Assembly (NCBI GenBank): GCA_013214025.1
Contig: JABSRN010000008.1
Coordinates: 62,001-126,000, forward strand
Direction of reading: 5' to 3'
Source: Polyangiaceae bacterium
Lineage (GTDB): Bacteria > Myxococcota_A > Polyangia > Polyangiales > Polyangiaceae
DNA length: 64,000 nt
The notes under the pieces were generated by a model, which saw nothing but the letters and a program-made list of their open reading frames with translations, did no database searches and was not told the origin of the DNA. Below, piece after piece: positions 1 to 64,000 of the stretch (the stretch's first letter is position 1; every line of letters starts with the position of its first letter). A program made the position numbers and the translations under genes.

Positions 1-801
1 TTCTTGCTCGGTGCCACCGCCGGCCGAACGACTCTCAACGGAGAGGGCCTTCAGCACGAAGACGGCCACAGTCAGCTGCTGGCGAGCACCGTCCCCAATA
101 TCGTGACCTACGATCCCGCTTTTGCCTTCGAGCTGGCGACCATCGTGGAAGACGGCATGCGACGCATGTACAAAGAGCACGAGAAAATTTACTACTATAT
201 CACTCTGCAGAACGAGGCGTACCCGATGCCGGCCATGCCGGGTCCGGTGAAGCAGAACATCCTGCGGGGCCTGTATCGCTTCCAAGAAGGCGCCGAGGGC
301 AAGAAGCACAGGATCCAACTCTTCGGCTCCGGATCCATCTTGCGTTGCGTGCTCAAGGCAGCCGAAATTCTCGCTGAGAAGTACGACGTGTCGGCGGACG
401 TGTGGAGCGTCACCAGCTACAAGGAGCTGCGACGGGACGCACTCAACTGCGAACGCCACAACCGTTTGCACCCCGCCGACGAGCCCAAGATCCCCTACAT
501 CACCCGTGCTCTTGAGAAGGCCGAAGGTCCCGTGGTCGCGGCCTCAGATTACATGACCCTGGTGCAAGATCAGATCTCCCGGTGGATCCCGAACCGTTTC
601 GTCTGTCTCGGAACCGACGGTTTTGGTATGAGCGACACGCGCGAGGCGCTGCGTCGTCATTTCGAGGTGGACGCCGAGTGCATCGTGTTGGCGGCCCTAG
701 ACGGGCTGCGCATGGACGGAAAAATCGAAGCGTCCGTCGTCGTGCAGGCCTTCGAAGATCTCGGTGTCGATCCGGAGAAGATCGCCCCGATCTCGATCTA
801 G
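1..801 (+). CDS. aceE: Pyruvate dehydrogenase E1 component, homodimeric type (C-terminal part)
   Basis: This is the last 266 codons of a gene that begins left of the window. The encoded piece opens with LGATAGRTTLNGEGLQHEDG, a very characteristic stretch of the single-chain (alpha2) pyruvate dehydrogenase E1, and continues through the IYYYITLQNE segment to the C-terminal transketolase-like domain (FVCLGTDGFGMSDTREALR). Family knowledge: the enzyme is cytosolic, uses thiamine diphosphate to decarboxylate pyruvate and reductively acetylates the lipoyl domain of E2. The full protein is normally close to 890 residues, so about two thirds lies outside the window. A separate two-chain E1alpha/E1beta system is encoded at 18968-21096, which supports pyruvate for this gene and a different 2-oxo acid for that one. 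No transcription terminator is obvious after the stop. Confidence 0.95.
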   Translation, partial: FLLGATAGRTTLNGEGLQHEDGHSQLLASTVPNIVTYDPAFAFELATIVEDGMRRMYKEHEKIYYYITLQNEAYPMPAMPGPVKQNILRGLYRFQEGAEGKKHRIQLFGSGSILRCVLKAAEILAEKYDVSADVWSVTSYKELRRDALNCERHNRLHPADEPKIPYITRALEKAEGPVVAASDYMTLVQDQISRWIPNRFVCLGTDGFGMSDTREALRRHFEVDAECIVLAALDGLRMDGKIEASVVVQAFEDLGVDPEKIAPISI

Positions 802-860
802 CCCGACGCTATCTCGGCGCGACGTCCCACCCCCCCTCTACGGTGGGCGGCCCCTTGGAG

Positions 861-1280
861 TTAAGGGGTCGCCTCCATTTTGTTCTGTGCCCAGGCAATT
901 ACGTGGGGCCAAAGTTCCGAATTTGCCGCAGGAAACGTGTGCTTAGCGGAGTCGAGCGGCTCTATCCAGCGGAGCTCAGTCACCTCCCGACACGCGGCGT
1001 TCTCTCGACCCGACTGAAGGGAGCAGCCCACTGCTACCAGTTCGAGCGTCCGATCGGGATAGCGGTGCGTGATACGGGCGATGACAGCGTCGGGTGTGCC
1101 GACCAGTCCGACTTCTTCCTGCAGCTCGCGGATGGCGCAGACCTCGATAGTCTCGTCCGCTTCGCGCTTGCCTCCGGGAAATTCCCAGAGACCCCCCAGG
1201 TGAACGTTCTCGGGCCGACGCGTCACCAATATTCGTCCCGCGTCCCAGACGACGGCCAAACCAATCTCGACGATTTTCAT
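861..1280 (-). CDS. Nudix hydrolase, MutT-like (8-oxo-dGTPase candidate)
   Basis: A 139-residue protein with a complete Nudix box (G-x5-E-x7-RE-L-x-EE-x-G-L) at about residues 36-58, giving the metal-binding glutamates. The small size and the GGLWEFPGGK lead-in are typical of MutT-type enzymes, which hydrolyse oxidised purine nucleoside triphosphates such as 8-oxo-dGTP before they enter DNA. The ATG overlaps the TGA of the upstream mutY gene (ATGA), so the two are almost certainly translated from one transcript. That pairing supports a role in avoiding oxidative mutations, because MutY and MutT act on the same lesion. The Nudix fold alone does not fix the substrate, so dGTP oxidation products are inferred from the neighbour. 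Confidence 0.87.
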   Translation of the reverse strand: MKIVEIGLAVVWDAGRILVTRRPENVHLGGLWEFPGGKREADETIEVCAIRELQEEVGLVGTPDAVIARITHRYPDRTLELVAVGCSLQSGRENAACREVTELRWIEPLDSAKHTFPAANSELWPHVIAWAQNKMEATP

Positions 1281-2494
1281 AGGTCAGATTTCTCGAGCGC
1301 GCGTGCGATACGTCGCTGAGCGGCGGGCATGGGCAGCTCTTCGAGATCGTCGGGATGCACCCAGCGGGCCGCAGATCGGGGCCGAAGCTTACCGCTGATT
1401 TTAGTAGCAGCGAACGCTTCGACCTCGATGCGGTATCGGGTCACGGCGTGGTGAAAGCTCATCAGCGCTTTCCGATCTTGTATTTCGAGCCCCAGGGGAG
1501 CTAGCAGTTTATTGATGGTGCTGGGGATTTGGGTCTTAGTCAGCACGTCCATGTTCGGAAACTCCCACATGCTCGGCCAACGGCGGGCATCCTGCGGTCG
1601 TTGAACGACCAACACTCGTGATCTGCGGGTGGCGACGACGGCGATATTACGAACCCGAGTGACAGCAGCGGCTTTGGGCAAGGCTGGAAGCGAGGCGGTG
1701 CGGTTGAGCCTGTGCGCTTCGCAGACCCGGCTCAAGGGGCAATCGGAGCAGCGCGGCTTCTGGGGGGTGCAGACCAGCGCGCCTAGTTCCATCAACGCCT
1801 GGTTGAAGGCGCCCGCCTGGCCCTTCACGATCAGGGATTCAGCTATCTCCCACAGAGTGTTCTTGAGCGGCGCGCGCGTTGGATCCGTGTCGAGCGCAAA
1901 GAGGCGACACAACACCCGCACCACGTTGCCGTCGACGATGGGCACGTCTTGGCGGAAGGCGATGCTAGCAATCGCGCCGGCGGAATACGGGCCAATGCCC
2001 GGTAAGCGCTGCAGTTCCTTAGGCAGCTTTGGAAGCTTGCCGCCCCATTCGGCCACGACCATTTGTGCGGCACGATGCAGGTTGCGCGCGCGAGAATAGT
2101 AACCGAGCCCTTGCCAGCGGCGCAACACGTCCTGCTCAGAGGCTGCCGCGAGGAGGTCTAGGGAAGGGAAGGCCAGCATCCAGCGGCGGTAGTATTCGCG
2201 GACGCTCTCCACGCGAGTTTGCTGAAGCATGATCTCACTGACCCACACGGCATAGGGATCGCCACTTTTTCGCCAGGGCAGGTCTCGTTGGTGCTCCTTG
2301 TACCAACGGAGCAGGGCGCGACCGATCTGTCGACGAGTAGCCAGCGGCACGACGGGGGAGTTGGTCACGGGATAATTGGCGGTCACGGGGCGGGCTGGCG
2401 GTGGCTGTTTTGACGCAGTCGTCCCTATCGGGCCAATGAGCCGTACGGCGTCCCGGCCCTGTCCGCAACCGGGTCCCGAGCCTGGCGCTCGCAT
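1277..2494 (-). CDS. mutY: A/G-specific adenine glycosylase MutY
   Basis: A DNA glycosylase that removes adenine mispaired with 8-oxoguanine. Numbering from the ATG at 2494, the catalytic Glu is E87 (VSEIMLQQT), the helix-hairpin-helix is LPGIGPYSAG at 164-173, the conserved Asp is D188 (IVDGN), and the 4Fe-4S cluster cysteines are C242, C249, C252 and C258 in the family spacing C-x6-C-x2-C-x5-C. A C-terminal Nudix-like domain (MWEFPN region) that recognises 8-oxoG follows. The first 45 or so residues are Gly/Pro-rich and unlike the family; in-frame GTG codons at residues 37, 43 and 49 would give a protein of the usual 350-370 residues, so the true start is probably internal. It shares a 4-base overlap with the MutT-like gene. 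Confidence 0.93.
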   Translation of the reverse strand: MRAPGSGPGCGQGRDAVRLIGPIGTTASKQPPPARPVTANYPVTNSPVVPLATRRQIGRALLRWYKEHQRDLPWRKSGDPYAVWVSEIMLQQTRVESVREYYRRWMLAFPSLDLLAAASEQDVLRRWQGLGYYSRARNLHRAAQMVVAEWGGKLPKLPKELQRLPGIGPYSAGAIASIAFRQDVPIVDGNVVRVLCRLFALDTDPTRAPLKNTLWEIAESLIVKGQAGAFNQALMELGALVCTPQKPRCSDCPLSRVCEAHRLNRTASLPALPKAAAVTRVRNIAVVATRRSRVLVVQRPQDARRWPSMWEFPNMDVLTKTQIPSTINKLLAPLGLEIQDRKALMSFHHAVTRYRIEVEAFAATKISGKLRPRSAARWVHPDDLEELPMPAAQRRIARALEKSDL

Positions 2495-2576
2495 GCCCTA
2501 CTGAGGGAGGACAAACCACAGTCAGAGCCCTGCTGGGTAGCAACAGCCCCCCAAAGTGCGTGGCAGCAGTCAGTGC

Positions 2577-2603
2577 CCCCGGAGCGCCGCCGGCACTCCG
2601 GGG
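2577..2603. repeat. GC-rich perfect 8-bp inverted repeat in the mutY/antiporter divergent region
   Basis: CCCCGGAG and CTCCGGGG flank an 11-base spacer. No T tract follows on either strand. It lies between two divergent genes, so it may be a transcript leader hairpin or a binding site rather than a terminator. The function is unknown. Confidence 0.45.
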
Positions 2604-2719
2604 CCGCCCCGTAAACTCGGAAAATATTTCGGGCAAGACCGTGGAAGCTTGCTGTTCGGCATGACTCCACTCAATATGAGGCGGTTTTCGCGTTTGGGCG
2701 CGTACAGAGAGGGTATTCG

Positions 2720-5479
2720 ATGCATCACGGACCGGAGTTTGCGGTCGTCTTTATCTCCATCGTGGCACTGCTGATTGGGGCTGTCATGAGGATCGTCTCC
2801 AGCAAGACGGGGTTTCCCTACACCATCGGCATGATGGTCGTGGGCATCGTCGTGGGCATGTTATTCGGGGATTCGGGCGTCGTTCACGGTCACGAGCATG
2901 AAGGCGGCTTGGCGTCTGTCCTGATGTTGGGCGCGGCGATCGACCCGCACCTCATCATATTCGTGTTCCTCCCCGCGCTGGTGTTCGAGAGCGCTTACGC
3001 GATCGATGTGTCCGAGTTTCGCAAGTCGCTTGGCGCCATCGTCGTGTTTGCCGTTCCCGCACTCGTGCTCAGTACATTGATGGTCGCCGGCGTGATGGTA
3101 TCGGTAACTTCCAGCTCTTGGGCTTGGAGCTGGCCGGCGGCGTTAGTGTTCGGCGCGCTGATTAGCGCAACGGACCCTGTCGCGGTCGTTGCGATCCTTC
3201 GAGAGCTAGGGGTGTCCAAACGTCTGGGGACGTTGATTGAAGGCGAGAGTCTGCTCAATGACGGCACCGCCATCGTGGTCTTCACTCTACTGATGGCGCT
3301 GCTCTCCGGCGAGGTGAGCGAGTTCTCGATCAGTCACGCATTGTTCGAGTTTATCAAAGTGGTGAGTGGCGGGATCGCCGTCGGTGCGGTGCTTGCCTTC
3401 GTGTTTTCAAAATGGATCGGCAAGCTTTTCAACGACCCCATGGCGGAGATCAGCATCACCTTGATCCTCGCCTATTCAGCGATGATCATCGCCGAAGGTC
3501 TCTTGCACGTGTCCGGCGTCATGGCCGTGGTGGTCGCAGGGCTGTGGATGAGTGGGCAAGGCAAGACGAAGATCAGCCCTGAGGTGCAGCACTTCCTCCA
3601 CCGTTTCTGGGAGATGCTGGGATACATCGCGAACACCCTGATCTTCTTCTTGGTGGGCCTTGTCATTGCGGTGCAAGCCGCTCACGCAGCTCCCATGGAC
3701 TTCGTCATGATCGGCGTGACCTATGTCGGCGCCATGCTGGTTCGCGCGGTGTTGACCTATGGTTTTCAGCCCATCGCGAATCGTGTCAGCGAGGGCGTGT
3801 CGTCGGGCGATTCTGCTGTCATTACGTGGGGAGGCTTGCGCGGGGCCGTCTCTTTGGCGTTGGCTCTGATTGTCGCTCAAAACGAGAACATTGATCCGGA
3901 GTTGCGTCGTCAGATCTTGTTGGTGACCGCGGGGGTCGTGATGCTAACGATCCTAGTGAACGGATCGACCATTGGCCGATTGCTGTCGAAATTGGGATAC
4001 GACGAGCCGCCAATGGGCGAGCGCTTGCGCCTATTGGCGGCGCGCTCCCGCGCATTGGCTGGGGTACGCCACGAGGTGGAAGAGGTGAGCCGCGATTTAC
4101 GCACGGTCAGTTGGGGCGAGGTGTTTGGCAGGTTGGACGAACGCCAGAACGCGCTGAACTCTGAATTGAACGAAGCCAAACAAGCACTGGAAAAAGCCCC
4201 GGAGGCTACGCGCGTGGCTGCGTACTGGTCACGCGCGTTGGATGTCGAGCGGCAGGCCTATTGGTCCGCCTACGATCACGGGACTTTGGCGGCGGGAGCC
4301 GTCAAGCGATTGAGTCGCGAGATCGAGCGCCAGGCGGACAACTTCGCACGAGGGCATCTCGACGCGCCGCCATCTCGACTGCCGGAGAATATTTCCGTTG
4401 GCCTGTTCGGAGGGCTTTTCGGAGGCACTGGTGATGCATTTGAACAGAGCGCGTTGACTTACGATCTGTCGCGCGCCGAAGCTCAGGCGGCGGACCAGGT
4501 ACTGCACGCACTGGATGCGATGACCGACGTCCCCGAAGAAATATTGGCGCCCATCAAGGAGACCTATCTCGGATACCGACGCGCCGGCAAAGAGCGTATC
4601 GAAGACATGCGTGTGAATTTGCCGGAGATGGCATCCGCCATCGAGGAACGTCTCGCCCGGCGCATAGAACTCAACTTTGAGCGAGAGCAATACGAGTCCC
4701 TGGGGCACCACGGGGCCATTGACCACGACACGATGGAAGAGCAGCTTCGCGATGTAGATGTTCAAATGCATCAGCTCGCCCAGCTCACCACCTCCGTTCC
4801 CATTCCGGAAACGGCCGTTCTTGTGGCGACTACACCGATGTTCGCGAGCCTCGACGCCGGGGCTCGCGAGCTGCTCGCTGATATCACCGAAGAGATGGTG
4901 CTGCGCCCCGGGGACTACCTGTTCCACCAAGACGATCCCGGTTCGAGTTTGTTCGTGATTGCCCGAGGCGCAGTGAACGTGCTGCTGGGCAAAGGCGAGA
5001 TGGTTGTCGACACACTCGGCGGTGGTGACATCATCGGGGAGATTTCGCTCCTGACGGGGGCCCCCCGCACGGCGTCGGTTCGAGCGGCGACGAGCGTGAC
5101 CCTAGGCAAGATCGAGCGGGAAAGCTTTTCGGCGCTGCTGGCCAAAAGCGAACATTTTGAAGGCGAGGTCTGGATGGCCTTCGCTCGGCGGAGTTTTGAT
5201 AATTACTTACGTCGTGCCGGCCGCTTCGGTCACTTGAGCGGCGCCCAGCGCTCCCAATGGGTCGACTCCGGAACGATGAACTGCCTTGAGGCGGGAGAGC
5301 TGACCGGCCCCGAAAGTTCCAGGTATGTATTGGTGGTTACCGGCGAGATGGTCGTTGACGGAGTCGTGCACGGGGCCGTGGCCCTGGCGGAACTAGGCTC
5401 GGACCGAAGAATTAGCTGTACTGGGGAGGGCCGCGCCGTCTTCCTGGGGGAGCCGCCGGAGCGTAGTGATTCCCCCTGA
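2720..5479 (+). CDS. CPA1-family Na+/H+ antiporter with C-terminal cyclic-nucleotide-binding domain (SOS1-like architecture)
   Basis: A 919-residue membrane protein. Residues 1 to about 430 are a hydrophobic antiporter domain with around twelve membrane segments; the ion-binding ND motif is in ATDPVAVVAILRELG (about 150) and GESLLNDGTAIVVF (about 175), which closely recall plant SOS1/NHX7 and NHE proteins. A charged, helical cytoplasmic linker spans about 430-690. A CAP-type nucleotide-binding domain follows at about 700-830, including GEISLLTGAPRTASV near 773, which keeps the Gly-Glu and Arg that contact cAMP or cGMP in this family. About 90 further residues have no match I recognise. The ATG has a good ribosome-binding site (GAGAGGG, 2707-2713). 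Inferred role: sodium or pH homeostasis at the inner membrane, gated by a cyclic nucleotide. The gene appears monocistronic. Confidence 0.9.
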   Translation: MHHGPEFAVVFISIVALLIGAVMRIVSSKTGFPYTIGMMVVGIVVGMLFGDSGVVHGHEHEGGLASVLMLGAAIDPHLIIFVFLPALVFESAYAIDVSEFRKSLGAIVVFAVPALVLSTLMVAGVMVSVTSSSWAWSWPAALVFGALISATDPVAVVAILRELGVSKRLGTLIEGESLLNDGTAIVVFTLLMALLSGEVSEFSISHALFEFIKVVSGGIAVGAVLAFVFSKWIGKLFNDPMAEISITLILAYSAMIIAEGLLHVSGVMAVVVAGLWMSGQGKTKISPEVQHFLHRFWEMLGYIANTLIFFLVGLVIAVQAAHAAPMDFVMIGVTYVGAMLVRAVLTYGFQPIANRVSEGVSSGDSAVITWGGLRGAVSLALALIVAQNENIDPELRRQILLVTAGVVMLTILVNGSTIGRLLSKLGYDEPPMGERLRLLAARSRALAGVRHEVEEVSRDLRTVSWGEVFGRLDERQNALNSELNEAKQALEKAPEATRVAAYWSRALDVERQAYWSAYDHGTLAAGAVKRLSREIERQADNFARGHLDAPPSRLPENISVGLFGGLFGGTGDAFEQSALTYDLSRAEAQAADQVLHALDAMTDVPEEILAPIKETYLGYRRAGKERIEDMRVNLPEMASAIEERLARRIELNFEREQYESLGHHGAIDHDTMEEQLRDVDVQMHQLAQLTTSVPIPETAVLVATTPMFASLDAGARELLADITEEMVLRPGDYLFHQDDPGSSLFVIARGAVNVLLGKGEMVVDTLGGGDIIGEISLLTGAPRTASVRAATSVTLGKIERESFSALLAKSEHFEGEVWMAFARRSFDNYLRRAGRFGHLSGAQRSQWVDSGTMNCLEAGELTGPESSRYVLVVTGEMVVDGVVHGAVALAELGSDRRISCTGEGRAVFLGEPPERSDSP

Positions 5480-5674
5480 GCCTGCGGCTTTGCCCCAGAT
5501 CCGACGGTAGATCCGCGTCGGCCGCTGGGACTAAGTTGTGCCAACCGCCCTCCCCGACGGGACCGGCTGGCGGTCGACAGCCCCGAGGCATGCGCCATTT
5601 CGGGGCCATTGGCCTGCTCTCCTGGTGTTGGCACTTGCTGCGATCCGTGAAATAATCGAATCCTTCCGGAAACG

Positions 5675-6784
5675 ATGGATACCCCCGCTTTGTTCCCCAT
5701 GGACGCCATCCGCACGGATGGATGGTTCGAGCGCATTGGCGAGAGCGTAGGTAGCTTTCAAGCCCTTTGCGATATCGTCGGCGAGCGTTTCTTCGCGTTC
5801 TCAATGATCACCGGAGCGCGCATCACTGCTCTCACTGTTGACCGTAGAAACCCCGACAGCACGCTGGTGGATTTCGTTGTTGGCGTCAGCGAAGAAGAAG
5901 CCACGTCGGCAGATACCCAGCGACTCACTCTGGCGGACTTCCGCAGACGATTAGTCAGCGCCCTGATGGCCGAAGAGCCCATCGGTCCCATCCCCCAGCG
6001 CGCCACGGACACCGAAGCTATCCAGCTACACATTGGTGTTCGATACCTTTTGCTCGCTCCGCTCTACGGCTACAGCATGGAAGAGCTGCGCATCAGTGAT
6101 GAGGGCTCGGAGCTCCGCCTGCTGCACGACGGAATCGAGGAGGTGTACGCCCTAGCGACGTTCCGCATGCGGGTTCTCGCCCACGTACGGGAAGATCTCG
6201 ACCGAGCGAGTCGTGGAGCGAGTCGTGGCGCGATCGATCTCAGTCGAATGCCGGAGGCTGAGGCCGCTGCGGAAAGGGACGACCACAATACTGTCATCGA
6301 ACTTTTGGCAGCCTGGCCTGCGCCGCTGACAATTTTTCTGCGAACGCCCGAAGGGCAAACAGCCACGCCAGACACGCGGAACAGCATCGCCCGAGGCCTA
6401 GGCCTACTGGGCACAGCTTGCGCCGCTGTCGGTGATGTCGGTCAGGCCGAAGAGGTGTTGCGCTTGGCGATCCAGTACGCCGGCGACGGTCCCAATGCCG
6501 GAGACATTTACTCCCGGCTCGGCGACGCCCTGCTCGGCGACGACCGTGCCGGAGAGGCGATCGGCGCCCTCCGACGGGCTGCCAATCTCCGATCGGACGG
6601 AACCCTGGTTTGGCCCAAGTTGGCCGAGGCGTTCATTTCCCGCGGACGCTATGCCGCCGCTTGGGGCGCGTTGATTGAGGCGAGGGAAGCTGGCTGTGAG
6701 GCCGCAGTGCTTTTCAAGTCGGAAGAAGCCGTAAAAAAACACCTCGGTGCCAGCCTGGACGCGCTCACTCCGCTCTTGGGCTAG
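5675..6784 (+). CDS. Unrecognised protein with C-terminal TPR-like repeats
   Basis: A 369-residue soluble, acidic protein with no signal peptide or membrane segment. I do not recognise the N-terminal 200 residues. The C-terminal part (about 235-355) consists of helical pairs rich in Ala and Leu that look like tetratricopeptide repeats (GDVGQAEEVLRLAIQYA, GEAIGALRRAANL, GRYAAAWGALIEA), so a protein-binding role is likely. A short internal direct repeat RGASRGA occurs near residue 185. The first ATG is preceded only by a weak purine stretch; a second ATG eight codons downstream has no better site. It stands alone, about 195 bases after the antiporter gene and 450 bases before nuoA, in the same direction. 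The function is unknown. Confidence 0.75.
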   Translation: MDTPALFPMDAIRTDGWFERIGESVGSFQALCDIVGERFFAFSMITGARITALTVDRRNPDSTLVDFVVGVSEEEATSADTQRLTLADFRRRLVSALMAEEPIGPIPQRATDTEAIQLHIGVRYLLLAPLYGYSMEELRISDEGSELRLLHDGIEEVYALATFRMRVLAHVREDLDRASRGASRGAIDLSRMPEAEAAAERDDHNTVIELLAAWPAPLTIFLRTPEGQTATPDTRNSIARGLGLLGTACAAVGDVGQAEEVLRLAIQYAGDGPNAGDIYSRLGDALLGDDRAGEAIGALRRAANLRSDGTLVWPKLAEAFISRGRYAAAWGALIEAREAGCEAAVLFKSEEAVKKHLGASLDALTPLLG

Positions 6785-6827
6785 CTCATCGGCCGGTCAG
6801 GCCAGCTCCGGCGCCTTGATAGCGGCT

Positions 6828-6859
6828 CCCAACCTCCTCGCAGCTACTGAGGTTGTGGG
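6828..6859 (+). terminator. Terminator-like hairpin after the TPR-like gene
   Basis: CAACCTC (6830-6836) pairs with GAGGTTG (6849-6855), and the flanking CC/GG extends it past one bulged T. There is no U tract, so it may instead be a 3' end stabiliser. It sits 45 bases past the stop codon at 6784. Confidence 0.3.
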
Positions 6860-7095
6860 CACCGGGCTCCGCGCAATCTCAATGAATCGTTGTAACTCGG
6901 CGGCTTATGAAACATTTTTGGGCTGACGAGGTGACACCACGTGGTCTAGTCGTCCGGAACACAGGTGGCCGAGAGCGACCTCGTCGTGTTGCTGCCGGCC
7001 CGATCCAGAAAATGCAAAGCATGGCGGCTCACTGGCCGGTCCCGGGCAGCGTCGGACCGGCGGTAGAGCCGACCACAATCGGTGTCCGCCTCGAA

Positions 7096-7124
7096 TTGAC
7101 AGGCCAAAATCAGGGCGCTAGACA
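7096..7124 (+). promoter_or_regulatory. Candidate sigma70 promoter for the nuo operon
   Basis: A perfect -35 TTGACA (7096-7101) is followed after 17 bases by TAGACA (7119-7124), which matches only three of six consensus -10 bases. It is about 110 bases upstream of the nuoA start, the only long gap before the operon. Confidence 0.35.
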
Positions 7125-7233
7125 GGGCAGTAATCCCGTAATTTCCGCAATTTAAGCGAGGCTCTGAGCCAATCCGAACGACCACAAAACGTTTGGAGAA
7201 AGCTCGGAAATCCGACGGCGGACAGAAGCGCAT

Positions 7234-7593
7234 ATGGTCGACAGCTATCTCCCGATGTTTCTCACGTTCGCGATCTCACTGATCGCGTGCACGGTCATGT
7301 TCACCTTCGGACATTTCCTGGGTCCCAAAAATCCGAGTCCGGCGAAGAACATGCCGTTCGAATGCGGTAACGACACCGAGGGCGCGAAGTTCACGCGCAT
7401 GAACGTGAAGTTCTACCTGACCGCCATTCTGTTCGTTGTGTTCGATATCGAAGTTGTCTTCATCTACCCCTGGGCCGTGTTGTTCAAGGGGTTGGGTTGG
7501 GTCGGCTTCGCAACGATGTTGATGTTCATCGTCTCCTTGCTGGTTGCACTAGTTTACACCTGGAAAAAAGGCGGCCTCGAATGGGAGAGCTGA
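7234..7593 (+). CDS. nuoA: NADH-quinone oxidoreductase subunit A
   Basis: A 119-residue membrane subunit of respiratory complex I with three hydrophobic segments. The family signatures are clear: FECG at 42-45, KFYLTAILFVVFDIEVVFIYPW at about 59-80 (with the conserved acidic residues in the second helix) and the C-terminal KGGLEW. It begins the nuo operon and overlaps nuoB by 13 bases. NuoA helps form the quinone-site loop region together with NuoH and NuoJ in known complexes; in this genome region NuoH itself is strongly modified. Only a weak AGAAG precedes the ATG. Confidence 0.96.
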   Translation: MVDSYLPMFLTFAISLIACTVMFTFGHFLGPKNPSPAKNMPFECGNDTEGAKFTRMNVKFYLTAILFVVFDIEVVFIYPWAVLFKGLGWVGFATMLMFIVSLLVALVYTWKKGGLEWES

Positions 7594-8168
7594 AAACGAA
7601 AACAGAGGTTATTGGCGAGGGAGATGGTGCGTCCATCATCACGACCAAGGCTGAAGACCTGCTGCACTGGGCACAGAAGTACTCTCTCTTCATGTGCCCA
7701 TTCATCACCGCCTGTTGCGGGATGGAGTTCATGGGGGTCACCAGCCCTCGTTATGATCTGGCGCGTTTCGGCGCAGAAGCTCCACGCTTCTCCCCCCGTC
7801 AGTCCGATTTGCTCTGGGTAGTGGGAACTATCACCCAGCGACAGGCGCCCATTCTCAAGCGCATCTACGACCAGATGGCAGAGCCCAAATGGGTCATGGC
7901 CTTCGGTACCTGTGCTAGCTGCGGCGGTTTCTACGACAACTACGCGACGGTGGCAGGGCTCGACAAGATCATCCCCTGTGATATCTACATTCCTGGTTGT
8001 CCGCCACGTCCCGAGTCCGTCTTCGATGGCCTCATGTTGCTGCAAGACAAGATCGCCGACGGCGACCGCTCTCCCTCGATCATCAAACCACGCAGCGACA
8101 ACGCGGAGGGGCCCGACCACGGTCTCGTCCAGCTCAGTCGCCGTGACTCACGACCCTCGGTCAGCTGA
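7581..8168 (+). CDS. nuoB: NADH-quinone oxidoreductase subunit B
   Basis: A 195-residue peripheral subunit that carries the terminal iron-sulfur cluster N2. The four ligands are visible: the paired cysteines in ITACCGMEFM, one in CASCGG and one in IPGCPPRPE. I placed the start at the ATG at 7581, within the last codons of nuoA (13-base overlap), because it gives the family's usual N-terminus; an upstream in-frame ATG at 7497 lies deep inside nuoA and adds unrelated residues. The C-terminal 25 residues or so (after IADGD) are a charged tail. NuoB passes electrons to quinone at the interface with NuoD and NuoH. Confidence 0.96.
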   Translation: MGELKTKTEVIGEGDGASIITTKAEDLLHWAQKYSLFMCPFITACCGMEFMGVTSPRYDLARFGAEAPRFSPRQSDLLWVVGTITQRQAPILKRIYDQMAEPKWVMAFGTCASCGGFYDNYATVAGLDKIIPCDIYIPGCPPRPESVFDGLMLLQDKIADGDRSPSIIKPRSDNAEGPDHGLVQLSRRDSRPSVS

Positions 8169-8212
8169 GCCATCGCCTCTTTTTTTAACGATTCGTAAAA
8201 GCAAATATCGAT

Positions 8213-8818
8213 ATGTCGAAAGCTTTGGTGGAGCTCATCCGGAACAAATTTCCGGACGCTTTTGTTGAAACGCACTCCCAGGTCGGCGACGACACGGTGG
8301 TCGTAAAATCTGAGGCGTGGCACGACGTGTGCGCCTTCCTGAAATCTTCGCCGGACTCGGATATCGATATGTTGATCGATCTCACGGCAGTCGACTTCCC
8401 GGAGCGGGAGCCTCGCTTCGAGGTAGTCGCTCATATGTACAGTTTGGACCTGGGTCACCGCCTGCGTTTGAAGACGCGAGTAGGGGACGCCAAGGGCGAG
8501 AACACCGACGTCGCGACGCTTTCGGACTTGTGGGGCAGCGCGAACTGGATGGAGCGCGAAGCTTGGGACATGTTCGGCATCGTCTTCGACGGCCACCCGG
8601 ACCTTCGACGCATCTTGATGTACCCGGAGTTTAAGGGACACCCGCTGCGCCGTGACTACCCGGCAGACAAAATCCAGCCGCTAGTCGAGTACCGCAAGGT
8701 CGACAATATCGACAAGCTACCCCCCTTTGACGCCAACGAAGGCATGAGCTTCGGCCGTCAAACTCACGACAAAACCGAAGAAGAGTCGGCAGACGCCGAG
8801 CTCTTCGGTGACAACTAA
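8213..8818 (+). CDS. nuoC: NADH-quinone oxidoreductase subunit C
   Basis: A 201-residue homologue of the 30-kDa complex I subunit. The diagnostic block WMEREAWDMFGIVFDGHP followed by DLRRILMYPEFKGHPLRRDYP occupies about 111-149. NuoC is separate from NuoD here, unlike the fused NuoCD of enterobacteria. It lies 44 bases after nuoB; this gap contains a run of seven Ts (8180-8186) but no stem before it, so I do not call a terminator. No Shine-Dalgarno sequence is evident before the ATG; the leader is A-rich instead. Confidence 0.95.
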   Translation: MSKALVELIRNKFPDAFVETHSQVGDDTVVVKSEAWHDVCAFLKSSPDSDIDMLIDLTAVDFPEREPRFEVVAHMYSLDLGHRLRLKTRVGDAKGENTDVATLSDLWGSANWMEREAWDMFGIVFDGHPDLRRILMYPEFKGHPLRRDYPADKIQPLVEYRKVDNIDKLPPFDANEGMSFGRQTHDKTEEESADAELFGDN

Positions 8819-8838
8819 GCCAAGGCTGAGGACGAACG

Positions 8839-10053
8839 ATGGAGCCCCTAGACGCAAGCCTGGACGAATCTGAAATCGAGATGCCCGCTGAGCCGATGTT
8901 GCTCAACGTGGGCCCCGCTCACCCCTGCATGCACGGCACCGTCCGATGCGTAATGGAACTGAGCGGAGAGACCATCGAGAAGGTCGACGTGCAGGTCGGA
9001 TACTTGCACCGCGGTTTCGAAAAAATGTGCGAGCGCGGCACCTGGTCCCAGGTGTTCCCCTACGTGGACCGCGCCAACTATGTCTCTCCGATGTTGAACA
9101 ACGTCGGTTTCGCCCTCGCTTGCGAGAAGCTGTTGGGCATCGAGGTGCCGGCCCGCTGTGCTTACTACCGTGTGGCCTTGGGCGAGCTGGCCCGCATCGC
9201 GGACATTCTGACCTGCGATGGCGCCATGGCGATGGAGCTCGGAGCCTTCACCCCCTTTCTGTGGATGATCAAAGGCCGTGAGATGATCTGGGACCTCTTC
9301 GAAGAGGAAACCGGCGCTCGCATGACCCATAGTTTTGGTCGCATTGGCGGGATGGCCCACGCGCCGACAGAGGGTTTCAAAGAGACTGCGACCGCCACCG
9401 TCGATCAGGTGTGCAGCATCGTAGAAGAAGTCGAACGGCTGCTTCTTGGTAACCGCATCTTCTTGGACCGGCTTCAGGACGTGGGTCGCGTCAGCAAAGA
9501 GGACGCGATTTCTCTCGGCTGGACGGGTCCTTGCCTGCGGGCGAGCGGCGTTCCCTACGACGTGCGCAAAGCTCACCCCTACTCCCGCTACGAGGAGTTC
9601 GAGTTTGAGATCCCCGTCGGCACCAATGGCGATTGTTACGATCGTTTCATGGTGCGGCTCGAAGAGCTCCGTCAAAGCGCGAGCATCGTTCGCCAAGCTC
9701 TAGAGAAAATGCCCGACGACGGCCCGGTGAACGTGAACGACCCCCGAGTCGTGCTGCCGCCCAAAGAAGAGGTGTACAACACCATCGAAGGCACCATCCG
9801 GCACTTTAAGATCATCATGGAGGGCCTCAAGCTCCCCGCTGGTGAAGTCTACGGATACACCGAGGCCGGCAACGGCGAGCTGGGTTTTTACCTGGTGAGC
9901 GACGGCAGCGGAACACCCTACCGGGTGCGGATCCGTCCCCCTTGCTTCTTGGTAACCGCTGGTCTCGAACGAGTGATTACCGGTGAGATGATATCTGATG
10001 TGGTGCCGTGTTTCGGCTCCCTGAACATGATCGGTGGCGAGTGCGACCGCTAG
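8839..10053 (+). CDS. nuoD: NADH-quinone oxidoreductase subunit D
   Basis: A 404-residue homologue of the 49-kDa subunit, which forms most of the quinone pocket with NuoB. Recognisable blocks include GPAHPCMHGTVR near residue 28 (most family members have HPSTHG here, so Ser-Thr is replaced by Cys-Met), GYLHRGFEK, DRANYVSPM, RIADILTCDGAMAMELGAFTP, GGMAHAP and the C-terminal GSLNMIGGECDR (usually GEVDR). The catalytic His of HGTVR is kept. The ATG follows GAGGAC by five bases. The deviations at the quinone-site loop are worth noting together with the altered NuoH. Confidence 0.95.
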   Translation: MEPLDASLDESEIEMPAEPMLLNVGPAHPCMHGTVRCVMELSGETIEKVDVQVGYLHRGFEKMCERGTWSQVFPYVDRANYVSPMLNNVGFALACEKLLGIEVPARCAYYRVALGELARIADILTCDGAMAMELGAFTPFLWMIKGREMIWDLFEEETGARMTHSFGRIGGMAHAPTEGFKETATATVDQVCSIVEEVERLLLGNRIFLDRLQDVGRVSKEDAISLGWTGPCLRASGVPYDVRKAHPYSRYEEFEFEIPVGTNGDCYDRFMVRLEELRQSASIVRQALEKMPDDGPVNVNDPRVVLPPKEEVYNTIEGTIRHFKIIMEGLKLPAGEVYGYTEAGNGELGFYLVSDGSGTPYRVRIRPPCFLVTAGLERVITGEMISDVVPCFGSLNMIGGECDR

Positions 10054-10084
10054 GGTCGGCACTTCATTTAGGAACTTAATTCAG

Positions 10085-11686
10085 ATGCCTAGCTTCAAAC
10101 TGGACGGTCGAGACGTCGAATTTTCACCCGGTGAAACTGTCATTGAGGCAGCTCGCAAAGCGGGCGTGGATATCCCTCATTACTGTTGGCACCCGGGGCT
10201 CAGCGTCGCGGCCAACTGTCGCATGTGTTTGGTCGAGGTGGGCCCGCCCCCCGGTCGCCCGGCACTGATGCTCAACGTGCTTGAGTACGACGCCGAAAAG
10301 GGCGAGTACATCGATGCCAAAAAGCCGAAGCTTCAGCCGTCCTGCCAACTCGGCGCCGTCGAGGGCATGGAGGTCAAGAGCGAGAGCAGCGAACACGTCA
10401 AGCGCGCCAGGGCCGCCGTGCAAGAGATGTTGCTGCTCAACCACCCCGTGGATTGTCCGATCTGCGACCAAGCTGGCGAGTGCCGTTTGCAGGACTACTG
10501 GTTGGAGCACCAGAGCACCGACAAGCGCATGAAGGACGAGACAATCCGTAAGCCCAAGGCGCAGGATTTTGGTCCCACCATTGTTTACGACGCAGAGCGC
10601 TGCATTGTTTGCACCCGCTGTATTCGATTCTCCGAAGAGATCGCGAAGGATCCCGTTCTCGACCTACGAGACCGGGGCAACCTGGCCGAAGTGGTGGTCG
10701 CACCGGGACGCGAGCTCGATCACGACTACACACTGATGACCGAGCACGTGTGCCCGGTCGGCGCGCTCACAGCCAAGGACTTCCGCTTCAAGGCGCGGGT
10801 CTGGTTCTTGAGAAGCTCTCAGAGCATTTGCCAAGGTTGTTCAACGGGCTGCAACGCCTTCCTCGACTACGATCCCCGGGATCAGACGGTTTATCGCCAT
10901 CGCCCCCGAGAGAACGCCGAGGTCAACAAGTTCTGGATGTGTGACAAGGGCATGCTCGACTACCGCCGTATCCACGAGAATCGTCTGCTCGAGCCAACCA
11001 TCAGTGGCAAGAGCGCCGACGTGGGCGCGGCTCTAGAAAAAGCCGTCGAGCTGCTTAAGGACGTGGACTCCGACAAGTTGGCAGTGGTGCTGAGCGCCCA
11101 GCATTCCAACGAGGACAACTTCGCATTGCTCACTTTGGCCCAAGAGCACCTCGGCTCGAAAGCGTTGTTTCTCGCGGCGCGCCCCTCGGGACCTGCTGAC
11201 GACATCTTGATAAACGCCGACAAGAACCCGAATACGGCGGGTGCCACGGCAGTGTGTGGTTCGACCCCACCGAAGTCTTTCAGCGAGCTGCTGACGGCGA
11301 TTGGTTCCGGTAAAATCAGTCACGTATTGGCGCTCTCCGCCGACGTAGAAGAGGACCTCTCGCCGCTATCGGATCTCAAGGCACTGGTTGTGCTTTCGAC
11401 CCACGATGTTGGTCTGGCTAAAGCCGCCACAGTGGCCCTCCCAGCAAGTAGCTGGGCCGAATGCGACGGTACCTTCGTTAACGAAAAGGGCGCATCCCAA
11501 GCCAGCGAGTCGGCGATCAAACCTCAGGGCGCCTCACGCCCGGCTTGGAAGCTAGCTGGCGCCATCGGAATGCGCCTCGGCAAATCCACTCCTTGGAAGA
11601 GTCTCGATGACTTCCGCGGAGCGGTGAACTCGGACGCGGCAGCAGCTGGCGTCGATGTCGGCGTCCAGCCGGGAGCCTCAGCATGA
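10085..11686 (+). CDS. nuoG: NADH-quinone oxidoreductase subunit G (short form)
   Basis: A 533-residue iron-sulfur subunit, much shorter than the roughly 900 residues of E. coli NuoG. The N-terminal 2Fe-2S ligands are C34, C45, C48 and, after an insertion, C87. Next come the His-Cys3 4Fe-4S site (HPVDCPICDQAGEC), a further 4Fe-4S site (CIVCTRC with the later CPVGA) and, in the molybdopterin-like domain, a C-x2-C-x3-C-x29-C tetrad (from CQGCSTGC to WMCDKG) that resembles cluster N7. The rest of the molybdopterin-oxidoreductase domain is reduced. The start is the ATG at 10085 after GGAA (10071-10074). nuoE and nuoF, which usually sit just before nuoG, are missing here. It overlaps nuoH by four bases (ATGA). 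Confidence 0.94.
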   Translation: MPSFKLDGRDVEFSPGETVIEAARKAGVDIPHYCWHPGLSVAANCRMCLVEVGPPPGRPALMLNVLEYDAEKGEYIDAKKPKLQPSCQLGAVEGMEVKSESSEHVKRARAAVQEMLLLNHPVDCPICDQAGECRLQDYWLEHQSTDKRMKDETIRKPKAQDFGPTIVYDAERCIVCTRCIRFSEEIAKDPVLDLRDRGNLAEVVVAPGRELDHDYTLMTEHVCPVGALTAKDFRFKARVWFLRSSQSICQGCSTGCNAFLDYDPRDQTVYRHRPRENAEVNKFWMCDKGMLDYRRIHENRLLEPTISGKSADVGAALEKAVELLKDVDSDKLAVVLSAQHSNEDNFALLTLAQEHLGSKALFLAARPSGPADDILINADKNPNTAGATAVCGSTPPKSFSELLTAIGSGKISHVLALSADVEEDLSPLSDLKALVVLSTHDVGLAKAATVALPASSWAECDGTFVNEKGASQASESAIKPQGASRPAWKLAGAIGMRLGKSTPWKSLDDFRGAVNSDAAAAGVDVGVQPGASA

Positions 11687-13494
11687 ACGAGATTGAATTG
11701 CGCGAGTGGCTCGAGACCTGGGCCTGGACCCTCTTGCCCTACCTACTCATGTTGGGCAAATCTATATTCGCCGGCGCCGGCTTCTCCATGAACCTGGCGG
11801 TGTTGCTCACTTGGACAGACCGTCGTTACGGATCCATGCTTCAAGATCGCATCGGTCCGGACCGCGCGGTTGTGTACATGCCCAAGATGGTGGCTAGAGG
11901 CGGCGCCTTCGTTCCGGCTCTGCTGACCGGCGGAGCCGTGGTCGCCTACGCCAAGTTCGGCGTCGACAATATCAGCGCAGCCCAAGCGTTTTTCATGAGC
12001 CAACTCGCCATCTTCATGGCTTGGTTCACCCTGATGATCATCACGGACGCCGTACACAATCGCGGCGTGCGTAATCCCTTCGACCAGTTCCTGGCCGCCG
12101 TCCGAAACCCCCGAGACATGGTCTACGGTGGTTTTGCCGCGCATGTCTTTGCTCTCCTAGTGCTCGTCGGTGCCGGAACCGGCCCAGGTCACGTTCGCGA
12201 GTTTCTGTTCTTCGGCGGTACGGGAGTTCTGTTCGTGAGCATCATCGGTGGTGCCGGCTACGCAGCTGCGCAGATGGTCGAGGACCAAATCGGTCTGCGT
12301 CTGCTGGGCCTGCTGCACCCCGCGGCGGACGGTCTCAAGAGCATCTTCAAAGAAGACTTCGTCCCCGAGGACGCGGACAAGCTACTTCACGGCCTGGCCC
12401 CGTTCATTGCCTTCTTCCCGACCCTGGTGGTTCTGGCCATCGTCCCCTTCGGTGACACGCTGTGTTTCGAAGCCCGGGAAAATGGCGCGGTCGACATCTT
12501 TAAGCTGTTGCCCATCGTGCCTCGCGACGGTGTTTGCACCGATGCAGCCATCCAACTCCAGGTGGTCGATCTCAACATCGGCGTTCTCTACTTCTTCGCG
12601 CTGGCTGGCACCGGCATCGTGGGAGCCGCGCTCGCCGGTTGGGCGAGTAACAACAAGTACAGTCTGATGGGCGGCCTGCGCGCTGCCGGTCAGATGGTCT
12701 CCTACGAGGTGACCCTAGGTCTGACTCTCGTCGGCGCCATCATGATTTACGGCACTGTTCAGGTCGACGACATGGTTCGCTGGCAGGTCGAGAACACCTG
12801 GGGCGTCTTCGTTCAGCCCTTGGCGTTCGTCCTCTTTTTCGCCGCTGCCGTCGCCGAATCCAAGCGTATCCCCTTCGACATTCCCGAAGGCGAGAGCGAG
12901 CTCGTGGCGGGTTATTTCCTCGAGTACTCCGGGATGAAGTTCTCGATGTTTTTCCTCGGGGAGTACATCGCGGTCGTTACCTCGAGCGCTCTGATGGTCG
13001 CCATCTTCTTCGGCGGCTGGCACATCCCCTTCCTGTACCGGGACGGCATCACGATGTCTTTCGGCGACAGCATGATCTTCCACTACGGCATGAGCCACGG
13101 GCTGGTGGTTCTCATCGGCTTCCTCGCCTTTATCGTCAAGAGCATCGGTCTTTGCATGCTGCAGCTGACCATCCGTTGGACGCTGCCGCGTTTCCGTTAC
13201 GACCAGCTCATGAAGCTCGGTTGGCGCATGCTCTTGCCGCTGTCCCTCGCCAACATTCTCGCCACCGGCGTGGTGGTCCTCGCTCTCGATAGCGCGGGTA
13301 CCTCGGTCAACAGCGCGTTGACACTACTCTGCGACTTCACCGAGCTCTTCCTCGTTGGCGGAGCGGCGGTCATCTTCGTGCTGGTTGTGCGATTCCTTCT
13401 CCAGCCCGCTGAGCATCGCCGGGTCGTGGCCAGCACCTCTGCCAAGTACGCCGAGGCCGCAGGCGGAACCCTCACCGCCAAGATGGGAGCCTAG
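11683..13494 (+). CDS. nuoH: NADH-quinone oxidoreductase subunit H with large membrane insertion
   Basis: A 603-residue protein where family members are commonly 320-430. The membrane subunit forms the quinone tunnel. The canonical early motif is split: its first half, a D-R-R-x9-R-I-G-P-D-R-A stretch, is at 46-62, while its second half, GLLHPAADGLKSIFKEDF, only appears at 209-226. The roughly 145 residues between contain four hydrophobic stretches (about 76-92, 103-121, 147-164, 174-197). After that the protein is normal: LNIGVLYFFALAGTG, GWASNNKYSLMGGLRAAGQM, ESKRIPFDIPEGESELVAGY. A loop at about 260-290 has two cysteines and is also longer than usual. There is no frameshift or stop, and flanking gene overlaps are tight, so the insertion looks genuine. 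The ATG overlaps nuoG. Confidence 0.92.
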   Translation: MNEIELREWLETWAWTLLPYLLMLGKSIFAGAGFSMNLAVLLTWTDRRYGSMLQDRIGPDRAVVYMPKMVARGGAFVPALLTGGAVVAYAKFGVDNISAAQAFFMSQLAIFMAWFTLMIITDAVHNRGVRNPFDQFLAAVRNPRDMVYGGFAAHVFALLVLVGAGTGPGHVREFLFFGGTGVLFVSIIGGAGYAAAQMVEDQIGLRLLGLLHPAADGLKSIFKEDFVPEDADKLLHGLAPFIAFFPTLVVLAIVPFGDTLCFEARENGAVDIFKLLPIVPRDGVCTDAAIQLQVVDLNIGVLYFFALAGTGIVGAALAGWASNNKYSLMGGLRAAGQMVSYEVTLGLTLVGAIMIYGTVQVDDMVRWQVENTWGVFVQPLAFVLFFAAAVAESKRIPFDIPEGESELVAGYFLEYSGMKFSMFFLGEYIAVVTSSALMVAIFFGGWHIPFLYRDGITMSFGDSMIFHYGMSHGLVVLIGFLAFIVKSIGLCMLQLTIRWTLPRFRYDQLMKLGWRMLLPLSLANILATGVVVLALDSAGTSVNSALTLLCDFTELFLVGGAAVIFVLVVRFLLQPAEHRRVVASTSAKYAEAAGGTLTAKMGA

Positions 13495-13498
13495 AATT

Positions 13499-14155
13499 AT
13501 GCAAACCGAACCGCTCGGACCGAACAAAGTCGTCGGCAAAGTCATCGCTCGCGGCGAACGCAAGGCGTCCGTCCAGACCTACGTACCTGAAATTGCGAAG
13601 GGTCTGGCCATCACCGTCGGTCACTTCTTCAAGAACACCAAAGAGATGGTGTTGGGTCAGCGCAACGACCCGACTTTGGAAGCGATCAGCGATGGCATCA
13701 ACACCATCAGCTATCCCGAGCAGCGCCGGCCCTACCCGGACCGATTCCGTGGGCAGCACCGCTTGATGCACCGCGAAGACGGTTCTTCCCGTTGTGTGGC
13801 GTGTCTCTGCTGTTCCACGGCTTGTCCAGCGCAGTGCATCCATATCGAAGCGGGGGAGTACCCCGAAGGTGACGAACGACGCGGGTACGAGCGTTTCCCC
13901 ACGCGCTTCGTCATCGACGAGTTGCGCTGTGTTTTCTGCGGATTCTGCGTCGAAGCCTGTCCCTGCGATGCGATTCGTATGGATACCGGATTGCATCCCA
14001 CCCCTTACGATTCCCGTGAGCAGTTCATCTACGAGAAGGACTTGCTCATGAGCTTCAAGGGCCGTGACGGATCGCAAGTGACCGACAACCTTCGGGCTGA
14101 GCCCGGCGAAGACGCGCATCCCGGCATCGCTCGGGACAAGGTCGGTCGTCACTGA
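13499..14155 (+). CDS. nuoI: NADH-quinone oxidoreductase subunit I
   Basis: A 218-residue two-cluster ferredoxin-like subunit that relays electrons from NuoG to NuoB. The two 4Fe-4S motifs are CVACLCCSTACP (with an extra Cys after the second ligand) and CVFCGFCVEACP. The start is the ATG at 13499, four bases after the nuoH stop; this yields the usual N-terminus, although the frame stays open upstream into nuoH. It is the last nuo gene of this cluster: gatB follows 19 bases later, and nuoJ-N must lie elsewhere if the complex is complete. Confidence 0.95.
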   Translation: MQTEPLGPNKVVGKVIARGERKASVQTYVPEIAKGLAITVGHFFKNTKEMVLGQRNDPTLEAISDGINTISYPEQRRPYPDRFRGQHRLMHREDGSSRCVACLCCSTACPAQCIHIEAGEYPEGDERRGYERFPTRFVIDELRCVFCGFCVEACPCDAIRMDTGLHPTPYDSREQFIYEKDLLMSFKGRDGSQVTDNLRAEPGEDAHPGIARDKVGRH

Positions 14156-14174
14156 ACGCGTTTAGGCAGTTCTC

Positions 14175-15614
14175 ATGACTCAATACGAGCCCGTCATTGG
14201 CCTCGAGGTGCACGCCCAGCTTCTCACCAAGACGAAGTTGTTTTGCGGCTGCAGCACTGCGTTTGGTTCCAAGCCGAACTCCAATGTGTGCCCCGTGTGT
14301 TTGGGCCTTCCCGGCGCGTTGCCCGTCGCCAATGATGAAGCGCTTCGTCTCGCAGTTCGTGCGGGCATCGCCCTCGATCTGACGATCAACCAGACAAGCA
14401 TCTTCGCGCGCAAGCAGTACTTCTATCCCGATCTACCCAAGGGTTATCAGATCAGTCAGTACGAGGAGCCCTACTCCAGTGATGGTCATCTTGATGTTGA
14501 GGTAGAGGGCGTCAAGACTCGCATCGGTATCACCCGCATTCATATGGAAGAGGACGCTGGCAAGAGCACCCATGGGGTAGGTGGCGATTCAGTCGTCGAT
14601 TTGAACCGCGCGTGCACACCGTTGATCGAGATCGTTAGCGAGCCCGACATTCGATCCAGTGCGGAAGCCGCGGCTTATCTGCGGGTTCTGCGCGACATTC
14701 TTGTTTCTATCGGCGTCAACGACGGCAACTTGGAGGAAGGCAGCTTTCGTTGTGATGCCAACGTCTCCATACGTCCGGTAGGTCAAGAAAAGTTCGGAAC
14801 CCGAGCGGAGCTGAAGAATCTAAACTCCTTCCGTTTTGTCCAGCGAGCCATCGACGTAGAGATTGCACGACAAACTGCGATTCTGGATGCCGGAGGCGAG
14901 GTGGTCCAAGAGACCCGATCCTTCGATCCCGATACCTCGAAGACCCGCAGCTTGCGCGCCAAGGCAGACGCTCATGACTATCGCTATTTTCCGGAACCGG
15001 ATTTGCCGCCGGTGGTCATTTCTGACGAAATGATCGAAGAACAACGGGCCATGATCGGCGAATTGCCCCGAACGCGAAAGGCCCGCTACATGTCGGAGTT
15101 CGGATTGTCAGACCAGGCGGCATCGACGTTGACTGGTCACCCCGATCAGGTCGCTTTTTTCGAAGGGGTGATCTCCACCGAGGGCACCACCAAGATCGAT
15201 CCGAAGAAGGTGGCCAACTGGATGCTGACGGAGCTTCAGCGGGACATCGTCACTGAACGCCAGCAGATCCACTTCCCCGTGAGCCCTGCGCAATTGGCCG
15301 AGCTCATCGTTTTGGTGGACAGCGACAAGATCAGCGGCAAACAGGCCAAAGAGGTGTACGCGGGCATCGTCAAAACCGACACCAGCCCGTCCACCTTCGT
15401 AAAAGAACACGGCATGGAAGTCGTCTCCGACGAGGGCGAGCTTTTGGCGATCTGCGAGGAAGTGGTCGCCAAGAGCGAGAAGCAGGTTGCCCAATACCGA
15501 GCTGGTAAGAAGGGGGTGGTCGGCTTCTTCGTCGGTCAGGTCATGAAGGCCACTCGCGGTCAGGCGAACCCGAAGATGGTCAACCAGATCCTGACTCGCT
15601 TACTTGAGGGCTAA
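14175..15614 (+). CDS. gatB: Asp-tRNA(Asn)/Glu-tRNA(Gln) amidotransferase subunit B
   Basis: A 479-residue GatB of normal length. It starts [18 protein letters not shown] and has the zinc-site cysteines CGC (near 32) and CPVCLG (near 45), followed by the kinase-like amidation core ([44 protein letters not shown]) and the helical and YqeY-like tRNA-binding tail ending [13 protein letters not shown]. In the GatCAB complex, GatB phosphorylates misacylated Glu-tRNA(Gln) or Asp-tRNA(Asn) before amidation in the cytosol. gatA and gatC are not in the window. It is transcribed with nuoI before it and mtnA two bases after it. Confidence 0.97.
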
Positions 15615-15616
15615 GG

Positions 15617-16744
15617 GTGGCGGGTGTTCCTCATCCAGAACCGCTCAGCTGTGCAAGCTATTCTGCGGTCGAGCTATCGCTGGATAATGATCGCGTCATC
15701 CTGTTGGAGCAGCGCGAGCTGCCCACGGTGGAGCGCTACCTCAGCTTGGCTGACTGTGCCGAGGTAGTGGCGGCCATCACCGACATGGTGGTTCGCGGCG
15801 CTCCGGCCATTGGCATCACCGCGGCCTACGGGATGGTCGTCGCCGCAGCGAAGGCCCCCCGAGAACCCTCTGATTTTTCCTCACACATGACGGCCGCGGC
15901 AGCTGGTCTCAAGGCCTCCCGCCCCACCGCTGTCAATCTGGCGTGGGCCGTCGATGCCATGCTGCAGCTGGCGCTCAGTGACGTTTGCGAGAGCGCTGAA
16001 GATCGCGTCGAGTTGCTCGCAGATCGGGCGCGCCGCATCCATCGAGATGACGTTGAGGCTTGTCGTCGAATGGGCGCCTACGGGGCCGAGCGGGTTCCGG
16101 ATGGTGCGCGAATATTGACTCATTGCAACGCGGGTGCCCTCGCCACCGGCGGCTACGGCACGGCCTTAGGCGTGATCCGAGCCGCCCACGAGCTCGGCAA
16201 AGCCATCACCGTCTTGGCGGATGAAACACGCCCCTATCTCCAGGGGGCCCGCCTCACGGCATGGGAGCTACATCGCGACGGCATTCCCGTTGAGGTGATT
16301 GCGGATTCAGCGTCCGGTGCACTCATGCGAAATGGGCAGATCGATCTCGCCGTGGTCGGATCGGACCGAGTCGCTAGCAACGGTGATGTGGCGAACAAGA
16401 TCGGTACTTACAACGTTGCGGTGCTCTGTCGAGCCCACGAACTTCCGTTCTACGTCGCCGCGCCTTGGTCTACGGTGGACATGGCTTGCGTCGATGGTAA
16501 CCATATCCCCATTGAGGAGCGGGCTGCCGAAGAGATCAGCATGAGCGGGGAGCGGCGCATGGTGGCGTCCGGTATCGGCGTGCGTAACCCCGCCTTTGAT
16601 GTCACCCCGGCATCCTTGGTGTCCGCCCTTTTCACTGAACGGGGGGTGGCATCCCCTCTGGGACCGGCGTCCTTAAACCAGATCGCGCCGCAAGTAGCTG
16701 CAAAATCCCGCGATTCTGCTATGGAAGCGAAGCGACATGTCTGA
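15617..16744 (+). CDS. mtnA: S-methyl-5-thioribose-1-phosphate isomerase
   Basis: A 375-residue protein of the MtnA/eIF2B-like family that isomerises methylthioribose-1-phosphate to the ribulose form in methionine salvage. [13 protein letters not shown] lies at 60-72, the catalytic Cys is C170 ([14 protein letters not shown]) and the catalytic Asp is D250 ([19 protein letters not shown]). The start is a GTG two bases after the gatB stop, with the ribosome-binding purines inside gatB. The gene overlaps lipA by eight bases. No other salvage-pathway gene is nearby, so its place in this operon looks like co-expression rather than pathway grouping. Translation-factor homologues share the fold, but the catalytic residues support the enzyme. 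Confidence 0.95.
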
Positions 16745-17864
16745 AGCCAGCGATCCGAATCCGTCGTCCCGCGCCTCATCCGGTGCTGGGGATGCCTCGT
16801 CATCGAGTCGCTCGTCATCGGGAAAAAAACCGCGACGCGAGCGCAAGCCCGACTGGCTCAAGGTTCGAGCGCCGGGCGGCGAAGCCTACAAGCGTATCAA
16901 AGAGACCCTCCGCAAACTCGATCTCTACACCGTGTGCGAAGAGGCTCGATGTCCCAACGTGGCCGAGTGTTGGAGCCAAGGCACGGCTACGATCATGGTG
17001 CTGGGACACACCTGTACGCGCGGGTGTCGTTTTTGCGCTGTGACAACGGGCAACCCTCGGGGCGCGGTAGATCCCCGGGAGCCGGAACACGTCGGCAAGG
17101 CGTTGGCATCCCTCGGGTTGAAGTACGTCGTGATGACCATGGTGGATCGGGACGACATGCTGGACGGCGGCGCCTCTCATTTGGCGGCCACGGTTCGAGC
17201 TCTGCGGCGGCGACAACCGGACATCTTGATCGAGACGTTGGCGGGGGATTTCAATGGTCGTCACCCTGACATCGACGTTGTCCTGGCGGCAGCACCGGAC
17301 GTCTTCGCTCACAACGTAGAGGTTCCACGACGCATGACGCCCCTCATTCGTGATGCGCGTTGTGACTACGACTTGTCCCTGGACGTGCTTCGTTATGCCA
17401 AGTCGGCGGCACCGGAACGTTTTACGAAGAGCTCGATCATGGTCGGCATCGGCGAGACGGATGATGAGGTCTTTGAGACGATGGGGGATCTCAAAGATAC
17501 GGGGGTCGACATCGTCACCCTGGGCCAATACTTGCGCCCGACGCCAAAACACGCGCCGGTGGATCGCTACGTTCACCCGGACGTCTTCGCCGCCTATGAG
17601 GCGCACGGATACTCTTTGGGGTTTCGCTTCGTCGCCTCAGGGCCATTGGTGAGATCGAGCTATCACGCCGCAGAGGCCTTCGTGGAATCGGATCACCGGA
17701 CTCCATCACGCCAGGCGACGGCGGCGGAAGAGTCATCGGACTTCGGTCCTGGAGTATCGGCAGCGGAGGTAATCGCGGCTGCCGGCGCGAGCGTGGACGG
17801 TTCCGCGTGTGCGCCGGAATCTACGGAACAGCTGATTCCGCTTAGTCGGCTCACGCGATCCTGA
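16737..17864 (+). CDS. lipA: Lipoyl synthase
   Basis: A 375-residue radical SAM enzyme that inserts two sulfurs into octanoylated lipoyl domains. The auxiliary cluster cysteines are C67, C72 and C78 (C-x4-C-x5-C) and the radical SAM cysteines are C93, C97 and C100 (C-x3-C-x2-C). The C-terminal serine ligand is in RSSYHAAE. The core is flanked by a Ser-rich N-terminal extension of about 40 residues and an unusual C-terminal extension of about 60 residues, rich in Ala, Ser and Glu, so the protein exceeds the usual 290-330. The E2 protein at 21300-22655 and the pyruvate dehydrogenase would be its clients. It overlaps mtnA by eight bases and ends the nuo-gatB-mtnA run. Confidence 0.96.
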
Positions 17865-17951
17865 CGCCTACATGTCGTATATTGGCTACTGTGCACCAAA
17901 ATAGGCCGATCTGCCCGCCTTTGAGCCTCGGGCGGCGAAATGCCCGGAGGG

Positions 17952-17960
17952 TGGTACAAT
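17952..17960 (+). promoter_or_regulatory. Candidate extended -10 promoter for the TerB-like gene
   Basis: The sequence TGGTACAAT fits an extended -10 element (TG-n-TATAAT with one mismatch), about 80 bases upstream of the gene start at 18041. No convincing -35 box is seen at the usual distance, which extended -10 promoters may not need. Confidence 0.4.
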
Positions 17961-18040
17961 GCGGCCAGCCCACCAATATGGCCGACGGCAGCCTGCCACT
18001 GACGCGCGACCGAGATTGCGATAAGCTGGAGATCTAGGCG

Positions 18041-18601
18041 ATGATCGATAAAGGCCTCCTCGACAAAGTTGCGTTGAACTTGAGTCAGCCGCCGGCCTAC
18101 GGCGATGCCGGCTCCAAGGGTTCGATACTCGCAGTAGCCGCATCCTCCTACGGCGCGCGTCCTACCCGCACCGACCAGACCCACCCCACGGGCTTTGATC
18201 CCACCGTGGCGGCTCTGTTCGAAGCTGTAGTGGAGAGCGCCTTTCTGGTCGCGAACGCTGACGGCGTCTTCGACGAAACCGAGAAACGCGTATTTCAGCA
18301 TGTGGTGCTCGGCGCATGCCACGGCGCCGTTGAGTCGCCTCAAATTGAAGCACTCCTGGCCGACCTTGCTGAGTTGTTGGAAGAGGACGGAATGGACGAG
18401 CGCGCGAAAATGGTCGCTCGTACGATTACCCGCCTTGACCACGCCGAGGAAGTGATCCGAGTCGCTACTCTGATCGCCTACGCGTCTGAAGGCGTGAGTG
18501 CTCAAGAGCACGGTGTTCTGGAAAAACTCACCGCGGGTTTCGGCCTGGAGCCGGCGTCCCTTGAGAAGGCACTTACCGACGTAGAGTCAGCACTGAGCTG
18601 A
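18041..18601 (+). CDS. TerB-like (tellurite resistance B domain) protein
   Basis: A 186-residue soluble protein. Residues about 62-186 form an all-helical domain with the TerB pattern: AFLVANADGVFDETEKRVF early (acidic, metal-binding-like ADG-x3-E) and a second half with IAYASEGVSAQEHGVLEKL that repeats the same pattern. The N-terminal 55 residues are low in structure and rich in Ala, Ser and Thr. TerB domains are widespread and often linked to stress response or membrane-associated metal sensing; the real role of this one is unknown, and tellurite resistance should not be assumed. It is flanked by its own candidate promoter and by a 366-base region with hairpins after the stop. A direct repeat overlaps its stop codon. 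Confidence 0.75.
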   Translation: MIDKGLLDKVALNLSQPPAYGDAGSKGSILAVAASSYGARPTRTDQTHPTGFDPTVAALFEAVVESAFLVANADGVFDETEKRVFQHVVLGACHGAVESPQIEALLADLAELLEEDGMDERAKMVARTITRLDHAEEVIRVATLIAYASEGVSAQEHGVLEKLTAGFGLEPASLEKALTDVESALS

Positions 18602-18667
18602 CCGGCGCTGGGTCGCTGCTGTGGGGCTACAGCAGCGCTGTGTGGCTAGAGCACTGAGCTGGCCGGC
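18590..18667 (+). repeat. Direct repeat pair (17 bp, one mismatch) at the end of the TerB-like gene
   Basis: GCACTGAGCTGACCGGC at 18590-18606 and GCACTGAGCTGGCCGGC at 18651-18667, 61 bases apart. The first copy contains the stop codon of the gene and a hairpin lies between the copies. This looks like a local duplication of the 3' end. Confidence 0.6.
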
Positions 18668-18967
18668 CCGGTGACGCTGGGTGGCTACAGCGCGGTGTCA
18701 CCCCTGATTCCCGGGGTCGTTACGGGCTGCTTGGGAATCGAATGTAGTGGTTTGAGCGCAGGTCGGCGCTGGGGCAGTCGCGACGGCATGGGCCGCGAGC
18801 GGTGCGCGCAACGCTTAACGGGGGATCCGCTAGCACAGGAACCTGAGGTCAGCCACGCTACCCGCGTGCCCTCGTGCCGAAAGGGGCGGGGGAGGCGAAA
18901 GTGCGCAGTTTTCGCGAATCGACGACACGGGTTCGACTTGTGTTCCGTGATTTTCGACTCAAGCTAA
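18602..18967 (+). other. Hairpin-rich intergenic region before the E1alpha gene
   Basis: These 366 bases carry no recognisable gene. They contain a 9-bp stem (18614-18637), the second copy of a direct repeat (18651-18667) and GGTGAC/GTCACC (18670-18675 and 18697-18702). A frame at 18671-18967 has no protein character. The promoter of the dehydrogenase operon is presumably near the right end, but I could not identify clear boxes. Confidence 0.55.
18614..18637 (+). terminator. Hairpin after the TerB-like gene
   Basis: CGCTGCTGT and ACAGCAGCG form a perfect 9-bp stem around a GGGGCT loop, starting 13 bases after the stop codon. No U tract follows, so it is a weak candidate for intrinsic termination but a strong hairpin. 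Confidence 0.45.
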
Positions 18968-20113
18968 ATGTTGATGCCGGAAATGAGCGAAGAGACGGAA
19001 GGCGAGCGCGTTGCCATATCGGCCCGCGGCAGTCTGCTTCAGGTTCTTCGGGAAGATGGCACGCTGGATCCTGACAAGAATCCGGACATCGAAGATCTAG
19101 ATCTGTTGCGTGCGTTCCGACAGATGGTGGAGACCCGCTTCCTCGATGAGCGTCTCACCCGTCTCCAGCGACAGGGGCGAATCGGTTTTCATGTGGGCTG
19201 CCTCGGCGAAGAAGCCGCGATCATCGGTTCAGCGCTGGCTCTACAAACCGAGGACTGGATCTTCCCTTGCTACCGAGAGTTTGGCGCCGCCTTGTTGCGC
19301 GGCATGCCTTACCAGAGCTTCATCGACAACTTGTATGGCAACGCCAACGACACAGCCAAGGGTCGGCAGATGCCCGACCACTATACCTGTCGGGATGCTC
19401 ATTGGGTGAGTATCAGTTCCCCGGTGGGCACCCAAATCAACCAGGCGACAGGTTTCGCTTGGGCATCAAAATTGAAGGGCGAGACGGCGGTCACTCTTGT
19501 GTACTTTGGAGATGGTGCGACCAGCTCGAACGATTTTCATAGCGGGCTGAATTTCGCTGGGGTCTTTAAGGCGCCGGTGGTGTTCCTGTGCCGCAACAAC
19601 GGCTGGGCCATCAGCGTGCCCTACGAGAGCCAGACCGCGTCGCCCACCATCGCTCACAAAGGTCAGGCCTATGGTGTGCACGCTGTGCGTGTCGACGGGA
19701 ACGACCTGTTCGCCGTGTATCGAGCCGTGCGTGATGCCGCGGATCGAGCCAGAGCGGGTCACGGTCCGACCCTAGTCGAAGCGCTCACCTATCGTATGGG
19801 GGGGCACTCTACTAGCGACGACCCTGGAGCGTATCGGGATGCCCACGAGCTGGAGCCCTGGCAGCAGCGAGATCCTGTGGAGCGGGTGCGTCACTACCTG
19901 ATGGATCACGATATGTGGACAGCCGCCGATGACGCGGCTCTCGATGCCGAGTTGGAAAAACGCTTCTTGGCTGCCGTTGAGGCTGCCGAGAATACCCCGC
20001 AACCTGAAGTCGATACGATGTTCGATGATGTTTACGAGAAGTTGCCTTGGCATCTTCGGGAACAACGCGAGCAGGTTCGTCGCGGACGCCGCCCATTCAA
20101 AGGGGGAGGCTAG
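18968..20113 (+). CDS. bkdAA: 2-oxo acid dehydrogenase E1 alpha subunit, probably branched-chain type
   Basis: A 381-residue thiamine-diphosphate subunit. The cofactor motif GDG...NN spans GDGATSSNDFHSGLNFAGVF to FLCRNNGWAISVP (about 182-216), and the phosphorylation-loop region reads YRMGGHSTSDDPGAYR. Several blocks (VSISSPVGTQ, RVDGNDLFAVY, HSTSDD) match branched-chain 2-oxo acid dehydrogenase E1alpha better than pyruvate dehydrogenase. A separate aceE at 1-801 leaves pyruvate covered by another enzyme. The reaction decarboxylates a 2-oxo acid and acylates E2. ATG codons at 18968, 18974 and 18983 are possible starts, none with a strong ribosome-binding site. The E1beta gene follows after two bases. 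Confidence 0.9.
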   Translation: MLMPEMSEETEGERVAISARGSLLQVLREDGTLDPDKNPDIEDLDLLRAFRQMVETRFLDERLTRLQRQGRIGFHVGCLGEEAAIIGSALALQTEDWIFPCYREFGAALLRGMPYQSFIDNLYGNANDTAKGRQMPDHYTCRDAHWVSISSPVGTQINQATGFAWASKLKGETAVTLVYFGDGATSSNDFHSGLNFAGVFKAPVVFLCRNNGWAISVPYESQTASPTIAHKGQAYGVHAVRVDGNDLFAVYRAVRDAADRARAGHGPTLVEALTYRMGGHSTSDDPGAYRDAHELEPWQQRDPVERVRHYLMDHDMWTAADDAALDAELEKRFLAAVEAAENTPQPEVDTMFDDVYEKLPWHLREQREQVRRGRRPFKGGG

Positions 20114-20115
20114 CA

Positions 20116-21096
20116 GTGACGGAAATGAACATGGTCCAAGCGCTGAACGATGCGCTCCGCGACGAGATGAAACGAGATCAGAGGATCGTCCTGCTGGGGG
20201 AAGACATCGGAACCGTCGGTGGCGTATTCCGAGTCACCAAGGGGCTTCACGAGGAGTTCGGAGAGAACCGGGTGATGGACACCCCTCTCAGCGAAGGGGG
20301 CATCATCGGCTGTGCCATTGGCATGGCGCTCAACGGGCTGGTGCCGGTCGCGGAGATCCAATTTTCCGACTTTATCTTCCCGGCGTACGATCAGATCGTA
20401 AACGAGCTCGCGAAGTTCCGTTATCGATCGGGTGGGGATTTTGTGACCAATATGGTTGTGCGCACCCCAGTAGGAGGAGGCATCCGGGGCGGGCACTATC
20501 ACTCGCAACATCCGGAGGCGCCGTTCATTCATATGGCCGGGCTCAAAGTGGTGTGCCCTTCGAATCCCTACGATGCGAAAGGCATGCTGAAGGCGGCCAT
20601 TCGAGATCCGGATCCGGTGGTCTTTCTGGAGCCGAAACGTGTCTATCGAGCCGCCAAAGGCGATGTACCAGACGGGGATTATATCGTGCCTTTGGAGAAG
20701 GCGAGCATCGTCCGGGCAGGCAAGTCCGTCACCGTCGTCGCTTATGGGGCCATGTTGTACGAGGCCCTCGATGCGGCTACGCGGGCGGAAGAGCACGGAG
20801 TCGATTGTGAAGTGATCGATCTTCGGACCCTGTGGCCGCTCGATCTTGAAACAATCGTGGCTTCCGTGAAACACACGGGCCGGCTGGTGGTCGTGCACGA
20901 GGCGCCGCGAACCTGCGGGCTGGCAGCCGAAATCGTGACGTTGATTACGGAAAAGGCGTTCTATTACCTGCAAGCGGCTCCGGTGCGCGTCACTGGCTTT
21001 GACACGCCCTTTCCCTATGCGCTTGAGATGGAATACCTCCCCTTGTCGCACCGGATTTTACCGGCTGTCCTTGATACAGTTCGGGCCTCTCCGTAG
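20116..21096 (+). CDS. bkdAB: 2-oxo acid dehydrogenase E1 beta subunit, probably branched-chain type
   Basis: A 326-residue partner of the preceding E1alpha; the two form an alpha2beta2 heterotetramer. LLGEDIGTVGGVFRVTKGL, DTPLSEGGIIGCAIGMAL, AEIQFSDFIFPAYDQIVNE and the C-terminal VVVHEAPRTCGLAAEI follow the family closely, and YHSQHPEAPF and FLEPKRVYRAA again point to the branched-chain branch. I chose the GTG at 20116, which has a strong Shine-Dalgarno (GGGGGAGG, 20102-20109), over any upstream codon inside the E1alpha gene. A nested hairpin follows the stop at 21104-21134. Confidence 0.92.
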   Translation: MTEMNMVQALNDALRDEMKRDQRIVLLGEDIGTVGGVFRVTKGLHEEFGENRVMDTPLSEGGIIGCAIGMALNGLVPVAEIQFSDFIFPAYDQIVNELAKFRYRSGGDFVTNMVVRTPVGGGIRGGHYHSQHPEAPFIHMAGLKVVCPSNPYDAKGMLKAAIRDPDPVVFLEPKRVYRAAKGDVPDGDYIVPLEKASIVRAGKSVTVVAYGAMLYEALDAATRAEEHGVDCEVIDLRTLWPLDLETIVASVKHTGRLVVVHEAPRTCGLAAEIVTLITEKAFYYLQAAPVRVTGFDTPFPYALEMEYLPLSHRILPAVLDTVRASP

Positions 21097-21103
21097 TAGG
21101 GTG

Positions 21104-21134
21104 GGGTCGCCTCCGGGCTGACCGCCCGAGACCC
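21104..21134 (+). terminator. Nested hairpin after the E1beta gene
   Basis: GGGTC and GACCC enclose CGGGC and GCCCG, starting eight bases after the E1beta stop. It lacks a U tract. It might cause partial termination between E1 and the E2 gene, which lies 203 bases downstream. Confidence 0.4.
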
Positions 21135-21299
21135 GAGAGAAATCATCCGCTAAGCAGTCCGAAACCACTTGGTCGGTCGGGCGGTCGCTTAGTCAGTCGA
21201 TCAGCCGCGTGTCCGGAACTGGCATGAGACAGCCGTGCTCGCGGCAAATAATAGGCTCGCCGAGCATCCGCATCAGATAAAATAGGGTAATCCACAAGC

Positions 21300-22655
21300 A
21301 TGGCCGTTTTTGAATTCAAACTTCCGGATATTGGCGAGGGCGTCAGCGAGGGCGAGATCGTCAGCTGGCTCGTTAAGGTGGGCGACCAGATCGCGGCGGA
21401 TGACGATCTGGTGGAGGTCATGACGGATAAGGCGACGGTGACCATTCCGGCGCCGGAGGCAGGGACCGTGACCGCGCTCATGGGAGAGGAAGGCGACACC
21501 ATTCCGGTGGGGGGCGTAATGGCCGTCTTCGAAACCGAAGGCGCAGCGGAAGCCTCGCCCAACACGATTCCCAGCGACACGATAATAGCGAAGGCGCCAT
21601 CCGAGGCTCTTGGGGGCGCTGCCGCGAGCGCTGTCGGTGATATCAAGGACGTATTGCCGGGAGTGGTCACTACCGTCGCGGTGAGCCGCACCATCCAAAG
21701 CGAGAAGCCATTGGCAGCACCTGCCACTCGAAAGCTGGCACGTGAGCTAGATGTTGATCTTCGAATGGTCCTGCCGTCCGGTCCCGGTGGCCGAGTGACC
21801 GCCGACGATGTCAAACTGTATTCAGCCGGCGGTGGCACCAGGGTTCCCGATGGGCCGTCGCCCATCGATGTCGTCACGCTGCGCCCGTCGCCGGCACCGC
21901 GTGCGATCCCCGCACCCCACCAGAAGCCCGCCGCGCCTGTGCCTTCAGGCCCAGCAGACAAGAGATTGCCCATCCGTGGGCTCCGAAAGCGAATATTCGA
22001 GAACATGGCGCGCTCCACGCGCACAGCCGCTCACTTCACCTACGTAGAAGAGTGCGAGTGCACCAAGCTGATCGCCGCTCGGACTGCCGCCAAACCCATC
22101 GCGCAAGCCGAGGGCGTCAAGCTCACATACCTCCCGTACATTGTGAAGGCAGTCGTCGCCGCTCTTCGGCAGAATCCCGCCCTCAACTGCTTGGTCGACG
22201 ATCACGCTCAAGAGATGATCATGAAGGGCTCCTTTGATCTCGGTATCGCCGCATCCACGGACGCGGGGCTCACGGTTCCGGTGCTGCGCGGGGCTGACGC
22301 ACTGTCGATTATTGAAATAGCTTCCGAGTTGGAGCGTCTGGCGACCGAAGCCAAAGCGGGCAAGACGAAACGCGAAGACATCGGCGGTTCCTCTTTCACG
22401 ATCACTTCCCTAGGCAAGTTGGGTGGCCTCTTCGCCACGCCGGTGGTGAACTATCCGGAGGTAGCCATTCTCGGAATTCACGAGATGAAAAAGACACCTA
22501 TCGTACGAGACGATGAGATCGTTATCGGGCACGTCATGTGCCTTAGCCTCTCCTTCGACCATCGAATCATCGACGGTCACGTGGGCGCAGCCTTCGCTCA
22601 GGACGTGGTCGGCTTCCTTCAGGAGCCCGATCGGCTCATGCTTCACATGCGCTAG
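21300..22655 (+). CDS. bkdB: 2-oxo acid dehydrogenase E2 (dihydrolipoyl acyltransferase)
   Basis: A 451-residue E2 with one lipoyl domain at about 1-80 (modified lysine in VMTDKATVTI), a linker rich in Ala and Pro, a peripheral subunit-binding domain at about 142-180 (PATRKLARELDVDL, GPGGRVTADDV) and a catalytic acyltransferase domain from about 220 with the active-site SFDHRIIDGH near 422-431. It transfers the acyl group from lipoamide to CoA at the core of the complex. The E1 genes upstream are its partners and LipA (16737-17864) would lipoylate it. No E3 (lipoamide dehydrogenase) gene is in the window. It is 203 bases from E1beta, so it may have its own promoter. Confidence 0.94.
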   Translation: MAVFEFKLPDIGEGVSEGEIVSWLVKVGDQIAADDDLVEVMTDKATVTIPAPEAGTVTALMGEEGDTIPVGGVMAVFETEGAAEASPNTIPSDTIIAKAPSEALGGAAASAVGDIKDVLPGVVTTVAVSRTIQSEKPLAAPATRKLARELDVDLRMVLPSGPGGRVTADDVKLYSAGGGTRVPDGPSPIDVVTLRPSPAPRAIPAPHQKPAAPVPSGPADKRLPIRGLRKRIFENMARSTRTAAHFTYVEECECTKLIAARTAAKPIAQAEGVKLTYLPYIVKAVVAALRQNPALNCLVDDHAQEMIMKGSFDLGIAASTDAGLTVPVLRGADALSIIEIASELERLATEAKAGKTKREDIGGSSFTITSLGKLGGLFATPVVNYPEVAILGIHEMKKTPIVRDDEIVIGHVMCLSLSFDHRIIDGHVGAAFAQDVVGFLQEPDRLMLHMR

Positions 22656-22680
22656 GTGGCCCCCCGCGGGGGAGCCATAC
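22656..22680 (+). terminator. Strong GC hairpin directly after the E2 gene
   Basis: CCCCCG and CGGGGG (22661-22672) sit inside GGTGGC and GCCATACC arms, with single bulged bases. The hairpin begins immediately after the stop codon. No U tract is present. Confidence 0.45.
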
Positions 22681-22787
22681 CGACTTCCGTTGTCCCGGCC
22701 GCCCCCGGCCCACGGAAATGAGCCCACGAGAATCGGACCAAGGTTCGGGAATCACTCAGGTTTAGGGAATACGCTCTGCCAGTGGGT

Positions 22788-22816
22788 TTGACACTATCCG
22801 GTCTGACTGGTAGTTG
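22788..22816 (+). promoter_or_regulatory. Weak candidate promoter for prs
   Basis: A perfect -35 TTGACA (22788-22793) has TAGTTG 17 bases later (22811-22816), a poor -10. It is about 100 bases upstream of the prs start codon. Confidence 0.25.
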
Positions 22817-22917
22817 TCCGCCCTCCCGAGGCTCCCGCCAGTCGGAATTCTCTTTCGCTTTCGGGTACTTAGCTTTCTTACCGAGCTTTCCCTCACCGAG
22901 CTGACTAAAGAAGAATC

Positions 22918-23865
22918 GTGTCGATCAAGAGTATCTGTCTGTTCTCTGGAAGTTCGAATCCGGAACTCGCTGAAGAAATCGCGAGCGTGTTGGGTACCCG
23001 TCTGGCGCAGGCGAAGGTCTCGCGCTTCAGCGACGGGGAAACTTTCTTTCAGATCAAAGAGAACGTTCGCGGACTTCCCGCCTACGTCATTCAGTCGACC
23101 TCATCTCCGGTCAACGATCACCTGATGGAGTTGTTGATCATGGTGGACACGCTTCGACGCGCGTCGGCCGGTGCCATCACGGCGGTCATTCCTTACTACG
23201 GCTACGCCCGTCAAGATCGCAAGGTCGCGCCGCGAACCCCCATCACCTCTAAACTGGTCGCGGACCTGCTCACCGAGGCAGGCGTGCACCGAGTTATTTG
23301 TCTCGATCTGCACGCGGGTCAGATCCAAGGTTACTTCAACATCCCCCTCGACCACCTCTACGCGATGCCGGTGTTCCTGGACGATTACATTAAGCAAAAT
23401 TTCGATTCGTCGGCTGTGTTTATCGCGCCAGACGCTGGCGGTGTGGAGCGCACGCGGGCCTATTCCAAGCGCCTCGGCGCTAGCCTCGCCATCATCGACA
23501 AACGTCGAGAAGAGGCGAACGTCAGCGAAGTCATGCACTTGATCGGTGACGTCAAGGGCAAGCGCTGCATCATCATCGACGACATGATCGATACCGCGGG
23601 CACGCTCTGCAATGCCGCTCGCGCAGTGATGGCTAACGGTGCCGAGAGCGTCGTCGCTTGCGCGACCCATGGGGTGCTCAGTGGCCCCGCCGTACAGCGT
23701 ATCGAAGAATCGCCGTTGAAGGAGGTCGTAGTTACGAACTCCATCACTCCGAACCCCGAGGCGGCGAAGAGCAGCAAAATCACCTACCTATCGATTGGCA
23801 AATTCCTCGGCGAAGCGATTCGTCGAATCGATAGCAACGACTCTGTGAGCTCGTTGTTTGCCTAA
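22918..23865 (+). CDS. prs: Ribose-phosphate pyrophosphokinase (PRPP synthetase)
   Basis: A 315-residue cytosolic enzyme that makes PRPP from ribose-5-phosphate and ATP. Diagnostic segments are RFSDGE near residue 37, the Asp/His region [24 protein letters not shown] (ATP-binding loop), [11 protein letters not shown] and the PRPP-binding loop [14 protein letters not shown] at about 218-231. The start is a GTG preceded by AAAGAAG (22907-22913). It leads a run with rplY and pth, an order also common in other bacteria, where prs-rplY-pth is often conserved. Length is normal and I see nothing unusual. Confidence 0.97.
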
Positions 23866-23917
23866 TACTTTTGGTATTGCCTGAGGGCAGTCCCGGAAAT
23901 CTGAGAGAGAGACCACA

Positions 23918-24574
23918 ATGGAAGCCATGAAACTCGAAGCTGTCACCCGAACCGAGACCGGCAAAGGCCCGAACCGTCGCTTGCGCGCAGCAGGCAGCGT
24001 TCCGGCAATCACCTACGGCGGCGGCAAGGATCCTGTTTCCTTGGCAGTGGCTCCGGAGCCGGTCATCGAAATGTTGAATTCGGAGCGCGGGCGAAACACC
24101 GTGGTCGACCTCGTCATTGACGGTAAAGCGGCAGGCTCGGCCCTCATCGGCGAGTACCAGTACCACCCGGTCTCCCGTCAGCTTCTCCACGCTGACTTCA
24201 TCCGTATCTCGGCCAACAAAGCCGTCGAGGTCAAAGTGCAGCTTATCCTCGAGGGCAAGCCCGAAGGTGTCGTCGCCGGCGGTGAGCTTCGCCAGGCCAT
24301 GCGTGAGCTGCCCATCAGTTGTCTGCCCGGCATCATCCCGCTGAAGATCGTGGTCGACGTGACTGGGCTCGCCATTGAAGAGACTCTCAGCGTTGGCAAG
24401 CTGAGCCTGCCGGACGGTGTCATCTCGACCCTGCCTGCCGGGCGCACTGTCTGTGGCGTCTACGCCGCACGCGCCTCCAAGGAGGCTGACGAGGAAGAGG
24501 CTGCAGCCGCCAAGACTGGCGACGGCGACGGCGACGGCGACGGCGCGGCCGCTGACGCTCCCGCCGACAAGTGA
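23918..24574 (+). CDS. rplY: Large ribosomal subunit protein bL25 (CTC/TL5 form)
   Basis: A 218-residue bL25 of the long, two-domain general-stress (CTC) type. The N-terminal 5S rRNA-binding domain reads EAVTRTETGKGPNRRLRAAGSVPAITYG, and the second beta domain runs to about 190 (KPEGVVAGGELRQAMRELPISCLPG). The tail is Glu/Ala-rich and then an Asp-Gly run encoded by four copies of a six-base unit (24518-24541). ATG codons at 23918 and 23927 are both possible. The last codons overlap the pth start (GTGA). Confidence 0.94.
   Translation: MEAMKLEAVTRTETGKGPNRRLRAAGSVPAITYGGGKDPVSLAVAPEPVIEMLNSERGRNTVVDLVIDGKAAGSALIGEYQYHPVSRQLLHADFIRISANKAVEVKVQLILEGKPEGVVAGGELRQAMRELPISCLPGIIPLKIVVDVTGLAIEETLSVGKLSLPDGVISTLPAGRTVCGVYAARASKEADEEEAAAAKTGDGDGDGDGAAADAPADK
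24518..24541 (+). repeat. Hexanucleotide tandem repeat in the rplY tail
   Basis: Four exact copies of GGCGAC encode alternating Gly and Asp in the acidic C-terminal tail of bL25. Six-base changes would keep the reading frame. Confidence 0.8.
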
Positions 24575-25152
24575 TTCTAGTAGCGGGGCTTGGAAATCCC
24601 GGGCCCTCCTACGACGCGACTCGGCACAATATTGGCTTCCGGGTGGTCGACGCCCTGGCACGTCGCCTAGAGCTCAGCTTCCGCGAGAAGTTTATGGGGC
24701 AGTTCGCCCTCGGTCGTCACGGCGGCGAACAGATCGGGCTGATCAAGCCCCAGACGTTTATGAACCGCTCGGGCCAGAGTGTGGGGCCTGTTCGTACCTT
24801 TTATAAGGTCGACATCGGTGCCGTGCTCGTCGTGCACGACGAGCTGGATGTCCCCTTCGGGCAGATGCGTCTCAAGGCAGGGGGCGGCGAGGCCGGACAC
24901 AATGGACTACGCAGTATAAGTTCCTGTCTGGGCGGAAAGGACTACCTACGCCTGAGACTTGGGGTGGGGCGCCCGAATTCGGACTTCCGCGGTAGCCGTG
25001 CAGATTATGTGTTACAAGCCTTCGCCCCAGCCGAGGAAAGCGCGCTTGACGATATTGTCAATCGTGCTGCCGACGCTGTGGAACTTGTCATAGACCGTGG
25101 CATCGATGATGCAATGAACGCGATCAACCGACGAATAGAAACATCCGATTGA
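24571..25152 (+). CDS. pth: Peptidyl-tRNA hydrolase
   Basis: A 193-residue enzyme that frees tRNA from stalled peptidyl-tRNA. It begins ILVAGLGNPGPSYDATRHNIGF, with the catalytic His in RHNIG near residue 20, and has the expected KPQTFMNRSGQSV, HDELDVPFGQMRLKAGGG and GHNGLRSI blocks. The start is a GTG overlapping the rplY stop by four bases (GTGA), so translation is coupled. No second copy is seen. rpsF follows after 49 bases. Confidence 0.96.
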   Translation: MILVAGLGNPGPSYDATRHNIGFRVVDALARRLELSFREKFMGQFALGRHGGEQIGLIKPQTFMNRSGQSVGPVRTFYKVDIGAVLVVHDELDVPFGQMRLKAGGGEAGHNGLRSISSCLGGKDYLRLRLGVGRPNSDFRGSRADYVLQAFAPAEESALDDIVNRAADAVELVIDRGIDDAMNAINRRIETSD

Positions 25153-25201
25153 AACCCTCCTTGCTCCCATCCCGGGGGCTTTAGACCGAAAGGAGTCTAA
25201 T

Positions 25202-25834
25202 ATGAGCACTGAATCAGCTCAGCCGTTTCGCCATTACGAGACTATCTACGTATTGGCACCCAACTCTCCCACCGCCGCCTCCAAGAAGGTATCCGGCCGT
25301 GTGGAAGAGATCGTCGCCAAAGAGGGCGGCAAACTGACCCGAGTCGAGAACTGGGGCCACCGCAAGCTGGCATACCCAGTTCGCAAGTTCACTCGAGGCG
25401 TCTACGTATACGTCCAGTACCAAGGCCGCGGCATGATCGTGACCGAGTTGGAGCGCAACCTTCGCATCCTCGAAGGCGTACTGAAATTCCAGACCATCAA
25501 GCTGGATACACCGAAAGAGGCCGAGGCTGCGACCGACGAGGATGTCGCGTTTGAGCATTTCGATCCGGTCGAGGAAGAAGAGACCATCGCCGCCAAGGCT
25601 CGCGCACTGGGTCTGGAGCCCCGTAAACCTCGCAATGAAGACGGCGAGGCCAAAGCGGCTGACGGCGCCAAAGACGGCGAAGCCGAAGCAGCTGACAGCG
25701 CCAAAGACGGCGAAGCCGGAGCAGCTGATGGCGCCAAAGACGGCGAAGCCAAAGCAGCGGACAAAGCTCCCGCCAAGACTGAGGAAGCAAAACCCGCGGC
25801 AGACGCCGCTGAGAAGACCGAGGACAAATCATGA
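25202..25834 (+). CDS. rpsF: Small ribosomal subunit protein bS6 with repetitive C-terminal tail
   Basis: A 210-residue protein; standard bS6 is about 100-130. Residues 10 to about 105 are the normal fold ([39 protein letters not shown]). The remaining half is a charged, Ala-rich extension. Within it, residues 148-188 are a tandem repeat of the 11-residue unit G-E-A-x-A-A-D-x-A-K-D. The gene starts ATG after GAAAGGAG and overlaps rpsR by four bases (ATGA). Together with rpsR, rplI and dnaB it forms the classic bS6-bS18-bL9-helicase order. The tail is likely disordered and its role is unknown. Confidence 0.95.
25643..25765 (+). repeat. 33-bp tandem repeat in rpsF
   Basis: About 3.7 copies of a 33-base in-frame unit (25643-25675, 25676-25708, 25709-25741 and a partial copy from 25742). 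Copies differ at only a few positions, so the array arose by recent duplication. Copy-number change would alter tail length but not frame. Confidence 0.85.
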
Positions 25835-26091
25835 AGCCTGCCGCCAGGGAAGAAGAAGACGAGGGAACAGGATTTCGTCGCACTCGTCGCCGCGGTTGCG
25901 CGTTCTGTCGCGACGACGCCCCGACCATCGAGTACAAGGATCCGCAGATGCTCCGCTACTACATCACGGAGCGCGGCAAGATTGTGCCCCGTCGGGTTTC
26001 TGGCGCATGTGCCAAGCACCAGCGAGCCATCACCACCGCTATTAAGCGGGCGCGCAACATTGCCTTGTTGCCGTTCACGATGAACGACTAG
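25831..26091 (+). CDS. rpsR: Small ribosomal subunit protein bS18, zinc-ligand form
   Basis: An 86-residue bS18 that pairs with bS6 on the ribosomal platform. The family core is [46 protein letters not shown]. It retains C23 and C26 (CAFC) plus C60 and H63 (CAKH), which would form a zinc site; many bS18 proteins have lost such ligands. The N-terminus is extended with acidic residues. The ATG overlaps the rpsF stop. It is followed by rplI after eight bases. Confidence 0.95.
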
Positions 26092-26099
26092 GAGGACTC

Positions 26100-26561
26100 A
26101 TGGCGACTTCAATCACTGTAGTCCTCCAGCAGGACGTTGAAAACTTGGGCATTGGCGGCGATGTCGTGAAGGTCAAGCCGGGCTACGCTCGGAACTACTT
26201 GCTTCCTCGTCAGCTGGCGCTTCCGGCGACGGCGGGCAACCTCACGCGAATCAATCAGCTTCGTAAGGCATCGGAAGACCGAGCCAACCAAGCGAAGCTG
26301 GATGCGGAGGCTCTCAAGAAGAAGTTGGAAAGCACTTCCGTCAAGATCTCCCGTAGTGTCGGAGCGGAGAACAAGATGTACGGCTCGGTCACGGGCAAGG
26401 ACATCGAAGAGGCGTACGAGCTAGTGGGGATTAAGATTGACCGCCGCAAGTTGACTCTTCCGGAGCCGATCCGTTCGTTGGGTCTCTCTGAAGTTCAGCT
26501 CAAAGTGTGCACTGAGGTGACCGCCACGTTGGCTATCGAGGTAATCAAGCAAACTTCTTGA
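26100..26561 (+). CDS. rplI: Large ribosomal subunit protein bL9
   Basis: A 153-residue bL9 of usual size. The N-terminal rRNA-binding domain has VLQQDVENLGIGGDVVKVKPGYARNYLLPR (the canonical G-YARN-L-P block), then a long connecting helix (about 45-80), and a C-terminal domain with MYGSVTGKDI. The start ATG is preceded by AGGAGG. It ends the ribosomal-protein operon; the next 190 bases before dnaB hold a promoter, a hairpin and DnaA-box-like sites. Confidence 0.97.
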   Translation: MATSITVVLQQDVENLGIGGDVVKVKPGYARNYLLPRQLALPATAGNLTRINQLRKASEDRANQAKLDAEALKKKLESTSVKISRSVGAENKMYGSVTGKDIEEAYELVGIKIDRRKLTLPEPIRSLGLSEVQLKVCTEVTATLAIEVIKQTS

Positions 26562-26601
26562 TCTGGCTCGGGGCCGACTGGCTCGGTTTTGGCTGACTCG
26601 G

Positions 26602-26631
26602 TTGACACTGAGGAGGCGTTTCGAGCATAGT
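26602..26631 (+). promoter_or_regulatory. Candidate sigma70 promoter for dnaB
   Basis: A perfect TTGACA (26602-26607), an 18-base spacer and CATAGT (26626-26631, four of six matches). It is about 120 bases upstream of the dnaB start and suggests dnaB is not only read from the ribosomal operon. Confidence 0.45.
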
Positions 26632-26636
26632 GTGAA

Positions 26637-26667
26637 CGAAACCTCGCGGGTCCTCCGTGGGGTTTCG
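26637..26667 (+). terminator. 13-bp hairpin between rplI and dnaB
   Basis: CGAAACCTCGCGG pairs with CCGTGGGGTTTCG (two G-U pairs) around a GTCCT loop, followed by TGCATTT. It may end the rpsF-rplI transcript. It also lies just past the candidate dnaB promoter, so it could instead be the 5' leader hairpin of dnaB mRNA. Confidence 0.5.
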
Positions 26668-26681
26668 TGCATTTGGCGTCC

Positions 26682-26690
26682 TGTGGATAA
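26682..26690 (-). promoter_or_regulatory. Consensus DnaA box upstream of dnaB
   Basis: The + strand reads TGTGGATAA, which is TTATCCACA on the minus strand, an exact match to the strong DnaA box. A weaker partial match, TGTGGACGC, follows at 26694-26702. The box is about 60 bases before the dnaB start codon. Confidence 0.6.
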
Positions 26691-26751
26691 CCCTGTGGAC
26701 GCCCTCGGGAGAACAGTTGGCTAAGTTGTTGGGCGATTGGGGAGCGGCGCG

Positions 26752-28248
26752 ATGAGCGGGGATTGGAAAGATCGAAAAGACGGAAGTCGGAAGCCGATGG
26801 AGCTGACTCCGTCGGAAGGCCGGATCCCGCCGAGCGATTTGGAGGCGGAGGGAGCGGTGTTGAGCGCCGTCCTACTGAGCGAGGATGCCTTCGCCGACGC
26901 CTCCGAGGTGCTTCGAGCGGAGCACTTCTACGCCGACGCCAACCGGCGTGTGTACGAAGCTGTCGTGGACCTTCAAGAGTCTGGCCGACCCGTCGATGTT
27001 GTTACCGTAGCCGGCTGGCTCCGAGATCGGGAACGACTGGGGCAGGTTGGCGGTACGCCCTATTTGGCATTGTTGACGGACGCGACGCCTGCGGTCGCAC
27101 ACGTTGGGGACCACGCGCGCACGGTGCGGGAAAAGTGGCGACTGCGGCAGCTTATCGGCATGTGCCAGACCTTCGCCGCTGAGGGCTATGCTCTAGCGGA
27201 CGACGTACAGGGTTTCATCGACGAAGCTGAGCAAGCGGTCTTCGATATCGCCCGAGTGCCCGAGGGCAGCAGCACAGTGCCCGTCAAGGAAGCCATCAAG
27301 ATGGCTTTCAAGAAGCTCACTGAGGCCGCCAAGCGAGGCGAGGGAATTACTGGGGTCCCCACTGGTTTCGATGACCTCGACGCGAAATGTGCCGGTTTGC
27401 ATGAGGGCGATCTGTACATCATCGCGGGACGCCCCGGCATGGGTAAAACGGCGTTTGTCCTCAACTTGGCAGCGAATGTCGCGATGCCTGTCACCCGGAA
27501 CGGCGAGGATGGGCCCACCGAAGAGGCCGGGGCGGGGGTGGCTTTTTTCTCGCTGGAAATGCCGAAGGAGCAGTTGGCTTCTCGTATGCTCGCCTGCGAG
27601 GCCCGGGTGGACGTCTCTAAGATCCGCTCCGGACAAATCGGGCAGGACGAGTGGCACAAGTTAACTGATGCAGCAGGACGCCTGGGTAGGCTTCCGCTGT
27701 GGATCGACGACACTCCCGCGATTTCCTTATTGGATCTCCGCGCCAAAGTTCGACGCCTCAAGGCCGAGGCCGACCGCAAGACTGGAGATGGTCCCGAGAG
27801 CGGTGGCTTGGCGCTGGTGGTGATCGATTACCTCCAGCTAATGCAAGGTCGCAAAGGCGCGCAAAGCCGAGAGCAAGAGATCAGTGAAATGTCTCGAGGG
27901 CTCAAGCAACTAGCCAAGGAGATGGGCGTCGCTGTCATCGCCTTGAGTCAGCTGAACCGTTCGGTGGAGACAAGAAACGCTAAAGACAAACGCCCCCAAC
28001 TCAGCGATCTCCGAGAGTCCGGGGCCATCGAGCAGGACGCGGATACGATCATGTTTGTGTACCGCGATGAGTACTATTTCGAGGAAAGCCCAGACCGCGG
28101 TATCGCTGAGATCATTATCGCCAAACAACGGAATGGCCCCACGGGCAAAATACGCACCCGCTACACCGCGGAATTCACACGCTTCGACAACTTGGCTCGG
28201 GACGAGTACCCCTTCGACGACGAGCTCGACGACTTCGAGATGCCCTAG
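26752..28248 (+). CDS. dnaB: Replicative DNA helicase DnaB
   Basis: A 498-residue hexameric replicative helicase. The N-terminal domain (about 20-130) has PPSDLEAEGAVLSAVL and the RecA-like C-terminal domain starts with GVPTGFDDLDAKCAGLHEGDL. Walker A is GRPGMGKTAF near 226, followed by FFSLEMPKEQLASRML, Walker B VVIDYLQLM, SQLNRSVE and the arginine-finger region RESGAIEQDAD. The linker between Walker A and FSLEM has an extra segment of about 15 residues. I use the ATG at 26752 because it is preceded by TTGGGGAGCG; an in-frame TTG at 26737 is possible. No intein is present. It follows rplI in the usual order. Confidence 0.97.
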   Translation: MSGDWKDRKDGSRKPMELTPSEGRIPPSDLEAEGAVLSAVLLSEDAFADASEVLRAEHFYADANRRVYEAVVDLQESGRPVDVVTVAGWLRDRERLGQVGGTPYLALLTDATPAVAHVGDHARTVREKWRLRQLIGMCQTFAAEGYALADDVQGFIDEAEQAVFDIARVPEGSSTVPVKEAIKMAFKKLTEAAKRGEGITGVPTGFDDLDAKCAGLHEGDLYIIAGRPGMGKTAFVLNLAANVAMPVTRNGEDGPTEEAGAGVAFFSLEMPKEQLASRMLACEARVDVSKIRSGQIGQDEWHKLTDAAGRLGRLPLWIDDTPAISLLDLRAKVRRLKAEADRKTGDGPESGGLALVVIDYLQLMQGRKGAQSREQEISEMSRGLKQLAKEMGVAVIALSQLNRSVETRNAKDKRPQLSDLRESGAIEQDADTIMFVYRDEYYFEESPDRGIAEIIIAKQRNGPTGKIRTRYTAEFTRFDNLARDEYPFDDELDDFEMP

Positions 28249-28309
28249 AGTTCTCGAGACGTGCTAGCGCAACTGAGAGGGTTTTCGAAGCCGCAGGGTT
28301 CGCGTCGAG

Positions 28310-29344
28310 CTATTCGCTGCTGCGGGCCTTCGCCGCGAGCACCTGTTTCGACAGAGCATTCACTATTTCGGTTAAGCCTTGGTGCGTGGCAGAACTGAAG
28401 AGCAGTAGCTCAATGCCAAGCTCGGCGAATTCGGCGCGAAATTCTTCGTACAGTTCGCGATTGTCGGGCAGATCGGCTTTGCTCAGTGCGACGATTTCGG
28501 GTCGATCGCTTAGGCTAGTCTGGAATTTTCTTAGTTCCTCTCGCAGCGCCCGATAGTCTTCCATCGGGTGCCGCGCGGGGTCGTCGTCCACCGTGATGAG
28601 GTGCAGCAGAACCCGGGTGCGCTCGACGTGTTTCAAGAACTGAATGCCCAGACCCGCGCCGTCGCTGGCACCGGCGATCAGTCCTGGGATGTCGGCGATC
28701 ACAAACTCGTGACCCAGTCCGTTGTGCGTCTCCCCCACATTGACGACGCCGAGATGAGGCTTGAGCGTGGTGAAGGGATAGTTGGCAACCTTGGGTTTGG
28801 CCTGGCTCACGGCGCGAATGAACGTGCTTTTGCCGACGTTGGGGAAGCCCAGCAGCCCAACATCGGCCATCACCTTGAGCTCGAGCCGTAAATCTAGGCA
28901 ATCCCCAGGGCCGCCTTTTTCGGCTTTGCGCGGGCCGCGATCTTCGGGCGTAGCGAAGTGCTTATTGCCCCTGCCGCCTTCACCGCCTTCGGCCACAACG
29001 AAGCGTTGCCCGGCCTCGGTGATCTCGATGATCATGGCATTACTGTTTGGATCGAAGACTTGAGTTCCGAGGGGCACAAGTAAAAGAACGTCGGGGCCGC
29101 CGGCGCCGTAGCAATCCTTGCCGCCTCCGTTCTCCCCCCGTTTCGCTCGGATTATGCGTTTGTGCTTGAGGTCGGACAGAGTGCCGAGGCCGCTGTCCGC
29201 CACCAGCACGATGCTGCCTCCTCGGCCGCCATCTCCGCCGGCCGGGCCGCCGAGGGGAACGTACTTTTCCCGTCGGAACGCGATGGCGCCGTCGCCGCCG
29301 TTTCCGGCCTCGACGCGAAGAGTGCATTCATCGACGAAGTGCAT
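28310..29344 (-). CDS. obgE: GTPase Obg
   Basis: A 344-residue essential GTPase linked to late 50S ribosome assembly and stress signalling. The Gly-rich Obg fold fills residues 1-158 (FVDECTLRVEAGNGGDG, FRREKYVPLGGPAGGDGGRGG). The G domain begins with G1 GFPNVGKST, then G2/G3 (FTTLKPHLG, DIPGLI) and G4 SKAD near 295. There is no C-terminal extension beyond the G domain, as in many proteobacterial forms. It converges with dnaB and diverges from the lipid-kinase-like gene at 29426. Confidence 0.97.
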   Translation of the reverse strand: MHFVDECTLRVEAGNGGDGAIAFRREKYVPLGGPAGGDGGRGGSIVLVADSGLGTLSDLKHKRIIRAKRGENGGGKDCYGAGGPDVLLLVPLGTQVFDPNSNAMIIEITEAGQRFVVAEGGEGGRGNKHFATPEDRGPRKAEKGGPGDCLDLRLELKVMADVGLLGFPNVGKSTFIRAVSQAKPKVANYPFTTLKPHLGVVNVGETHNGLGHEFVIADIPGLIAGASDGAGLGIQFLKHVERTRVLLHLITVDDDPARHPMEDYRALREELRKFQTSLSDRPEIVALSKADLPDNRELYEEFRAEFAELGIELLLFSSATHQGLTEIVNALSKQVLAAKARSSE

Positions 29345-29425
29345 TGCGCCGCTCCTATAGCGCAGATCGGTGGCCAGCGTGTCCGATTCGTTGGTCGACT
29401 AGTCCTACCGTGATAAACCGGGGCG

Positions 29426-30490
29426 ATGACCGTTTCTGAGTCGAAACTCGCGGAATCGCGCAGACCTGTGGGCAGTCGCATCGCAGTGGTGGTGAACGGA
29501 AATGCCAAGAGCGTGACCGAGGAGATCATCTCGTCCCTCGATCAGATCATGCTGGGAGGCGACCTGTTCGTTTCGAAACGCATCGAAGAGACCGATGAAA
29601 TCGCCGAAACCCTGGTTTCTCGGGGCTACGGGACCGTGTTGACCGGAGGCGGCGACGGCACCTTTATGGTGATGGTCAGCGCTGTAGTGCGTGCCGCTCG
29701 GCGCCTCGACGCCCCATTGCCACGTTTTGGATTCCTCAAGCTGGGCACAGGAAACGCCTTGGCCCACGTGGTGGGTGCTACCGGCGGTGAGAAGGCGGAA
29801 GCTCTGGCGGTGGATATCGGCCGCCTTCGGGAGGACGCCGGCAGCCGGCTTATCCGACTGATCGAGGTGGACGATTTACTCTCCCCGTTTTGCGGTTTTG
29901 GCACCGACGCCGGGGTTCTGAAGGATTACAACGCTACCCGACAGATGCTCGCGCGGACCCCGCTGCGTCGTTATCAGGCGGGGGGCTTTGCCTACGCACT
30001 GTCCGTGGTGAGCCGGACGATGCCGAAGATGCTCGTCACTAGTGCGGTCCGCTGCAAAGTGATCAATCGTGGTTCGGAGGCCTATCGCATCGCCGGAGAT
30101 GGCTCCGTCATGGGTCGCCCCTACGCCAAGGGGGAGGTGGTCTACGACGGTCCAGCGAGAGTCGCTGGCGTCGCTACCATCCCGTTTTTTGGCTTTGGAT
30201 TTCGCGCCTTTCCTTTCGCGGAGGAGCGGAGTGATCGCATGCACGTTCGGGTGTCAACCATGAGCCCTGTTGGTTTTGCGCGAAACATCCGCTCCGTGTG
30301 GTCGGGGCAATACGACGACCCCAACGTCATGTTCGATTTTCTGATGGACGACGTGGAGTTCGAAATGTCGAAACCAACTCCGTTTCAGATCGCCGGAGAC
30401 GTCGCGGGAGATCGTCGTCACGTACGAGCGAAAATGATGGAGGAGCCGATCCGTTTGGTGGACTTTTACGCGCCTCCTAGCGCGGACTGA
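29426..30490 (+). CDS. Diacylglycerol kinase/sphingosine kinase-like protein (DAGK catalytic domain)
   Basis: A 354-residue cytosolic or membrane-peripheral protein. The N-terminal domain has the nucleotide-binding pattern of the family: IAVVVNGNAKSV near residue 18, TGGGDGTFMVMVSAVV near 70 (catalytic GGDGT) and GFLKLGTGNALAHVVG near 100. The C-terminal half is the beta-rich lipid-binding domain. Family members phosphorylate diacylglycerol, ceramide or related lipids; the substrate here cannot be told. It is divergent from obgE, with 81 bases between the start codons. Confidence 0.85.
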   Translation: MTVSESKLAESRRPVGSRIAVVVNGNAKSVTEEIISSLDQIMLGGDLFVSKRIEETDEIAETLVSRGYGTVLTGGGDGTFMVMVSAVVRAARRLDAPLPRFGFLKLGTGNALAHVVGATGGEKAEALAVDIGRLREDAGSRLIRLIEVDDLLSPFCGFGTDAGVLKDYNATRQMLARTPLRRYQAGGFAYALSVVSRTMPKMLVTSAVRCKVINRGSEAYRIAGDGSVMGRPYAKGEVVYDGPARVAGVATIPFFGFGFRAFPFAEERSDRMHVRVSTMSPVGFARNIRSVWSGQYDDPNVMFDFLMDDVEFEMSKPTPFQIAGDVAGDRRHVRAKMMEEPIRLVDFYAPPSAD

Positions 30491-30533
30491 AACAGCCTTG
30501 CCCCGGCTATGCCACAATTCTTTGACGTCCCGC

Positions 30534-31004
30534 ATGGCGATTCGGTGTGAGTCGCTTGGGTGGATTCTTTTGGGTGGCAGCGTGGCGGTCGCGATGGGTC
30601 TGTATTCCACCGCCAGCCGTGCCAACACAGCATCTCCCAGCCTGATTGCGGCCGTGAGTTGTCACCACCGGGCCTCCAAAGGCCGCGTCTCCTGCGAGCT
30701 CGAGATGTCGTCGCCGGACGGCTGGCTTCAGTGGACGGATCTCGTTGTCGTGTTTGCCCCCCACTTCGCCGCAGCCCTGCGGGAGCGAGTCGCCGGGCCG
30801 CCAGGTGTGCGTGAAAAATCCCAAGCTCGAATCGAATTTTCGCTTCTGGCGACGGACCTGGGCCGGGGCAAGCTGGTCGTGCGAGGCCGAGCCGTCGTTT
30901 GCCGACGCGTGGGGGCGGACGGGGCCGATCAGTGCGAGCCGGTCTCATCGCGAGTATCCGCCGAGGTTCTGGTGGGCCCGGCAGAATTTCGCGGCGAAAA
31001 ATAG
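30534..31004 (+). CDS. Putative exported protein, unknown function
   Basis: A 156-residue protein not recognised by me. From the ATG at 30534, a basic residue and a hydrophobic stretch (about 9-24) with small residues and Ala-rich region after it suggest a Sec signal peptide. The mature part has four to five cysteines (ISCHH, SCELEM, VVCRR, DQCEP region), consistent with periplasmic disulfides, and an alternating beta-like pattern. An in-frame TTG at 30498 would add 12 residues and spoil the signal peptide. It follows the lipid-kinase-like gene by 43 bases and precedes a DUF4388/J gene. Confidence 0.6.
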   Translation: MAIRCESLGWILLGGSVAVAMGLYSTASRANTASPSLIAAVSCHHRASKGRVSCELEMSSPDGWLQWTDLVVVFAPHFAAALRERVAGPPGVREKSQARIEFSLLATDLGRGKLVVRGRAVVCRRVGADGADQCEPVSSRVSAEVLVGPAEFRGEK

Positions 31005-31111
31005 CCGGCCGGCGGCGTTTTCCTCATGGGTCTCGGGCTAGGGGCTGGGGATGCGGCGAGTCGAGACGACGGATTCTTGCCCTTGTTTCTCTACGGCTGA
31101 TAGGCCAAGGC

Positions 31112-31867
31112 ATGGATTTGCCGGGAACTTTGCACGCCACGACTCTGGGAGACGTCCTGGGCGCGCTGTGCCGCTCTGAGGTTACCGGAATTCTCGAGCT
31201 GAGTACGGCTGGCGACAGTCACCGCGTACATCTTGTCTCCGGCGTGGTTAGCCGCGTGGAAAGCTCTGCCCCCGTCGAGCGGCTAGGCGAGATCCTGCAC
31301 CGTGAAGGCTGGCTCGACGGCGAGGGTCTAGCGCTGCTGCTTCGGCGAATCACTGCCGATGGCAGTCGGAGGGCGGGAAAAGTTCTGATTGAGGATTGTC
31401 ACGTCAAAGCGACCGCCGTTGCGTTGGCATTGCAAAGCCAACACCGGGATCGCCTTGAGGATCTGTTTTCCCTTACAGACGCCAGGGTGAGTTTTCACAT
31501 CGCCGACCGAGTCGCGAATGTGGACGCACCCCGGGCGATGGCCCCCGGTGATTTTCTCGCAGGCAAGATGCGAGCTCGTGACCGCCTGCAGGCGGTTCCC
31601 GATGCTTGCCAGGATCCGTCGGCGGAATCCGCCGCGTCCGCGCAGCCCGAGCACACCGGGCAGCGGCGTGACCCGGCGCGCACTCGGGCCCTGGAAGTCT
31701 TGGGCCTGGATGCCAATGCCTCCCAGCGGGATGCCAAGATGGCGTTCCGAGCTTTGGCTCAGGTAACCCACCCCGATCGCTCAGGGCCGGGAGATGTGAG
31801 CGGTCGGCAGGCCCGGATGCGTCGTTTCGCCGAACTGAGCGAGGCCTATCACCGAATTGTGTCGTGA
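31112..31867 (+). CDS. DUF4388 (PATAN-like) protein with C-terminal J domain
   Basis: A 251-residue soluble protein. Residues 1 to about 100 begin LPGTLHATTLGDVLGALCRSEVTGILELS, the usual opening of DUF4388/PATAN domains, which are abundant in myxobacterial regulatory proteins. The C-terminal 60 residues look like a J domain, with LEVLGLDANASQRDAKMAFRALA and the HPD motif (THPDRSG) near 222-224. This suggests a co-chaperone or scaffold linking a signalling partner to DnaK. The linker (about 160-195) is low-complexity. The start ATG at 31112 gives the DUF4388 N-terminus; longer upstream frames have no such feature. It overlaps the HAD gene on the other strand by 19 bases. Confidence 0.75.
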   Translation: MDLPGTLHATTLGDVLGALCRSEVTGILELSTAGDSHRVHLVSGVVSRVESSAPVERLGEILHREGWLDGEGLALLLRRITADGSRRAGKVLIEDCHVKATAVALALQSQHRDRLEDLFSLTDARVSFHIADRVANVDAPRAMAPGDFLAGKMRARDRLQAVPDACQDPSAESAASAQPEHTGQRRDPARTRALEVLGLDANASQRDAKMAFRALAQVTHPDRSGPGDVSGRQARMRRFAELSEAYHRIVS

Positions 31868-32532
31868 ATGAGCGGAGCCAGTGCCTCGGGGACCGCTCTG
31901 AGGGAGGCTAAGAGCATATGGGGTCCACTCTCGGTGACTCGCATCGGGCCCAGTAAGGGACCGATGACCCCAACAGCGAACGCCCCGGCAGCTTTCGCTG
32001 AGCCCACGTCTTGGGGGCCATCGCCAACCATGGCCAGTTCACTCGGGAGGATGCCGAACTGTTCGGCAAGGTGGAGCATGGGGGCGGGGTGAGGCTTTTT
32101 TTCGCTCAGGTCATCGCCGCACAACACGATAGAAAACGACTCGGCGATGCCCAGCGCGCTGAGAATCGGAAGGGTGGCGATCCGAGCCTTGTTCGTACAC
32201 AGCGCGACGGGGACTCGGGACGCCAACGCGAGGCAGGCGTCAGTGCCGTCGATCAGGCGAGTGTTGTCGGACCCGTGCAACACATAGTGACCCATGAAGG
32301 TCTGGGTGGCGAGATCGAGTAGGGGATTGTCAGCGTCCAGCTTCGTCGCTCGCTCAAGTAATTTTCGGGCGCCGTCGCCGACAAAGCTACTCAGCTCCTC
32401 GACGGAGCGATCTCCGAGCTGGTGCGTGACCAAGGCGTGGTTCGCGCTGAGCGCGATGTCCATCCGGGAGTCGATCAAAGTCCCATCAAGGTCGAACGCG
32501 ATCGCCTTGATCTTGCGAGCCGACAGCTTCAC
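31849..32532 (-). CDS. HAD-superfamily hydrolase, phosphoglycolate phosphatase-like
   Basis: A 227-residue HAD enzyme with the DxDGT nucleophile motif AFDLDGTLIDSR near residue 12, a four-helix cap (LSANHALVTHQLG, SFVGDGARKLLERA), the conserved Lys region DDLSEKKPHPAPML and the acidic motif GDGPQDVGSAKAAG. The cap pattern is that of Gph-type phosphoglycolate phosphatases, but HAD specificity is hard to predict. The start is GTG at 32532, sharing its G with the stop of the preceding gene (TAGTG), which suggests coupled translation. The 3' end overlaps the J-domain gene by 19 bases. Confidence 0.85.
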   Translation of the reverse strand: MKLSARKIKAIAFDLDGTLIDSRMDIALSANHALVTHQLGDRSVEELSSFVGDGARKLLERATKLDADNPLLDLATQTFMGHYVLHGSDNTRLIDGTDACLALASRVPVALCTNKARIATLPILSALGIAESFSIVLCGDDLSEKKPHPAPMLHLAEQFGILPSELAMVGDGPQDVGSAKAAGAFAVGVIGPLLGPMRVTESGPHMLLASLRAVPEALAPLIHDTIR

Positions 32533-33278
32533 TAGCCGTTTCTGAAGGCGACGTGCCCGACGAAAAACGGGCCCATCTGGTTGATGTACTCAGATGTCTG
32601 GGTGGTCTTGCGCATCGTCTGGACGATATGGGAGATGGGGTGCAGCGAATGGCTGCTAAGCCCAATAACGAACTCGTTGTCGTTGGCGTCCAAGCCGTGA
32701 CAGGCGAGGCGAATATCGTGGGCCAAATCCTGCTTGCCGTAGGCTTTACCAATCTCCGCGTGTTCCCGAAGGATCTTGCCACGGTCTGCCGGAGCAACCT
32801 TCTCGAAAGCACCGGAGCGTCGGAGTGGGTACCACACCGCCCAGGGCCAAGCGGTGTTGAGGGCCGTATCGATGGGACGCTGAATCAGCCAATGATTGAG
32901 ATCCGGTTCGTAGCCCGTCGCGTAGGTGCGGCCCAACATGGTAAAATCGTGGCGGAGCCGCATGTGCTCCAGCGCGGGCACTGTCAGCGCCGGGCGGACT
33001 CGGGTGACGAAGTGTTTTGGATCGTCGGACCACGTGAGTACCCCTAGGCCCTGGGGATTGTTGACGTCTTCGTAGATGACGATGGGCAGGTCGCTCTCGC
33101 TGGCGTGTTTTGAGAGCTTCGCAATAGCCCCGCTGGCCGACAGCCCTTGCTCGCAATCGTAGACGAGCAGCTGCATGAACAGACGCCGGTCCATTTCCTG
33201 GACGGGGCCAGGGCCATGGGCGCCCGAGCGCTCCGTCACGTCGATTACCAGACCGTCGTCGGTTTTTTCACTACCCAT
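32532..33278 (-). CDS. Chlorite dismutase-like (HemQ family) protein
   Basis: A 248-residue protein whose second half, WYPLRRSGAFEKVAPADRG, REHAEIGKAYG, HDIRLACHGLDANDNEFVIGL and HPISHIVQTMRKTTQTSEYI, resembles chlorite dismutase/HemQ enzymes, with a His in the DIRLACHGLD helix or the HAEIG helix as possible haem ligand. Family members bind haem or coprohaem; some decarboxylate coprohaem in haem synthesis, others remove chlorite. I cannot assign one activity here. The first 28 residues are polar and may not be translated, as a second ATG (MDRRLF) starts the conserved region. It is translationally linked to the HAD gene. Confidence 0.75.
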   Translation of the reverse strand: MGSEKTDDGLVIDVTERSGAHGPGPVQEMDRRLFMQLLVYDCEQGLSASGAIAKLSKHASESDLPIVIYEDVNNPQGLGVLTWSDDPKHFVTRVRPALTVPALEHMRLRHDFTMLGRTYATGYEPDLNHWLIQRPIDTALNTAWPWAVWYPLRRSGAFEKVAPADRGKILREHAEIGKAYGKQDLAHDIRLACHGLDANDNEFVIGLSSHSLHPISHIVQTMRKTTQTSEYINQMGPFFVGHVAFRNG

Positions 33279-33445
33279 ATCGGGACAGAAGCAGTGTTTA
33301 CTAGACGCGTCGAGAGCTCCCTCGGTGTTTTCCCGCCCTCCGGCCCGCGAGGGGCCGATTGCGCGGTTCTGGCGTCGAACGGCTGGAACTCGCAGGATTT
33401 TGGCCGGTTTCTGGCCCGAAAAAAACTTCGCAGAGCAGCGTCGAG

Positions 33446-34816
33446 ATGCCAGGTTTTTTGGTACAGTCCGCCGCCTTGCCCCCGCTCAGTCGTACACCCC
33501 CGCCGGCATCGTCGGCGCTTTGGTCCCGACCCCAAGGGGGGGTTCAGCACCCGTTACCGTCGGGCATGCGCGATCTATTGCCTGAGGAATCCCTCCGCCA
33601 AGCGCGCCTCGCTCGGGCCGTGATGGAGAGCTTCGAGCTGGTTGGATACGAGCGGGTAACGCTGCCGGTTTTCGAGTACGCCGACGTATTCGCGGACGGG
33701 ATGGGGGAGCTCAACGGCGTGGTTCGCTTTGTCGAGCCCGAGAGCGGGGATATCGTTGCGCTCCGTCCGGACATGACTCCCCAGATCGCGCGTTTGGTCT
33801 CAGCTCGATACAGCGATGCGCCGATGCCCGTACGGCTTTGTTACCAGGGCAACGTGGTTCGTCGCCGTCATCAACGAGCTCGCCAGGCCAAACAGATTCT
33901 TCAGGCGGGTCTCGAGTTAGTCGGGCCCAGCGGTGCCGAGGGTGATTTTGAGGTGATTGCTGCGGCTGTCGCTGCTGTTCAGACGACGGGATTGACCCAG
34001 TTTGCGGTGGACATTGGCAACGCCCAAATCAGTGCGTCATTGTTGGACGGGGTGGAGGCATCAGTCCGGGCCGCCATTGTTGACGCTCTCTCGCTGAAAG
34101 ATGCTGCCGAGTTGAGATGGGCCGCTGAGCGCGCTGGCCTGAGCAAGAAAGTATTGGGTGCGGTTTTGGCGCTGCCCGAACTTCACGGCGACGGCGAAGT
34201 GTGGGCCAGGGCAGATCGTGCATTTGCCGGCACCCCCGCAGAAAATCCCGCCAACGAGTTGCGCGCCGTCTGGGAACTGTTGGACAAGGCTGGCTTGCCC
34301 GGCAAACGGTTGCTCGATCTCGGAGAGACCTGGCGTTTCCCCTACTACAGCGGCATGGTCTTTCAGATCCTAGCTGATGGCCCCGGCGAAGCGGTGGGTG
34401 GCGGCGGTCGCTACGATGGCTTGTTCGGTCGTTACGGACTCCCCGCGGCCGCTGCTGGCTTCGCATTGGATTTGACCAACCTGGGCTTGGCCCTCGCAGC
34501 GGACCAACTGTCGGCCGCTCGCCATCGCGTGCTCGTGGTGGCGGGAGCAACAGAAACCGCCCGTGTCGAGCCCTTGCTTGGACAGATTCGAGCCGCCGGC
34601 CTCGCGTCGGCAGCAGGAGCTGTCCAGGGCGCGACAGAGTACGCGGCCATCTGGCGTTATTCCCACATTGTGGAGTTGACGGCTGCCGGCGCTACGATAA
34701 ATACGCTCGGGGCTGAGCTGGCCTCGAACGCAGTCGTCAAGTTGACGCAAACGGATGATTCACTCGGTGCGGGGCTGATTAAGGCCCTGACCGACGCAAC
34801 GGAAAAGGACGGCTGA
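33446..34816 (+). CDS. hisZ: ATP phosphoribosyltransferase regulatory subunit HisZ
   Basis: A class II aminoacyl-tRNA synthetase paralogue without tRNA-charging activity that regulates HisG in histidine synthesis. The recognisable region starts PSGMRDLLPEESLRQARL, then FVEPESGDIVALRPDMTPQIARL (motif 2 region), LCYQGNVVRRR, QAGLELVG and GGGRYDGLFGRYG. A location just before purA is typical of hisZ in proteobacteria. From ATG 33446 the protein is 456 residues, with about 40 extra N-terminal residues; no in-frame ATG or GTG lies between there and the core, so the start is uncertain. Histidyl-tRNA synthetase is the alternative, but neighbourhood and divergence favour HisZ. Confidence 0.85.
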   Translation: MPGFLVQSAALPPLSRTPPPASSALWSRPQGGVQHPLPSGMRDLLPEESLRQARLARAVMESFELVGYERVTLPVFEYADVFADGMGELNGVVRFVEPESGDIVALRPDMTPQIARLVSARYSDAPMPVRLCYQGNVVRRRHQRARQAKQILQAGLELVGPSGAEGDFEVIAAAVAAVQTTGLTQFAVDIGNAQISASLLDGVEASVRAAIVDALSLKDAAELRWAAERAGLSKKVLGAVLALPELHGDGEVWARADRAFAGTPAENPANELRAVWELLDKAGLPGKRLLDLGETWRFPYYSGMVFQILADGPGEAVGGGGRYDGLFGRYGLPAAAAGFALDLTNLGLALAADQLSAARHRVLVVAGATETARVEPLLGQIRAAGLASAAGAVQGATEYAAIWRYSHIVELTAAGATINTLGAELASNAVVKLTQTDDSLGAGLIKALTDATEKDG

Positions 34817-34817
34817 G

Positions 34818-36110
34818 ATGTCGTGCGTGGTCGTAATTGGCGCCCAATGGGGCGATGAGGGCAAAGGCAAAATCATCGATATCTACACCGAGTTCGCCGA
34901 GATGGTCGTGCGCTACGCGGGTGGAAGCAATGCCGGGCATACCCTGGTGGTGGGCGACGAGAAGATCGTCGTGCGGCTGCTACCGAGTGGGATCCTCCGC
35001 GAGGGCACCCGTTGTCTGCTCGGTCAGGGCATGGTTGTTGACCCTGCCGTGTTGCTTGGCGAAGTCGACGAGTTGATCGGACGGGGTCGCAAGCACGTGG
35101 CGAGCCAGGTCAAGGTCAGCACACGCGCGCATTTGATCATGCCGTACCATCTCTTGGTGGATGCTTTGCGAGAGAGCCGTGCCTCCGAGGGGAAAGCCAT
35201 CGGTACAACTAAGAAGGGCATCGGTCCCGCCTACGAAGACAAGATTCGACGCAATGGCGTTCGGCTCGGAGAGCTGCGGAATTTTGCCAAGCTGACCGAG
35301 CGCGTGGAGAACGCTTTGGAAGCCTGGGCTCCGGTCATTCGCGACTTGGGCGGTGAGGTTCCCTCGGTCGAGTCCGTCGTGGAGCCCTTGAGGGCCCTGG
35401 CGGACCGGGTGATCCCCATGCTGGCGGACACGTCCGAACTCTTGGACGACGCGGTCAAGAAGGGCGCGAAAATATTGCTAGAGGGAGCTCAAGGCACGTT
35501 GCTCGATGTGGATCACGGGACCTATCCTTTTGTGACGTCGAGCTCGCCCATCGCCGGCGGCGCGACCACGGGCGCCGGAATCGGCCCGAACCGCATCTCG
35601 ACGGTAGTTGGCATCACCAAGGCTTACACCACACGGGTAGGCGGAGGTCCGTTCCCGACTGAGCAAGAAAACGACGAGGGGCGCCATCTGCAGAAAGTAG
35701 GGGCAGAGTTCGGGTCCGTCACGGGTCGCGCGCGGCGTGCCGGATGGCTGGATTTGCCGGCGCTGCGCTATGCAGTTCGAGTAAACGGAATCGACGGAAT
35801 TGCCTTGACGAAATTGGATGTTCTGACGGGGATTGCGCGACCGAAAATATGCGTGGCCTATGAGACTCCTGAGGGCAGGACGGATAGCTTTCCCATCGAC
35901 GAGCTGGATGATCCGCGCGTTCAGCCCATCTACGAAGAGCTAGAAGGTTGGACGGAATCCATATCTGATGTCCGCCAGATGTCGGATCTCCCGGCGGCGG
36001 CCCTCGCCTATGTGAAATTCATCGAAGACAAGGCAGGAGTTCCTGCCTACTTGGTGAGCGTAGGTCCTCGGCGCGACGAAACCATTGTGATCCGTAACCC
36101 GCTGGGCTGA
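34818..36110 (+). CDS. purA: Adenylosuccinate synthetase
   Basis: A 430-residue GTP-dependent enzyme converting IMP and aspartate to adenylosuccinate in AMP synthesis. The P-loop-like GAQWGDEGKGK is at residues 8-18, the catalytic His region is AGGSNAGHTL, and TTKKGIGPAYEDK, EGAQGTLLDVDHGTYPFVTSSS and TRVGGGPFPTEQ are all present. The C-terminus is VGPRRDETIVI. Length is normal. The ATG comes one base after the hisZ stop, so the two are translated together. An inverted repeat follows at 36132-36150. Confidence 0.98.
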   Translation: MSCVVVIGAQWGDEGKGKIIDIYTEFAEMVVRYAGGSNAGHTLVVGDEKIVVRLLPSGILREGTRCLLGQGMVVDPAVLLGEVDELIGRGRKHVASQVKVSTRAHLIMPYHLLVDALRESRASEGKAIGTTKKGIGPAYEDKIRRNGVRLGELRNFAKLTERVENALEAWAPVIRDLGGEVPSVESVVEPLRALADRVIPMLADTSELLDDAVKKGAKILLEGAQGTLLDVDHGTYPFVTSSSPIAGGATTGAGIGPNRISTVVGITKAYTTRVGGGPFPTEQENDEGRHLQKVGAEFGSVTGRARRAGWLDLPALRYAVRVNGIDGIALTKLDVLTGIARPKICVAYETPEGRTDSFPIDELDDPRVQPIYEELEGWTESISDVRQMSDLPAAALAYVKFIEDKAGVPAYLVSVGPRRDETIVIRNPLG

Positions 36111-36131
36111 GTCGGCGGGATCGCCTAGAAT

Positions 36132-36150
36132 TCAGGCGAAGCTCGCCTGA
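36132..36150 (+). terminator. Hairpin after purA
   Basis: TCAGGCGA and TCGCCTGA form a perfect 8-bp stem with a three-base loop, 21 bases past the purA stop and directly before a GTG (36151) that could start the next gene. There is no U tract. Confidence 0.4.
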
Positions 36151-37053
36151 GTGGTCTACACTCATTCGGTGCCTGGTCGCTTGCTCCTCAGCCTGATGCT
36201 CCCTCTGAGCTCGGTGCAAGGGGTGGACTTGGCCGCGGTGGCGGCCACCAGTCCGCGTCCGGCGCTCTGTCGAGCGGGGTCGGCTCCGTCCCAGGTTTGG
36301 GATGCCGCCCGGCTACCGGCCTTGCCACATTACTGTTTGGCCGTGGCCCGGGGTTACGCCGCACTCTCCCGAGAGCCCCGCCGTGCCTTGGCGTGGGGGG
36401 AGCGGGCAGCAGCACTAGGAAAAAAGGAATGGGGAGCGAACGAGTTGCGCGGTCGTGCGCTGGCTCGCCTGGGTCGCTTTCAGCCAGCCTATGAGCTGTT
36501 GCGACCTCTCCGAGGGTCCTTGTTGTCGGCCACCGGCTCGGTGCATGGTCTGTGGGCCTTCGCGCGGACAGCGGCGGTGCTCGGTCATCACACTGAGGCC
36601 AGCGAGGCGTTTCGGTCTCTCATTTCACGCGCCGCCTTCGTTCACTCTCTCTCCAATCGGCAGGAACTGTTCACGGAAGCCGGTCTCGCGCTGATGCACG
36701 ATGCAGCCATATCACCCGCCGAGGCGGTGGCCTATCTGAAGCGGGCGGAGGCCTTGCCAATACCAGCGGTGAACGCTCACGTATTGATGGGGGCCCTCGG
36801 CTTGGCCCTGTACCGGGACGGGCGTGTCTTCGAAGCCAACGAGATCCGGCGCCGCGCGCCTAGCGTATGGGAGTTCGATTCAGTGCCTGATCCGGCTTAT
36901 CTTACGCCTGCCGATCGTGCCGCAGTCGTGGCATTCCTCGCCATGTCTAACGACGCCGCGATAGAGAAAGATGCATGGCAGAAGTTCGTGCGCCTGGCGC
37001 CGCAGTCAAGGTGGCGAGAACACGCGGAGCGCCGACTGTCTCAGCTACCCTAG
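36151..37053 (+). CDS. Putative exported TPR-like repeat protein
   Basis: About 300 residues from the GTG at 36151, or six fewer from the GTG at 36169; neither has a convincing ribosome-binding site and the first abuts a hairpin. A hydrophobic stretch (GRLLLSLMLPLSS) near residue 9 followed by small residues suggests a signal peptide. The remainder is helical and Ala/Arg/Leu-rich with repeats such as RALAWGERAAALGKKEWG and GRALARLGRFQPAYELL, typical of tetratricopeptide-like solenoids. No catalytic motif is seen. It probably works as an envelope scaffold, which is inference. It converges with the gene at 37064. Confidence 0.65.
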   Translation: MVYTHSVPGRLLLSLMLPLSSVQGVDLAAVAATSPRPALCRAGSAPSQVWDAARLPALPHYCLAVARGYAALSREPRRALAWGERAAALGKKEWGANELRGRALARLGRFQPAYELLRPLRGSLLSATGSVHGLWAFARTAAVLGHHTEASEAFRSLISRAAFVHSLSNRQELFTEAGLALMHDAAISPAEAVAYLKRAEALPIPAVNAHVLMGALGLALYRDGRVFEANEIRRRAPSVWEFDSVPDPAYLTPADRAAVVAFLAMSNDAAIEKDAWQKFVRLAPQSRWREHAERRLSQLP

Positions 37054-37063
37054 AGCACTCCGT

Positions 37064-38206
37064 TCACCGGCCTTGCGCTGAGGGCGCGCCGCTGTTGGCC
37101 ATGATATTGTCAGGAGTCGCCTGGAGCAAGGCTGCGATTTCATCGATATTTTCGATGGATTCAAATACGGGTCGGAGCTCAGAGCCCCGCTGGGTCTCTC
37201 CGAAGGCACCGCTGAGAGCGAGGGCGCGGGCACTGGGACCATCGAGCACTAAGAATAGATCGCGCCCGCCGCCGGGTTTCGGCACATCGATCGTGTCTAC
37301 GATTTGGTCGCGGTCGAGCTGGAGTTCCTCTCGGCCGCGCTGGATCAGTACCCGCTGATTGGTAATCCAGTAGCGAGTGTTTTGGAGGAGGCTGACAGGC
37401 CGTACCAGGGCCTCGTAGCCGAACCACAGTCCCAGCATGAGCACCAACCCCAGTGCCAAGCCCTGACCGAAGACCAATGCCCACCAGGCTGTGTCCCCGA
37501 GGCCGGCCTCAAGCAAGCCTCGGGCGTTGGGGATCGCTCGCTCTAGCATGGTGGCGAAGGCGAAGAGCAGGATGCCGGCGAGAATGAGCATTTGCCACTC
37601 GCGTCTGCCGCGCGGCAGGTGACGATGCAGCACCGGAGAGGGCTGCGCGGACCACAGCACTCGCTCGCCGTCATCGAGTCGCTGGGCGACTGAGCGCCCC
37701 ACTCGGTCGGGCTCGGCGGATGATTCGGCACCGCGTATGATCATCCACACTTTTTCCGGTGCGGTGACGTTATAGAGTCTGACTAGTAAGCGTCGGCGAA
37801 GGGCTCCCGCCGGAACAGCGCGAACGAGCTCGATGTCCCCGGTGCCACTGACGCCACTCCAGTAGATGCGTGCGAAGTTGATACCCCTGCGCTCAATCGT
37901 GCGCCGGAGGGGGCCCCGCTCCCAGATCACGTGGTGCTCCGTAATGGTGTAGCGTACCTTGTCGAGCCAAATCCTGGGGCCGTGGGAGGTGAGGAGGCCT
38001 AGGGTAGCGGTCCAGAATGCGAACAGCAGGAGATGGGTCGGGGACTCGCCAAGGCCCAGGGTAGTGACCACTGCGAAGCAGGTGGCGGTGCCGCTCAGAG
38101 TGAACCAGCTGAATGCGAGCACGCGGGCGAAGGGCGGGGCGCACACCCCGTTGGGGTGACCGCTCCAGACGATCTTTTCATCAAGTAAGAGATCTCGCTC
38201 CTGCAA
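37064..38206 (-). CDS. Membrane protein with two PH-like (bPH2-type) modules
   Basis: A 380-residue inner-membrane protein built from two similar halves. Each begins with a W-S-x-P-type motif (IVWSGHPNG near 11, VLWSAQPSP near 183), followed by two hydrophobic segments and then a beta-rich piece with Y-x-I-T-x4-V-x3-RG (VRYTITEHHVIWERG and TRYWITNQRVLIQRG). This arrangement recalls bacterial PH-domain membrane proteins. The last 25 residues are disordered. The duplication within one chain is unusual in my experience of shorter family members. Function is unknown. It is convergent with the TPR-like gene, ten bases away. Confidence 0.7.
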   Translation of the reverse strand: MQERDLLLDEKIVWSGHPNGVCAPPFARVLAFSWFTLSGTATCFAVVTTLGLGESPTHLLLFAFWTATLGLLTSHGPRIWLDKVRYTITEHHVIWERGPLRRTIERRGINFARIYWSGVSGTGDIELVRAVPAGALRRRLLVRLYNVTAPEKVWMIIRGAESSAEPDRVGRSVAQRLDDGERVLWSAQPSPVLHRHLPRGRREWQMLILAGILLFAFATMLERAIPNARGLLEAGLGDTAWWALVFGQGLALGLVLMLGLWFGYEALVRPVSLLQNTRYWITNQRVLIQRGREELQLDRDQIVDTIDVPKPGGGRDLFLVLDGPSARALALSGAFGETQRGSELRPVFESIENIDEIAALLQATPDNIMANSGAPSAQGR

Positions 38207-38358
38207 TTGTCCTCCGAGCTACGCCGTTCTTTAGCCTTCGACCAAAATGCACTCTGGTAAAGCGGATCCGGGCTTTCCACCCAGCCCACAATTCCCAGTC
38301 GGCTCGGATCGCCCGTGCGCGATGTTTCCGCATCATGGGGCCCCCTCAGGGGCATCGC

Positions 38359-39456
38359 TCAGAGTGCGGGGGAGATGAAGACGACTTCTACGCGCGTGTT
38401 TCTTCGGGCGGCTCGGCGGGAGCCCGATACAGCTACGGGCTGGCTGTTATGGGCATTCTGAGCCTCCACACGCACCGCTCCCGCCTTCTTGAGTGCGTCG
38501 GTGACCGCAGCGAGTTGAGTGCGATCCATTCCGACCCGTTTCCGGTTTGCCGTGTGCAGGACGACTAAAATGGGAAAGTTGGGGTGCGCTTTTGATACGG
38601 CGCCGAGGCGGGCGATGATTTCGGCCGCGTCCGCGTTGAGACTTCGCCCACGGAAAGTGTCTCGTAGGGTGATGACTACGCCTCGATCGTCTCGCCGAAG
38701 ATCGAGCCCGGGGGATTGGGATAGTTCTGTCAGCAGGTCGGACGAGACACTTTGTTCTGGAACCTCGCTGATGGCTGGCCGCCGAGCGGCGGTGAGCGAA
38801 GAGAGACAATGAGCCCGCGCACTGATGGCGTCGTCGATGGGAGTCGCCCTTGGTGCCTGGCGCAGCTTGGCGCTCAGCTGGTCGAGGGCCAGAAATTGTT
38901 TGGTCAGTGACTTTGTGTTGCCGCTGAGCAAGCGAGCTGCAACACACAACAGCCGCGCCTGACTCGCCAGTCCGCGTGCGGCATCTAGCCGCGCTCGCTC
39001 ACGTTTGGGATCGGTGGGCGGGTTCGGGACGCGAGGAATAGCGTCGCGCTCGACTTTGCTTCTGAGCTCGTAGGCATCCGCCTCTGCCGCGTACTTTTGT
39101 TGTTGCCCGTCTAGCCGTGCCAGCTGTTCCTGGTGGTCCGCGACGGTTGCTTCGGCTTTGACCCGACGACGTTCGGCTTCGGCTAGGCGCGCCAGTACGA
39201 AACTGTGTTCGTGTGCTGCGATGGCCGTTTCCCCGAAAATTTGGGCGGCCGCCGAATCGCCTGATTCGTGAGCTTGTCCGGCCTTTTCCCGGAGGGCTTG
39301 GGCATGGGCGTAGGCCTGGGGTGCGGAGCGACGACTTTCGGTGGCCTTTTTCGATTTGGCGATCCGATCCACTTCGGCCAACACCGTGGGCCGTGGAATC
39401 GACGCGCAGCCCGTCAGGGCAACCACGCAGAGCATGCTAGCGCCTATCGATTTCAT
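38359..39456 (-). CDS. Lipoprotein with coiled coil and OmpA-like C-terminal domain
   Basis: A 365-residue protein with a clear lipobox (VVALTGCAS, lipidated Cys about residue 17). A long Ala/Arg/Glu-rich helical region (about 50-135) probably forms a coiled coil. The C-terminal domain (about 255-365) resembles OmpA-family peptidoglycan-binding domains: beta strand VVITLRDTFRG, SLNADAAEIIARL and the terminal RRAARRNTRVEVVF. The usual Asp in the TDxxG part is replaced (HTANRKR), so binding to diaminopimelate may be altered. It overlaps the upstream gene by four bases (ATGA), forming a two-gene envelope unit. Confidence 0.75.
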   Translation of the reverse strand: MKSIGASMLCVVALTGCASIPRPTVLAEVDRIAKSKKATESRRSAPQAYAHAQALREKAGQAHESGDSAAAQIFGETAIAAHEHSFVLARLAEAERRRVKAEATVADHQEQLARLDGQQQKYAAEADAYELRSKVERDAIPRVPNPPTDPKRERARLDAARGLASQARLLCVAARLLSGNTKSLTKQFLALDQLSAKLRQAPRATPIDDAISARAHCLSSLTAARRPAISEVPEQSVSSDLLTELSQSPGLDLRRDDRGVVITLRDTFRGRSLNADAAEIIARLGAVSKAHPNFPILVVLHTANRKRVGMDRTQLAAVTDALKKAGAVRVEAQNAHNSQPVAVSGSRRAARRNTRVEVVFISPAL

Positions 39457-40028
39457 TGGCCGCCTGCCTTCGTAGAGGCTGGTTTGGCTGGAGCCGGTTT
39501 GGCTGGTAACGCCTTGGCATCGACGCGCTGTTTGGCAGCTGAAGCGGCCGTTCCGGCGCGGTCGGTTTGCGGGAGCTGGGCCTTGGCTCGATCGCGGCGA
39601 GCGATGGTTTGCTCCAGCAGCGCCTGGGCGCGAACCAGCTTGGTACGCAGAGTGGCCAGCTCCTCTTCGGCGCTTCGGGCGCGATCTTCGGCGGCGGCGG
39701 CTCGAATCAGATCAGCTGCGACCTTTGTCCATTGCCAGGCGAGACCTTCCAGCATTGGCTGATGCTGCTTGTCCTTGGCGTCGCCCACACTCTGAACCCG
39801 CTCGAGGGCTTTTCGAGCTTGGGCTACGGGTTGTTTGACCAGGTTCGCCGGGGCGGATTTTGCGATTTGCGCCAGCTTTGTTTTGGCCTTTTCGCCGTCC
39901 CCGGGGGCGGGCCCCGCGAAACCGATGCCAGCGCCGGCCAGCAGAAAAATCCCCGAAAGGGTGAGCGTGCGGGGCGAACTCAAGATCCTCACCCGAAGGA
40001 AAAAGCCACGAGCGACAGCGGAGGTCAA
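39453..40028 (-). CDS. Putative exported coiled-coil protein
   Basis: A 191-residue protein that starts with basic residues and a hydrophobic core (about 19-39, TLTLSGIFLLAGAGIGFAG), compatible with a signal peptide or anchor. The middle (about 90-150) is a strongly predicted helix with heptad-like Leu/Ala spacing (EDRARSAEEELATLRTKLVRAQALLEQTIARR reads this way). The tail is an Ala/Lys/Pro-rich repeat (KPAPAKPAS). No family is recognised. Its stop overlaps the start of the OmpA-like lipoprotein gene, suggesting that the two products act together in the periplasm. Confidence 0.65.
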   Translation of the reverse strand: MTSAVARGFFLRVRILSSPRTLTLSGIFLLAGAGIGFAGPAPGDGEKAKTKLAQIAKSAPANLVKQPVAQARKALERVQSVGDAKDKQHQPMLEGLAWQWTKVAADLIRAAAAEDRARSAEEELATLRTKLVRAQALLEQTIARRDRAKAQLPQTDRAGTAASAAKQRVDAKALPAKPAPAKPASTKAGGQ

Positions 40029-40145
40029 GCCCCGCGGAGCCGGGTGACCTTCCGACTGTGTTCGGCTGGCGCTTCGGGGTATAGATGGGGGGTAGAGCCG
40101 GGGGGTAGAGGTGCGGCCCGCCCCTCACGAAATCCGGCCGGAGGC

Positions 40146-40613
40146 ATGGTGACAGACAATAATGAGGGGGAAGCGCCCACGCGCGTGAGTTGGAACAGCT
40201 ATTTCATGGCCATCGCCAAGCAGGTGGCGACTCGCTCCACATGCAGTCGAAAACACGTCGGAGCCGTGCTCGTCCGCGACAAGATGATTCTGACGACGGG
40301 ATATAACGGGTCCATTCGGGGCACTGCACACTGTGACGACGAGGGTCATCTGATGGAGGACGGTCATTGTGTGCGAACCGTTCACGCCGAAGCCAACGCC
40401 ATCGTGCAGGCGGCTCGTAACGGTGTGCGAATCGACCAATCAGATTGTTATGTGACGGCCTCCCCGTGCTTCAAATGCTTTCAGCTGCTCGCCAATGGCG
40501 GCATTCAGCGGATCTTGTTCGAGGAATTCTATCGCGATGAACGAATTTTCGACTTTGCCAAGCAGTTAGGCATCGAGTTGGTTCACTTGGGCGCTGACGG
40601 CGCCACTGACTAA
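40146..40613 (+). CDS. dCMP deaminase-like protein (ComEB family)
   Basis: A 155-residue zinc deaminase that converts dCMP to dUMP. The zinc and catalytic motifs are HAEANAI (about 82-88) and PCFKC (about 104-108), with RKHVGAVLVRDKMILTTGYNG upstream. An ATG at 40146 gives this length, but GGAGG lies only one base before it; a GTG at 40185, after GAGGGGGA, gives a protein starting at SWNSYF, closer to the family. Both are possible. It precedes ddl by ten bases on the same strand. A cytidine-deaminase-related competence role is less likely. Confidence 0.9.
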   Translation: MVTDNNEGEAPTRVSWNSYFMAIAKQVATRSTCSRKHVGAVLVRDKMILTTGYNGSIRGTAHCDDEGHLMEDGHCVRTVHAEANAIVQAARNGVRIDQSDCYVTASPCFKCFQLLANGGIQRILFEEFYRDERIFDFAKQLGIELVHLGADGATD

Positions 40614-40623
40614 CGGGCCCTGG

Positions 40624-41610
40624 ATGTCCAAACAATTGCGCGTCGCGGTGGTGGCTGGAGGGCCGTCGCCGGAAGCGGAAGTGAGCCGGAGCTCGGCTAC
40701 TGGTATCCGTGCGGCGCTTGAGCGCGCAGGGCATACGACAAGACGGATTGAGCTCGACGCTACTTTGCCCTCCGAGTTAGTCGCTTATGGGCCCGACGTG
40801 GTGTTCCCTATCGCTCATGGCCCGGTGGGGGAGGACGGTGGACTGCAGGGAGCTCTGGAGGTGCTTAACTTGCCCTACGTGGGAGCGGGGGTGTTGGCGA
40901 GCTCGGTCGCCGCGTACAAGCCCACTGCGAAGGTGCTGTTTCGAGCAGCCTGTCTCCCGGTCGCCGACGAGCGTCTGGTAAGACGCGGAGAGTCGACGGC
41001 TGAGGCGGCGATCGCTGTTCGGGAGCAACTGGGCCCCGCCGTTGTTGTGAAGCCAGCATCTGGGGGCTCGGGACTCGGGGTCACGTTGGTCGACGCTGAC
41101 TGGACAGCAGTACAAGTGGCGACTGCCTTAGACGAAGCGCTGGAGTCCGACGCAGTGGCGTTGTGTGAGCGCCGCCACTTGGGCAAGGAGCTCACGTGTG
41201 GCGTGCTCGAGCGAAATGGCAAAGTGATAGCTCTCCCGGCGACGTTGATCCTGCCGCGGGCGGCAGGGTGGTACGATTTTGAATCTCGCTACGCCCCCGG
41301 GGGCAGCGAGCACCAATGCCCCGCGCCCCTAGCCGATGACGTGACTGCCGAGGTCCAGGCGATGGCCCTGGCCGCCCATCGAGCATTGGGAGTGCGGGAT
41401 ATGTCGCGGGCGGACTTTGTGCTCGGCGACGACAATAGTCTGACTTTGTTGGAGATAAATACGCTGCCCGGCATGACCGAAACCAGTCTCTTTCCGGAGG
41501 CGGCGGCGGTTGCGGGCTACGATTTCCCCGACCTATGTGATGGCCTGGTTCGTCAGGCTGCGGAGCGCGCGTGTCGATCGGTTCCCCTGGCGCCAAAGCT
41601 GCCCAAGTGA
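40624..41610 (+). CDS. ddl: D-alanine--D-alanine ligase
   Basis: A 328-residue ATP-grasp ligase for peptidoglycan precursor synthesis. The N-terminal block has VVAGGPSPEAEVS and PIAHGPVGEDGGLQGALE (about 62-79); the ATP-grasp core has VVVKPASGGSGLGV near 142; and the C-terminal catalytic and product region is RADFVLGDDNSLTLLEINTLPGMTETS. At the site where family members usually have a short MDK segment, this protein reads VAAYKPTAK. Length is close to the typical 300-360. It is co-directional with the deaminase gene and there is no other cell-wall gene here. Confidence 0.94.
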   Translation: MSKQLRVAVVAGGPSPEAEVSRSSATGIRAALERAGHTTRRIELDATLPSELVAYGPDVVFPIAHGPVGEDGGLQGALEVLNLPYVGAGVLASSVAAYKPTAKVLFRAACLPVADERLVRRGESTAEAAIAVREQLGPAVVVKPASGGSGLGVTLVDADWTAVQVATALDEALESDAVALCERRHLGKELTCGVLERNGKVIALPATLILPRAAGWYDFESRYAPGGSEHQCPAPLADDVTAEVQAMALAAHRALGVRDMSRADFVLGDDNSLTLLEINTLPGMTETSLFPEAAAVAGYDFPDLCDGLVRQAAERACRSVPLAPKLPK

Positions 41611-41785
41611 GGGCTCGCTGAGACACAACTGAAGCACGAGAGCCGCTGAACAACACGCAACGCGCGCCTGAGGGACGGCTGCCTCCCGCGAACGCCTCAG
41701 GAGCCATTTCCGTGATAAACTGGTGTTTCGGAGCTCTCGAGAACGGTTCAATGGTGAAGCGGTGGCAGGCGTGTTGAGGCAGACC

Positions 41786-42181
41786 GTGAGTAGGCAGACT
41801 GTGAGGACTCAGCTTGGCTATTGGATCTGCGTCAGCCTCTTTGTGCTGGGCTGCGGACAAGATCCGACGACACCCAGCGTGGTTTCCGAGCGTGTGGCTC
41901 GTGCTGACGGGGTCAAGGCAAAAGGTAAGACGATGGTTTCGCCATCAAAAGCTCGAGTTAGAGCCACGCATGTCTCGGCGAATCGACTGCCGACACTGAC
42001 TCTGGACGTTCGCGACGACTCGGAACGCACCGTTGTCACCCTACCCAACAGCACACGGCATCAGGTCGTCGCGCGGCGGGGTGAGGATGGGCGCTTGCGC
42101 TACGACTGCGCTCAGGGGTCCGGAGTCAGTCATCGTGGCGCTGGTCATCGTGGCGCTGGTCATCGTGGGGACGAGTACTGA
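41786..42181 (+). CDS. Putative small lipoprotein with His-Arg-Gly repeat tail
   Basis: 131 residues from the GTG at 41786, which follows GAGG (41776-41779); the reading frame is open from 41723 and another GTG at 41801 is possible. A hydrophobic stretch ends in a lipobox (LFVLGCGQD), so the product is probably lipidated. The body has no recognised domain. The last residues, HRGAGHRGAGHRG, come from a 15-base tandem repeat. The stop (TGA) overlaps the ATG of the metalloprotease gene, suggesting a lipoprotein partner for that enzyme. The start is uncertain. Confidence 0.5.
   Translation: MSRQTVRTQLGYWICVSLFVLGCGQDPTTPSVVSERVARADGVKAKGKTMVSPSKARVRATHVSANRLPTLTLDVRDDSERTVVTLPNSTRHQVVARRGEDGRLRYDCAQGSGVSHRGAGHRGAGHRGDEY
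42131..42169 (+). repeat. 15-bp tandem repeat at the 3' end of the lipoprotein gene
   Basis: Two exact copies of CATCGTGGCGCTGGT (42131-42145, 42146-42160) and a partial third. The unit is a multiple of three and preserves the frame. Confidence 0.75.
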
Positions 42182-44211
42182 TGCGCCAGCGGGCGATGGC
42201 TTGCTTGATGGCTATGGGACTGTCGCTGTGCTGCCACAGTTCCAGCTTCGCCTCTTCGGTCATCACCATTGTCGATCAAGATCCGGCGGGAACAGGCTTG
42301 TCGGATCCGACTCCGGTCGCGACCGTGGGCGGCAACCTCGGGACGACTCGCGGAGCGCAACGGCTGATCGTGCTCCAGGCCGCGGCCGATATTTGGGCGG
42401 ACGCGTTGGACAGCGACGTAGAGATCGTCGTTCACGCACGATTCAGATCTCTGGCTTGCGATGCTCTGACGGCAACCTTGGGCAGCGCAGGCCCGGACAA
42501 TTCGACAGTATTGAGCATGCCGGGGCGACCGTCACCGCTCTGGTATGTAGCCGCTCTCGCTGATCGCTTGACGGAGTCAGACACGGCTCCGGGCGCTCCC
42601 GACATCACGGCGGAATTCAACGGCGATCTGGATGACAACAGCCTCTGTCTCGATGGCAGCGATTGGTACTATGGATTGGACGGTCAAGGATCTGTGGACG
42701 ACATCAATCTGTTAAACACGGTGTTGCACGAGTTTGGGCATGGTCTAGGTTTTTTGAACCTTCTGGACGAAGCGACCGGCGCACCACTGGACGGTGTTCA
42801 TGACGTTTATGAATCACTCACTTTCGATCTGACCGCTCAACAGCACTGGCATGAAATGAGCGATGAACAGCGCGTGGCCTCCGCCATCAACCCTCGACAA
42901 GTGGTCTTGGATGGGGTGGCGGTGCGGGCGGCTGTGCCGGCAACGTTGAACAGCGGAGTGCGTCAGATGGCGATTGAGCCCCCGGTGGTTGGGTTTTCAG
43001 AGGTGTTCGGGGAGGCGGATTTTGCACCTATCAAGGAGCCCGTGAGCGGGATCCTCGAGGAGGCGTTCCCGGTGGATGCCTGTGCCCCGTTGTCGGATTT
43101 GACGGGTCGTGTGGCACTCATCGACCGGGGGACGTGCTCCTTTTACGAAAAAACGGAAGCCGCGATCAGCGCCGGCGCTGTCGCTGTGATCATGGTGGAT
43201 AGCAGTGATGCCTCACCACCGAACTGGATGACATCGACCTTTGCGCCGCTGGACGTCCCGGTGGTCAGAGTCACGTCTAGCGATGGTGCTCAAATACGTT
43301 TGGCGTTGGCTGCGACTCTAACGGTGCGTTTCTCGATTGATGCAACACGATGGATTGGCGCGGACGCGGAGGGACGACCTTACCTGAATGCGACTCGACC
43401 CCTTGAGCCGGGAACATCCATCTCCCATTGGGACCCGCTGGCTGAGCCGAGTCTGTTGATGATGCCCTACCAGAGCCCTGAGCAACAAGCGGTTCTCGAT
43501 ATGAGTGTAGCGCTCATGGTGGACATCGGATGGATCCCCTTCGTCTGTGGCGATAGTTTCGTTGAAGGCATCGAAGCCTGTGATGACGGCAATGACGTTT
43601 CAGGAGACGGCTGCTTTGATTGTCAGCGGGAGTATTGCGGAGACGCGAGGATCAACAACAACGGTACGGAAAGCTGCGACGACGGGGCCGATAACAGCGA
43701 CACACGGGCCAATGCTTGTCGGTTGAGTTGTCAGATGGCTCGATGCGGAGATAGCGTGGTGGACGCTGGGGAGCTCTGCGATGATGGCAATGACACTGCC
43801 GGCGATGGCTGCTCCGCTTGCGTGCTGGAGTATTGCGGTGACGGAGTCACTAACAACAGTAACGAGCAGTGCGACGACGGCGTAGCCAACAGCGACAGTC
43901 GTCCCGGGGCGTGCCGACGGGATTGTCGCTCTTTCCGCTGTGGTGACGGCGTGGTCGACGACAACGAGCAGTGTGATGACGGACCCCTGGGTCGCGACTG
44001 CCCGGCCGATTGTGTTTTACCGCCTGTTCCCGATACCGGCTCGCCGACGGCAGACTCTGGAGCAGAGGGCGCCCCGGCGGTTGTCGGAGATCCGGCAGCA
44101 GCTGGCGGCTGTGCGTGTCAGCTGCCGTTGCCGCGGCCTACAGGCCCTGGCTTGGGGTGGCTCGTGCTCGCTGTCGTCCCAGTCTGGGGCCGCCGGCGAC
44201 AGCACGCATGA
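42181..44211 (+). CDS. Secreted zinc metalloprotease with PA domain, DUF4215 repeats and MYXO-CTERM-like tail
   Basis: A 676-residue protein with a signal peptide (about 1-25). The catalytic zinc motif is HEFGHGLGFLN at 183-193 (HExxHxxG, no third His in the usual place). A protease-associated domain follows around 270-390, including GRVALIDRGTCSFYEKTEAAIS. From about 458 to 625 there are Cys-rich units of the CGD-x-E-x-CDDGN type, recognised as Myxococcus-type DUF4215 repeats. The end has a Cys pair (GGCACQ), a hydrophobic stretch and an Arg-rich tail (WGRRRQHA), fitting a MYXO-CTERM surface-sorting signal. It likely acts outside the cell. Its start overlaps the lipoprotein stop. Confidence 0.85.
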   Translation: MRQRAMACLMAMGLSLCCHSSSFASSVITIVDQDPAGTGLSDPTPVATVGGNLGTTRGAQRLIVLQAAADIWADALDSDVEIVVHARFRSLACDALTATLGSAGPDNSTVLSMPGRPSPLWYVAALADRLTESDTAPGAPDITAEFNGDLDDNSLCLDGSDWYYGLDGQGSVDDINLLNTVLHEFGHGLGFLNLLDEATGAPLDGVHDVYESLTFDLTAQQHWHEMSDEQRVASAINPRQVVLDGVAVRAAVPATLNSGVRQMAIEPPVVGFSEVFGEADFAPIKEPVSGILEEAFPVDACAPLSDLTGRVALIDRGTCSFYEKTEAAISAGAVAVIMVDSSDASPPNWMTSTFAPLDVPVVRVTSSDGAQIRLALAATLTVRFSIDATRWIGADAEGRPYLNATRPLEPGTSISHWDPLAEPSLLMMPYQSPEQQAVLDMSVALMVDIGWIPFVCGDSFVEGIEACDDGNDVSGDGCFDCQREYCGDARINNNGTESCDDGADNSDTRANACRLSCQMARCGDSVVDAGELCDDGNDTAGDGCSACVLEYCGDGVTNNSNEQCDDGVANSDSRPGACRRDCRSFRCGDGVVDDNEQCDDGPLGRDCPADCVLPPVPDTGSPTADSGAEGAPAVVGDPAAAGGCACQLPLPRPTGPGLGWLVLAVVPVWGRRRQHA

Positions 44212-44311
44212 GCCCCCTGCTCCGTCGCCATCCGACTAGATATGGGGCGCAGCTGGCGACGGTGCCGCGGGATCCGCACGAGCCGGCGCTAGTGAACTGA
44301 GGAGGGGGCGC

Positions 44312-45739
44312 CTAGGGCGTCCGCAGAACCATCAGCCGGGGCTCGGTCATGTCTTGGATGGCCCAACGGATGCCTTCGCGCCCGATGCCGCTGTCTTTGA
44401 CGCCGCCGTAGGGCATGTTGTCGACGCGCCAGGAGGGCACGTCCCCGATGATGACGCCGCCAACATCGAGGGTTTCCCATGCCAGGTTCGCCTTGTAGAT
44501 ATCCCGCGTGAATACGCCTGCTTGCAGGCCGAAGGCGCTGTCGTTCAGTGATTTCAGGGCGTCTTCGAACCTCGAGTACTTTTCTAGGATCGCCACTGGA
44601 CCGAAAGCTTCATCGGCGCAGAGGTTTTGATCCATCGGCACGCCTTCGAGCAGGGTCGGTTGCATCATGACGCCGTCCCGCGTTCCGCCGCAGAGCACCT
44701 TGGCGCCGACCTTGACAGCGTCGTCCACCCAACCCTGCAAGCGGCTGGCTTCCTTCTCGGAAATCATAGGACCAATGAAGGTATCGGGATCCTTGGGATC
44801 GCCGCATTTGAGCGCCTTGGTTCGCGACACGAGCAGATCGCTCACAGTGTCGTAAAGCGATTCATGAATGAGGATTCGTTGCACGCTGATGCAACTCTGA
44901 CCGGACTGGTAGAAGGCGCCGATGATGATGCGATCGACGGCGTCTTTTACATCGGTTCCTTCATCGACAATCACGCCGGCGTTGCCGCCCAGCTCGAGCA
45001 CTACAGGCTTCTTGCCTGCCTTGGCCTTGAGATCCCAGCCGACCTCATGAGAGCCAGTGAAACTGAGGAGCTTCAAGCGGTCGTCTTCCGTGAAGAGCTG
45101 GGCGCCATCGCGACGGCAGGGAAGGATCGAGAAAGTACCTTTCGGTAAATCGGTTTCCGCCAGTACTTCGCCGATAATGAGTGCACCGACGGGAGTGAGG
45201 CTGGCGGGTTTTAGAATGAAGGGACAACCCACGGCCAGTGCTGGGGCGACCTTGTGCGCCACCAAGTTCAACGGGAAGTTGAAGGGAGCGATGAACGAGC
45301 AGGGGCCGATGGGAAAACGCTTCCACTGACCTTGGTAGTTGGCGGATCGGGCGCTGATATCGAGAGGCATCACTTCACCGTAAATACGCGTAGATTCTTC
45401 GGCCGCGACGCGGAAAGTCTCGATCAGGCGAGTGACTTCGCCTCGGGCGTCCTTGATCGGCTTGCCCGCTTCGATGCGAAGAGCGTCAGCCAACTCGTCG
45501 AATCGTTCCGTGAAGCGCTTCACGCAATGGTTGAGCACATCCTGCCTCTTGTATGCGGGCCACTTGCCGAACTCCTCCGCGGCCTCGACAGTCTTGGCGA
45601 TGGCTTCGTCGATCACTGCCGCGTCTGCCATGGCGACCTTCGTGGCGGGTTCACCCGTATACTTATCCGTGACGATCAGATCTTGGTTGGCGGCTACGGC
45701 CTCGTTGGCCAGGTAGTAGGGATAACTTTCACGGAGCAT
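44312..45739 (-). CDS. NAD(P)-dependent aldehyde dehydrogenase
   Basis: A 475-residue member of the ALDH superfamily. The cofactor-binding segment has SFIAPFNFPLN and ILKPASLTPVG; LSFTGSHEVGW is the Gly motif; the catalytic Glu is in VLELGGNAG and the nucleophile Cys in GQSCISVQR. DEAFGPVAIL completes the pattern. I start at the ATG at 45739, with AAGGAAC upstream on the minus strand; 44 more codons are open upstream but do not match the family. The substrate cannot be told from the sequence. It is divergent from the sugar dehydrogenase gene across 209 bases. Confidence 0.93.
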   Translation of the reverse strand: MLRESYPYYLANEAVAANQDLIVTDKYTGEPATKVAMADAAVIDEAIAKTVEAAEEFGKWPAYKRQDVLNHCVKRFTERFDELADALRIEAGKPIKDARGEVTRLIETFRVAAEESTRIYGEVMPLDISARSANYQGQWKRFPIGPCSFIAPFNFPLNLVAHKVAPALAVGCPFILKPASLTPVGALIIGEVLAETDLPKGTFSILPCRRDGAQLFTEDDRLKLLSFTGSHEVGWDLKAKAGKKPVVLELGGNAGVIVDEGTDVKDAVDRIIIGAFYQSGQSCISVQRILIHESLYDTVSDLLVSRTKALKCGDPKDPDTFIGPMISEKEASRLQGWVDDAVKVGAKVLCGGTRDGVMMQPTLLEGVPMDQNLCADEAFGPVAILEKYSRFEDALKSLNDSAFGLQAGVFTRDIYKANLAWETLDVGGVIIGDVPSWRVDNMPYGGVKDSGIGREGIRWAIQDMTEPRLMVLRTP

Positions 45740-45948
45740 CGGAGTTCCTTCGGGTAGGGTGCGAGGGCGGGGGATAGTACCCCCCGGGCGCCGCCAGCGG
45801 TTTCGGAAAATCGCGTCACCGGACGATATTTCGTGGGATTTTGGCACTTTATGCCAGATCTCCGGGGTCATAGCGGTGACTGAGGCGTTCCGATGCGGTA
45901 TGGCAGGGTCACGAGCCGCAGGGCCGTGAAAGCCGAAAAATACCGGAG

Positions 45949-47178
45949 ATGCTCAAGCGCGGGATTGGAATCGCTCTGGTGGCCACCATGGGGGGCGCGG
46001 TGGTGTTGAACCTCCTGACCATTCAGCGTTGGCTGTTGGAGGAGTTCACTCCGATCTATACGGCGCCGGTAATCAAACCAGCGAAGGGCCGAGAAAAAAA
46101 AACGCAATTGGTCAGCCTGGTTCCGCTTGGCACGGGATTTGTGCGTCCCACGGATATTCAGTTTCCCCCCGGCAGCACGAATCTGGCGGTCGTGCTGGAA
46201 CAGGGAGGTACGGCGAAGTTACTCGACCTGTCGGATGCATCGGCAAACGCGCCGGCAGCGAGCGGCGCGGTCGTATTCGAAGTGCCGGTACGGTCCATCG
46301 CCGAGTTGGGTTTGTTGGGCCTAGCCTTCCACCCTGACTACCCACAAAACGGTCTCTTTTACGTCAACTACAACCCAGCAGAAGGCGAAATCCGAACGGT
46401 GGTCTCCGAGTGGCGGCTGCCCTTAGACAAGTTGGGAAAAACACCAGCCGTCGAAGTGCGTACGATACTCAGCGTCGTCCAGCCTTATCAAAACCACAAC
46501 GCTGGCCAGCTCGCCTTCGGCCCGGATGGGATGCTCTACATAGCTTTGGGCGATGGCGGCTGGCGCTATGACCCACGGGGCCACGGTCAGAATCTTGGTA
46601 CCTTGTTGGGCAGCATGTTGCGGGTCGATGTGAACGCAGCGAAAGGCTACGCGGTTCCTCCGGACAATCCGTTCGTCGATCGCGAGGGGGCTCGCCCGGA
46701 AATTTGGGCCTACGGCCTTCGAAACCCCTGGCGATTTTCCTTCGCCAGCGACGGCCGTCTGCTCGTTGCAGATGTGGGCCAGAATAACTTCGAAGAGGTC
46801 AATGTCGTACAAAAGGGCGACAATCTCGGATGGAAAACTCGAGAGGCTAGGCATTGTTTCGATCCGAACGAGGATTGCGCCACCGAAGGGTTGGTGGACC
46901 CCATTTTCGAGTATCCGCGAGAGCTGGGACTGAGCGTGACCGGGGGTTACGAGTACACCGGTTCGCGGGTTGAAATTCTGAAGGGCGCCTACGTGTTCGC
47001 CGACTTTACGAGCGGGCATATGTGGGCTCTCAAGCTGCCAGAGAAGCGCGAAGGGCCAATGGCCGACAGTCAGCTGCTCGGCCGTTGGCCCTTATTGATT
47101 TCAGCCTTTGGACGGGACGCCCAGGGTGAGCTGTACGTGGCTGATTGGGGGCGTGGCTTGGTTCTCGGGGTCTTCTAG
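45949..47178 (+). CDS. PQQ-dependent soluble aldose sugar dehydrogenase-like protein
   Basis: A 409-residue beta-propeller protein. The N-terminus has a hydrophobic stretch (about 5-23) acting as signal peptide or anchor, so the protein is periplasmic or membrane-attached. Family blocks are LAFHPDYPQNGLFYVNY, NHNAGQLAFGPDGMLYIALGDGG, RPEIWAYGLRNPWRFSF and LVADVGQNNFEEVNVV, as in soluble glucose/aldose dehydrogenases that use PQQ and Ca2+. HHIP-like proteins share the fold, so enzyme activity is inferred. CCGGAG precedes the ATG. It leads a pair with the CrtC/AttH-like gene. Confidence 0.88.
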   Translation: MLKRGIGIALVATMGGAVVLNLLTIQRWLLEEFTPIYTAPVIKPAKGREKKTQLVSLVPLGTGFVRPTDIQFPPGSTNLAVVLEQGGTAKLLDLSDASANAPAASGAVVFEVPVRSIAELGLLGLAFHPDYPQNGLFYVNYNPAEGEIRTVVSEWRLPLDKLGKTPAVEVRTILSVVQPYQNHNAGQLAFGPDGMLYIALGDGGWRYDPRGHGQNLGTLLGSMLRVDVNAAKGYAVPPDNPFVDREGARPEIWAYGLRNPWRFSFASDGRLLVADVGQNNFEEVNVVQKGDNLGWKTREARHCFDPNEDCATEGLVDPIFEYPRELGLSVTGGYEYTGSRVEILKGAYVFADFTSGHMWALKLPEKREGPMADSQLLGRWPLLISAFGRDAQGELYVADWGRGLVLGVF

Positions 47179-47230
47179 GCAATAAAGACCGCTACCGGGG
47201 CGGCGGCCATGCCGGGGAGGAAGATCGCTG

Positions 47231-48628
47231 ATGACCCAACTCAAGCCTGAAGATTGGAAAAAGTACCCGTACCGGCCGGACTGGGGAAGTTCTCGCTGGT
47301 TCCAGTTTCCACGGATCGATGGCTTCGATCCTGAGTTGGGAATGGCAACGTACTATCTCGACGGCTTCCTTCGAGGCCGAGACAGCGGGCGTCTGTATGC
47401 AGTGATGACCATTTTCAACGACATGAAGGTGGTCAAGCGCAAGCTTAGCTTCAGTTTCAACACTTTCGCTCTCTACGATTGCGAATCCGGGCACTACGGG
47501 ACCTTCACGGACTTCGACTACCCTTTGCGCCTTCGGCGCGGCAAGAAAATGAGCGTGGGCCCTGGCCATATGGACCTGCGGTACGCTTCGGCACAGGGCG
47601 AAAACAGCTGGCGCTGCCAACCGGACGAGAACGATGAGCTGCGTCCCTTTGCGTGGGATCTCTCGCTCAACGGCGAAGATCACCATGGAGACGCCATGTT
47701 TTTGGAGCTCAGCGTGGAGGCAACCCGACCCCCTGCACCCATTGGCGGTCGGGAACTGGGCGGAGAACTCATGTTCCTAGGTGGGGAAGAGACCTATTCG
47801 TATTTTCAGAGCGGTCTCAACATGAAGGGCCGAGTGCGTTGGCTAGGGCAAGAGGAAGAGGTGGAGGGCACGGTGGGCTGGATCGATCGCCAGTGGGCGG
47901 TCGACGACTTCACCGTGTATCAGAACCTGACGAACTCGCGATACCGTCACGAGTGGCGAGTGATGCAGTTCGACAATGGCTGGGATATGAGCTGTTTCTT
48001 TCAATATCATCGGGGCCAGAACTGCCAAAAGGTCCCCTGGAGTGGGATCAGCGCGCAAGGACCCGGGCCGCACTTCGAACTGAAGTCGACCACGGAAGTC
48101 AGCATCGAAGCACTCAGCTTCATTCGCAGCCCAGGCATCGTTCGTTCTCCGTTCATGATTACGGACGGACCGCGATGGTTTCCTCACGGCTACCGAGTCA
48201 AAGTGCCCGAATGGGATCTGGACGTTACCGCCACTCCGCTGGTGGACGCCCCCGCTCATCAGCTGCCCATTGAGTATTGGACGGGGCCCGTCTCCCTTGA
48301 GGGACGAGCGTTTGGCGACGTCGTTAAAGGTTACGGCTTCGATGAGCGTTGCCGTCCGTTTGTCCGGAACCATGAGCTGGTCGAGGTGCTGAGCGTTCTC
48401 GTGGGTCACCGGACGGACGTCGCGGCTGAGGACCGACGCCAACTGCGTTATCGCTTGAGCGAAGTCGGGGCTCTTTGTCTGCGCGGGGATCCCTCGGCGG
48501 CCCTGGTGTACTTGCAGCGAAAATGGCTCCCGCTTCTTGCGGCCCAGACGCCGTCGATGCAACGAGCACTGCAGCCCGTTCTCGACGATCTCACTGAGTT
48601 GCTACGGACCAAGGCGGACCCCGGTTGA
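47231..48628 (+). CDS. CrtC/AttH-like lipocalin-domain protein
   Basis: A 465-residue soluble protein. The central region (GTVGWIDRQWAVDDF near 216-230, plus DNGWDMSCFFQY) matches the lipocalin-like proteins that include hydroxyneurosporene synthase CrtC and the AttH family. CrtC hydrates carotenoid double bonds; other members have unknown roles. I see no carotenoid gene nearby, so a carotenoid role is not supported by context. No signal peptide is evident. It follows the sugar dehydrogenase by 52 bases on the same strand. Confidence 0.7.
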   Translation: MTQLKPEDWKKYPYRPDWGSSRWFQFPRIDGFDPELGMATYYLDGFLRGRDSGRLYAVMTIFNDMKVVKRKLSFSFNTFALYDCESGHYGTFTDFDYPLRLRRGKKMSVGPGHMDLRYASAQGENSWRCQPDENDELRPFAWDLSLNGEDHHGDAMFLELSVEATRPPAPIGGRELGGELMFLGGEETYSYFQSGLNMKGRVRWLGQEEEVEGTVGWIDRQWAVDDFTVYQNLTNSRYRHEWRVMQFDNGWDMSCFFQYHRGQNCQKVPWSGISAQGPGPHFELKSTTEVSIEALSFIRSPGIVRSPFMITDGPRWFPHGYRVKVPEWDLDVTATPLVDAPAHQLPIEYWTGPVSLEGRAFGDVVKGYGFDERCRPFVRNHELVEVLSVLVGHRTDVAAEDRRQLRYRLSEVGALCLRGDPSAALVYLQRKWLPLLAAQTPSMQRALQPVLDDLTELLRTKADPG

Positions 48629-48629
48629 G

Positions 48630-48653
48630 TGTCGCAGTGTCGCAGTGTCGCAG
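48630..48653. repeat. 8-bp tandem repeat, three copies
   Basis: Three exact, adjacent copies of TGTCGCAG lie just beyond the stop of the CrtC/AttH-like gene and before the decayed GGDEF gene. Eight-base units would shift any frame that crossed them. Confidence 0.85.
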
Positions 48654-48661
48654 ATCGTAGC

Positions 48662-49705
48662 TTAGGCTGCCGCAGCCACGACTCGGTTCCGCCCGCCCTC
48701 TTTGGCATGATACAGTGCTGCGTCCGCGTGTTGGAGTCGCTGCAGGGCATTGCCGGTGGGCGAGGGCTGACACATGGCGACGCCGACGCTGATGGTGCAG
48801 GCAGGAGTTTGACTGTTGCCTTCGAGGCTCTGTGCGGCCGCTCGCAGGCGTTCGGCAACGGAGCGACGAATTCTTCGCCCCCGTATCGAGCGGTCAGATC
48901 TGTGCGGCAAATGATCACTCCTTTGAGAGCAGCTGCGACCCGCCGGAGGCATTCGTCGCCCACCTGATGACCGTACTTGTCGTTCAACAGCTTGAAATGG
49001 TCGATATTGGTCATGATGGTACTGAGCGGTTGTGGACGCTTCGGTGCCACTGCTCGGTGAAGTGGCACCGAAGCAGCGCCGGTTAGCGATTCCCGTGAGG
49101 CCGTCCCGTGTGGCGAGTTCGAGCAGAGCTGCGTTGGCTTTTTCGAGTGCGCGATCGGCGGCTCTCGCATCCTCCGCCTTCTGCCGTAGCATGCGTTCAC
49201 GGGAGACGACGATGCTCATGTCGACGACTTGAATCAGGCAGTACTGCCGGCCATCGTTTTGCAGAGAGGAGATCGTGACCTGCTGATCGAGCACGGCGTG
49301 ACAGTGATGGGGCGGGTGCAAAGACAACACGGGCCTTTCTATGGCGGGAGACAACACCGACGGCAGTCCCCATTCGCGAGCGTCCTGTGCATACACATAA
49401 ACACACCGGGCCAGTCGTTCGCCGTTCTGATGAACCAACCTGGTAAAATCGGTCGGGATGACCTGATGCAAAGGTTTGCGACGCTCGGCCTGGAGCCAAG
49501 TGTTGCCAGCCACTACCCGTTTCTGCTTGTCCAAGATGAGCGCGCCGGTGTTCAACCCGTTCATTGGGGCCGGGCTACCGAGGGAATTTGCGCGGATGCT
49601 GTCGGGGAACGGGTCGCTCTCGTCAATCGTTGTTGGCTCCTTCTGCTCGAGCATCAGCAGCCCGAGCAGAAGGTTCAGCGACCGCTCATACAGTAGAAAA
49701 AGCAA
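48662..49705 (-). pseudogene. Decayed diguanylate cyclase-like gene (PAS-like sensor plus GGDEF)
   Basis: Read on the minus strand, the first 215 codons give a PAS-like sensor (ALILDKQKRVVAGNTWLQ, GLPSVLSPAIERP) and a linking helix leading to RDGLTGIANRRCF, the start of a GGDEF domain. The rest of the domain is spread over other frames: FTEQWHRSVHN in one, STIMTNIDHFKLLNDKYGHQ and the catalytic YGGEEFV in a second, and AERLRAAAQ...HADAALYHAKEGGRNRV back in the first. Near the last switch some 8-10 residues normal for the family are absent, so this is more than one sequencing error. A perfect 12-bp inverted repeat (49039-49073) lies at the first break. Diguanylate cyclase activity is probably lost. 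Confidence 0.8.
49039..49073. repeat. Perfect 12-bp inverted repeat at the GGDEF break
   Basis: CTTCGGTGCCAC and GTGGCACCGAAG flank an 11-base spacer. It lies inside the coding region of the decayed gene, where the reading frame first changes. Confidence 0.75.
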
Positions 49706-49924
49706 TCGACTACCGAGTGTTCGTCCGCTGACTTCAAATCCAATGTCGCAAGACAGGGCGAAGTGATAACCCTGCCATGGGGGCGGAACGGAGAGGGGGC
49801 GGCTTCACCGTCGCTGTCATCGTTTGCTTCTTGCGTCTTGCTTTTTTAGCGAGGCGTCGATTTGCTGTTGTCGTGAAGCGGAGACCCCGAGGTCGCTGGT
49901 GGGCAAAGCCACGGTCGAGCGCAC

Positions 49925-50344
49925 CTAGAGGACTTCACTGAGGGCCCGCAAACAGGAATTGATGATAACGTTGCCGAGCTCGAGTAATCCGTCTTGCTCG
50001 ACGTCTGTCATTTCATCGAGAGCGGTATCTTTTCGAGTCGCGGCGCGGCTCAGTTGCATCCCGGTGTCTCCGGGGAACACCAGGCTGGCCTCTGCGCTAC
50101 CGATAGCACCGGGGAAAGACTGACTCACCGCACAGTGTTGGTCGCGAAGTTGGCTCTGAAGAAGCTTACCGGCGGGGAGCAGTTCGATTGTCGGGACCAG
50201 AAGCCCCCCGGGGTTGTCGGTCAACTCGCTGAGTGTTGCGGCCGCGGCGCCGACGCCTGTCGGAACCGCTTCGGTCAGAGCGTCGTGTCCCAGTTCGCTC
50301 AACTCGTCGAGAGGACTGTCGGCGGGGCTCAGAGGACCCGGCAT
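49925..50344 (-). CDS. CheC-like protein, interrupted by an in-frame TAG
   Basis: A 139-residue protein with two diagnostic CheC-type helices, one around residues 21-41 (VGAAAATLSELT) and one at the end (LLELGNVIINSCLRALSEVL). CheC proteins are CheY-P phosphatases about 200 residues long; here the frame ends right after the second helix. Past the TAG (49925-49927) the same frame continues for about 33 codons with a plausible beta strand (VRSTVALPTSDLGV) before TGA. Thus a nonsense mutation, or a natural truncation, is likely. It lies between a decayed GGDEF gene and a dehydrogenase gene, so signalling genes in this stretch may be decaying. Confidence 0.55.
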   Translation of the reverse strand: MPGPLSPADSPLDELSELGHDALTEAVPTGVGAAAATLSELTDNPGGLLVPTIELLPAGKLLQSQLRDQHCAVSQSFPGAIGSAEASLVFPGDTGMQLSRAATRKDTALDEMTDVEQDGLLELGNVIINSCLRALSEVL

Positions 50345-50435
50345 TGTACGTATTGCACAACGGTCGGAAGCCCCGTCCTCAGTAGCCCGAAGTGCTGTCC
50401 GAGGCGGCCCGTTTCGGACCGAACCGCTCCAGGCG

Positions 50436-51356
50436 TTAGTACCCGTGCGCGATGTCGACGACCCCTTCGAGCGTTTCGTTAGCCATGTATCGTTTCAGAT
50501 TGGCGATGAACGTGTCCACGATGGCATCGAAGGAGTCCGGCATGCCCCAGGAGATGTGCGGGCTGAGACGAATCTCATCGTGTTGGTACATCCAGTGACC
50601 TTCCGGCAGCGGTTCCGGAGTGACCGTGTCCAAGCTGGCTAGTCGTAGTCTGCCGCCATCGAGCGCCTCCCGGAGGGCATTCTGATCGATTAGGCTGCCC
50701 CTCGATATGTTGATGAGGTGGGCATCGGGTTTCATGGCCGCGAGAATATCGTTTCCGATCAGACCGGCAGTGGCGGGTGTGGCGGGGGCGGCGATGACGA
50801 GGTGGTCGGCCGCTGCAGCGAGCGCCGGGAGGGATGACACGGGAGTCACGCCCGGTACCTCACCGCTTTGGGCTGAGCGGCGATAGGCTTGCACATGCAT
50901 GCCGAAGGGCAACGCGCGGCGCGCGATGGCTTGCCCGATGCTTCCGAACCCGACCAGACCGAGTGTCTTGCCGTGCAGCCCCTCAAGATCTGCCATGTTC
51001 CAACTATTGGGCTTTTCCTTCACCCAGCTAGTCGGCAGGCGTTTGGCGTCGCTGAGCAGCATGGCCATGACCCACTCGGCAATTGGAATGGCGGATGCTC
51101 CTCGGGAGCAGGTGAGAATGCGATCACCGACCAGCTCCAACGGAAAGCCATCGACTCCGGTTCCAATGGTGTGAACCCACTTGACCCCATTGGCGAGGAC
51201 TTCTGCCATGTTGGGACTCCCGAAGGGAAGGGTCAGAAGTACTTCCCCTTGGAGGTCATCGGGCAGATCTTCGTCCATGGGAACCGCCGTCATCTCTACA
51301 CCCGGTACTTCCTCGGTGATTCGATCGATCGGTAGATAGGCGAGCAGCTTCAGCAT
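50436..51356 (-). CDS. D-2-hydroxyacid dehydrogenase (NAD-dependent)
   Basis: A 306-residue enzyme of the D-isomer 2-hydroxyacid dehydrogenase family. The Rossmann motif is GLVGFGSIGQAIARR at about 132-146; the catalytic Arg is in NISRGSLID, the acidic partner in the TPEPLPEGH stretch and the catalytic His in SPHISWG. The family reduces 2-oxo acids such as glyoxylate or phosphohydroxypyruvate; the substrate is not determined. The N-terminal region lacks a well-known specificity signature. It lies 44 bases downstream of the PfkB gene on the same strand, so the two may be co-transcribed. Confidence 0.88.
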   Translation of the reverse strand: MLKLLAYLPIDRITEEVPGVEMTAVPMDEDLPDDLQGEVLLTLPFGSPNMAEVLANGVKWVHTIGTGVDGFPLELVGDRILTCSRGASAIPIAEWVMAMLLSDAKRLPTSWVKEKPNSWNMADLEGLHGKTLGLVGFGSIGQAIARRALPFGMHVQAYRRSAQSGEVPGVTPVSSLPALAAAADHLVIAAPATPATAGLIGNDILAAMKPDAHLINISRGSLIDQNALREALDGGRLRLASLDTVTPEPLPEGHWMYQHDEIRLSPHISWGMPDSFDAIVDTFIANLKRYMANETLEGVVDIAHGY

Positions 51357-51400
51357 GGCTCCTGCATATCACGTCCGGTCCTGCGCGATGGGAGGTTCGC

Positions 51401-52390
51401 CTAGACGCTGTTGCGAACGCGCTCGGCGAGGGACGTTTCCGGGCGTGCGCCGGTGTGGCTGATGATTTCGGCGGCGGCGATGGCGCCGATGCGTCCACAT
51501 TCCGCCAGCTCTCGCCCCGTGGAGTAGCCGTGCAGGAAGCCCCCGGCGTACAGATCTCCGGCGCCCGTGGTATCGACGACCGACTCCACGGCAACTGCGG
51601 CGATTTCTAGGGAATCGCCCGCATGCACGACAACGGCGCCTTTGTCGCCTAGAGTCAGCGCTGAGACTTCGCAGATGGCGCGAACATTTTCGGCTGCTGC
51701 GTTAAAATTGTCAGTTTTGAACAGGCTCAGAATTTCCGTCTCGTTGGCGAACAAGATGTCTACGTGTTTTCGAATCAGCTCCAGAAAGTCTGCGCGGTGA
51801 CGGTCCACGCAGAAAGCATCAGACAATGACAGCGATACCTTGCGCCCGGCTTCGTGGGCGATGGTGGCGGCCTTGATGAACGCCTCTTGAGCCTTCGGTG
51901 GGTCGTAGAGATAGCCTTCGAGGTAAGTGACCTTGCCTCGTTTGATGAACTCGGGGTCGATGTCTTCAGGCGATAGCTCAACACAGGCACCCAAAAAGGT
52001 ATTCATGGTTCGTTGGGCATCCGGCGTGATTAGAATTAAACACCGTGCAGTGGGCGCGCCACCGACCAAGGCGCTCGTGCTGAACTCGATGCCCGCGCTC
52101 CGCAGGTCGTCGCCGAAGACCGTGCCGAGCTTGTCGTTCGCCACTTTGCCGATGTAGCCCCCGCTGCCACCGAGAGAGGCGATACCAGCCATGGTGTTGC
52201 CCGCTGAACCACCAGACATCTCCTTACCGGCGCCCATCAACTCGTAGAGTTTGTCAGCGCGGCTGGCGTCGATGAGCATCATGCCGCCTTTTTCGAGCTC
52301 CTGGTGCTGGAGAAATTCGTCGTCCGTGTGGGCCAGTACATCCACGATGGCGTTGCCGATACCGATGACGTTGATCTCGCTTGTGCTCAT
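51401..52390 (-). CDS. PfkB-family carbohydrate kinase, adenosine kinase-like
   Basis: A 329-residue ribokinase-fold enzyme. The N-terminus INVIGIGNAIVDVLAHTDD and GGSAGNTMAGIASLGGSGGYIGKV fit adenosine kinase-like proteins, and the second PfkB signature VDTTGAGDLYAGGFLHG near 277-293 contains the catalytic Asp. Many such proteins phosphorylate adenosine, but other sugars or nucleosides are possible. I start at the ATG at 52390 after GAGAAG; eight extra codons upstream are open. It probably shares a transcript with the hydroxyacid dehydrogenase gene. Confidence 0.88.
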   Translation of the reverse strand: MSTSEINVIGIGNAIVDVLAHTDDEFLQHQELEKGGMMLIDASRADKLYELMGAGKEMSGGSAGNTMAGIASLGGSGGYIGKVANDKLGTVFGDDLRSAGIEFSTSALVGGAPTARCLILITPDAQRTMNTFLGACVELSPEDIDPEFIKRGKVTYLEGYLYDPPKAQEAFIKAATIAHEAGRKVSLSLSDAFCVDRHRADFLELIRKHVDILFANETEILSLFKTDNFNAAAENVRAICEVSALTLGDKGAVVVHAGDSLEIAAVAVESVVDTTGAGDLYAGGFLHGYSTGRELAECGRIGAIAAAEIISHTGARPETSLAERVRNSV

Positions 52391-52733
52391 TTTATACGCT
52401 TCTCTCTCTCTCACGCCGGGGCGCGGTGCAGGGCCGTCCTAACAAACCCCGGGGGCAGAGTCCTAGTCAGAAATGGCGGATGTCTGGGGCTGGGCCGGCG
52501 TGAGGACGCAAGTACCGACAGATCGTCGCGGAACGGTGGTTTTTCGGGGAAGCCCCCCAGCACTGGCTGCGGTGAAATATCGCCGGCGAGGCCCCGGCAT
52601 GTCTATTCGGGCATGCCCGCGGCCTTGATTCCGTCAGCCCCGGCGAGCTGCGGACGGAGTCAGCCCGGGTGACGACAGCGAGAGCTTCCCCGGCGCGACC
52701 CATTCATGAAGGCGTCGCATCGCCTCACCGAGC
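52391..52733. other. GC-rich intergenic region with palindromes
   Basis: These 343 bases separate two minus-strand genes and must hold the promoter of the kinase gene and the 3' end of the STAS-like gene. A perfect 12-bp palindrome CGGGCATGCCCG lies at 52608-52619, and several CCCGGCGAG-like strings recur. No gene is seen. Confidence 0.55.
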
Positions 52734-53240
52734 TTACGGCGAGCTCGGTGGGACGGACTCACGTTCGAGCTCTACCGGTGGCGGAGCATCGCTGAGTGGG
52801 TCACTGGGGGGCGAACTGGAACGCAAGTGGGAGCTCATCTTTTCCAGATAGGCGACTTGCCCACGCGCCCATTCTTGACCTTCTTCAATATTTTCGACGA
52901 TGCGCAGTGGTTTCACGGCCCCCACCAACCCGAGAACGCCGTTGGCCACGGCACGTATCCAAGGGGACTGAAGAATAACGGCGGTGCCGGCGAGGTGCTG
53001 GGCGATGGCTGGGCGGGCTCGTTTCATGTGGCGCGTGACATGGGAGCGGCACTCCCCGTCGAATTCGTCGAGCTCACGAACGTCGACGATCATCGCGTAG
53101 GGACTGGAACGCGTGAGGTACCAGCCCTGGAGCAGCTCCAAGAAGTCATCCAGATCTTGCGCTGTCGGATGCGCCGGTGCCACGAGCCGGATCAGCGAGT
53201 CGTCGCTGGTACTTATCCACGGATGATTGGGAGCGTCCAA
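52734..53240 (-). CDS. STAS-like protein of unknown function
   Basis: A 168-residue soluble protein. Residues about 15-125 alternate strands and helices (TSDDSLIRLVAP, YAMIVDVRELDEFD, GTAVILQSPWIR) in a way that recalls STAS or SpoIIAA-like domains found in many myxobacterial proteins. The C-terminal 30 residues are Pro/Ser-rich and likely disordered. No phosphoacceptor Ser in a standard D-S-x-G loop is evident, so it may be a docking domain. It is divergent from the SDR gene at 53366. The identification rests on overall pattern, not a strong motif. Confidence 0.5.
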   Translation of the reverse strand: MDAPNHPWISTSDDSLIRLVAPAHPTAQDLDDFLELLQGWYLTRSSPYAMIVDVRELDEFDGECRSHVTRHMKRARPAIAQHLAGTAVILQSPWIRAVANGVLGLVGAVKPLRIVENIEEGQEWARGQVAYLEKMSSHLRSSSPPSDPLSDAPPPVELERESVPPSSP

Positions 53241-53365
53241 GTTCGGAGGGTTGTAGCGGAGCGCGCCGCGGAAAGGTGGAATTCTCGAGGCGATTTGCGC
53301 CGTCGCAGGGCGGCGTCGCCCGTTCGTTGGTTGATTCCGAAATCGGGCGCAACTAAGAGCAAGCC

Positions 53366-54346
53366 ATGACCACTCTGATTATCGGCGGGACGGGCTTCAT
53401 CGGGCGGGCTATTGCGGATGAGCTACGCGCCCGAGATCGGTCGGCGCGTGTGATGTCGCGTTCGGTCCCCGAATCGCCTCTTGGGGACGACGTGTCCCAC
53501 ACAGTAGGAGATGTGACCACGGGCGAGGGGCTCGCGGAGGCCCTGGTCGATTGCGACGGTCTTGTCTTCGTTGCCGGACGTGAGGATCTGCCATTGCTGC
53601 CTCCTGGAGATCGAGACGGCGACGCCATGTTCGAGGCAAACGTGCGAGGCACTTCCCGCACCTTGGTAGCCGCACGAGAGGCGGGGGTTCGTCAGGCGGT
53701 GGTGATTACGTCGTGTACGGCTTACGGCATGGTTGGTGACGGTGAACGGCTCGATGGCGAAGAGCCTGTAGGCGTTATCGGATTGCGCAATCCCTACGTG
53801 TTGAGTCGCGTGCAGCAGGAACTGGCGGCGCTAGAGACGGCTCGCCCCGACTTTCGCGTAACTTGTGCGGCGCCCACGGCGGTGGTGGGGGCGGGGGACG
53901 ACAAGTTTTTCGGTCCGCTCGTGCACGCCATTGCCCGGCGCGCCTTTCCGGTGGCTCCGCGAGGTGGCTTCAACTTCATTCCGGCCGGTGACGTGGCCGT
54001 TGGCGTCGCTAACCTGCTCGGCGGCGCTGGTGTTCGCCCTCGTTACCTCTTCGCGGGCGAAAACATGACCTACAAGGCGCTGATCGAGATCGTGAGCGAG
54101 CAGCTGGATCAAGCTCCACCTCGTCGAGTAATCGAGCCGGGGCTGCTACGCGCGGCCAGTCACGGTATTACGTTGATGGGCCTCGCCACCGGTCGCACCC
54201 TCGGCATGACTGCAGCCAATATCAGCGACCGCTTGAACCGGCATGTCTACTACGATCCGCGCTTGGCAGTGACTGAGCTAGATTTGCCTCAGTCGCCGGT
54301 GCGTGAAGCGATTGCCGAGGCGGTTCGTTCGATGCAACTGACGTAA
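53366..54346 (+). CDS. Extended SDR (NAD-dependent epimerase/dehydratase-like) with Arg in the active-site motif
   Basis: A 326-residue protein with the extended-SDR Rossmann start IIGGTGFIGRAI (GxxGxxG at residues 7-13) and the conserved ITSCTAYG strand. The catalytic Tyr is Y144, but the partner four residues on is R148 (PYVLSRVQQE) rather than the usual Lys. The C-terminal region resembles sterol- or sugar-modifying members. Arg might preserve the positive charge, or the protein may not be a standard oxidoreductase. It converges with the cytidylyltransferase-like gene 32 bases away. Substrate unknown. Confidence 0.8.
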   Translation: MTTLIIGGTGFIGRAIADELRARDRSARVMSRSVPESPLGDDVSHTVGDVTTGEGLAEALVDCDGLVFVAGREDLPLLPPGDRDGDAMFEANVRGTSRTLVAAREAGVRQAVVITSCTAYGMVGDGERLDGEEPVGVIGLRNPYVLSRVQQELAALETARPDFRVTCAAPTAVVGAGDDKFFGPLVHAIARRAFPVAPRGGFNFIPAGDVAVGVANLLGGAGVRPRYLFAGENMTYKALIEIVSEQLDQAPPRRVIEPGLLRAASHGITLMGLATGRTLGMTAANISDRLNRHVYYDPRLAVTELDLPQSPVREAIAEAVRSMQLT

Positions 54347-54377
54347 TGACGGCGCGACGCAGGCCGAAGTGTTCTCG

Positions 54378-55118
54378 TTAGCGGTCGACAGTGAAAGTCG
54401 TGAGATCTCGTTCGGCCTCGGCCAGAGCTTCTGGCGTGTCGACGTCTATCCAACGGGCATCGCCGACGTCGACGGTGTGAAACATGTCTCGACTCGCCAG
54501 TAACTTTACGCCTTCGGACAGGGAGCAGTCGCCGTGTTCTCGGTCTAGGGCTTGGAGCTCAGTGATCAGGCTCGGTCCGATGCGAAACACTCCTGTGTCG
54601 AGGGCGTCGTAGTTCTCAAGCTGCTTGTTGATATCGTCGATGTGTCCGTCGCGGATCTTGACCTTGGTAGCATCGTCAATATCCGAGCAGAGATCGATCT
54701 TGTAGTCGACGGCGAGCGCGCAATGTCCGTCCGCGAACTCCGGCGCTAGTAGCCGTTTCACCAACACCGGCGGGTACAAGTGGTCACTCATGGTCAGCAC
54801 GCAGTCGCGGGTGATGAACTCGGCGGCTGCGATCAGGCTCACGCCGTTCTTGTCTCGGTAGCGAGTATTTTCAACGAAGCGGATGTCGAGACCGAGGGAG
54901 CTTTGGGTCAGGCTGTCGCGGATCTGCCCGCCCTCGTAACCGACGATGATCGCCACCTCCGATATTCCGGCGGCTTTCAATGTACCCAGGACGCGGCGCA
55001 GTAGCGGAATCCCGGCCACGGGGCAGAGTGGTTTCGGAAGATGAGCGGACGACTCGCGAAGGCGCGAGCCCATGCCTGCGGCCAGTACGACAGCTTGTGT
55101 GATCGGTGTGGAGGACAT
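54378..55118 (-). CDS. Nucleotidyltransferase similar to CTP:inositol-1-phosphate cytidylyltransferase
   Basis: A 246-residue protein with the NTP-transferase signature AVVLAAGMGSRLRESSAHLPKP at the N-terminus. The middle, LTMSDHLYPPVLVKRLL, DDATKVKIRDGHIDDINKQL and YDALDTGVFRIG, closely recalls inositol-1-phosphate cytidylyltransferases, in which this domain activates inositol phosphate for phospholipid or compatible-solute synthesis. The fused CDP-alcohol phosphotransferase domain found in many archaeal versions is absent. Sugar nucleotidyltransferases remain an alternative. I start at ATG 55118; codons to 55205 are open but unlike the family and no ribosome-binding site is clear. Confidence 0.75.
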   Translation of the reverse strand: MSSTPITQAVVLAAGMGSRLRESSAHLPKPLCPVAGIPLLRRVLGTLKAAGISEVAIIVGYEGGQIRDSLTQSSLGLDIRFVENTRYRDKNGVSLIAAAEFITRDCVLTMSDHLYPPVLVKRLLAPEFADGHCALAVDYKIDLCSDIDDATKVKIRDGHIDDINKQLENYDALDTGVFRIGPSLITELQALDREHGDCSLSEGVKLLASRDMFHTVDVGDARWIDVDTPEALAEAERDLTTFTVDR

Positions 55119-55399
55119 TTGTAGCCGCGCCCTAGCAGCGGGGCCGAGCATCCGCGAGCCCAATCGCCGAACGGGCTGGGCGCGGGTCGGGACGGGTAGC
55201 CCCACGAATCTCGACGTTGCGCGTGAGCGGCGGCCCGTCAGCCAGAACCGAGCGTCTACCGTTGAGGCGCGATTTCCCTAATAGATATCAGTGTTTTACC
55301 AGCGCGAGCACCGCGGCCTCGCGCCGCTCGCCTCCAAGGGGGTTCTACGCTAGATGCGTGCTGACGGTCCGTCAGATAGCGGGGGATTGTCGGCGCGTT

Positions 55400-56605
55400 A
55401 TGGCATCAGCCCCCTCGAAACCCACAGGACCGCTCGCAGGTGTTCGGGTCCTAGATCTGACGACCATGGTGTCGGGTCCGTTGGCGACTTCGATGATGGC
55501 GGATCAGGGAGCTACGGTCATGAAGCTGGAGCCTCCCGGGCTCGGCGACATGATGCGCCACATTGGCGTCACCCGTGCGGGAACGTCGGCGATATTTCAC
55601 ACCATCAATCGGAACAAACAAAGCCTCGCGGTGAACCTCCAGAAACCCGGCGGCCGGGACACCATCCTGAAGATGGTTCCGCAATGCGACGTGTTCGTGC
55701 AGAACCTTCATCCTGGAGCCGTGGAAAAGCTCGGCCTAGACGCCGACAGCTTACTCAAGATCAACCCCGAGTTGATTTACGTCTCCATCTCCGGGTTCGG
55801 AGGCAAGGGGCCCTATGCCGATTACCCGGCCTACGACATCGTCATTCAGGCGCTCAGCGGCGTGGCGGTCTTGCAAGCGGGTCCCGAACGCGACGATCCC
55901 GAACTCGTCAACACTATCTTTTGCGATAAGATCACGGCCGTCCATGCGGCCCAAGCCATTTGCGCCGCGCTCTATGCCCGAGAGAAGGGGCGCGGGGGCC
56001 AACACATTGAGTTGTCGCTGTTCGACGCGACGATATCGTTTATTTGGCCGGATGGCATGGACCAGCTGACCTACCTAGGGGATGGCGCGAGCAAGCCTTC
56101 ATCGTACTGGGCGCTGATCGGCATCAACAAGACGCGCGATGGCTACATGACCATGTTGCCGCTCAAAGATCCGGAGTTTCAGGGACTGTGCCGTGCCCTC
56201 GGACACACCGAAATTGCTGAAGACGCTCGTTTTTCCGAGATCCGTAGCCGAGCTGACAATGCACTGGAGCTGCGCGATTTGCTGAAGCCCCTGCTGGCGC
56301 TGCAGCCCTCAGAGAGCTTCCTCGAACGCTTGCGTGCCGAAAAGGTACCCTGCGCCCGGGTGGTATCTCCGGACGAGCTTCCGGATGACCCGCAGGTTCG
56401 TGCGATCGAGCTTCTGCAGGAATTGACCACGACAAATAGCGGAAAACTCCGGACAACCCGCCCAGTTAGCCAGTTCGGTGGTACACCGGCGCAGCTTCGC
56501 AGTGCCGGCCCCGGCCTCGGCGAGCACACTCAACAGATTCTCGAGGCCATGGGTGTCTCGACTGAAGACATCAAGACCCTTCGAGCTGAGGGAGCGATCG
56601 CGTGA
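55400..56605 (+). CDS. Family III CoA transferase (CaiB/BaiF type)
   Basis: A 401-residue enzyme that moves CoA between acyl groups. The N-terminus GPLAGVRVLDLTTMVSGPLATSMMADQGATVMKLEPP and the INRNKQSLAVNLQKPGGRD block are typical; the catalytic Asp of the family (near residue 170) probably lies in YADYPAYDIVIQALSG. Family members include carnitine, bile acid and branched acyl-CoA transferases. The ATG at 55400 gives the usual N-terminus, while a frame open from 55217 adds unrelated residues. It starts a group of acyl-CoA genes that runs to 60285. Confidence 0.9.
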   Translation: MASAPSKPTGPLAGVRVLDLTTMVSGPLATSMMADQGATVMKLEPPGLGDMMRHIGVTRAGTSAIFHTINRNKQSLAVNLQKPGGRDTILKMVPQCDVFVQNLHPGAVEKLGLDADSLLKINPELIYVSISGFGGKGPYADYPAYDIVIQALSGVAVLQAGPERDDPELVNTIFCDKITAVHAAQAICAALYAREKGRGGQHIELSLFDATISFIWPDGMDQLTYLGDGASKPSSYWALIGINKTRDGYMTMLPLKDPEFQGLCRALGHTEIAEDARFSEIRSRADNALELRDLLKPLLALQPSESFLERLRAEKVPCARVVSPDELPDDPQVRAIELLQELTTTNSGKLRTTRPVSQFGGTPAQLRSAGPGLGEHTQQILEAMGVSTEDIKTLRAEGAIA

Positions 56606-56644
56606 GCGGGCGACTCGGCCGAAGACGATAAGGAAACAAGACAA

Positions 56645-57544
56645 ATGAGCGCAATTCTAGAAGGTAAAGCAGCAGTCGTTACAGGTGGTGGTCGAGGTAT
56701 TGGCAAGGGTCATTGTTTGCAGCTTGCCAAGAACGGCGCGATGGTCGTGGTCAACGATATTGACCTCGAAGAAGCTGAAAAGGTCGTTGCCGAGATCAAA
56801 GAGCTGGGGGCGAAGGCCACCGCCTGCAAAGCCGACATCACGAGCATCGAAGGAGCCGAGACCCTTGTCGCTCACTGTGTCAAAGAGTTTGGCAAGATCG
56901 ACATCATGGTGAACAACGCGGGCATCGCGAAGGACCGCACCTTCATGAAGATGACCATCGACGAGTTCGACGCGGTCATGAACGTGCACGTGCGCGGTAC
57001 CTTTTGTTGCGCGCAAGCTGCCGCCAAAAGCATGAAGGAGACTGGTACCGAAGGTGTCATCATCAACACTGCCAGTGCTGCCCAGTTCGGCAACTTCGGT
57101 CAGACCAACTATTCGGCAGCTAAGGGTGCCATCACGTCAATGACCTTCACCATGGCGATGGAGCTGTCTCGGTACGGTATTCGCGTCAACGCGGTCTCGC
57201 CGGCCGGAACGACGCGCATGAGCGATACCTTCAAGGGCGCCGATGGCAAGCTGCACAAGATGCCCTTCATCGATCCCGAGCTTAACGGCCCCATGCTGGC
57301 CTACATCTGTAGCGACGAAGGCAAGTACATCACCGGACAGGTCTTCGGCATCGGAGCCAACCGCGTCTGGCTGCTCGACCATCCGAAATACAGCGTCGGC
57401 ATGCTGAAAGACGGCGGCTGGAGTCTCGAAGACATCAAAAAGAACTTCAAGAAAGCCATCGGCAACCGTCTGGAGTCCTTGGGCATCCAGAAGGCTCCGT
57501 ACCCCTACTACGATGGCGTCAAGGCCAAGCCCAAGAAGAGCTGA
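56645..57544 (+). CDS. Short-chain dehydrogenase, MFE-2 (3-hydroxyacyl-CoA dehydrogenase)-like
   Basis: A 299-residue classical SDR. The cofactor motif is TGGGRGIGKG near 13-22, NNAG is near 90, and the active-site Ser and YSAAK lie at about 143 and 158-162. An extended C-terminal tail of about 50 residues, and resemblance of the core to the dehydrogenase of peroxisomal multifunctional enzyme type 2, suggest oxidation of 3-hydroxyacyl-CoA. The neighbours (CoA transferase, thiolase-like, acyl-CoA dehydrogenase) agree. A good rho-independent terminator follows at 57560-57592. A. ribosome-binding site AAGGAAAC precedes the ATG. Confidence 0.87.
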   Translation: MSAILEGKAAVVTGGGRGIGKGHCLQLAKNGAMVVVNDIDLEEAEKVVAEIKELGAKATACKADITSIEGAETLVAHCVKEFGKIDIMVNNAGIAKDRTFMKMTIDEFDAVMNVHVRGTFCCAQAAAKSMKETGTEGVIINTASAAQFGNFGQTNYSAAKGAITSMTFTMAMELSRYGIRVNAVSPAGTTRMSDTFKGADGKLHKMPFIDPELNGPMLAYICSDEGKYITGQVFGIGANRVWLLDHPKYSVGMLKDGGWSLEDIKKNFKKAIGNRLESLGIQKAPYPYYDGVKAKPKKS

Positions 57545-57559
57545 GCCGACCGTGGAGAC

Positions 57560-57592
57560 ACGCGCTCAAGCTTCAGGCTTGAGTCGCGTTTT
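57560..57592 (+). terminator. Rho-independent terminator after the SDR gene
   Basis: ACGCG-CTCAAGC pairs with GCTTGAG-(T)-CGCGT around TTCAG, followed by TTTTC. It has both the stable stem and the U tract, and is the clearest intrinsic terminator in the window. Confidence 0.8.
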
Positions 57593-57676
57593 CTGTTCCC
57601 CCTGTCCGAGCCTCGACGATGACTCGGTCTTGCCCTAAATAGGGCACCCCGCAAAAGAACTGCACTTGAGGAAACG

Positions 57677-59104
57677 ATGACTGGAATTACCGCATTCGGC
57701 GCTTACATCCCCCCGACCCGACTCTCACTCTCCGCTCTCGGTGGCGGGCGTCCCAAAGAAGGACCCGAGAAAGCCGTTGCTGCTTTCGATGAAGATAGCA
57801 TCACGATGGGGATGGCAGCCGCGGCGGATTGCCTGCGCGGCGGCGACCGGGCCGCTGTGGACGCGATCTATTTCGCTTCCACCACGAGTCCCTACGCGGA
57901 GAAACAAGCCGCCGGTATCGTCGCCAAGGCGTTGGGTCTCCGGCGAGATGTTGTGACCACAGACTTTGCCGGTTCGCTGCGGGCGGGCACGAACGCCTTG
58001 CGCGCCGCGAACGATGCGGTCAAGGCCGGGAGCGTCAAGAGCGTGTTGGTCGTCATGGCCGATTGTCGCTTAGCAGCACCCCGATCTCCCGCCGAGCGAA
58101 ATCTCGGTGATGCCGCAGCCGCTTTCCTCATCGGTAGCGATGGTGTCATCGCCAGGCTGGGTGCGAGCAGTGCGGTGAACGAAGAGATGTTCGACATCTG
58201 GCGCGGAGAAGACGACCAGTTTCTCAAGGAGTGGGAAGGCCGCTTCGTGGTTGACCACGGGTACAAGGCTGCCGTTGTCGAAGCCACTGGAGCCCTATTC
58301 GCTAAAGCCGACAAGAAGCCCGCAGATTTCGCCAAGGTGGCCGCCTACGCAATCGACGCGCGCAGCCATGGCGCCGCCATGAAAAAGCTCGGCTTCAATC
58401 CCGAGCAGGTCCAAAGCCCGCTCTTCGGCAAGGTCGGCAACACGGGAGCGGCAGCCGTGGGTCTGCAACTCGCCGCCGCATTGGAAAGCGCGAAATCCGG
58501 CGAGAGCCTGCTGGTCATCAGCTACGGCAACGGCGCTGATAGCCTGGTTATCGATGTTACCGGCGACACCGCCAAAGCAGCTCGTCGAGGAGTGAGCGGG
58601 CACCTCGTCCGACGCCGTGCCGTCAAGAGCTACGATGCCTACCTCGCGTCGCGCAACTTTCACGTGGGCGGCTCGGACGCCAAGGGCGGAGCGGGCCTCG
58701 CGGCGACCGTCCAGTACCGATTCCGCGACAATGACATCGGCTTTCAAGGCCACAAGTGCCAAGGCTGCGGCACGGTGCATTTCCCCAAGCAGCGCGTCTG
58801 TTACAACTGCTTCAAGAAGGACAACTTCGAGATGGTCAGCTTGAACGACCAGCGCGGCACCGTGAAGAGCTACACTTTCGATTCCTTCTTCCCGACACCG
58901 GAGAAACCCATGGTGGTGTGCATGACCGAGGTGCTCGGTGCGCGCATCTACGTTCAGGTCGCGGACATTTTGCCCGACGAAGTGAAGTTGGAGATGCCGG
59001 TGGAGTACATCTTCCGCCGTATTCACCAGGCCGGCGGTCGCCCGAACTACTACTGGAAGTGCACCCCGCTGCGAGATGCGGACGGCGCTATCCTGGCAGC
59101 CTAG
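57677..59104 (+). CDS. Fused thiolase-fold (HMG-CoA synthase-like) and OB-fold zinc-ribbon protein lacking the usual Cys
   Basis: A 475-residue protein. The first 345 residues have the HMG-CoA synthase/thiolase-like fold (GITAFGAYIPPTRLS, GDAAAAFLIGSDG, GKVGNTGAAAVGLQLAAAL). The region where family members carry the nucleophilic Cys reads TTDFAGSLRAGTNALR, with Leu at 101 and no Cys. The C-terminal domain (about 360-475) is a DUF35-type OB fold with a zinc ribbon, C-x2-C (KCQGCG) and C-x2-C (VCYNC). Such DUF35 partners occur with thiolase-like aldolases in steroid side-chain breakdown. The likely reaction is a C-C bond cleavage, which is inference. It is followed after eight bases by an acyl-CoA dehydrogenase. 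Confidence 0.85.
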   Translation: MTGITAFGAYIPPTRLSLSALGGGRPKEGPEKAVAAFDEDSITMGMAAAADCLRGGDRAAVDAIYFASTTSPYAEKQAAGIVAKALGLRRDVVTTDFAGSLRAGTNALRAANDAVKAGSVKSVLVVMADCRLAAPRSPAERNLGDAAAAFLIGSDGVIARLGASSAVNEEMFDIWRGEDDQFLKEWEGRFVVDHGYKAAVVEATGALFAKADKKPADFAKVAAYAIDARSHGAAMKKLGFNPEQVQSPLFGKVGNTGAAAVGLQLAAALESAKSGESLLVISYGNGADSLVIDVTGDTAKAARRGVSGHLVRRRAVKSYDAYLASRNFHVGGSDAKGGAGLAATVQYRFRDNDIGFQGHKCQGCGTVHFPKQRVCYNCFKKDNFEMVSLNDQRGTVKSYTFDSFFPTPEKPMVVCMTEVLGARIYVQVADILPDEVKLEMPVEYIFRRIHQAGGRPNYYWKCTPLRDADGAILAA

Positions 59105-59112
59105 GACTGTCC

Positions 59113-60285
59113 ATGGATCTCCGAGACTCCCCCGAAGAAGCGGCCTTTCGAGCCGAAGTTCGTCAATGGCTCCAGGACAACCTCCCGGAAGGATGGGGGA
59201 CTCCCGCTTTCAAGGAGCCGGAGGATCCTGAGGAGCACGTCAAGTTCCTCAAGGAGTGGCAGGGCAAGCTCGCGAGTGGCGGCTGGGCCGGCATCAACTG
59301 GCCGAAGGAGTACGGCGGCCGAGCGGTCACCGTGCTTCAGAAGATCATTTTTGAAGAAGAGTATGAGGCGGCCTACGGCCCCGACATGATCCACCTAGCT
59401 GTGGGTCTGGACCTCGTGGGGCCCGTATTGATTACGGCTGGCGAACAATGGCAGAAGGAACGCTTTGTCGGACCTTGCCTAAAAGGTGAAGAGATCTGGT
59501 GTCAGGGATTCAGTGAACCCGGCGCGGGCTCGGATCTCGCGGCTCTTCAGACACGGGGTGAGATCGACGGAGACGAGCTGGTCATCAACGGACAAAAGAT
59601 CTGGACGAGTTTCGCGCATCATGCAGATTTTTGCATTCTCGTCGTCCGCACGAATACAGAGGTGAAGAAACACAAGGGACTGACCTTCGTTATCGTCGAC
59701 ATGAAGTCCCCGGGCATCGAGATCCGCCCTCTAGTGGAGATGACGGGTCATCAGTGGTTCAACGAGGTGTTCTTCGAGAATGTGCGCGTCCCGCTCAAAA
59801 ACGTAGTCGGTGGAATCGACAAGGGCTGGGGCGTTGTCATGGAGACCCTCAACGTCGAACGCTCGTCGGCATCCCAGCACAGCAAGCTGGACGCTCAGAT
59901 CGCTCGCCTCATCAAGACGGCTAAGGCCCAAGGTATCGATAAAGATCCCTTGTTCCGCCAGGAGTTGGCGCGCACCGTGACGGATTCGATGGTGCTCAAG
60001 ATGACCGCCTACCGGAACGCCAGCGCCTTCATCAAAAGCGGCGAGTCGGGCCCCGAGGGATCCATCATCAAGCTATTTTGGGCCGACGTAGATCAGCGAT
60101 TCAAGAACCAGATTGTGAATGCGATGGGTCCTGCGGGCTTGGCGCTGGAAGGCGACCCCGCAGCGGCTGACCAGGGCTATTGGCAGCACCAGTTGCTCTG
60201 GAGCAAGGCCTCTTCGATCTATGCTGGGACCTCCGAGATCCAGCGCAACATCATCGCCACCCGCGTGCTCGGGTTGCCGCGCTAG
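59113..60285 (+). CDS. Acyl-CoA dehydrogenase
   Basis: A 390-residue flavoprotein that introduces a double bond into acyl-CoA. The N-terminal LRDSPEEAAFRAEVRQWLQDNLP and WPKEYGG blocks, the FAD signature FSEPGAGSDLAALQT near 135-149, INGQKIWTSFAHHADF and the C-terminal SSIYAGTSEIQRNIIATRVLGLPR are all present. The N-terminal pattern (LPEGWG, WAGINWPKEYGG) resembles dehydrogenases of steroid and polyketide-like acyl chains, not the short-chain type. The ATG at 59113 is chosen for the family N-terminus. Electron transfer flavoprotein is not encoded here. Confidence 0.93.
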   Translation: MDLRDSPEEAAFRAEVRQWLQDNLPEGWGTPAFKEPEDPEEHVKFLKEWQGKLASGGWAGINWPKEYGGRAVTVLQKIIFEEEYEAAYGPDMIHLAVGLDLVGPVLITAGEQWQKERFVGPCLKGEEIWCQGFSEPGAGSDLAALQTRGEIDGDELVINGQKIWTSFAHHADFCILVVRTNTEVKKHKGLTFVIVDMKSPGIEIRPLVEMTGHQWFNEVFFENVRVPLKNVVGGIDKGWGVVMETLNVERSSASQHSKLDAQIARLIKTAKAQGIDKDPLFRQELARTVTDSMVLKMTAYRNASAFIKSGESGPEGSIIKLFWADVDQRFKNQIVNAMGPAGLALEGDPAAADQGYWQHQLLWSKASSIYAGTSEIQRNIIATRVLGLPR

Positions 60286-60481
60286 GCGCACAAAGTCGCA
60301 CCGGGAATGGGGCTACAGGCCCCCGATGTGTAGTCCAGTCGCGTTTCATATTTCGTGCCCTGGGCGATATCGGGAATGCACCGAATTGGGACCCAACGCT
60401 GTTTCTCTGCGGAAAACCACCGGCCGGCGGAATGCTCAGCTTTTCTGAGACGGAATCGCCGCGTTACCGCCACTCATCGGT

Positions 60482-61573
60482 ATGGGGTCTTCGTCGCGCT
60501 TTCTCACGGGTCACCGACTCGCGGACCACCAGGTGCTGCATCACATCAGTTCGGGCGGCATGGGCGACGTCTGTGTCGCCCGAAAAATCGGTCGTCGCGG
60601 GCGCTCGAGTCTGGTCGCGCTGAAGATCCCCCATCCGCATCTGGCGAGCGATCCACGCTACGTCAGCATGTTGTTGGACGAAGCCGCCGTGACGCGACGA
60701 AGTGATCACCCCAACGTGGTGAAGACTCTCGGTTTTCGAACCGACGCCCGCCACGGTTTTCATATTGTGATGGAGCATGTGGAGGGGGTCAGCCTAGGGG
60801 CCCTGCTGAGCCACGCTCGCAAGTCGAGGCGCGAGCTGCCGGCGCCGGTCTGTCTTCGCATCCTGCGGGATGTGCTCAGTGGTTTGGCCGCTGCTCACGC
60901 GGCGACCGGCGAAGACGGCAAGCCTCTCTCGCTGGTGCACCGGGATGTGTGTCCCAGCAATATTCACGTTGGCAGCGATGGTCGAACGCGCTTGTTGGAC
61001 TTCGGCATCGCTGACGCGAAGGGGCGACGCTGCGATTCTCGGGAAGGCTTCGTACTGGGCAAGCTGAGCTATATGGCGCCGGAGCGCGTCTTCAGCAAAG
61101 GGGCGGACTCCCGCATGGACCTGTTCAGTTGTGGGGCTGTGCTTAGGGAAAGCTTCAGCGGAGAACGACTCTTCAGTGGCACTGATGTTGACCGAATTGG
61201 TGAGGAATTGGGGGCGTCCCCGCAGCGGATAGCACAGCTGAGTGGGCCTCTGCGTCCTCTGGTCGGTCTCTTGCGGATTGCCGTGTCAGTGGAGCCGGAG
61301 CATCGCTTCCAGTCCGCTGCAGAATTTATCGCGGGCATCGACGAGATCGCACCGCAGGTGGGCGGAGTGGCGACGCATCATGAGGTGGCCGACACAGTGG
61401 ACGCGATCGCGGGGGATCGGCTTCGTGCAGACTTGGCGCGCATTTCGGCATCTGTTCGTCGACTCGACACTCTGCGGCGCTCGCCCAAGAGTAGTCCCAT
61501 CGCATCCATCTGGGCGACCCCGGGCGGACGCAGGCGACCTGATGGCGGGCACTCTTATAGCAACGGCGCGTAG
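60482..61573 (+). CDS. Serine/threonine protein kinase, soluble, with Cys in the catalytic loop
   Basis: A 363-residue protein with a eukaryote-like kinase domain at about 15-290. The Gly loop is ISSGGMGDV, the ATP lysine K48, the helix C Glu near 67, the catalytic loop H-R-D-V-C-P-S-N at 153-160, and D-F-G at 173-175. The catalytic loop Lys is replaced by Cys; myxobacterial kinases often carry HRDVSPxN, so activity may be retained. APE is present (MAPERV). No membrane segment follows the kinase domain. The C-terminal 70 residues look disordered. Its substrate is unknown. It is preceded by 196 bases without a gene. Confidence 0.88.
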   Translation: MGSSSRFLTGHRLADHQVLHHISSGGMGDVCVARKIGRRGRSSLVALKIPHPHLASDPRYVSMLLDEAAVTRRSDHPNVVKTLGFRTDARHGFHIVMEHVEGVSLGALLSHARKSRRELPAPVCLRILRDVLSGLAAAHAATGEDGKPLSLVHRDVCPSNIHVGSDGRTRLLDFGIADAKGRRCDSREGFVLGKLSYMAPERVFSKGADSRMDLFSCGAVLRESFSGERLFSGTDVDRIGEELGASPQRIAQLSGPLRPLVGLLRIAVSVEPEHRFQSAAEFIAGIDEIAPQVGGVATHHEVADTVDAIAGDRLRADLARISASVRRLDTLRRSPKSSPIASIWATPGGRRRPDGGHSYSNGA

Positions 61574-61821
61574 CCATCCCGGATTGGCGGCGCTACGGGC
61601 AGCCGTTCATTGGTGACAATGCGGCCATCTAAGCGATGACAGCTGATGCCGTGGCATGGGCCCACGCGCGCCGCCGAGTTTCGGGACAGCAACCGCAAGT
61701 CATCGATTCACATTATGTTCCTCCGTGGCCGGCAGCCGTTGGCGTCTAGAGTTTGTAAATCTACCTTCGTCGATCTGAACGCCGGTCGACATCCCTGGGG
61801 GGCGGCACTGGTTTCCCGTCC

Positions 61822-62831
61822 ATGAAACGTCAGCACAAGGTGGCCTACCCGTGGCTGGTATCCGTGGAGACGACCAACCACTGCAGCGCCAACTGCGTGT
61901 TTTGCCCGAATAGCGCGCTCGCCCGAGACAAGGGGTCGATGAGCCAAGAACTTTTCGAGAAGATCATTGAGGACTGTCGCGAATTTCCCCCGGAGGCGAT
62001 TGAGCCCTTCTTGCTGGGGACCCATTTTTGGCTCCGAAGATCATCTCGCGCCTGTGGCACATCCGTGAACGGCTGCCGGACACCAAGCTGCGCCTGTACA
62101 CCAACGGTCACGGCATGACGCCGAAGCGCATCGACGAGATGAAGGGCCTCGGAATGGATCACTTGTACGTGAGCGTGAACACCCTGGTGCCGGAGAAGTG
62201 CAAAGATGTGAGGGGGATCCCCCTGAAACGCACTTTCGAAAATTTGGAGTACCTCACCGAGGGCAACGGTAAAGATAGCGTCGCTAAGAACGTGACGTTT
62301 CGTATGACGCGGCTCGCGGACACCACGGTCCAGGAACAAAAAGACTTTCAATCCTATTGCCGCGAGCATGGCGTGCGCTGCTTCTTTGTCGGGCTCTTCA
62401 ACTACAAGGGGGACGTCAACAGTCCCTTGCCGGTGCCCAGCTACGGATACGAACACATTGGCCATCTCAACATTCTGGCAGCCGGCCGTGTCACTCTGTG
62501 CTGTATGGATCAGCATGGGGAGTACGGTTGGGGTGACGCGAACGAGATGTCCGTATTGGAACTCTACAATCACCCCAAGGCGAGGCAGTACCGCGAGCTG
62601 CATCGCACCGGGCGGCGTAAGGAAATCGAACCCTGCGGCACCTGCAATCTCTTCTGCCCCTGCTTCAAAGAACTCTCGCCGGCACAAAAGGTCAAGACCG
62701 GCGCTGAGTACCTGAGCTGCCTAGCCAAGTATCGTCCGACTGGCGTACGTCCGCCCCCCCCCCACCTGACTGGTGGCGGGACGCTGATCCAGCTCAAGAC
62801 CAACGGTTCGTCAGTCGAGATCGCGAAATAG
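61822..62831 (+). CDS. Radical SAM/SPASM enzyme, frameshifted in a G run
   Basis: Two frames make one protein. The first (61822-62018) has the radical SAM cysteines C21, C25 and C28 (NHCSANCVFCPN); the second, from about 62018 to 62831, contains RLYTNG, SVNTLVPEK and a C-terminal SPASM-like cysteine group (LCCMD, PCGTCNLFCPC). At 62016-62019 the sequence has four Gs; a fifth would join the frames to read LLGDPFLAPKII, the G-x-P pattern normal here. A one-base deletion or a sequencing error is therefore likely. SPASM enzymes modify peptides, sugars or other small molecules. With the glycosyltransferase just downstream, a cell-surface or secondary-metabolite role is possible. Confidence 0.8.
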
Positions 62832-62882
62832 GGCCGCTCAAAATTCTGCAGGCGCGTATCCCAAGGTACTAACAGGCCCGCT

Positions 62883-64000
62883 GTGCCGCATATCGTGGTC
62901 GATGCCCGCTCCGTGCATGGGGGCAAGAGCGGCATCGGAAACTACGTGCACGCCCTGGTGCGGCATTTGGTGCCCATTGCGAAGGACTACCGCTTCACTT
63001 TGCTGCGGCACCCGAGCCGCCAATCTCCCATCGTGTCTCACGAGCTAGTGAGGGAGCTGACCGTCGCGGGCGATAATAAATCAGTTCGCACCGTCTTCTT
63101 AGCGGGTCGGCACTGCCCGCGGGATGCGGATCTCTTTGATGGGCCGGCGGACATTGTACCTCTGGGCCTGCCTTGTCCTTTTGTCGTCACTCTGCATGAC
63201 ATGATGTGGGTGGAAGCACCCCAATTGGCATCGTCTTTTTTGCCGACTCGGATCGCCAACGGCCTCTGGTACCGGAGCAATTTTCGTCGCACGAGCCGCA
63301 CAGCTCGGCGAATTATTGCGATCTCCCAGGCGACCTCGGACGCTATTGGTCGAGTCTTTCCTCAGGATCATCACAAGGTACGTGTCGTGCACCACGGCAT
63401 ATCCCGCGACGATTACAACGCGGAAGTTTCCGGTCCTCGGGAGCGCTTGAACGATTTGGTTTCCGCCGGCGTTCGCTTCTCGCTGATCGTTGGCCAGGGT
63501 TCGCCCTACAAGAATCATCCGGGCATACTCCGGGCGTTCCTGGAGGCCACCGCCGACGATCCGATGCACAAGCTAGTGATCGTCCGGCGGTTCTCCCGGA
63601 TCGATAGGGAAATGAACGCATTGCTGGCGGCTGAGGCGGTTCGCCGGAAGATCATCTTACTCAGTTTTGTACCGGACGAACAATTACTCGCGCTGTACTG
63701 CCACGCGAGCATACTGCTCTTCGCCTCCCACTACGAGGGGTTCGGTTTGCCGGCCCTGGAGGCAATGCGTCTCGGTACGCCAGTCTTGGCTTCTACCTAC
63801 CCGGCAGTGACGGAAATAATCGGTGACGGCGCTCTGCATGGGGTTTCCACGGAGCAGGCCGACATCGTTCGGCAGATCCGTCGGCTGGACTCGGATACGG
63901 CGTTGCGTAGCCAGCTGATTGAGCGCGGCAAGCAGCGTTGCGAGCAGTTCCGTTGGGAAAACGCTGCGCAACAGACGCTGGCTGTGTATCGCGAAGCTCC
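62883..64000 (+). CDS. Glycosyltransferase family 4-like, N-terminal part (runs off window)
   Basis: 372 codons from a GTG at 62883 to the window edge with no stop. The protein has a GT-B fold: N-terminal Rossmann-like domain (IVVDARSVHGGKSGIGNYV, TLHDMMWVEAP, IIAISQATSDA) and C-terminal nucleotide-sugar-binding domain with VGQGSPYKNHPG and the GT4 acceptor-donor motif SHYEGFGLPALEAMRLGTPV near 285-304 (E-x7-E pattern). Such enzymes build polysaccharides, O-antigen or glycolipids in the cytoplasm. It is 52 bases after the radical SAM gene. The C-terminus is outside the window but only a short piece can be missing. Confidence 0.9.
   Translation, partial: MPHIVVDARSVHGGKSGIGNYVHALVRHLVPIAKDYRFTLLRHPSRQSPIVSHELVRELTVAGDNKSVRTVFLAGRHCPRDADLFDGPADIVPLGLPCPFVVTLHDMMWVEAPQLASSFLPTRIANGLWYRSNFRRTSRTARRIIAISQATSDAIGRVFPQDHHKVRVVHHGISRDDYNAEVSGPRERLNDLVSAGVRFSLIVGQGSPYKNHPGILRAFLEATADDPMHKLVIVRRFSRIDREMNALLAAEAVRRKIILLSFVPDEQLLALYCHASILLFASHYEGFGLPALEAMRLGTPVLASTYPAVTEIIGDGALHGVSTEQADIVRQIRRLDSDTALRSQLIERGKQRCEQFRWENAAQQTLAVYREA

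Follow-up and report, generated by a model that had tools for sequence, protein, structure and literature searches.

The window, the whole stretch of 64,000 nucleotides analysed here, carries on its forward strand an intact nuoH open reading frame of 603 codons (11683..13494). Flanked by nuoG and nuoI, the gene belongs to an operon with the order nuoA-B-C-D-G-H-I, in which nuoA, nuoB, nuoC, nuoD, and nuoG (7234..11686, forward strand) and nuoI with its two 4Fe-4S motifs (13499..14155, forward strand) were recognized by Pfam matches. The genes nuoE, F, J, K, L, M, and N are grouped on a second contig of the same genome. No second NuoH was found in a search of the whole genome, the assembly of which is ~97% complete. 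Since this is the sole nuoH found, the 603-residue protein must serve the complex I of the cell, barring a copy in the missing ~3%. Upstream of the operon, a sodium/proton exchanger of 919 residues with a cyclic-nucleotide-binding domain is encoded at 2720-5479. The NuoL of the genome (L174:8386-10902) has 838 residues and a C-terminal tail (GYQYSWDLDGDGEF...) without a Pfam match, which by eye resembles a PKD-like extracellular domain.

The 603-residue protein matches Pfam PF00146 (NADHdh) with 316.5 bits against a curated cut-off of 27, and the match falls into two pieces broken at an insert. All six NCBIfam equivalog models for NuoH also match, but none reaches its cut-off (best, 276 bits versus 305). 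This shortfall is expected because the insert splits the alignment, and it weakens the automatic label, not the identity as NuoH. In an AlphaFold2 model (35 aligned sequences, pLDDT 81, pTM 0.82), the core agrees with solved NuoH/NdhA structures at Z scores of about 28-31 over 300-340 residues (31.5 to 6khj_A and 28.6 to 4hea_H; about 31 to cyanobacterial NdhA and 30 to E. coli NuoH). The quinone and E-channel motifs RxGPxR, AD..K..KE, and E..R.PFD.PE.E.E are present, in columns that are invariant or nearly so in an alignment of the order. The acidic residues of the Q-loop and proton path, conserved to the same degree across the order, are retained as well. The window protein shares with NuoH/Nqo8/ND1 (PF00146) the whole core, all canonical helices, the Q-loop motifs, and the operon context.

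The original prediction, made from the sequence of this DNA, had described the conserved quinone-tunnel motif as split, and the translation confirms RIGPDRA at residues 56-62 (11848..11868) and HPAADGLK at residues 212-219. The spacing from the Gly of the RxGP motif to the Ala of the AD motif is 157 residues. Among ~70 NuoH proteins from many phyla, 29 have a spacing of 14 and 23 a spacing of 19, nearly all others lie at 15-33, and one value of 224 is discounted as a search-pattern error. The only long-spacing exceptions are Polyangiaceae proteins (161 or more) and one Sandaracinaceae protein (98). Within the order, three spacer states are seen: 23-24 residues, 80-114 residues with two hydrophobic stretches, and a long form of 154-168 residues. 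The normal gap had been put at about 10 residues, which is too short for the sister genera, where the spacing is 23 because a short hairpin occupies this point. Compared with these genera, the window NuoH has 134 extra residues, with four predicted membrane helices, between TM1 and AH1. His212 (12316-12318) takes the place of the usual Gln of QPxAD, as His does in all aligned members of the order, both insert-bearing and insert-free.

In the model, TM1 (residues 3-54; 11689..11844, this and all following features on the forward strand) is one long predicted helix, followed by RIGPDRA, which shows zero divergence within each of the four genera compared. The first strand of a stalk hairpin (residues 64-67; 11872..11883) leads to insert helices A (residues 68-92; 11884..11958) and B (residues 99-127; 11977..12063). 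The positively charged and predicted cytoplasmic B-C loop (residues 128-143; 12064..12111) connects them to helices C (residues 144-164; 12112..12174) and D (residues 169-197; 12187..12273). The second strand of the stalk (residues 202-205; 12286..12297) then reaches the amphipathic helix AH1 (residues 207-222; 12301..12348), which holds HPAADGLK, the motif of the quinone-entry bottleneck. Beyond AH1, the model contains TM2 (residues 233-253), a long periplasmic TM2-TM3 loop with two Cys residues (residues 254-298; 12442..12576), and TM9 (residues 540-573; 13300..13401), an extra C-terminal helix as in Thermus Nqo8. Eight residues are invariant in 20 aligned inserts: P67 at the end of the first strand, P78, W114 in helix B, G128 and P143 in the B-C loop, R144 directly behind it, and G150 and H154 in helix C; Y193 is nearly so.

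The four hydrophobic stretches noticed in the original prediction are modelled as four helices, with pLDDT mostly 86-97 for the insert blocks in the full protein, and the insert folded alone gives the same elements, including the second stalk strand, with a mean pLDDT of 90. The two strands match AVIKIGKFELR of the sister genera, a short hairpin without helices. Alignment and model together place the four helices on the tip of this pre-existing hairpin. Overlapping BLAST ends had hinted at a second copy of the RIGP region at 198-212; the hairpin, with its two strands on either side of the insert, accounts for this. The mean number of Lys and Arg residues in 20 carriers is 1.25 before helix A, 4.6 in the B-C region (residues 123-146), and 3.05 after helix D; it is 1.6 in the A-B loop, where it is balanced by acidic residues, and 0.9 in the C-D loop. 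Since the number of helices is even and the positive loops lie on the cytoplasmic side, both ends of the insert are predicted to be cytoplasmic, leaving the NuoH topology unchanged. In all insert-bearing relatives that allowed a count, the TM2-TM3 loop has two Cys residues (once three). The loop lacks Cys in the two-helix relatives, and some genera of the family without the insert have Cys there as well. The pair may form a disulfide.

When the insert alone was used as a profile, matches were obtained in 67 of the 108 genomes of the family Polyangiaceae. With three partial matches left out, the insert is in frame in 64 genomes of about 30 of the 48 genera, several of them closed chromosomes and one a single contig of 14,782,125 bases. 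The presence of the same insert in 63 further genomes of the family, in independent assemblies and closed chromosomes, excludes chance and an assembly or frameshift artefact; an assembly artefact had already been considered unlikely from the intact frame and overlaps. Full-length matches were confined to Polyangiaceae in an even sample of 379 genomes from across the phylum. The matches outside the family, at E values of about 1e-4, are an unrelated membrane protein (G168) and two two-helix NuoH proteins (G453 and G455). The Corallococcus, Archangium, and Anaeromyxobacter loci have no such insert, and among plasmid records no match covers 80% of the 603-residue protein, hence no insert-bearing copy was found there. 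The comparison with other Myxococcota that had been suggested thus points to a lineage-specific complex I.

In a tree of the NuoH core, built after cutting out the insert, all 20 included carriers fall on one side of a branch, which corresponds to one change, with weak support (65/23). A single origin of the four-helix insert was not rejected on a repeat test, and the two-helix state requires at least four changes on the same tree. On these sequence grounds, the history may be one gain, or an earlier gain with a loss in the sister clade; the tree fits both. L022, a near-basal member of the family with two hydrophobic stretches, is similar to the two ends of the long insert, and owing to this resemblance it may represent an intermediate or a truncated form. 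Composition (insert versus core: GC 0.604 versus 0.605, GC3 0.715 versus 0.822) is not telling as to a foreign origin.

Two-helix inserts are present at the same point of NuoH in several other families of the order (L033, L035, L037, L041, and L057), marking an insertion hotspot. Like the four-helix insert, they follow the RxGP motif and precede AH1; they differ in having two hydrophobic stretches and a spacing of 91-114 residues. No sequence relation between the two kinds of insert was detectable, an absence of similarity that speaks against a copy of the two-helix inserts but leaves room for one. NuoJ was rejected as a source (profile match at E 0.19, profile comparison probability only 3.7%), as was an internal duplication of helices A-B into C-D, which show no similarity. 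A Pfam scan of 20 inserts gave scattered chance matches, with no family in more than two members, and no PDB sequence matched the insert. The best Foldseek hit had an E value of 1.1, and the best fold comparison with VIA (Z 8.7, rmsd 5.9) is within the chance range for helical bundles. Helices in the TM1-AH1 loop of NuoH were not described in the literature searched, outside which most subscription journals lie, and insertions go unmentioned in a recent survey of prokaryotic complex I. The insert is neither a common feature in the ~70-protein survey nor a described one in the searchable literature, and it is apparently new.

Judging from its sequences, the insert is less constrained than the core, yet it is kept. 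Divergence among carriers is 0.58-0.72 for the insert helices and the cytoplasmic loop, compared with 0.62 for TM9, 0.55 for TM1, 0.39 for AH1, and 0.24 for TM3-TM4, and the periplasmic loops are the least conserved parts. Within one genus, the insert helices diverge by 0.23-0.33, whereas AH1 and TM2 show 0.00. The dN/dS of the insert is 0.11-0.25 in two genera and 0.8-1.6 in the large-genome genus g19, where that of the core is 0.18-0.63; mostly it is about two to four times the core value. The dN/dS method is simple, and since the codon bias of high GC depresses dS equally in insert and core, only the comparison between these two parts is used. Acidic residues are nearly absent from the cores of the insert helices (means 0.00-0.35).

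The insert sits in the TM1-AH1 loop, directly ahead of the motif of bottleneck residues (P213, D216, and G217 here, by motif alignment), and would adjoin the entrance of the quinone tunnel, as originally proposed. Published simulations name this loop as a moving part of the quinone-entry bottleneck, and TM1 and part of the TM1-AH1 loop were not seen in E. coli complex I in nanodiscs (PMC8357420). With moderate confidence, we propose that the insert acts as an accessory module built into NuoH, bracing or screening the quinone gate. The intact core and the divergence of the bundle, which resembles that of a lipid-facing part, lead us to favour this explanation. The four-helix membrane module would be mounted on the short β-hairpin between TM1 and AH1, the hinge of the quinone gate, while the core of complex I would function as usual. 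Flanking the quinone portal, the module would probably be embedded in the lipid next to TM1 and AH1. It may brace TM1 and AH1 and damp their movement, or it may screen the lipid-facing entry, by analogy with the separate accessory subunits around ND1 in mitochondria. Counting against both roles, the fast divergence of the insert would also fit a module of little function, and the sister genera do without it.

There are other readings of the bundle. It may serve to seat a partner, for instance an accessory subunit specific to the lineage or, within a supercomplex, another respiratory complex. The conserved positive B-C loop with its invariant Gly and Pro-Arg, and the invariant His in helix C, resemble a binding surface, and a peripheral placement fits, but no partner gene was identified and the periplasmic loops are poorly conserved; docking as the main role seems rather unlikely. 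A site for a lipid or a partner, as suggested in the original prediction, may exist at the insert. We give a comparably low probability to the view that the insertion-tolerant hairpin tip gained membrane helices by chance and kept them as a harmless passenger. The presence of zero, two, or four helices at the same spot in the order, the repeated changes of the two-helix state, and the raised dN/dS, near 1 in one genus, would be expected of a passenger. Against it, the open frame, the length of 154-168, and the eight invariant residues are retained over about 30 genera, and dN/dS is low in two other genera.

It is doubtful that a dedicated gate module in the core subunit regulates or protects quinone entry, for example against the family's own inhibitors of complex I. 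In the narrower and improbable form of this idea, a fast-evolving module at the portal shields the complex I of the producer from respiratory inhibitors such as phenoxan. Phenoxan of Polyangium blocks complex I and icumazol of Sorangium inhibits NADH oxidation (PMC8401837), and the module, which would adjoin the portal, shows fast evolution in the large-genome genus. However, the insert is lacking from the Corallococcus and Archangium loci, which belong to groups known for respiratory inhibitors; its divergence is just modestly above that of TM9, and many carriers are uncultured, with no known inhibitor. The extra ion or proton channel envisaged in the original prediction could draw on the four helices and the one invariant His, but helix cores almost free of acidic residues, a divergence like that of the peripheral TM9, and the lack of a match to any transporter family or fold make it highly improbable.

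A deviation in NuoD had also been pointed out, and HPCMHG is indeed present in its quinone-site loop (8920-8937, gene 8839-10053). It is a single Ala-to-Cys change private to the species, which gives no support to the suggested link with the insert. The 21 other NuoD proteins have HPAMHG (19) or HPATHG (2) whether the NuoH insert is present or absent.

The field has yet to explain how a bulky quinone gets through the closed bottleneck of complex I. In these bacteria, the weight of four predicted helices sits on the hinge thought to open the gate, and the insert-free sister genera, together with relatives having about half of the insert, offer a ready comparison set for gate models. The insert also indicates that an entire membrane module can be accommodated in a core subunit that is regarded as almost invariant. 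According to a review, Nqo8 of Thermus thermophilus supplies a TM9 and an extended TM2-3 loop of its own at places taken in mitochondria by NDUFA13 and NDUFA1 (PMC8762328). The window NuoH likewise has TM9 and a long TM2-TM3 loop; it differs from Nqo8, whose TM1-AH1 loop has no aligned or reported four-helix insert. The mitochondrial subunits NDUFA1, NDUFA3, NDUFA13, and NDUFA9 differ from the insert in being separate proteins, with no sequence or fold relation to it found. They lie next to TM1 and the quinone opening, in the membrane or at the surface, and are proposed to resemble the insert in role only.
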